DNA of 24,949 nucleotides from a virus: the IMG/VR virus record IMGVR_UViG_3300017967_000193, positions 1-24,949 of that record; one strand, written 5' to 3'. Below, piece after piece: positions 1 to 24,949 of the stretch. The notes beneath the pieces are model-generated. The model worked only from the letters and a program-made list of their open reading frames with translations. It was not told where the DNA came from and did no database searches. The stretch's first letter is position 1. The number at the start of each line of letters is the position of its first letter. The translations under genes and the position numbers were made by a program.

Positions 1-1
1 A

Positions 2-130
2 GCACCTAAAATATCTTCAGGTTCATCAAATGTTTTTATTGAGAATAAAGCTGCAGCAAGAATAGGTGATAGTGTGGACTGCGGAGCTACTGTAGATACT
101 GGTTGTAGTAAGGTGTATATAGGAGGCTAA
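2..130 (+). CDS. PAAR-type spike tip protein, C-terminal part
   Basis: An open frame runs from the left edge to a TAA at 128-130, so this is the last 42 codons of a gene whose start lies outside the window. The visible residues include a phrase of the form S-N-V-F-I-E-N-K-A-A-A-R-I-G-D, then D-C-G-A-T-V-D-T-G and a terminal Y-I-G-G. This is the repeating pattern of PAAR proteins, which fold into a sharp metal-binding cone capping the central spike of contractile tails (gp5.4 in T4). Position fits: it sits upstream of gp25 and gp6, where T4-like phages keep hub and spike genes. The next gene starts 1 nt after the stop. Its AGGAGG ribosome-binding site (121-126) lies inside the last codons here, so the two are probably co-translated. 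The assignment rests on a fragment but the motif is distinctive. Confidence 0.8.
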   Translation, partial: APKISSGSSNVFIENKAAARIGDSVDCGATVDTGCSKVYIGG

Positions 131-131
131 T

Positions 132-2216
132 ATGGCATTAGAAATATTTGGTAGATATTTTACAGACACCGGGGGTGTGGGACTTACTGCCTCAGAAGCC
201 GTTTCAATAAAAACAAGAAGTACACATAAAGACAATTCAATTGCATTTGCTGACGACTCGCCATATATAGCAGCAGGGTACAGCGATCAAGGTATTGATT
301 TTGATAGTGATAATTTAGTCTACCTTGCTATTTCACCTGGTAGAGACGGTGTTGATAAATTTACATTGGAGACCTTTGAAAAAGTTCCAATGTTGTTACC
401 TCCAGGTAGTGCTAACGGGAAAACCTATGAATTAGTTATAACTTTAACAGATAAAGACCCTGCAATAAGAGGAGCTCAACAGAAACATACGTTTAACATT
501 GACGAGGCATCACTAGGTAAAACAGGTAGTTGGTCTTTTCCTCACTTTGATACAATTGGTGGTAATGCCTTAAGAAAAAATTATTTTATTGACAGAGACC
601 CACCATATGCTCGTGGTGATAGAGGTTACCCAACAGAAGAAGAGGGAGGAAATTTTAATAATAATGTTATTAGAATTCCTCTAACAAAAGATTACAATCC
701 TAACAGCGATACAATAGAAAAGATAGGAGAGTTTTTCCTAAAACAAAGTGATGAACCTAGTGAGGGTATAAACACTTTACATTTTCCTACTCGGGGTTCT
801 GATCTTATAACTTATGTCTATTCAGACGGTGTGGTGGCTACTTCTCCAGAACAGGTAGCATTCAACTACTATATTGTTGAAACTGGAACAGATATTCCAA
901 TCGAAGAATATTATGATCCTGCTTTAGGAGTTAATGGTGGTTGGGATAATGCTTACGGTGCTAGGTTTAGAATTGTTAGAGAAAATGTAACTCCTCCACA
1001 AGGAAATGAAAGCAAAGTACCTGCAACTCCGATATTAGCCACAAATATTTATAGAGAACCTGAAAAAGTAATTAATCCTGACGGCACATATTCCCATTCA
1101 ACTATGGGCATTGCAGTAAATCTAAATCTACCAGACAATGGGTTTTTGGGACACGATCCTGCAACAGACGATCGTTACAAATTAGAATATATCTGGAGAC
1201 TAGAGAAACAAGGAGGCAAGTCTAAACTTATAACCCTCAATAGTGGTTTTGCAAAGGTAGGCGGTAACTATCAATTATATGCTAAAAACTTTGATGCTGA
1301 GCAAGGAGGTTTCGGGTTAGGAACTTATATTAACACAATAACCCTTTATCTTGTATATACAGATGATAATGGAGATTCTTATTCTTCTGAAACAGCAGTA
1401 GCAAGAGACACTTTCAATGTAACAGAAAGAACAGCATCAGCACCGCCTCCAACATCGGGTCCCCCTCCAACATCGGGTCCCCCACCGGGCCCAGCTCCGT
1501 CATTTTCAGGCGGCCCGTTTCAGATACAACCGTTAAGTGGTGCCTCAGATTGTGGTCCAGGAGATGGATTAAGAGATTTGGCTGATAAACTTGCAGCCGT
1601 TGAAGCATCAACAGATGCTTTATTAGCAACAGCAACTGATGGCATTGGTGATCTTTTAGACAGCATCAATAGTATTGTATCTAATGAGGTAAATAAAGTT
1701 AAGGGTTCTTTAGAAAGTATGATACCCGAATCCTTTAAAGGAGCAGCTAAAACATTTGAAGACGGAGTTAAGGAAGGATTAGAGCTTGCTGCTGTTGTGG
1801 CAGCTGGAGGTGAAGCCGCGATAAATGCTGCCTTAAAACTGAAAACTCTTGCAACAAAGTGGGAAGGTATTATTGATGGTTTGGGGGGTCTTATAGACAA
1901 TGATGGCAACCCAATAGAAACTTTTTATGATGTTATAACATTAATGCAGACGTTATTGAGGACAGGTGCTTCAGATTTAGATAGTTTATGTAAAATGTTA
2001 CCCAATGTCTCTGAAAGCTACGATGGGTCTGTATCAGTTAAGGCTACTCCAATAACTATTCCTGAATTTGATGCCGTCGATTTAATTAAAGGATATGAAC
2101 TTCCAGAGTTGCCAAAACCAACACTTATTATAGATGTTTCAGCTAAGAAAAAAGAAACAGTTGCTTCTTTCACAAACTTCCAAGCACCTAAACTTTATGG
2201 AGGACCAAAGGGTTAA
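132..2216 (+). CDS. Unrecognised large virion/baseplate-associated protein with proline-rich hinge
   Basis: A 694-aa protein of unknown function. The ATG follows a perfect AGGAGG ribosome-binding site with 5-nt spacing, so the start is well supported. Three zones are visible. Residues 1 to about 430 are mixed polar sequence with many Gly, Asp and Tyr, as in beta-rich phage structural proteins. Residues about 436-460 are a Pro/Ser/Gly hinge containing PPTSGP twice. From about 470 to 620 the sequence is Ala/Leu/Asp-rich and probably helical, followed by a tail rich in Pro, Glu and Leu (ELPELPKP near residue 660). There is no signal peptide or membrane segment. Placement between the PAAR tip and gp25 argues for a virion part of the hub, spike or baseplate. 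A cargo or effector carried with the PAAR tip is a less supported alternative. Confidence 0.6.
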   Translation: MALEIFGRYFTDTGGVGLTASEAVSIKTRSTHKDNSIAFADDSPYIAAGYSDQGIDFDSDNLVYLAISPGRDGVDKFTLETFEKVPMLLPPGSANGKTYELVITLTDKDPAIRGAQQKHTFNIDEASLGKTGSWSFPHFDTIGGNALRKNYFIDRDPPYARGDRGYPTEEEGGNFNNNVIRIPLTKDYNPNSDTIEKIGEFFLKQSDEPSEGINTLHFPTRGSDLITYVYSDGVVATSPEQVAFNYYIVETGTDIPIEEYYDPALGVNGGWDNAYGARFRIVRENVTPPQGNESKVPATPILATNIYREPEKVINPDGTYSHSTMGIAVNLNLPDNGFLGHDPATDDRYKLEYIWRLEKQGGKSKLITLNSGFAKVGGNYQLYAKNFDAEQGGFGLGTYINTITLYLVYTDDNGDSYSSETAVARDTFNVTERTASAPPPTSGPPPTSGPPPGPAPSFSGGPFQIQPLSGASDCGPGDGLRDLADKLAAVEASTDALLATATDGIGDLLDSINSIVSNEVNKVKGSLESMIPESFKGAAKTFEDGVKEGLELAAVVAAGGEAAINAALKLKTLATKWEGIIDGLGGLIDNDGNPIETFYDVITLMQTLLRTGASDLDSLCKMLPNVSESYDGSVSVKATPITIPEFDAVDLIKGYELPELPKPTLIIDVSAKKKETVASFTNFQAPKLYGGPKG
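1446..1481 (+). repeat. Perfect 18-bp tandem duplication in the proline hinge
   Basis: Two identical 18-bp units (CCTCCAACATCGGGTCCC) lie head to tail at 1446-1463 and 1464-1481. Each encodes PPTSGP (residues 439-444 and 445-450). The units and the following CCACCGGGCCC are strongly GC-rich in an otherwise AT-rich gene. Perfect identity at the DNA level suggests recent duplication, and unit number could vary by slippage and so alter hinge length. Confidence 0.9.
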
Positions 2217-2221
2217 ACCTT

Positions 2222-2229
2222 TATAAATA
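2222..2229 (+). promoter_or_regulatory. T4-type late promoter motif TATAAATA before gp25
   Basis: TATAAATA is the core of T4 late promoters, recognised by the phage sigma factor gp55 with the gp45 clamp; related forms are reported in T4-like cyanophages. Here it fills most of the 18-nt gap between the 694-aa gene and gp25 and ends 5 nt before the gp25 ATG. No Shine-Dalgarno sequence is visible. If transcription starts the usual few bases after the motif, the mRNA would begin at or next to the start codon. The same layout recurs at 21210-21217. Confidence 0.6.
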
Positions 2230-2234
2230 CGAAT

Positions 2235-2639
2235 ATGGCAGCCCAGAATTTAAAACTTGAAAAAGTTTACAAAGATTTAGATTTATCTTTTGCAAAAAAT
2301 CCTGCAACAGGAGACATTGCAAAAAAGATAGACGTGAATTCTGTTAAGCAGTCAATAAAAATTTTGTTGCAAACAAACTATTTTGAAAGACCATTTCAAC
2401 CAAATTTGGGAACAGGTCTTCAAGGACTTTTGTTTGAAACAATAAACCCAACAGTATCAGCTGCAATATCGCAGTCTGTAACTCAACTGTTGAAAAATTA
2501 CGAACCCAGGGTTAAAGTAATAAAAGTTATTTCTGACCCTGATTACGATAACAATGGTTATAGTCTAACCATAAACTTCTATGTTGTAGGAGTCGAAGGG
2601 CCACAGCAACTAGGAGCTTTTTTACGGAGAATACGATAA
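2235..2639 (+). CDS. 25: Baseplate wedge protein gp25
   Basis: A 134-aa protein, close to the 132 aa of T4 gp25. It belongs to the gp25-like/lysozyme-related wedge family that joins gp6 and gp53 and starts sheath polymerisation on the baseplate. Family features are a short N-terminus followed by DLDLSF, a VKQSIKILLQTN segment (residues about 36-47), and FERPFQPNLGTGLQGLLFE (about 51-69), the conserved core seen in contractile-tail gp25 proteins. It ends in a basic FLRRIR tail. Its TAA overlaps the ATG of the next gene by one base (TAATG), implying translational coupling. The family assignment is firm. Confidence 0.93.
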   Translation: MAAQNLKLEKVYKDLDLSFAKNPATGDIAKKIDVNSVKQSIKILLQTNYFERPFQPNLGTGLQGLLFETINPTVSAAISQSVTQLLKNYEPRVKVIKVISDPDYDNNGYSLTINFYVVGVEGPQQLGAFLRRIR

Positions 2640-3025
2640 TGGCTAAAAAATTAACTATAATTAGAGAAGAAAAGCCTTCAGAAGCTCAGTGGTTTGAGGA
2701 TGTTCTAGAGTCCCAACAGGATTACTCTGAAGGTCCTAGAACTACCGGTCTTCATCCTCATGTTATCAATGATACATTGAACATTGATCCTTCTTGGCCT
2801 ACTACAGAAGAGGTTGAAGGATTAGGCGCTGAACTTGTAATTAGTACAGCAGAGGATTGGGGTGTAGAAAAAGAAGTTCATATAAGACACACTGATGCAG
2901 ATCCTGTAATTTTTTCTGATCCAGAACATGAGCTGTTTACAGCTAGAAAGGCACATAACACAGAGCATGGGATTACACTTACTGTTTCAACAGTTGATGC
3001 CAATGAAGATTGGACAGTAGCATAA
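2639..3025 (+). CDS. Unknown acidic protein between gp25 and gp6
   Basis: A 128-aa protein whose ATG overlaps the gp25 stop. It is acidic, with many Glu and Asp and a KKLTIIREEKPSEAQWFEDV head, and shows no membrane segment or signal peptide. I do not recognise a family. Being coupled to gp25 and followed 18 nt later by gp6, it is probably expressed with the wedge proteins and may be a small baseplate component or an assembly factor. T4 gp53 is a wedge protein often encoded near here, but I see no sequence features that let me equate the two. Confidence 0.65.
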   Translation: MAKKLTIIREEKPSEAQWFEDVLESQQDYSEGPRTTGLHPHVINDTLNIDPSWPTTEEVEGLGAELVISTAEDWGVEKEVHIRHTDADPVIFSDPEHELFTARKAHNTEHGITLTVSTVDANEDWTVA

Positions 3026-3043
3026 TAACATCGAGGAAAACAA

Positions 3044-4948
3044 ATGTCTCAGCTAAAGGTAACAGAATTAGATTTTGATAATATAAAACAAAATCTCAAA
3101 CAGTATCTTCAATCTCAAGAGGAATTTTCAGATTACAATTTTGAAGGTTCTGCTATGAGCGTTTTGCTGGACACTTTGGCATACAACACCCATTACAACG
3201 CTGTCTTAGCTCACATGTTGGCAAACGAATCCTTTTTAGATAGCGCTGTTAAGAGATCTTCTGTAGTTTCTATAGCAAAGTCTCTTGGCTACACACCAAC
3301 ATCTAAAAGAGCTTCTAGGGCGGAAGTGGTGTTAATTGTTTTTCCTGATCCCACTTTTGAAAACACAGTTCTAACTTTAACTAGAAATACACAGTTCACA
3401 TCTACTATTGATGGAGTTACATATTCCTTTTACCCGCAGACTGATAAAACAACAATCCTTCAAAACTTTGGACAAGGGGATGCCTTTTATTTCTCAGGTA
3501 TTGAGATAAAAGAGGGTTTTAGAGTTAATAACAATTTTTCTGTAGATGCCAATACTGTATCTGGACCTTTTATTATACCCAATCAAGGTGTCGATACGAC
3601 AACTTTAAGAGTTAGGGTTCAAAATTCTGGAACAGATTTTGCTGTAAAATCTTTTCAATATAAGGATAAATTTGCAGATGTAAAGGCAACAGATCGAGCT
3701 TGGTTCTTAGAAGAAGGTTCTGATGGCTTATATAGAATTTTGTTCGGAGACGGTGTTGTTGGGCAAAAATTAAATCCTGGCAACATTGTTCTAATAGATT
3801 ACTTGAACACAAATGGTGCTCCTGCTAATAATTCAGAGCAGTTTACTTGCAGAACAACTATAACAGGAAATAACGAAAGACTTATTACTTTAACAACAAC
3901 TCCATCTTACGGTGGTGCAGTTAGAGAAACGGTTTCTAGTATAAAAAGAAATGCACCTAGATACAACTCTACAAAAGAAAGAGCCGTAACTGCTCAAGAT
4001 TATGTTTCCTTAATTAAAGCAAAAAATCAAAACATACAATCTGTTTCTGTCTGGGGAGGCGAGGACAACGATCCGCCCATATATGGGAAGGTTTTTATTT
4101 CCTTAAATCCATATCAAGGATCTATTATTACACAAGGCGATAAAGATCAAATTGTTACGGAAATCATAGAACCAAGAACACCTATTGCTATACAACCAGA
4201 ATTTGTTGATCCAGAATATCTATATGTTGGTGTTAAAGCTAAATTAGCTTACGATGTTAAAAAGACAACATTAACATCTGGACAGATTATTCAAGGAGCT
4301 CAAGTAAATATTGATAACTACTTTAAAAATAATTTAAATTATTTGAATAGACATTTGTATTTTTCAGATTTACACAAAATTGTATATGGAAGTTCAGAGG
4401 CAATGAAGTCTGTTACAATCAATTTTACTTTACAGAAAAGATTTAGTTTAACAGAAGTTAATGCTATAGGAACAACTAAAATTAGTTTCAATAATAAATT
4501 GACCCCCAGAACTCTTACAACTAATTGGTTTGATAAGAATGTTGGCAATGTTATCTATAAAGTTAGGTTGGAAGATGAACCTAATAGAAATGTTGTTGCT
4601 CCTAATTATAACGGATCTGGGAGATTATTTTTAGTAACTGAAGATAATAGACGAATAGCAGAAGTTGGAACCATTGATTATGATTTAGGAAAACTTTCTT
4701 TACCAGACTTTAATGTTATATCTCTATATGGTAACGCTACAAAATTACATGTAACAGTTGAACCGCATGATACTATTAAGGACATAACAACCGATATCTT
4801 AACTAGAACAAACCCAGAATCACAATCTGCGGTTGTTCCTTTGCCAGCAAAAAACACAATATTAGCAAAAGATGATAGTGTATACAATGTAATTTCTGGA
4901 TTAAGAGAAGGCATAAAAATAGAAACGATTGCAAGAGTAGACGAGTAA
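3044..4948 (+). CDS. 6: Baseplate wedge protein gp6
   Basis: A 634-aa protein, near the 660 aa of T4 gp6, whose family forms the dimeric ring holding the wedges of a contractile baseplate together (Baseplate_J-like superfamily). The N-terminus (LDFDNIKQNLKQYLQSQEEF, then DYNFEGSAMSVLLDTLAYNT) and the following NESFLDSAVKRSSVVSIAKSLGYTP stretch at residues about 66-90 are typical of gp6. Further on, RAVTAQDYVSLI (about 307-318) and the VSVWGGEDNDPP motif (about 329-340) are typical of baseplate J-type proteins. The ATG has a GAGGA ribosome-binding site at 3033-3037. The 861-aa gene begins 3 nt after the stop. Confidence 0.94.
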   Translation: MSQLKVTELDFDNIKQNLKQYLQSQEEFSDYNFEGSAMSVLLDTLAYNTHYNAVLAHMLANESFLDSAVKRSSVVSIAKSLGYTPTSKRASRAEVVLIVFPDPTFENTVLTLTRNTQFTSTIDGVTYSFYPQTDKTTILQNFGQGDAFYFSGIEIKEGFRVNNNFSVDANTVSGPFIIPNQGVDTTTLRVRVQNSGTDFAVKSFQYKDKFADVKATDRAWFLEEGSDGLYRILFGDGVVGQKLNPGNIVLIDYLNTNGAPANNSEQFTCRTTITGNNERLITLTTTPSYGGAVRETVSSIKRNAPRYNSTKERAVTAQDYVSLIKAKNQNIQSVSVWGGEDNDPPIYGKVFISLNPYQGSIITQGDKDQIVTEIIEPRTPIAIQPEFVDPEYLYVGVKAKLAYDVKKTTLTSGQIIQGAQVNIDNYFKNNLNYLNRHLYFSDLHKIVYGSSEAMKSVTINFTLQKRFSLTEVNAIGTTKISFNNKLTPRTLTTNWFDKNVGNVIYKVRLEDEPNRNVVAPNYNGSGRLFLVTEDNRRIAEVGTIDYDLGKLSLPDFNVISLYGNATKLHVTVEPHDTIKDITTDILTRTNPESQSAVVPLPAKNTILAKDDSVYNVISGLREGIKIETIARVDE

Positions 4949-4951
4949 TAA

Positions 4952-7537
4952 ATGTCGAATTATATTCCTAGCTATTATAGGTATGTTTCTAAGATAACTA
5001 TTTTAGATGGCGGAAACAACTATACTTCAATACCCACTTTAACAATTAGTGGCGGCGGGGGTTCTGGTGCAACTGCGACGTGTACCATATATAATGGTTC
5101 AATACAAACTGTTACAATTACAAATATTGGAACAGGCTATTTTACAGCACCGACAATAACTGTATTGGGCGGGGGTGGCTTTGGAGCAGATTTAGCAGCA
5201 TCATTATCTTTTGCTGCTGGCACTGGTTCAGAGTATGAATCAAAACCTTCTTTATTAGTTACTAGACAACTTCCAGAATTTATTCAAACAGATTATCCTA
5301 AGTTTTTAGCATTCATCAACAAATATTTTGAATGGATGGAGTTGAATTTAAAACCTAATTCTGCATTATACCAACCAAAATTTTTAGATATTGATTCTGC
5401 ACCAGATGTTCCGGAAGGAGAACATGAGGATCAAATCCTAAAACTTTGGGGAAGACAATTAGCTATAGATGTTCCTGAATCTTTAGCTGTAGATAGAAAA
5501 AAAATTTACAAAAGAATAAAAGATTTATATGAAACAAAAGGATCTAGAAGATCCATAGAAATGTTTTTTAGACTTTTGTATAACGAAGAAGTAGAGGTAT
5601 ACTATCCCCAAAAATTCATTCTTGTACCTTCAGACGGAAGATGGGTAGAAGAGCAAGCGGTTGTTGCCAGAGCAGCAGAAGGAAAAGATCTATTAGATGT
5701 TCAAGGAAAACTAATAGACATAACTTATGGTAGAACCATAGGTAGTATTACAACTTTAGAAACAATTCCTGCAACTGTAAAAAATGTATCAAAAATAGCA
5801 TATACATTTCCTCCAATATATGAGTTAAACGTAGAGTTTGACACTAAAATAACATCTATTCCTGGGCCGGGCAGTGGTGGTAGTTTTACACTTTCAACGA
5901 ACAACGGCGTTATTGATAGCGTTACTGTCTTAGGAGGAGGAGAAGAATATATACAGGCTCCAACATTACGAGTTTTTGACACGGGTATTGGCGAAGGGGC
6001 TGTACTAAGAGCAAATGTAACAGACGGTGTCATTACCAGCGTTACTATATTGGAAGGAGGAGAGAATTATACTAATCCTTTTATAGATATAGTTACAGAA
6101 GGTACTGAAACACAAATTTTATTAAGAGGTGCCCATTATACAGATGTAGAGGGGTATCTAGATAGAACACTCGTTAGTGTTGAAACAACGGGAACTTATA
6201 GTTCCAATATGGGATTTAGTGTAGGTGATATCTTTGTTGTTAACGAAACGGGTGATGATGGAAGAGGATATGCTTTAGATTACTTCCAAGATAATTATGT
6301 AATAATCGGAGGTAATAATAAGAGTTATATTAAAGTAGAAGAAGTTGATAGTAACAATGTACCCACCAGGTGGTCTATTGTAAACTCTGGAGGAGGGTTC
6401 TTCTCAACGTCTACTATTATACCTATTATTTCAAAAGCAGGACAACAAATTGATGTAACCATCAGGACAGGACATTTATTTTCTTATCCAGGAAAATATT
6501 TAGACGATAGAGGAAAACTGTCTGATGCTAACAAGTTGCAAGATAACTATAGATACCAAAAATATTCTTATGTTGTAAAATCCGGCATTCCTCAATCTAA
6601 ATGGAACAATGATATAAGAAAACTTGTACACCCAGCGGGTATGGAAGTTTTCGGAGATCTTCTTTTAAAGCATGAGATAGATTTTTCTACAAATCTTTCT
6701 GTGGTTACAGATGGATATAACCTAAGTAAATATATTACTGTAGATGTTATAGATGCAGCAACAGCACTTGTGGAACTAGACTTTACTAAGAATATTCCAA
6801 TAGACGTAGTTAATACTAGCGAATTCTTTAGATTTAATGCTCAATTAGCAAAAGAAGATTCTGTTACTTTAACTGATAATGATAGGATATTTGATCTCAT
6901 ATTGAGAAAAACTGATTCTACAAACATTGCAGATGTAACAGAATTAGTGGTTACATATAATAGAGAAAGATCAGAAAGCTTAAATGCTATAGATTCTTAC
7001 TCAGATGTAATAACTTATATTAGAAGTTTTACAGAAAATAATCTTGCTACAGAAAACCTAGACAGTTTATCGGTAGGCAAGTTTATTACAACCTCAGCAA
7101 ATATGTCTGAGGATAGTAGCTTTGATCTCAGTTTAAATAAGTCAGAATTAATTTCTACTTCTGAGATTCCTAGCATTTCCTTTACACAAGGAGCTCACAG
7201 TGAAAGTATAACAGTTCTAGACTCTATAGGGTTGCATAACAATATCAACCCTTATGATGAAGAAGTATTAACTTTTGAAGGTGTCGAACTTAACATTCAG
7301 GGATATGTCTCTGAAGATTATTTCCTAGAAGATTACGTAGGCACCGTAATAAGCTTTATAAATAGATATAAGCAATTAGCAGATTCTTTACAACCTACCG
7401 AGGTAGTTTCTAAAGGAACTCAAACAACAAAAACAGACGAAGCAACTACAGCAGAATCGGGTAGTTATGTATTAGAAACATATTCCCAAGGATTCTTTAA
7501 AGAGGATTATGTAGGAACTTCATCTACAATTACATAA
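4952..7537 (+). CDS. Baseplate structural protein in the gp7 position, with glycine-rich repeats
   Basis: An 861-aa protein lying between gp6 and gp8, the place of gene 7 in T4. Residues about 12-90 are two copies of the GxGYxxxPxxTxxGGGGxGA repeat. Next comes a domain at about 100-230 with FIQTDYPKFLAFINKYFEWM, KRIKDLYETKGSRRSIEMFF and LLYNEEVEVYYP, a pattern common to marine T4-like virion proteins encoded after gp6. A second repeat block spans about 303-385. From about 600 the sequence is a series of degenerate Asp/Ser/Thr-rich segments, and near the C-terminus an F-x-E-D-Y-V-G phrase occurs twice. The start has only a weak GAG ribosome-binding site. It is probably the wedge initiator or an attached fibre, but similarity to T4 gp7 itself is not evident by eye. 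Confidence 0.8.
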   Translation: MSNYIPSYYRYVSKITILDGGNNYTSIPTLTISGGGGSGATATCTIYNGSIQTVTITNIGTGYFTAPTITVLGGGGFGADLAASLSFAAGTGSEYESKPSLLVTRQLPEFIQTDYPKFLAFINKYFEWMELNLKPNSALYQPKFLDIDSAPDVPEGEHEDQILKLWGRQLAIDVPESLAVDRKKIYKRIKDLYETKGSRRSIEMFFRLLYNEEVEVYYPQKFILVPSDGRWVEEQAVVARAAEGKDLLDVQGKLIDITYGRTIGSITTLETIPATVKNVSKIAYTFPPIYELNVEFDTKITSIPGPGSGGSFTLSTNNGVIDSVTVLGGGEEYIQAPTLRVFDTGIGEGAVLRANVTDGVITSVTILEGGENYTNPFIDIVTEGTETQILLRGAHYTDVEGYLDRTLVSVETTGTYSSNMGFSVGDIFVVNETGDDGRGYALDYFQDNYVIIGGNNKSYIKVEEVDSNNVPTRWSIVNSGGGFFSTSTIIPIISKAGQQIDVTIRTGHLFSYPGKYLDDRGKLSDANKLQDNYRYQKYSYVVKSGIPQSKWNNDIRKLVHPAGMEVFGDLLLKHEIDFSTNLSVVTDGYNLSKYITVDVIDAATALVELDFTKNIPIDVVNTSEFFRFNAQLAKEDSVTLTDNDRIFDLILRKTDSTNIADVTELVVTYNRERSESLNAIDSYSDVITYIRSFTENNLATENLDSLSVGKFITTSANMSEDSSFDLSLNKSELISTSEIPSISFTQGAHSESITVLDSIGLHNNINPYDEEVLTFEGVELNIQGYVSEDYFLEDYVGTVISFINRYKQLADSLQPTEVVSKGTQTTKTDEATTAESGSYVLETYSQGFFKEDYVGTSSTIT
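4985..5215 (+). repeat. GxGYxxxP glycine-rich repeat block, first copy (861-aa protein)
   Basis: Residues 12 to about 88 hold two repeats of the pattern: hydrophobic strand, GG-N-Y or GTGY, xxxP, T-I-T/S, GGGG-x-G-A/G, then a second strand. The block stands ahead of the conserved domain, as if added to the N-terminus. Related blocks are at 5860-6106, 8597-9106, 15152-15409 and 16262-16501. Confidence 0.8.
5860..6106 (+). repeat. GxGYxxxP glycine-rich repeat block, second copy (861-aa protein)
   Basis: Residues about 303-385 contain VTVLGGGEEYIQAPTLRV and VTILEGGENYTNPFIDI, two copies of the same repeat with the glycine triplet shifted to before the Glu-x-Tyr. The two halves share the phrase GVI-(D/T)-S-V-T-(V/I)-L at the same phase, so the unit is close to 38 residues long. 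Confidence 0.75.
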
Positions 7538-7555
7538 ACATATGGAGATTTAACA

Positions 7556-8014
7556 ATGTTTTATAAAAATAAGATTGGCGCTACAGGTAAAGTAAATGTA
7601 GTAGTCACAGATAAAAACGGTTTTGTAAAAGAGGACTTTACTGTTAATAACTTAGTGGTTGGAGACGGTTTAGATTTTATTACAGCTAGAATGAACAGCA
7701 CAGCAGATGCAGCAATGTCTCACATGGCTATTGGTCAGGGTGATGGCAACAATGGTGCTTCTACTCCTGCTGATGGCGATTCTACATTGCAAAGTGAATT
7801 AGCTAGAGTATCATTAAGTAGCGATACTGTTACTGATAATGCTATAGAGTTTGTTGCTACTTTTGGCGCAGGCACAGGCACAGGTGCTGTAACTGAGGCA
7901 GGCGTTTTAAATGCAGGCACAGGCGGTACTATGCTTTGCAGAACTACATTTAATGTGGTTAATAAGGGTGCAGATGATACAATGACTGTAACCTGGACTG
8001 TAACAATTAGCTAA
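7556..8014 (+). CDS. Small tail/fibre structural protein
   Basis: A 152-aa protein with a GGAG ribosome-binding site at 7544-7547. Its plan matches small structural proteins of marine phages: GKVNVVVTDKNGFVKEDF near the N-terminus, a FTVNNLVVGDGLDFITARM segment, then MSHMAIGQGDGNNGAST and a Gly/Thr-rich beta sequence (FGAGTGTGAVTEAG). The A-I-G-x-G phrase after a degenerate N-terminal strand pair is the main family cue. It lies between the gp7-position gene and gp8, so it is likely on the baseplate rim or in a fibre. The exact role is unknown. Confidence 0.65.
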   Translation: MFYKNKIGATGKVNVVVTDKNGFVKEDFTVNNLVVGDGLDFITARMNSTADAAMSHMAIGQGDGNNGASTPADGDSTLQSELARVSLSSDTVTDNAIEFVATFGAGTGTGAVTEAGVLNAGTGGTMLCRTTFNVVNKGADDTMTVTWTVTIS

Positions 8015-8029
8015 AGGTAATATTTAGTG
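8013..8029 (+). promoter_or_regulatory. Ribosome-binding site and GTG start of gp8
   Basis: AAAGGT at 8013-8018 lies 8 to 9 nt before GTG at 8027. The next in-frame ATG (8048) has AAGGG only 3 nt upstream, which is too close. GTG is therefore the better start, giving a protein seven residues longer than the ATG version. Confidence 0.65.
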
Positions 8030-9622
8030 GCTCTAATACTAAGGGACATGGGTAGGGTTGAGTTAGCTCGATCCTATTACCGAGACATCCGTAATACTAA
8101 CGATTACTTTTATGTAGGAGTTGGTAAAACTAATAGCTGGGAAGATGAAGATAATCCAGAGTCTCCTATAGACTCTGATTATTATGTTAACGACTTTAGA
8201 AAACGTTTAATGTTTCTACAAAGAGTTACTTCTGCAGATGCATGTCTTTTAGTTAGAAGAATTGATTGGGCGTACGGAACAATATACGATTCCTATAATA
8301 ATAATTATAATACGAACAATCCAGCTTTTTCGGGAGCCACATCCTTATCTACTGCAAACTTTTATGTCCTGACAGATGAATATAAGGTTTATAAGTGCTT
8401 AGACAATAATAGAAATAGTTATAGCACAATAAAACCAACAGGCACAGGCACAAGCCCTGAGCAGTTATCAGATGGATATATTTGGAAATTTATGTATCAA
8501 GTTTCTGCAGCAGATCAAACCAAATATTTAGATGCTGGGCACATACCTGTTAGGAAACTAACAGGTAACCCCACATTCGATGTCAATGGTGAATTAGATT
8601 CAATTAGCGTTACAAGCGGGGGCAGTGGTTATATTTCTGCTCCTACTGTAGTTATATCTGGAGACGGCGAAGGTGCTACAGCGACAGCAACTTTGTCCGG
8701 AGATACAGTTGACAGCATAACAATTGATACCCCTGGAACAGGATATACGTTTGCATTTATTGCTTTAAATTCAGATTCAGGTAATGGTGCAACAGCAACG
8801 GTAAGTTTAGGTGATGATGATCCATTACCAACATTACAGAGTTTAGTTGAAGGCTCAGCTATTGATGGTACAATTGATAGAATAGATATAGTATCCACAG
8901 GGCAAGATTATTCTGAAGGAGATGCCACTGTAGTTATATCTGGAGATGGGTCGGGTGCAGAGGCCTCAGTTAGAATTGCAGATGCTACAGGTTCTGTAAT
9001 TGAAGTTATTGTAACGAATGCAGGTACCGGATATACTTGGGCAAACATTACAATTCAAAACAGCGTTGGTATAGGACAAGGGGCTATTTGTAATGCTATC
9101 ATTTCTCCTAAAGGGGGACACGGATCAAATGCTCCCAAAGAACTTTTTGCAAAGACATTGGGATTAACATTATCTTTTTCTGATAATGCCAACGCAGATT
9201 TAATCAAGGGTAATGACTTTAGACAAGTAGGACTGATTAAGAATATATACGGTTACGACAGCGCAACGCTTTTCACAGAACTAACAGGAACTCCTTGTTT
9301 TGTCGTAAATGTATCTGACAATCAGTATTATAATATTGATGATGAAATAGTAACCAGCGATGGCGGGACTTTCCAAGTTTCTCAAATAGTAGAAAAAAGT
9401 GATGGAACTTTTGACGTGTATTTAGTAGCCATGGTACCAATTATATTAAACACATCAACATTAACGAATAATTCTACAGGAGATCTAAATCTCGTTATAA
9501 ATAGTCTTACGACTCCAGAGGTTAATGTTAAAACCGGTGAAGTAATATATTTAGAAAATAGGCCGCCGATTAATAGATCATCAGATCAGGTGGAAACAAT
9601 AAAAACATTGATAAGATTTTAG
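8027..9622 (+). CDS. 8: Baseplate wedge protein gp8 with an inserted glycine-repeat domain
   Basis: A 531-aa protein with a GTG start. The N-terminal region (RVELARSYYRDI, FYVGVGKTNSWEDEDNPESP, FRKRLMFLQRV, then DWAYGTIYDSYNNNYNT) and SDGYIWKFMYQVSAADQTKY near residues 147-166 are characteristic of the gp8 wedge family of T4-like marine phages. Gp8 forms the dimers linking gp7 and gp10 in the wedge. T4 gp8 is 334 aa, so this copy is about 200 residues longer. Residues 191-360 account for most of the excess as GxGYxxxP repeats. The gp8-like sequence resumes at about 365 with ELFAKTLGLTLSF and runs to VIYLENRPPINRSSDQVETI, a typical gp8 ending. The stop is 9 nt before the giant gene. Confidence 0.88.
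   Translation: MALILRDMGRVELARSYYRDIRNTNDYFYVGVGKTNSWEDEDNPESPIDSDYYVNDFRKRLMFLQRVTSADACLLVRRIDWAYGTIYDSYNNNYNTNNPAFSGATSLSTANFYVLTDEYKVYKCLDNNRNSYSTIKPTGTGTSPEQLSDGYIWKFMYQVSAADQTKYLDAGHIPVRKLTGNPTFDVNGELDSISVTSGGSGYISAPTVVISGDGEGATATATLSGDTVDSITIDTPGTGYTFAFIALNSDSGNGATATVSLGDDDPLPTLQSLVEGSAIDGTIDRIDIVSTGQDYSEGDATVVISGDGSGAEASVRIADATGSVIEVIVTNAGTGYTWANITIQNSVGIGQGAICNAIISPKGGHGSNAPKELFAKTLGLTLSFSDNANADLIKGNDFRQVGLIKNIYGYDSATLFTELTGTPCFVVNVSDNQYYNIDDEIVTSDGGTFQVSQIVEKSDGTFDVYLVAMVPIILNTSTLTNNSTGDLNLVINSLTTPEVNVKTGEVIYLENRPPINRSSDQVETIKTLIRF
8597..9106 (+). repeat. GxGYxxxP glycine-rich repeat insertion in gp8
   Basis: Residues about 191-360 carry roughly four repeats of the shared unit, for example SGGSGYISAPTVVISGDGEG, PGTGYTFAFIALNSDSGNGA, STGQDYSEGDATVVISGDGS and NAGTGYTWANITIQNSVGIG. 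The phrase T/V-V-V-I-S-G-D-G is repeated almost exactly at 8647-8670 and 8929-8952, also at the DNA level (GTAGTTATATCTGGAGA). The block interrupts an otherwise continuous gp8. Confidence 0.85.
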
Positions 9623-9631
9623 GAACGATAA

Positions 9632-12600
9632 ATGGCAATTAATTTAAATTCAGCACCATATTTCGACGATTTCTCTGAAGGTAAAAAGTTTCAGAGGATT
9701 CTTTTTAAGCCAGGTGTTGCTGTACAAGCAAGAGAGCTAACACAGCTACAAAGTATATTGAGCAACCAAGTTTCTCAATTAGGAACCTATGTTTTAAGAG
9801 AAGGTACCATTGTCTCTGGTTGTAAAGAAGATTTAGCGGATATTGATTGGATTAAAATTAATGATACAGATATTAATGGTATAGATTTAGCAGATGAAAC
9901 TCTTGCTGGATATGTCAATGCTATTGTTGTAGGAAGAACAACAGGTATACAAGCCAAAGTCCTAGAAGTTGCAACAGGCACACAGGCGGAAGCACCTGAC
10001 ACAAAAACGTTTTATATTCGATACACATCAGGCGACACTACAGGAACTTATCAAGTATTTCAACCAGGAGAAGTATTAGACATTTATTCTAATACCTCTA
10101 GTTTAAATAATTCAACAGTGGTGGTTGGAAGTTCAACGGGTGTAAGTGAAAACAGTTATTACGGAACATCAAGAAAAATAACACTTTCTCCCGGGTTAAT
10201 TTATATAAACGGTGCCTTTGTACAGTCCAACCAAATATCAACTTATCTTCACAGATATTCTCACGAAGATAAATTAATTAATGTTGGATTTACTTTATAT
10301 GAAGAAATTATAAACTCAGGTGAAGACAGCTCGCTGTTAGATCCGGCAGCTGGATCTTATAACGAAAACGCACCGGGTGCAGACAGACTTAGATATACTA
10401 TAGGCTTAACATCTTTCACCACTAACGTTAGGGGTGCAGACACAGGCATCATACAGCCTGAAAACTTTGTACAGTATGGGCAATACCAATTTGGTTCGCC
10501 TACTGTAGTACAAACAAAAACTGATCCTTTTAACGCTTTAGGTAAAGAGTTAGCAAAAAGAACATACAACGAATCTGGTGATTATGTTGTAAGAGGATTA
10601 AAAGTTACAGTACAAGAACACTTGAATGACGGAGAAAATTCTGGATTCTTTACATCTGCAGAAGGAGGAGATGCAACAAAACTCCTAGTAAATATTGATG
10701 CGGGTGAAGCTGTTGTTGCTGGGTATCCTAGAAGACTAGAGCAAACAAAAAGAATAGAGATTAATAAATCAACAGAATACAAATATGTTGAAGGTGCTTC
10801 TATTGGAACAGCATATGGCAATTATGTTTTGGCAGATGAAGTTTATGGATTGTTTGATGTCGATGGTGGCGGTAGAGTAGATTTATTAGACACCGCACCT
10901 GGGTTTATTACATCAGGAACAAGCACAGGAAGCGTAGTAGGTAAAGCAAGAGTAAGACATATAGCTTTAGAAGAAGGAACACCTGGTTTAGCATCAGCAA
11001 AATATAGAATATATTTGTATGATATTCAAATGCTCAACGGCCCTTTTACATCCGTAAGAGGCTTGCATTTTGATCACGCACAAACCGATGGTTATGCAGA
11101 TCTTATTTTAGAAGATACAACAGGAGATGGTACTCCTGACAGCGCCGTATTAAAAGAAAATTCTTTCAATAAAATGTTATGGAAACTTCCATACAATGCT
11201 GTTAAAAACATGGCAACAGACAACGGTGGTTACGATTACTCCTTTATCTACAGTAGAGAGTTTGATGTAACTGCAGATAGTTCTGGTAACGTAGAACTAG
11301 ATATTAGCTCTAGTAGCACACAATATAATTTGCCAAACGACACATTCCCATATTCAAGTTTCACACAAACTGTGATTGAAGACAATTTCTTAGCAGTTGC
11401 TAGAGAACAGGTAATCCTCGGTGGTATTACTTATGCTGCAGGTGAGCATATTGATTTATCTGGAGCAACATTTACTTTAAATAGCTCTAAGCACATCACA
11501 ATTAATTTAGGTGTTTTAACGGGATCAGCAAACCAAGTTCGAGTATATGCAAATCTACAACATATTGATGGAACTCCTGCATCTAAGTCTTTACAGTCAG
11601 ATAAAATTGTAACATTTAACGTTGCAGCCCACCCTAAAGGAATCGGTGGACCTTGGAGTCTAGGGGTTGCAGATGGTTTTCAAATTAAATCTGTATATGC
11701 ATCTGCCAACTCAAACTTTAGCAGTCCTATAGATGTTACAAATCAATTTACAATGGACAACGGACAAAAGGACAGTTTTTATGGACATGCAAAGTTAGTT
11801 AAAAAGAAAACAGCGTCTGTAAATCTTTCAACATATCCTTATTTACAAGTAACATTTGATTACTTCTCACACTCTTATAGTACAGCATCTTTCTTCTGTA
11901 TTAATTCTTATCCCGTAGATGATACAGGAGCTACTGGAATTAAAACTGAAGAAATACCACTGTATAAGTCCAAGTATTTTGGAAATATGGATCTTAGGGA
12001 CTGTATTGATTTTAGGCCTATGATGCAAAGCACTGTTACGCCAACATCAACACTTGCGGGCGCGCCTTTAAATCCTTCGGAAGTAGAAATAATTTTTAGA
12101 CCCAATACAGGGTTAACTAATCCTATTCCAACAGAACAGTTTACAACAGATTTAGAATACTATCTAGGCAGAAACGCAATTATTGTTTTAGATGAACATG
12201 GCGAGTTTAGAGTAATTGAGTCAGCTTACTCTGCTAGTCCCAAGTTCCCACAAACCCCAGAAGCAAGCATGAAGTTGGCTTCCTTTAACTTGCCGCAATA
12301 TCCATGTTTGTCGGCAAAGGCAGCTAAGAGATTAAACAGATACGATTACGATATTGTTGTAAAACAGTCAGACAATAGACGTTTTACAATGAGAGATATT
12401 GGTGTTTTAGAGAAAAGAATTAAAAATCTAGAATATTACACTACATTAACTTTGCTAGAAAAGGCAGCAGAATCTTTACAAATTACAAACGCTAACAGTG
12501 GATTAAATAGATTTAAAAACGGCATACTTGTAGATAATTTTACAGGACACTCTGTAGGAGCCGTAGAAGATCCAGATTATCATTGCTCAATGGATTTTAA

Positions 12601-15600
12601 GAAGAAGCATTTGCGTCCGTATTTTTATAGTGAATCTTTAGACGCAGACATGGATTGGACAAATACCACAGCACAAACAGCCTGGGCTTGGGAGTCAGGA
12701 GATTCTGGACTTTGGGCAACAATTCCATATGAAGGAACAAGATTGACAGCTAATATGTTTGCCAGCCAACCTAAGAACCTAGTTTCTGAATTACTGTTTA
12801 ATTACAGAGGAACCTGTACTTTGTCTCCTTCAGTAGATAACTGGGTAGACACAGATACTGCACCAGAAGTTTCCGTAGAGTTTAGTGGAAATTATGATGC
12901 TTGGAAAAAGATGGAAGACGCTTTCGGTACTCAATGGGGTGACTGGGAGGACGTTGGAGCAATGACAAAGGTTGAGACCGACCGAGAAACTATTACAAGA
13001 CAGGTTGACAATGCAACGGGCGGTTCCGATTCATTTATTACATACACTACTAGCCAAAATCAAACAAGAAGTGGAACAACAATAGATGTTTCTGAAGGAG
13101 GTTTAGAATCTTATTCTCTAGGAAACATGGTAGTAGATACATCAATCTTGGGCTATATGAGGCCTAGAGTAATTCACTTCCACTTGAAAAATATGAAACC
13201 AAACACAAGAGTTTATCCTTTCTTTGATGGTGTTAATGTTTCACAATACTGTGGAGCCACTGCAAGATTACAAGAAGGAGGAGTTCCTAAACCGCAAACA
13301 CCGATTAGGTTATCAGGCCAGTCTGTAGATACAGGACAATATGCTACATTTGCTGCAGAAGATCCCGCAACAATGGCATTGCCGGGTACGGATAGAACTT
13401 GGGTTTATCCTAATCCAGGTGGCTCTTTAGTTACGGATTCTGTAGGTTCTTTATACGGATACTTTAGGGTACCTGCAGGAGTTTTCCAAACAGGCGTCAG
13501 GGTTATGATGTTTACTGACGATAGTTTAAATAGAGATAGGTTTACGACAACGTCTTGTGAGGCAACATTCCAAAGCTCTGGAATGTCCCAGACAAAACAA
13601 AATACAATCGTTTCTACAAGAACTGTAAATGTTACAAAAAATACGGTTACAGATGATAGAGTAGTAACAGATAAAGTATATGAATATGTGGCGGGTGGCG
13701 GTGTTCCTTTACCTCCTCCTGAGATTATTCCTAATCCTATTCCTATTCCGAATTATGTACCTTGGCCGGTAACAACTGTTATTTTTGAACCAGCAACCTT
13801 TGATCCAGATTTGGATTGGACTAGAATTGATCCTCCTCCAAGAACGCACACACTATGTTTTATTGCGGGAACAGAAATTTTAATGGCAGAGAATGGCGTC
13901 AAACCTATTGAAGAGATTGAAGCGGGGGATAAAGTCGCAGGTATAAGTGGGTTAGCAGGTAAGCACTATACAGTAAATACTGTAGTTAAGGTTCACCATA
14001 TCACAGAAGCGCCGCAGGATATATTTCAAATTAACGGCGTTGGTGGTGTAACACCCGGTCACCCATTTATGACAACAGATGGATGGAAATCTATTAATCC
14101 AGACATAACAAAAGAAATAGGTGTATACGAACAATACAATTTAGAAGTTAGTAAGTTAGAAGTTGGTGATAGAATTATTTCTATTGAACTTGATGGCACA
14201 GTTTCAGAAAAAGAAGTTACAAGTATTCAATGGATGGGACTGCAGACAGTAAAAGTATATAACTTTGAAACAGATGGCTCGCACAATTACGTGGCGAACG
14301 GAATGGTTGCACACAATAAGACAACCCAACAGCCTGTTCCCCCACCTGCAGGGCCTGCAGATCCTCCTCCAGCAACACCAGAGCCTCCGGTAGCAACACC
14401 AGAACCTCCAGCTGCCACACCAGAGCCGCCAGTTATTCCTCCGGCGCCTGCTCAAACACCTTGGTCTTTTGTTATTCCAGATCTATCGATTAGAATATGG
14501 GACGACCTATGGATTGGTGGTGGAGAACGCGGTTGGGGCTGGGGATATCAAGATCCTCTAGCACAAACATTTAGAGTAAGCGGAGAATCTGGGGGCGTAT
14601 TCTTACGGGACGTTCAACTATATTTTAGAACTGTCCCAGATCCAGCATATGAATGGGCAGAAGTAACTTTACAAATAAGAGAAGTTGTCAATGGTGTTCC
14701 TGGCGAGAAGGTATTGGGAAGTTGCACTATGAGCAACTGGGAGATTACACCGTCTGAAGAATCTGAGGGGGGTGCAGTACAGTTTGTACCGTCGATGTTT
14801 AGATTTAATAAGCCCGTTTATCTTTTGAACGAGACAGAATACTGTTTTGTTCCAATCCCCGCTAACAACAACCCAGGTTGGGAAATATGGATTTCAGAAT
14901 TAGGAGAATTCCAAGTAGGAACAGAGACAAGAATTGCTAAACAACCTCATAATGGTATTATGTTTACATCTGCCAATAATGTTTCTTGGACTCCTCAACA
15001 GTCTTTAGATATGATGTTTGCAATTAACAAGTGTTCATTTGAAGTTGGTTCAGGTAGAGAACTGCACATAAGAAATGCGACAAGAGATTATATAAAACTT
15101 AGTGACCCTAGCAAGTATAATTCTATCCAACCACGCCATATGATACATACTGTTAAGGCATCTGTAACAAGTCCAGGTGCCGGTTATACTAGCACGCCTA
15201 CTATAACTGTAGAGTCTGTCTTTGATGGTACAAATAAAGGAGTTACTCTTGAGGCGGTAGTTGATACTGTTACAGGAGAGATGACAGGTGTCAATGTTAT
15301 TAGCGCTGGAACAGAAACGGTGGCTTGGTGGGACAATTTAACAGCAACCGTTACTGGTGGTGGTGCTACTCAAGATGCAACCGTAGATATATTCGTGGTT
15401 AATGGAGATATTATACAAGTTCATCCATTAAGAGAATATCTTGAGGTGGAAACTTGGTCTATTAATTCCTTTACAGGTTATATCGGTGGAGCGGCTAATG
15501 ACGTAGCATTTGAACCAGGAGATAAGATTATGATCGGACCTTGGTTTGGAACATCTGATATCACCAATGATGAAATAGAAAGCATTGACAGTAGATATAT

Positions 15601-16621
15601 TGATGCATTAGCTATTTCCAAATCTATAGTAGAGCCACCTGGCACATCTGTACAAGCATATTACAAATTAAGAGATACTGCAGGAACACAGGATTCCAAT
15701 TGGACAGCGTTTGAGCTGGGAAGAACAGAGGAACTTTTAGAAAGAAGAATGGTTAGATCTATTTCTAATATTTACACTTCTGAAGGAGACAATGCAGATG
15801 CTAGAGATGTTGCTGTAAAATTAGTTTTAAGCACAAACAATCCTAATGTATCTCCATTAGTTGATACCTTACAGTTAAATCAATTAATATTTAAAAATGA
15901 TATTGATGATGTTTATACCAATGAAGATCAAAGAAGCGGTGGAGATGCTCGTTCAAGATATATAACTAGGAAGGTTATATTGGATGAAGGACAAGATGCA
16001 GAAGATCTAAATGTGTATCTATCCAACTCTCTACCAGCAGGTACAGATGTAAAAGTATATGGCAAGTTCTTAAACGGACAGGATAGTGGTGAATTATTTG
16101 AAGATGCATACTGGATACCTTTACAACTCCAAGGCGATTTAGCTAGAGAGAATAGTAACGTTACAGGAGCTCAACAGGATTATGTTTATTCAATACCTGA
16201 AAAAGCACCGGGTGATTCTTACGGATTAAATCCAACTAGCTTAAAGTTTGAGTATGATGTAGATGTTATTGATAGTATAACACTTTCAACACCAGGTGTT
16301 GGGTACACTTCACAACCTTCTGTAACAATAGAACACTCAGGGAATGGCTATGGAGCAACAGCGGTTGCTAATGTTAATACGGCAACTGGTTTAGTAACAG
16401 GCATAGACATTGTAAATCCTGGAAGAGGATATACAGGCGGTACCGTAACAGTAACAATTTCTGGAGGAGGTGCTTCGGTAGATGCTACAGCAACGGCAAG
16501 TCAAACAACTATTACTTACACCTCTTATAAAGAGTTTGCAGTGAAGATTGTGCCAATATCCTCACAACCAGCAAAAGTTCCTACTATTAAAGAACTTAGA
16601 GCTATTGCATTACAGGCTTAA
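9632..16621 (+). CDS. Giant DUF4815-type baseplate/fibre protein with embedded Hint domain
   Basis: A 2329-aa protein in the gp9/gp10 position. The N-terminus (NSAPYFDDFSEGKKFQRILF, GVAVQARELTQLQSILSNQV) is the hallmark of the DUF4815 virion proteins of marine myoviruses. Other family segments are RTYNESGDYVVRGL (about 310), MDLRDCIDFRPMM (about 787), RDIGVLEKRIKNLEYYTTL (about 921) and LKNMKPNTRVYPFFDG (about 1186). A proline-rich stretch (about 1357-1407) leads into a Hint domain at 1409-1562, then a second proline linker (about 1565-1610). The structural part resumes at DPLAQTFRVSGESGGVFLRD (residues 1641-1660). Glycine repeats occur at 1841-1926 and 2211-2290. An AGGA ribosome-binding site precedes the ATG. 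It probably forms the baseplate rim or a host-contact fibre. If the Hint domain is active, the protein would be cut into pieces of about 1408 and 767 residues, or spliced. Confidence 0.88.
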   Translation: MAINLNSAPYFDDFSEGKKFQRILFKPGVAVQARELTQLQSILSNQVSQLGTYVLREGTIVSGCKEDLADIDWIKINDTDINGIDLADETLAGYVNAIVVGRTTGIQAKVLEVATGTQAEAPDTKTFYIRYTSGDTTGTYQVFQPGEVLDIYSNTSSLNNSTVVVGSSTGVSENSYYGTSRKITLSPGLIYINGAFVQSNQISTYLHRYSHEDKLINVGFTLYEEIINSGEDSSLLDPAAGSYNENAPGADRLRYTIGLTSFTTNVRGADTGIIQPENFVQYGQYQFGSPTVVQTKTDPFNALGKELAKRTYNESGDYVVRGLKVTVQEHLNDGENSGFFTSAEGGDATKLLVNIDAGEAVVAGYPRRLEQTKRIEINKSTEYKYVEGASIGTAYGNYVLADEVYGLFDVDGGGRVDLLDTAPGFITSGTSTGSVVGKARVRHIALEEGTPGLASAKYRIYLYDIQMLNGPFTSVRGLHFDHAQTDGYADLILEDTTGDGTPDSAVLKENSFNKMLWKLPYNAVKNMATDNGGYDYSFIYSREFDVTADSSGNVELDISSSSTQYNLPNDTFPYSSFTQTVIEDNFLAVAREQVILGGITYAAGEHIDLSGATFTLNSSKHITINLGVLTGSANQVRVYANLQHIDGTPASKSLQSDKIVTFNVAAHPKGIGGPWSLGVADGFQIKSVYASANSNFSSPIDVTNQFTMDNGQKDSFYGHAKLVKKKTASVNLSTYPYLQVTFDYFSHSYSTASFFCINSYPVDDTGATGIKTEEIPLYKSKYFGNMDLRDCIDFRPMMQSTVTPTSTLAGAPLNPSEVEIIFRPNTGLTNPIPTEQFTTDLEYYLGRNAIIVLDEHGEFRVIESAYSASPKFPQTPEASMKLASFNLPQYPCLSAKAAKRLNRYDYDIVVKQSDNRRFTMRDIGVLEKRIKNLEYYTTLTLLEKAAESLQITNANSGLNRFKNGILVDNFTGHSVGAVEDPDYHCSMDFKKKHLRPYFYSESLDADMDWTNTTAQTAWAWESGDSGLWATIPYEGTRLTANMFASQPKNLVSELLFNYRGTCTLSPSVDNWVDTDTAPEVSVEFSGNYDAWKKMEDAFGTQWGDWEDVGAMTKVETDRETITRQVDNATGGSDSFITYTTSQNQTRSGTTIDVSEGGLESYSLGNMVVDTSILGYMRPRVIHFHLKNMKPNTRVYPFFDGVNVSQYCGATARLQEGGVPKPQTPIRLSGQSVDTGQYATFAAEDPATMALPGTDRTWVYPNPGGSLVTDSVGSLYGYFRVPAGVFQTGVRVMMFTDDSLNRDRFTTTSCEATFQSSGMSQTKQNTIVSTRTVNVTKNTVTDDRVVTDKVYEYVAGGGVPLPPPEIIPNPIPIPNYVPWPVTTVIFEPATFDPDLDWTRIDPPPRTHTLCFIAGTEILMAENGVKPIEEIEAGDKVAGISGLAGKHYTVNTVVKVHHITEAPQDIFQINGVGGVTPGHPFMTTDGWKSINPDITKEIGVYEQYNLEVSKLEVGDRIISIELDGTVSEKEVTSIQWMGLQTVKVYNFETDGSHNYVANGMVAHNKTTQQPVPPPAGPADPPPATPEPPVATPEPPAATPEPPVIPPAPAQTPWSFVIPDLSIRIWDDLWIGGGERGWGWGYQDPLAQTFRVSGESGGVFLRDVQLYFRTVPDPAYEWAEVTLQIREVVNGVPGEKVLGSCTMSNWEITPSEESEGGAVQFVPSMFRFNKPVYLLNETEYCFVPIPANNNPGWEIWISELGEFQVGTETRIAKQPHNGIMFTSANNVSWTPQQSLDMMFAINKCSFEVGSGRELHIRNATRDYIKLSDPSKYNSIQPRHMIHTVKASVTSPGAGYTSTPTITVESVFDGTNKGVTLEAVVDTVTGEMTGVNVISAGTETVAWWDNLTATVTGGGATQDATVDIFVVNGDIIQVHPLREYLEVETWSINSFTGYIGGAANDVAFEPGDKIMIGPWFGTSDITNDEIESIDSRYIDALAISKSIVEPPGTSVQAYYKLRDTAGTQDSNWTAFELGRTEELLERRMVRSISNIYTSEGDNADARDVAVKLVLSTNNPNVSPLVDTLQLNQLIFKNDIDDVYTNEDQRSGGDARSRYITRKVILDEGQDAEDLNVYLSNSLPAGTDVKVYGKFLNGQDSGELFEDAYWIPLQLQGDLARENSNVTGAQQDYVYSIPEKAPGDSYGLNPTSLKFEYDVDVIDSITLSTPGVGYTSQPSVTIEHSGNGYGATAVANVNTATGLVTGIDIVNPGRGYTGGTVTVTISGGGASVDATATASQTTITYTSYKEFAVKIVPISSQPAKVPTIKELRAIALQA
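13856..14317 (+). other. Hint (intein-like, BIL type) self-processing domain inside the giant protein
   Basis: Residues 1409-1562 form a 154-residue Hint unit with no endonuclease insert. Block A starts at Cys1409 (CFIAGTEILMAENGVKPIEE) and continues with IEAGDKVAG. Block B is TPGHPFMTTDGW with its T-x-x-H histidine at 1477. A later block is LEVGDRIISI. The end is FETDGSHNYVANGMVAHN, closing in His1561-Asn1562. Inteins end in HN followed by Cys, Ser or Thr. Here the next residue is Lys, with Thr at +2 and +3, as in A-type bacterial intein-like domains that cleave rather than splice efficiently. The catalytic Cys, His and terminal His-Asn are all present, so autocatalytic activity is plausible. 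Confidence 0.9.
14372..14434 (+). repeat. Three 21-nt repeats encoding ATPEPP-V/A linker
   Basis: Three consecutive 21-nt units encode ATPEPPV, ATPEPPA and ATPEPPV (residues 1581-1601). They differ mainly at third codon positions. They form the core of the proline-rich linker that follows the Hint domain and should give an extended, flexible arm between the Hint domain and the C-terminal structural region. Confidence 0.9.
15152..15409 (+). repeat. GxGYxxxP glycine-rich repeat block in the giant protein, first copy
   Basis: Residues 1841-1926 contain VTSPGAGYTSTPTITVESVF, then a linking V-T-G-E-M-T-G-V-N-V-I-S strand pair and TATVTGGGATQDATVDI. This is the shared tail repeat, with the second half more diverged. 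Confidence 0.75.
16262..16501 (+). repeat. GxGYxxxP glycine-rich repeat block in the giant protein, second copy
   Basis: Residues 2211-2290 contain ITLSTPGVGYTSQPSVTIEH and IVNPGRGYTGGTVTVTISGG. The linking segment V-N-T-A-T-G-L-V-T-G-I-D-I-V matches that of the first copy (V-D-T-V-T-G-E-M-T-G-V-N-V-I), so both blocks descend from one two-repeat unit. Confidence 0.8.
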
Positions 16622-16625
16622 AATT

Positions 16626-16865
16626 ATGACAAATATAAATACTACACACTTAAGAACAGAGCACGCAGATTATATTCGGGACGTTAATTCAAAAGCCTTA
16701 TTGTCTACAAATACAACTAAATTGATGGCATATAAGGAAAAGAAAAGAATAGCTGAACAGAATATGCAAACTTTGGAACGCTGTGTAGGTGATATAAATA
16801 ACTTAAAGGATGATATAGCAGAGATAAAAGCTTTGTTATCAAGAATAATTTCTAAAATTAACTAA
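16626..16865 (+). CDS. Small coiled-coil-like protein after the giant fibre gene
   Basis: A 79-aa protein. The open frame extends upstream into the giant gene, but the ATG at 16626, 4 nt after the giant gene's stop, gives the compact protein starting MTNINTTHLRTEHADYIRDV. Residues about 14-35 (YIRDVNSKALLSTNTTKLMAYK) resemble a small protein often found near fibre genes in T4-like marine phages. The C-terminal half (LERCVGDINNLKDDIAEIKA) has heptad-like Leu and Ile spacing, predicting a coiled coil. No good ribosome-binding site precedes it, so it is probably coupled to the upstream stop. It may trimerise or chaperone fibres. The function is not established. Confidence 0.7.
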   Translation: MTNINTTHLRTEHADYIRDVNSKALLSTNTTKLMAYKEKKRIAEQNMQTLERCVGDINNLKDDIAEIKALLSRIISKIN

Positions 16866-16876
16866 AAGGTAAAGAG

Positions 16877-17380
16877 ATGGCAACAATTACATTAAGATCG
16901 GTTAAGGGTAGCCCTTTAACGAACAATGAGGTAGATTCTAACTTTACCAACCTTAACAACGACAAATATGAATCCGGAGACAATGTCAATGTCGGAAATG
17001 TCGTAGCTACCGGCGATTTAAGCGTTTCAGGCGAAACAACATTCAGTGCTTCTGCAGTTACAGCAGCAGGGTCAAATATAAATGATGCGACTACATTATC
17101 AGACAGCTTTAATGTAGTTACCGGTGGTACTGCTAATCAGGGAGTTATACTCCCGGATGCCGTTACAGGTAAGGTTGTTACTGTAATTAATAATACCTCA
17201 GCAAGCGTCAATATTAAGGTTTATCCTCAGAGCGCAGATGAAATAAACAGCGCTGGCGTTGGAGTAGCAAAAGATTTATCACCCGGAGCAAAGCTACAAT
17301 GTGTAGCCATATCTGGTACAGAATGGGTAACCATTGATGATATTATTGTTTATGATAGTTCAGGTTCGAGAATAAACTAG
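16877..17380 (+). CDS. Short tail-fibre protein
   Basis: A 167-aa protein with an AAAAGGT ribosome-binding site about 6 nt before the ATG. It opens with ITLRSVKGSPLTNNEVDSNF, the near-invariant head of many marine phage fibre and structural proteins. That is followed by VVATGDLSVSGETTFSAS, a strand-turn repeat typical of trimeric fibre shafts. The C-terminal half (LPDAVTGKVVTVINNTSASV, then IKVYPQSADEINSAG) is a beta domain commonly placed at the end of short marine phage fibres. With no long shaft, it may be a small attachment or adaptor fibre. It is followed 10 nt later by the 448-aa fibre gene, with which it is probably co-expressed. Confidence 0.78.
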   Translation: MATITLRSVKGSPLTNNEVDSNFTNLNNDKYESGDNVNVGNVVATGDLSVSGETTFSASAVTAAGSNINDATTLSDSFNVVTGGTANQGVILPDAVTGKVVTVINNTSASVNIKVYPQSADEINSAGVGVAKDLSPGAKLQCVAISGTEWVTIDDIIVYDSSGSRIN

Positions 17381-17390
17381 GGGAAAATGA

Positions 17391-18737
17391 ATGAGGCCGT
17401 TAAGAATTAAAGCATCGGGAACACCGATCACATCAAGCAATTTTACAGGATTGCAGGAAATGACAGATGGAGAGATACAACAGTATCTTTCTTACGTTTT
17501 AACAAACAAATTTGCTACAGATACAGATGGCACAGGAACAGGAGAATTAAATGTTGATGGTGCTTCTGGTACATCTATAGGTACTTTTACAAATACTATT
17601 AGACAAGATTCGATAGGCTCACATCCTACAGCAGGAGCTACAAGTAGTAACACATATACCTTTAAACAGGTTACATCTGCGGCCTCAGAAAGTATTACTG
17701 CAAGACCTGCGGGTTATGATTCAGGTGTAAAACAAATGTCTGATTCTGCCATTGATACAGATATTTTAGATAAAGCATTGTCTGATATGGTTTCTGAATC
17801 TGATTATACTGTTGGACAGTATGTGTTGCAACCATCTGCCCCTACAGGTGGTACTTGGACTTCTAGATATACGATCACAGATACCGCACAAGGCGGAAAT
17901 AATAACACATATCTTTGGCAAAAAACAGCACCCACATCATCTGCAAACTCTGATTTAGCTTCTGTTAAAACAGATGGATCATCTATTACACAGATGACAG
18001 CAGCAGAAATTGAGCAGATGGTTCCTAACTTTAGAAATAGAATTATTGATACCGGCGTAGGCACATATAAAGTTCAAGCAACGGCGCCGACGTCTGGTGG
18101 AACTTGGGTACAGATGGGATCACAGTTTGATGATACAAGACAAGAGGTTGCATCTGAAAACTACGTAGGAGCATACACAGGTAATTATTCTGGTTCTTAT
18201 GTAGGTGCTTACGTAGGTGCGAAAACATATTCCGGAAACTATTCCGGTTCTTATGCAGGTAACTATGTTGGTGGTTATGTTGGTTCCAAAACATATTCTG
18301 GAAACTACTCAGGCAACTATTCCGGTTCTTATCAAGGTAACTATGTTGGTACTTCTGGGTATTCTGGATCTTACTCTGGTTCTTATCAAGGCAACTATGT
18401 TCTTTATTACTCTGGATATGCACATGCTACATATACAGGATACTATAGTGGAACATATACAGGTTATTACACAGGACCTAAAACTTATACTGGTTATTAC
18501 ACCGGCACTTACACTGGATATTTCACAGGCAACTACGTAGGAACTTCTACTTATTCTGGAACTTATACAGGATACTATAGTGGAACATATACAGGCCACT
18601 ACGTTGGAACATCTGCTTATTCAGGAAGTTATACTGGGACTTATACAGGATACTATAGTGGAACTTATGCAGGTGACACGATTCAGGCAACTACTGAAAC
18701 AGTATCTAGCATTAAGCTTTGGATAAGGACAGCATAA
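17391..18737 (+). CDS. Fibre protein with C-terminal Gly-x-Tyr-x repeat domain
   Basis: A 448-aa protein started by ATG after AGGGGA (17379-17384). Residues 1-250 contain related segments: LQEMTDGEIQQYL (21-33), VKQMSDSAIDTDIL (113-126) and ITQMTAAEIEQMV (199-211). The last two are followed by similar phrases, GQYVLQPSAPTGGTW and GTYKVQATAPTSGGTW, so this half is built from diverged repeats of about 86 residues. Residues 258-428 are an almost uninterrupted array of four-residue G-x-Y-x units rich in Ser, Thr and Asn, and the last 20 residues are ordinary sequence. Related low-complexity arrays occur in marine phage fibres, so a host-contact or shaft role is likely. A glycosyltransferase lies about 700 nt downstream. 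The array is unlikely to be a globular enzyme. Confidence 0.75.
   Translation: MRPLRIKASGTPITSSNFTGLQEMTDGEIQQYLSYVLTNKFATDTDGTGTGELNVDGASGTSIGTFTNTIRQDSIGSHPTAGATSSNTYTFKQVTSAASESITARPAGYDSGVKQMSDSAIDTDILDKALSDMVSESDYTVGQYVLQPSAPTGGTWTSRYTITDTAQGGNNNTYLWQKTAPTSSANSDLASVKTDGSSITQMTAAEIEQMVPNFRNRIIDTGVGTYKVQATAPTSGGTWVQMGSQFDDTRQEVASENYVGAYTGNYSGSYVGAYVGAKTYSGNYSGSYAGNYVGGYVGSKTYSGNYSGNYSGSYQGNYVGTSGYSGSYSGSYQGNYVLYYSGYAHATYTGYYSGTYTGYYTGPKTYTGYYTGTYTGYFTGNYVGTSTYSGTYTGYYSGTYTGHYVGTSAYSGSYTGTYTGYYSGTYAGDTIQATTETVSSIKLWIRTA
18162..18674 (+). repeat. Array of about 40 Gly-x-Tyr-x codon repeats
   Basis: Residues 258-428 repeat G-x-Y-x with x mostly Ser, Thr, Asn, Val, Ala or a second Tyr. Longer sub-blocks such as YSGNYSGSY and YTGYYSGTYTG recur, separated by breaks of the form GxKTY or GTSxY. 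Near-identical DNA stretches (ACAGGATACTATAGTGGAAC) appear at about 18436, 18567 and 18648, so the array has expanded by unequal recombination or slippage. Confidence 0.9.
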
Positions 18738-18744
18738 AAAATAC

Positions 18745-18773
18745 TTGACAAAACATTATATATATCATATAAT
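18745..18773 (+). promoter_or_regulatory. Consensus sigma70-type promoter with overlapping inverted repeat
   Basis: TTGACA at 18745-18750 and TATAAT at 18768-18773 are both perfect consensus hexamers, separated by exactly 17 bp. They lie in the 68-nt gap after the fibre gene, so transcription would start near 18780 and read into the 216-aa gene, whose GGAG ribosome-binding site is at 18794-18797. An 8-bp inverted repeat (CATTATAT at 18754-18761 and ATATAATG at 18767-18774, 5-nt loop) covers part of the spacer and the -10 element and could be an operator. Promoters of this kind mark early host-polymerase transcription in T4-like phages. Confidence 0.88.
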
Positions 18774-18805
18774 GTAAATTATATTCTACATAATGGAGTG
18801 AATAA

Positions 18806-19456
18806 ATGGCAAGACGAAAAAAGAAATTTGATATCAAAGATGTCAAAGTAGATTTAGTCGATCCTAAAAAAGCAAATAAAGATCCTCTCAAATTCGAATA
18901 TCCTTATTGGTCCAATAAGGATGCCAAGCACATTATTGTTACAATAGTTCATCCTGATGGAAGACGTCATCTTGCATCTATAATGGATAAGGATGGCAGT
19001 AATCCAGATTATCAAAGGATTATGGAAGAGTTTACTATTGAGCAGATAGATAAAAATACAGATGAAGGTTTAAAGAGAAGAAACGAAAATGTTCGTCGCT
19101 CAATGGAAAGGCGTGAAGCAGAAGCGGCAAGAGCAAAGCAAGAGGGATTATTTGGAGCTAAACTTGAAGCCTTTGAGATTGCAGAAATTAAAAACTCTAA
19201 AGACACAGAGTACAAAAAACTTATCCGAAGAGCTAAGTCCCCAATGGAAGTTTCCGCTTTCACAACTTTGTTATTAGATAAAGAAAGAAAGCAGGATCCC
19301 ATTGTACAAGCAAAAATGGATGCCTTAGAAATTCCAGAAATAAAAGCATCTAGAGATAAACTAAAGCAAAGATTACATAGTGCAGAAAGCGTTACTGAGG
19401 TTTTAATTATATCATCTATTATTATGCAGAAGGCATTGGACAATGGCAAAGCGTAA
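18806..19456 (+). CDS. Unknown protein with a duplicated C-terminal helical repeat
   Basis: A 216-aa protein, the first gene after the sigma70-type promoter, with a GGAG ribosome-binding site. The N-terminus is very basic (MARRKKKFDI). Residues about 41-60 (KHIIVTIVHPDGRRHLASIM) look like a beta pair. Residues about 85-112 are a charged, Arg/Glu-rich helix. The C-terminal half is an internal duplication: residues 118-160 (AKLEAFEIAEIKNSKDTEYK onward) and 169-210 (AKMDALEIPEIKASRDKLKQ onward) align along their length, each ending in a hydrophobic helix. No known enzyme motif is visible. Its stop overlaps the glycosyltransferase start by 14 nt, so it is translated with that gene. Nucleic-acid or protein binding is possible but unproven. 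Confidence 0.7.
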   Translation: MARRKKKFDIKDVKVDLVDPKKANKDPLKFEYPYWSNKDAKHIIVTIVHPDGRRHLASIMDKDGSNPDYQRIMEEFTIEQIDKNTDEGLKRRNENVRRSMERREAEAARAKQEGLFGAKLEAFEIAEIKNSKDTEYKKLIRRAKSPMEVSAFTTLLLDKERKQDPIVQAKMDALEIPEIKASRDKLKQRLHSAESVTEVLIISSIIMQKALDNGKA

Positions 19457-20177
19457 AGGCGAAGGGTTTGTTTTAGTTGCAACAAACAGAGTAGGATACT
19501 ATAAAGCGGCAGTAAAACTAGCTGAATCTATTTTAGACTTTTGGCCCGAGGCAAGAATAACTCTGTTTACTGAGGAGCGTTGGATAGACCAGACTAGTCC
19601 TGAGTGTGCTTTGGGGACAGGGGATTATCAATTATTTGAGAACGTAATTACATGGGAGGTTCCTAGGCACGTTAGGGCAAAGCTATGGGCTTTGGAACAT
19701 ACACCATATGAAACTACATGTTATCTAGATTGCGACATGTATTGCGAGCATGAGGACATTAAGGATATCTTTAAACTACTAGGAGATAAGGACTTAGTAT
19801 TTACAAAGATACGTCCATACAATGCTAAATTAACCAGACTTTCTAATTCAGAAGAAATGACTGCACATTGTGGTTGGTTTATATACAATGACAAACCACA
19901 AACATTAGCTTTAATGAGTGCTTGGTGGGGAGAGTATTGTCATCAACAGGAACCTGATTATGACATTGCTCATTATCCAAGAGACTCTATAAAGTGGGAT
20001 ACCTTTACAATGTGGAGGCTTCTCACTTACAGTGATCACGGAGTAGATTGGGGATTTATAGACGAGCCAGATGCTCGTTGGAACTTTGTTAACGGTTACA
20101 AGGTTGAAGAACTAGGAGATACAGAAAGAGTTTTGTATCACTACACTATCCCGCAATGGGACTTGGATGCTAGATGA
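19443..20177 (+). CDS. GT-A type glycosyltransferase-like protein
   Basis: A 244-aa protein. The N-terminal FVLVATNRVGYYKAAVKLAE resembles the nucleotide-sugar binding start of GT-A folds such as family 8. ITLFTEERW follows at about 39-47. CYLDCDMYCEHEDI at about 93-106 supplies a D-x-D motif (Asp96, Asp98) that would bind metal and the sugar diphosphate. HCGWFIYN (about 142-149) fits the acceptor-side segment. There is no signal peptide or membrane segment, so it should act in the cytoplasm of the infected cell. The start overlaps the end of the 216-aa gene, and its TGA overlaps the next ATG (ATGA). Fibre glycosylation or modification of a host glycan precursor are both possible. The sugar donor and acceptor are unknown. 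Confidence 0.75.
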   Translation: MAKRKGEGFVLVATNRVGYYKAAVKLAESILDFWPEARITLFTEERWIDQTSPECALGTGDYQLFENVITWEVPRHVRAKLWALEHTPYETTCYLDCDMYCEHEDIKDIFKLLGDKDLVFTKIRPYNAKLTRLSNSEEMTAHCGWFIYNDKPQTLALMSAWWGEYCHQQEPDYDIAHYPRDSIKWDTFTMWRLLTYSDHGVDWGFIDEPDARWNFVNGYKVEELGDTERVLYHYTIPQWDLDAR

Positions 20178-20824
20178 GATGGATAAACGTCGGTGAAGAA
20201 TTATTAGAAATTCTAACACCATATTCAGATTGGTTCTTTTCTCAAGACTTAACTGAACTAGAGCAATCTATAGATACTAAAAGAGCAGGAGATGAAACTT
20301 TAGAGACTGCCTGCGGTGAAGAGTATCTTAAAATGATTGTAGAAAAAGATGGAGAACACATAGGATATCCAGAACATACTAGATCCATAGATATTTTAAT
20401 GGATGGAAGAGCACCTAGAGAACACAGGGAAGCCTGTCAAAAACTTAATCAAGAGCTTTGTTCTTATTTAGGTGCTAGAAATCAAGCAGTTCAAGTTTTT
20501 TATCCTAAAGATGGTTTCATGGGATGGCATAATAATTGGAATGCACATGGTTATAATATTTTGTTATCTTGTACTCCTAATGGAAACGGATTTTTTAGAT
20601 ATAGAGATCCGTTGACACACGAAATAATAACAATGAAAGATAAGCCTGGCTGGACTGCTAAGGTTGGTTATTACGGAAGGGGAAGAGAGCCAGACAAAGT
20701 TTATTATCATTGTGCTGGCTCACATGAGCCACGTGTAACTTTAGGGTTTGTTATTCCTAATGCAGATATGTGGAGAAATATGATTGAGGACATATCTGGG
20801 GAAGACGCCTCGATGTTTAGTTAA
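20174..20824 (+). CDS. Candidate 2OG-Fe(II) oxygenase-like protein
   Basis: A 216-aa protein coupled by an ATGA overlap to the glycosyltransferase. The C-terminal half resembles the double-stranded beta-helix of 2-oxoglutarate/Fe(II) oxygenases found in T4-like marine phages: QVFYPKDGFMGWHNNWNAHG, a GFFRYRDP strand, then YYHCAGSHEPRVTLGFVIP. The proposed metal ligands are His119 and His179, with Arg187 in RVTLGF as the 2-oxoglutarate anchor. The usual H-x-D motif reads H-N-N here, so the acidic ligand is replaced by Asn121. It may use an alternative ligand, or it may not be a hydroxylase. Substrates could be protein side chains or a small molecule. The stop shares TTAA with the convergent Fe-S carrier gene. 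Confidence 0.55.
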   Translation: MRWINVGEELLEILTPYSDWFFSQDLTELEQSIDTKRAGDETLETACGEEYLKMIVEKDGEHIGYPEHTRSIDILMDGRAPREHREACQKLNQELCSYLGARNQAVQVFYPKDGFMGWHNNWNAHGYNILLSCTPNGNGFFRYRDPLTHEIITMKDKPGWTAKVGYYGRGREPDKVYYHCAGSHEPRVTLGFVIPNADMWRNMIEDISGEDASMFS

Positions 20825-21204
20825 ATATTTATTGCTGTAATTTTATTTGTATCTATTTCAACTTGTTCTAAGTCAAAGTTTATACTCACCCCACACCCAC
20901 AAGAATCCTTTTCCTTAGGGTTTACAAATTTAAAAAATTCATTTAGACCTTCTGTTTGCCAATCTAATGTCATTCCCACTATGTAAGGTATAGATACTTT
21001 ATCTATTACTACGCCGAACCTACCATAATCAACAAATATATCATCAGACATATCGCCGTTATCATTAATAGAGTCGAAAACGTATTCAAAGCCAGCGCAA
21101 CCTCCGCCTGTAATTCCGAGTCGGATGTTTTTAAAGCCGTCTTTTTCTTGTTTTTCAAGAAGTTTCTGTATCGCATTATCTGTGATTTCGATTACGCTAG
21201 ACAT
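20821..21204 (-). CDS. A-type iron-sulfur cluster carrier (IscA/HesB/ErpA family)
   Basis: A 127-aa protein with the full A-type carrier signature: GGGCAGFEY around Cys36 and the C-terminal SCGCGVS with Cys102 and Cys104, giving the Cys-x65-Cys-x-Cys spacing of IscA-like proteins. These proteins receive Fe-S clusters and hand them to target enzymes in the cytoplasm. The typical N-terminal ITDNAIQKLLEKQ helix and a DSIN loop are present, but the middle is diverged from bacterial copies, so IscA, SufA or ErpA cannot be told apart. It is the last gene of the minus-strand cluster. The gap to the upstream methyltransferase is 14 nt, nearly filled by a TATAAATA motif. A radical-SAM protein at the head of the same cluster is an obvious potential client. 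Confidence 0.93.
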   Translation of the reverse strand: MSSVIEITDNAIQKLLEKQEKDGFKNIRLGITGGGCAGFEYVFDSINDNGDMSDDIFVDYGRFGVVIDKVSIPYIVGMTLDWQTEGLNEFFKFVNPKEKDSCGCGVSINFDLEQVEIDTNKITAINI

Positions 21205-21209
21205 AAAAA

Positions 21210-21217
21210 TATTTATA
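21210..21217 (-). promoter_or_regulatory. T4-type late promoter motif TATAAATA before the Fe-S carrier gene
   Basis: On the minus strand TATAAATA occupies 21217 to 21210 in the 14-nt gap between the methyltransferase stop and the carrier ATG. It ends 5 nt before that ATG, the same spacing as at gp25. No Shine-Dalgarno sequence is visible between it and the start. It could give the carrier its own late transcript, separate from the upstream operon. Confidence 0.55.
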
Positions 21218-21218
21218 A

Positions 21219-21896
21219 TTATTTTTTTCCAATAACTTGGAATCTATCGTAAAACTTTTTACCGTCCCAAGAATAATAGTATTGAATTGTTTTTCCAGAA
21301 CTATATACTTCTTCTAGCCCAACGTTTTCAATTAGTGCTTCTGTAGTATCAACACAATTAATACCGTACATTTCCTCAATAACATTAGAAGACTGACAAG
21401 CAAATATTGCGTGTTTGTTAGCTGTTATTAGTTCTTGTAAAGGATACATTTGTTCACACCCTAAAGAGATAACAACATCTACGTTCAGTTGATTTAATTC
21501 ATCAAAAGCAAACGGAACATCTAGGTTCCAGTGTTGTATTTTAATAAATTCTTCTGTTATATAATGCGAGTTAAATACTTTAGAAAGTTCTAAAGCCTCG
21601 GGGTCTATATCAACTAAGTGTAATTGTCCTACAGATAAATTTTCACACAATAAAGGAACAAGTGGAACACCTAGCCAAGAATTAAGGACTAATATATTAA
21701 AGTCGCTTTCTTTCATATAGTGTTCGTCTAAAACTTTTTTAAGTTCTTCGACTAACCAAATAGCACCTTCCATTGTATTTGGGTTCAGAGACTGTCTAAA
21801 GTCATCATGCTTGTGGGGCATTTCATGTTCTACCTTAGCTAAGCCATCTCCCCAATGTTTTAAATTGTTTAAAAAATTAAAGTTCAAGTTTGACAT
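21219..21896 (-). CDS. Class I SAM-dependent methyltransferase-like protein
   Basis: A 225-aa protein. A TTG at 21920 opens the frame, but ATG at 21896 follows GGGAAGAAAAGAAG and gives the cleaner start (MSNLNFNFLNNL). The Rossmann core shows FNILVLNSWLGVPLVPLL at residues 66-83 (the SAM-binding loop, with LNSWLG in place of the usual D-x-G-x-G), LVDIDPEALELSKVF (94-108, ribose-binding acid), and VDVVISLGCEQMYPL (139-153). The last matches the NTSCEHM-type segment of a methyltransferase family found in marine phages. It overlaps the upstream glycosyltransferase by 20 nt. The substrate is unknown; neighbours suggest a sugar or fibre residue. Confidence 0.72.
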   Translation of the reverse strand: MSNLNFNFLNNLKHWGDGLAKVEHEMPHKHDDFRQSLNPNTMEGAIWLVEELKKVLDEHYMKESDFNILVLNSWLGVPLVPLLCENLSVGQLHLVDIDPEALELSKVFNSHYITEEFIKIQHWNLDVPFAFDELNQLNVDVVISLGCEQMYPLQELITANKHAIFACQSSNVIEEMYGINCVDTTEALIENVGLEEVYSSGKTIQYYYSWDGKKFYDRFQVIGKK

Positions 21897-22560
21897 CTTC
21901 TTTTCTTCCCATTGAGTCAAATAGACAAACGTAGGGAATTTGTCTATAGACGTGTGTTTCTATATCATGTGGGTATATATATCCTACGTTATAACTATAT
22001 GCCCATCCTATAGGAAAATATTTAATTCTAGCCACACCACGATGGTGGAAAAAATTATCTATTCCTCTATAATACCATAAAATTTGTTTTATATGTTTTT
22101 TAAAATACAATGTTATTTCTTCTGTATTTAAATTGTCGTTCCAACGTAATACAGAAGAGTTTAAGTCTGTATACTTATGAGGTATATGCCTTGTTTCTTT
22201 ATACTGCGTTTCCATGTCGTGCCAATGTGTTTTTAAAAAGCACAAACAATCCTCGGGGTCGTAATTAACAAGCTCATCTATATTTCTTTGTATAATAATG
22301 TCCAAGTCAAAGAATAATTTTTCTCCTTTTTGTCTTACAACATTCTCATCAAACAAATACATTTTATTCCACCAAACTTCTAATTTATTATCGTTTGGCA
22401 ATGGAATAACTTTTATATCCTCGTGTAAGTTTTTAGGATCTTCTGTTAAACAATAAAAATTAAAGTCGCAGGTTATAAACTTTTTACAACTATTGTAAAT
22501 AGCCTCAACGTGCTTGGGGGAATATTTTGTTCCCCATTTAACTGTATAGATGTTTAACAT
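21877..22560 (-). CDS. GT-A type glycosyltransferase-like protein, paralogue of the gene at 23164-23976
   Basis: A 227-aa protein from the ATG at 22560 (an upstream TTG at 22566 would add two residues). It begins NIYTVKWGTKYSPKHVEAIY, continues with FNFYCLTEDPKNL and DIKVIPLP, and has KLFFDLDIIIQRNIDEL at about 81-97, whose Asp85 and Asp87 form the D-x-D motif. The same landmarks occur in order in the 270-aa protein upstream, so the two are duplicates, and this copy lacks about 40 residues in the middle. It overlaps both neighbours (7 and 20 nt) and is expressed as part of the chain. The donor and acceptor are not predictable from sequence alone. Confidence 0.75.
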   Translation of the reverse strand: MLNIYTVKWGTKYSPKHVEAIYNSCKKFITCDFNFYCLTEDPKNLHEDIKVIPLPNDNKLEVWWNKMYLFDENVVRQKGEKLFFDLDIIIQRNIDELVNYDPEDCLCFLKTHWHDMETQYKETRHIPHKYTDLNSSVLRWNDNLNTEEITLYFKKHIKQILWYYRGIDNFFHHRGVARIKYFPIGWAYSYNVGYIYPHDIETHVYRQIPYVCLFDSMGRKEDVKLEL

Positions 22561-23174
22561 TCCCAATATATCACTTTGTTTGTTGCAGATTGTTTGACTA
22601 TTGTTTTTCCTAAATAATCTGCTGCTAAATTAATACCTATAGTACATTCTTTTTGCCATAATTGTTGTTTATCAAAACCTTCAAAATAATCATCTACAAC
22701 CATGTAACTTGCTTTAGGCGACCAGTAGATTAAACTATTAAAAGTAGAGTTTTTGTCATGTGCTGCATCATAATACACTATATCGTAAGTCCCTCTACTG
22801 GCTCGGTGTTCGTTCCAAAATATTGGGTAGCTGTAAGGAATCTTCTTATGACTAATATTGTAGTCTTTCGTGTTCTTTAAAAAACACTCATAATTTTTTT
22901 TGTTTTGTCCTTTCTCTTCCTCAAACATTTTCCAGACAAAATTTGATGTTGTTGTTGGACTATTATCCCAACAGTCTAAACATTCCACAGAATACTTTAT
23001 TCCCTTTTTAATACAAATCTCGGACCAAGCAACTGCAGACGCTCCTTTCCAACTTCCAATTTCTAGTATATGTACTTCGTCTTTGCCCAACAAGTTAATA
23101 ACATTTTCAAATACTTCATAATCAAAAACATTACTTATTTCAGGACTTAACTTTACAATTTCTTCAAAGTTCAT
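22554..23174 (-). CDS. Class I SAM-dependent methyltransferase (Methyltransf_24-like)
   Basis: A 206-aa protein. HILEIGSWKGASAVAW at residues 35-50 is a clear SAM-binding loop. YSVECLDCWDNS at 61-72 supplies the acidic residue after the second strand. YDIVYYDAAHDKNSTFNSLI (130-149) followed by YMVVDDYF (147 onward) has the D-A-x-H and D-D motifs of the Methyltransf_24 family, which often acts on sugars or other small hydroxylated acceptors. The ATG at 23174 has GGA about 11 nt upstream and lies inside the last codons of the preceding glycosyltransferase (11-nt overlap). It is one of two alternating glycosyltransferase-methyltransferase pairs and is not obviously a paralogue of the other methyltransferase. 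Confidence 0.82.
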   Translation of the reverse strand: MNFEEIVKLSPEISNVFDYEVFENVINLLGKDEVHILEIGSWKGASAVAWSEICIKKGIKYSVECLDCWDNSPTTTSNFVWKMFEEEKGQNKKNYECFLKNTKDYNISHKKIPYSYPIFWNEHRASRGTYDIVYYDAAHDKNSTFNSLIYWSPKASYMVVDDYFEGFDKQQLWQKECTIGINLAADYLGKTIVKQSATNKVIYWEC

Positions 23175-23976
23175 TCACTGTCCAATGCTTTAATAATTTA
23201 GGATCTGCGAGGTCATCTTGTTTTACATGTCCTCGACTGTTATCCTCAAAAGGAAGTATGTCCACATTAAATACGCAAAGAATGCAACCTTCCCTATATA
23301 TACCAACTTCTAAATCACCTGACTCCCAGTCCCTTCCTCTGTTATAGGAGTAGGCAAATTCTGAGGGAAAGTGATCCCATAAGTCTCTCCACTTCCAACT
23401 GTGATAATTATCTGTTCCGTCTGTATAAGTGAACCATATTTTATCTTGGTTTTGTAATACATCTTCCCATATTACCTCACATTGATCATCGCTCCATACC
23501 TGACAAGAGCCGTTGGTATGCGCTCCATGTGCTAACTTAAATCTTCTTGTTTTCATTGGGCGAGGATCCTGCCACCAAGATCTCATTTTTGTTGGACGTT
23601 CCATATTGTAAGTTAGAACAGGTTCTAAATCTCTTTGTATTACAACGTCTAAATCAAAAAAGATAAAGCGGCCATGAGGCTTATCATCAGCAAAGTTATG
23701 CGTATTAAAAATAAATGTTTTAGGCCTGTCCCAGCACCTTGCCATTCCAAACTTGAAATCATCGCTGCCAAACCAATACTTAGGATGGATATTAGGAATA
23801 TCAGGAAATGGTATAACTTTAATGTCATCTAATAGGCCCTCGCTGTCGTCTGTATAACAGTAAAAATGAAACTCGTGCTTATCGTTTATATTCTTTTTAG
23901 ACATGTTATATAAACGATTAACATAGTGAGGACCATACCTGGTTCCCCATTTACAACATACGACATTTACTCTCAT
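23164..23976 (-). CDS. GT-A type glycosyltransferase-like protein
   Basis: A 270-aa protein with an ATG at 23976 preceded by GGAG at 6-nt spacing and overlapping the upstream stop as ATGA. It starts VNVVCCKWGTRYGPHYVNRL, followed by FHFYCYTDDSEGLLDDIKVI and FIFFDLDVVIQRDLEPVL, where Asp108 and Asp110 form the D-x-D motif of GT-A enzymes. Residues about 140-180 (AHGAHTNGSCQVWSDDQ) and TYTDGTDNYH (184-193) probably contribute to the acceptor site. There is no signal peptide or membrane segment. Related glycosyltransferases are carried by many marine T4-like phages. Its paralogue lies two genes downstream. Confidence 0.78.
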   Translation of the reverse strand: MRVNVVCCKWGTRYGPHYVNRLYNMSKKNINDKHEFHFYCYTDDSEGLLDDIKVIPFPDIPNIHPKYWFGSDDFKFGMARCWDRPKTFIFNTHNFADDKPHGRFIFFDLDVVIQRDLEPVLTYNMERPTKMRSWWQDPRPMKTRRFKLAHGAHTNGSCQVWSDDQCEVIWEDVLQNQDKIWFTYTDGTDNYHSWKWRDLWDHFPSEFAYSYNRGRDWESGDLEVGIYREGCILCVFNVDILPFEDNSRGHVKQDDLADPKLLKHWTVNEL

Positions 23977-24215
23977 GATGTCTCCGTCAGGTTTTGTAGA
24001 ATAAAGTCTCTGCCGTACATCAAACCATAATTTACAAGTTCACATACAATATTGCTAGATGTATCGTCAAACTGTTCCCTGGGACCTTTAACTACAATAG
24101 AAACAAACCTGCCTCCTCTTACAGAATCAATAACGAAGTCTGTATCCTCATTATTCCAATCATTAAAGGAACCCATATATGCGGTTGACTTTCTTATTTC
24201 TCTTGTCGTGTTCAT
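23973..24215 (-). CDS. Small unknown protein in the modification operon
   Basis: An 80-aa protein. An ATG at 24230 has no ribosome-binding site, whereas ATG at 24215 has GGAG (24226-24223) 7 nt upstream and overlaps the radical-SAM stop as ATGA, so the shorter start (MNTTREIRKSTAYMGSFNDW) is chosen. The sequence is soluble and mixed in charge, with a probable beta hairpin at about 31-46 (SVRGGRFVSIVVKGPR) and a helix near 52-65. No family is recognised. Overlap on both sides ties its expression to the radical-SAM protein and the first glycosyltransferase, so a helper role for one of them is possible. Confidence 0.7.
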   Translation of the reverse strand: MNTTREIRKSTAYMGSFNDWNNEDTDFVIDSVRGGRFVSIVVKGPREQFDDTSSNIVCELVNYGLMYGRDFILQNLTETS

Positions 24216-24949
24216 TTTAATACTCCACATTTTTTATTACAAATTAGACTAGGATCTAATTTTAGTTTGTTGGTAAAGTAAGATGTGAAAAATTTGTTAG
24301 TGAATATTTTTTTCAATCCGTGTACTTTACAGTTATTACTTTTCCAATCGTACAAAATATCTGTTTCCTCGTAAGGATTTATTTTTGCTACTAATATGTT
24401 TTTAGCAGTAAATACACATGGAAAAACGTTTCCTTCTTTATCAATATAGGCCTTGTTTTCTATTTTTGCTAAGCATCTTACTTGTTTATCAAATTTTACC
24501 TTAACGTCTAAATACTCAGCGTCTTTTTGCCTAAGTTTGATTGTCTCCAACTCTATTAACTTGTAGTCAGGCAAGTCTTCTTTTTCCTCTACCTCTACTA
24601 CATTTATTTTTTCTTCGACTTTATTTTCAATAAAGTTAAATCCTGAGAACTTATGTTTTTTAGAAAGTGCTTTAGCTTTCTCTATGTCCTCATCTGTTTG
24701 TGTTGTTCTAGTGTATTGCCAAAATACTCTAGCTCCACTTTGTAACAATGCCTCAGCATTTGACATCTGTTTTTCTATTTCTCTATTATATATGTCGTTT
24801 ATGGTTACTGTGATGTTTCCCATATTTTTAAATAGTATGCCTACTGTTCCCCACCAATACTTGTCAAAGTTTGTTAAATCTGTTAGTAAGTCAATACTAA
24901 TATTTCTTGTTTCCATTAGATATTCACATATATCATAAAAGTCTTTACA
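24212..24949 (-). CDS. Radical-SAM-like protein, C-terminal part
   Basis: A frame of 234 codons starts at ATG 24916, but the frame stays open to the window edge, and the residues before that ATG (DFYDICEYL) fit the family, so the gene very likely starts outside. The visible part resembles the second half of radical-SAM proteins of phages: NISIDLLTDLTNFDKYWWGT and NITVTINDIYN match the 'TNGS..W..L' and 'SIDG' strands, and GARVFWQYTRTTQTDEDIEK matches the segment before the final barrel strands. The C-terminus has AYIDKEGNVFPCVFTAK and CNKKCG, as in SPASM-like extensions that bind further Fe-S clusters. The C-x3-C-x2-C cluster site would lie in the missing part. The substrate is unknown. Confidence 0.65.
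   Translation of the reverse strand, partial: CKDFYDICEYLMETRNISIDLLTDLTNFDKYWWGTVGILFKNMGNITVTINDIYNREIEKQMSNAEALLQSGARVFWQYTRTTQTDEDIEKAKALSKKHKFSGFNFIENKVEEKINVVEVEEKEDLPDYKLIELETIKLRQKDAEYLDVKVKFDKQVRCLAKIENKAYIDKEGNVFPCVFTAKNILVAKINPYEETDILYDWKSNNCKVHGLKKIFTNKFFTSYFTNKLKLDPSLICNKKCGVLK

Follow-up and report, generated by a model that had tools for sequence, protein, structure and literature searches.

The window, a stretch of 24,949 nucleotides of viral DNA (IMG/VR record IMGVR_UViG_3300017967_000193) from a phage known through metagenomes alone, encodes a VrlC-type baseplate protein with a Hint domain in its proline-rich hinge. Sequence and structure prediction suggest that this domain resembles the A-type BILs and would mainly divide VrlC into two chains, perhaps with some amine-driven ligation, a reading to which we assign a probability of about 0.5. 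The domain is best filed as a BIL-like variant. Its interest lies in the host protein, in relatives with a separate gene for each half and, above all, in the recurrent lysine at the +1 position (Lys+1).

Position, residues and predicted fold of the Hint domain

The open reading frame of the host protein (9632-16621; 2329 residues) holds the Hint domain at 13856-14317, corresponding to residues 1409-1562 (154 residues); these and all features of vrlC given below lie on the plus strand. In the translation, Cys1409 (13856-13858) is the first residue of the domain, block B reads T1474-x-x-H1477 (14051-14062), the F-block His is His1551 (14282-14284), and the domain ends in His1561-Asn1562 (14312-14317), with Lys1563 at +1 (14318-14320). 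The features of the HINT superfamily, namely Cys1, the block-B TxxH and the terminal HN, are all present. An earlier sequence-only reading had proposed the domain boundaries, C1409, H1477, H1561-N1562 and K1563, together with fragments of 1408 and 767 residues on either side, and each of these was exact when read on the translation of 9632-16621; T1474 and H1551 are present beyond the residues listed there. Its view that the domain retains what the acyl shift and the cyclisation of Asn require, and that it is BIL-like rather than a canonical intein, agrees with our analysis.

When the full-length protein was searched, six Pfam Hint/intein-type profiles and TIGR01443 (intein_Cterm, spanning residues 1541-1562) matched the domain stretch. 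Most Hint/intein profile scores on the full protein were below the curated cut-offs; intein_Cterm reached 23.6 bits, above its cut-off of 15.6, and Vint scored 30.5 on the excised domain, above its cut-off of 27. The match to a Hint domain is confirmed as not due to chance. The GC content of the Hint stretch (0.383) is similar to that of the host gene and thus gives no sign of recent transfer.

The AlphaFold model of the domain, calculated from a 35-row alignment of viral Hint domains, was confident (pLDDT 94.3, pTM 0.88). When the model was compared with solved structures (Foldseek, VIA-align), the nearest was Tetrahymena BUBL1 BIL2 (6y75, 6tmm), with Z 21.1, an rmsd of 1.7 Å, 137 aligned residues and 30% identity. 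RecA and DnaB inteins came next (Z about 18), the C. thermocellum BIL 2lwy, a domain of the A type, was level with them in the structure ranking (Z 17.7, 33% identity), and Hedgehog 1at0 gave Z 17.4. Judged by their titles, all 50 entries listed were inteins, BIL domains or Hedgehog domains, with Z of 12.9 to 21.1 over residues 1-154. The best PDB matches by sequence (phmmer) were 2lwy (E 2.8e-6) and BUBL1 BIL2 (E 3.4e-6 to 4e-6). A Hint fold is therefore predicted with confidence for the domain; a modelled fold shared with BIL2 is no proof of activity.

The baseplate protein VrlC and its variable hinge

The host protein was identified as VrlC from its matches to DUF4815 (PF16075, E 2.3e-45), phrog_358 and phrog_877. 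The genes upstream match gp6-, gp8- and other baseplate-wedge families; the order of vrlC after gp8 is also annotated in OC and Mosig, and the neighbour in Melnitz-3 is a baseplate wedge subunit. As judged from its sequence, the host is a T4-type baseplate protein of the VrlC/DUF4815 type, which has family, gene order and both of its parts in common with the VrlC/DUF4815 proteins of pelagimyophages, cyanomyophages and phi812. The N-terminal portion, which is the predicted N fragment (9632-13855, residues 1-1408), contains the DUF4815 stretches and matches the phi812 baseplate protein (9euf chain 0) by sequence with E 1.4e-19. The C-terminal portion (14552-16618) begins at a conserved D1641 (DPLAQTF). 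In the AlphaFold model of residues 1630-2329 (pLDDT 84.6), the first 9 residues were disordered and order began at about D1641, and this model predicts that the C part folds by itself from there. Foldseek matched this predicted C part to 9euf chain 0 with E 1.7e-9, but with a TM-score of 0.33 and an rmsd of 14.9; all of its matches with E < 0.001 were phi812 baseplate chains.

A second strain-level assembly (L011, a 162,417-bp contig) showed this arrangement too and differed from the window by 16 mismatches in 24,949 bp. Ten of the 16 were in vrlC, giving five amino-acid changes, and none was in the Hint or the linkers; the 16 differences between the two strains are too few for a selection test on the Hint. 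Each of two Hint/intein profiles gave one match on the 162,417-bp contig, in both cases the VrlC Hint. Elsewhere in the window, a protein with many YSG/YTG-type repeats is encoded at 17391-18737 (plus strand), with coding tandem repeats of 24, 54 and 66 bp, and an iron-sulphur cluster biosynthesis protein, here in a phage, at 20821-21204 (minus strand; PF01521, E 3e-12). Methyltransferase-like and SPASM-like genes follow vrlC at 22554-23174 and 24212-24949 (both minus strand), the SPASM match being just below the cut-off.

The Hint domain lies between two proline-rich linkers, one at 13667-13855 (about residues 1346-1408) and the other at 14318-14539 (residues 1563-1636); in the latter, a 21-bp unit is repeated in tandem at 14358-14432. 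Both linkers, and the placement in the hinge of a baseplate protein, had been read from the sequence alone, and our analysis supports them. The site was compared in 88 relatives, made up of the best 80 viral contigs of a longer list, seven phage isolates and L013, several of the contigs being incomplete. In contrast to the window VrlC, none of these 88 relatives gave a Hint match, either in phmmer searches with the domain (E up to 10) or with N- and C-terminal block profiles (E up to 1). The stretch before DPLAQTF measured 0 to about 285 residues in the relatives and consisted of proline repeats, Asn/Thr-rich repeats or other inserts. The N-side proline linker was missing in the seven aligned phage isolates; L014 (48% identity in the best segment) had a PLPPP-type linker similar to that of the window, without the Hint. 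In L029, L035 and L070, a different insert of about 105 to 285 residues occupied the same site; a DUF4214-like identity, suspected by eye, was without a Pfam match.

A single open reading frame held both flanks in 77 of the 88 relatives, where the site was short, empty or otherwise filled. In three contigs the halves were separate adjacent open reading frames at the insertion site, with stop codons between them. The first frame ended at 17400 in L028, with a proline-rich tail, and the second started from an ATG at 17422; the corresponding positions were 3450 and 3496 in L077, and 14400 and 14417 in L084, where the split is less certain since the identity of the N half came from a tblastn span and the N flank was without a match in the flank search. 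The N flank was found alone in L016, L033, L048 and L053, whose frames run off the contig end, and flank matches were absent in L054, L056, L059 and L078. An apparent split VrlC of Sinorhizobium phage phiM12 in the match list was actually one open reading frame. These findings show that a break at the hinge is tolerated, not favoured, with 77 continuous and three split relatives.

No second VrlC with a diverged Hint was found among 78 Hint-profile loci, in which VrlC flanks were seen for the 162-kb contig only. Among 50,697 annotated phage records there were 20 Hint matches; helicase, terminase, portal and hypothetical protein were the usual annotations, and none was annotated as VrlC. In the parts of the literature covered by our searches, no description of a Hint in VrlC or in any baseplate protein was found.

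Lysine at the +1 position in other Hint domains

IMG/VR was scanned with a DNA pattern of the C-terminal end of Hint domains in which the +1 position was free (scan 1). Among the 119 in-frame matches listed, the +1 residue was Cys in 34, Ser in 32, Thr in 27, Lys in 15, Arg in 5, Ala in 2, Gly in 2, Leu in 1 and Met in 1, so that Lys was the commonest residue other than Cys, Ser or Thr (15/26 of those listed). Seven of these 15 listed Lys cases ended at that Lys, three being near-copies, and HN directly before a stop was not seen among the scan-1 matches listed. Removal of near-copies and the requirement for a recognisable N-terminal block gave a non-redundant subset of 40 of the listed matches. 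In this subset, the 21 Hints shorter than 200 residues had Lys (9), Arg (3), Cys (3), Ala (2), Gly (2), Thr (1) or Met (1) at +1, compared to Cys (9), Ser (7) or Thr (3) in the 19 Hints of at least 200 residues; among the matches listed, Cys, Ser or Thr was thus found in 19/19 long and 4/21 short Hints. In a wider set, 21 of 24 long Hints had one of these three residues. Compared to a background of 6%, nine Lys among the 21 listed short Hints correspond to a binomial P of about 1.4e-6. These sequences are related to one another, though, and looser clustering left Lys in 6 of 17 clusters of the matches listed.

A second scan was made with the A2 profile, whose pattern ends before +1; its rows are mostly Lys+1, and it re-finds many of the contigs obtained with a Lys-specific pattern. 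The 80 HN ends in scan 2 were followed by Lys (43), Cys (26), Ser (6), Thr (2), Ile (1), Met (1) or Gly (1), and Lys accounted for 43 of the 46 residues other than Cys, Ser or Thr, with 21 of the 43 ending at the Lys. The Lys-specific pattern itself gave 69 stretches, 68 of which, together with L212, made up a set of 69 in-frame Lys+1 open reading frames. Of these, 26 ended exactly at the Lys and formed 8 clusters, one with 14 members; in 9 the stretch counted from +1 was shorter than 30 residues, and in 34 it was longer. The presence of HN in these matches proves nothing, since HN is part of the search pattern. In the 29 Lys+1 rows of A2, Cys1 was kept in 28 (Ser in the other), Thr66 in 29, His69 in 28 and the F-block His in 19, and the catalytic positions were among the most conserved columns across distant Hint homologues. 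Prokaryote genomes, bacterial and archaeal, yielded 32 Lys+1 stretches (L276-L307; Omnitrophota and Myxococcales, for example), one ending at the Lys, and Lys+1 is therefore not confined to phages. The +1-free pattern was found in 3 of the 282 genomes in the phylum of L294, a Polyangiaceae record; each had Lys, at loci already in the Lys-pattern set. Together, these sequence comparisons indicate that Lys+1 is recurrent in short phage Hint domains and so need not be a defect.

Several hosts of other Lys+1 Hints resemble tail proteins. The host in L104 is a tail assembly protein (phrog_32), similar to lambda gpI, that in L215 is a Phage-tail_3 protein, those in L266 and L222 have weak to moderate tail-fibre matches, and L100 resembles PAU gp269, with three aligned homologues lacking the Hint. 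The L100 gene (5742-8150, minus strand) also has poly-Gly runs at other loops, missing in the three aligned homologues. Among 18 host proteins compared with PHROGs, several matched Hint-type families only. Tandem Hints, two or three per phage protein, were seen in L129, L153/L260, L219, L231 and L099. In all of these five types but L231 the last Hint is HN-Lys-stop; that of L231 has Lys+1 and a stretch that, counted from this Lys, is 183 residues long. In the L243/L256 family of the wider set, a Lys+1 Hint of a phage protein precedes another Hint-like end, which is more diverged and stops right after HN. In a tree, Lys+1 labels cluster (9 changes compared to 26.5 in shuffles), near-copies contributing and columns being few, and the tree does not establish a single origin of Lys+1. 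The window Hint was nearest to L129/L219 (support 94/76, not starred), a placement that is not fixed.

Predicted processing of VrlC and alternative outcomes

The window domain is like the A-type BILs (C. thermocellum, 2lwy) in its Hint fold, size, lack of a +1 nucleophile, hypervariable position and His-Asn end. It differs in its +1 Lys, recurrent in the phage set, and in its host, a conserved phage baseplate protein, whereas the BIL hosts are non-conserved bacterial proteins; A-type BILs are expected at hypervariable places in proteins that are not conserved, and here the site is hypervariable, yet VrlC itself is conserved. In PMC7765530 and PMC7664689, the A type is defined by a C-terminal His-Asn without Cys, Ser or Thr at +1, and the domain has His-Asn followed by Lys. 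Blocks A, B, F and G and the His-Asn end are shared with canonical class 1 inteins, but the window domain has Lys1563 in place of Cys, Ser or Thr, is without an endonuclease, and lies in a hinge variable in length and content rather than in a conserved motif. With Hedgehog Hog it shares the fold and, as expected, Cys1 thioester chemistry; unlike Hog, it is internal, ends in His-Asn and, at 154 residues, has no room for a sterol-recognition extension.

BUBL1 BIL2, the best structural match and among the best by sequence, is reported to lack a +1 nucleophile (Chiarini 2021). Both domains lie between two independently folded parts (for BIL2, PMC9200820), and PMC8616854 describes BIL2 as splicing by a Lys epsilon-amine isopeptide bond and conjugating its ubiquitin-like flank to other proteins. 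The sequence-only reading had predicted cleavage from the Lys at +1; the residue is indeed not Cys, Ser or Thr, but cleavage alone does not follow from it, as BIL2 is reported to splice without a +1 nucleophile. BIL2 is eukaryotic, with ubiquitin-like flanks and a zinc pair (H48/H125), whereas the window domain is from a phage and its activity is predicted. The zinc pair is not fully kept: H47/H48 are present, and N136 stands where H125 aligns, as does Asn in 27 of the 29 Lys+1 rows of A2.

According to the preferred reading, after translation Cys1409 would take the preceding peptide bond as a thioester, aided by T1474/H1477, and Asn1562 would cyclise, aided by H1561 and H1551. With Lys at +1 instead of Cys, Ser or Thr, the usual branched ester could not form, so that the main outcome would be release of the 154-residue domain, with VrlC as chains of 1408 and 767 residues that would remain together in the baseplate; a part might be re-joined by attack of the Lys1563 amine on the thioester. 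The activity, its timing, the dominant product and the retention of both chains in the virion are what we infer, and the retained residues, the modelled fold and the conservation argue for the activity. Two chains are the first choice because a break at the hinge is genetically tolerated and because cleaved products are said to predominate for BILs that lack a +1 nucleophile (PMC7664689). The two chains of the sequence-only reading are plausible, as in three relatives, one of them less certain, each half has its own gene here; its 'maturation or host-attachment switch' found no direct support. In the searches made, neither biochemistry nor virion proteomics on the window VrlC was found. If the cutting is true, a conserved baseplate protein would be matured by a built-in domain, without a protease, and virion models would need two chains. 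The recurrence of Lys+1 is unexplained if the domain merely cleaves.

That recurrence would suit a different outcome, in which the alpha- or epsilon-amine of Lys1563 attacks the Leu1408 thioester after the acyl shift and Asn cyclisation, giving a continuous VrlC with its hinge. We consider such cis-splicing rather unlikely. It is consistent with the single open reading frame holding both flanks in most relatives, and an A-type BIL carrying Ala at +1 was reportedly able to splice (Dassa 2004). The isopeptide splicing reported for BIL2 (PMC8616854) also favours it, but a review states that A-type BILs are unable to ligate their flanks (PMC7765530). This statement conflicts with the result attributed to Dassa 2004. 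Moreover, the site is a non-conserved linker at which ligation would be unnecessary, up to three relatives are split, and in 26 of the 69 Lys+1 open reading frames the Hint is followed by nothing but the Lys. Such HN-Lys protein ends are explained by neither cleavage nor cis-splicing. By analogy, a broader and more doubtful proposal is that phage tail and baseplate BIL-like Hints are marked by Lys+1, often as the last residue, and that the amine of this Lys, or one that it mimics, would resolve the thioester into peptide or isopeptide bonds, re-joining, cross-linking or attaching tail proteins, VrlC included. If ligation is true, it would be a self-contained route to covalent links in the virion; with the recurrent Lys+1, HN-Lys-stop ends included, a role of the +1 Lys can be tested directly, and many natural short Hints become available to ligation chemistry.

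Transfer of the N portion of VrlC, activated as a thioester, to an amine on another virion subunit or on the host surface, cross-linking the baseplate, appears improbable. The conjugation reported for BIL2 (PMC8616854) and the many C-terminal phage Hints ending in HN-Lys-stop, a layout closer to Hedgehog than to inteins, point towards it, but an acceptor is not known, the thioester would have to escape hydrolysis, and the zinc-site H125 of BIL2 is Asn at position 136 of the window domain in an alignment read by eye. It is just as improbable that the Hint fold is non-catalytic and kept for spacing or binding; the other inserts and repeats at the same VrlC site in relatives would fit such an inert role, but all catalytic positions are kept and are highly conserved in distant homologues. 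Seamless splicing by a canonical mobile mini-intein, although in line with the Hint fold and the intein profile matches, is very improbable given the Lys at +1, the non-conserved hinge in place of a conserved motif, the length of 154 residues without an endonuclease, and the confinement of Cys, Ser or Thr at +1 to 4 of the 21 short Hints, as against all 19 long ones, among the matches listed.
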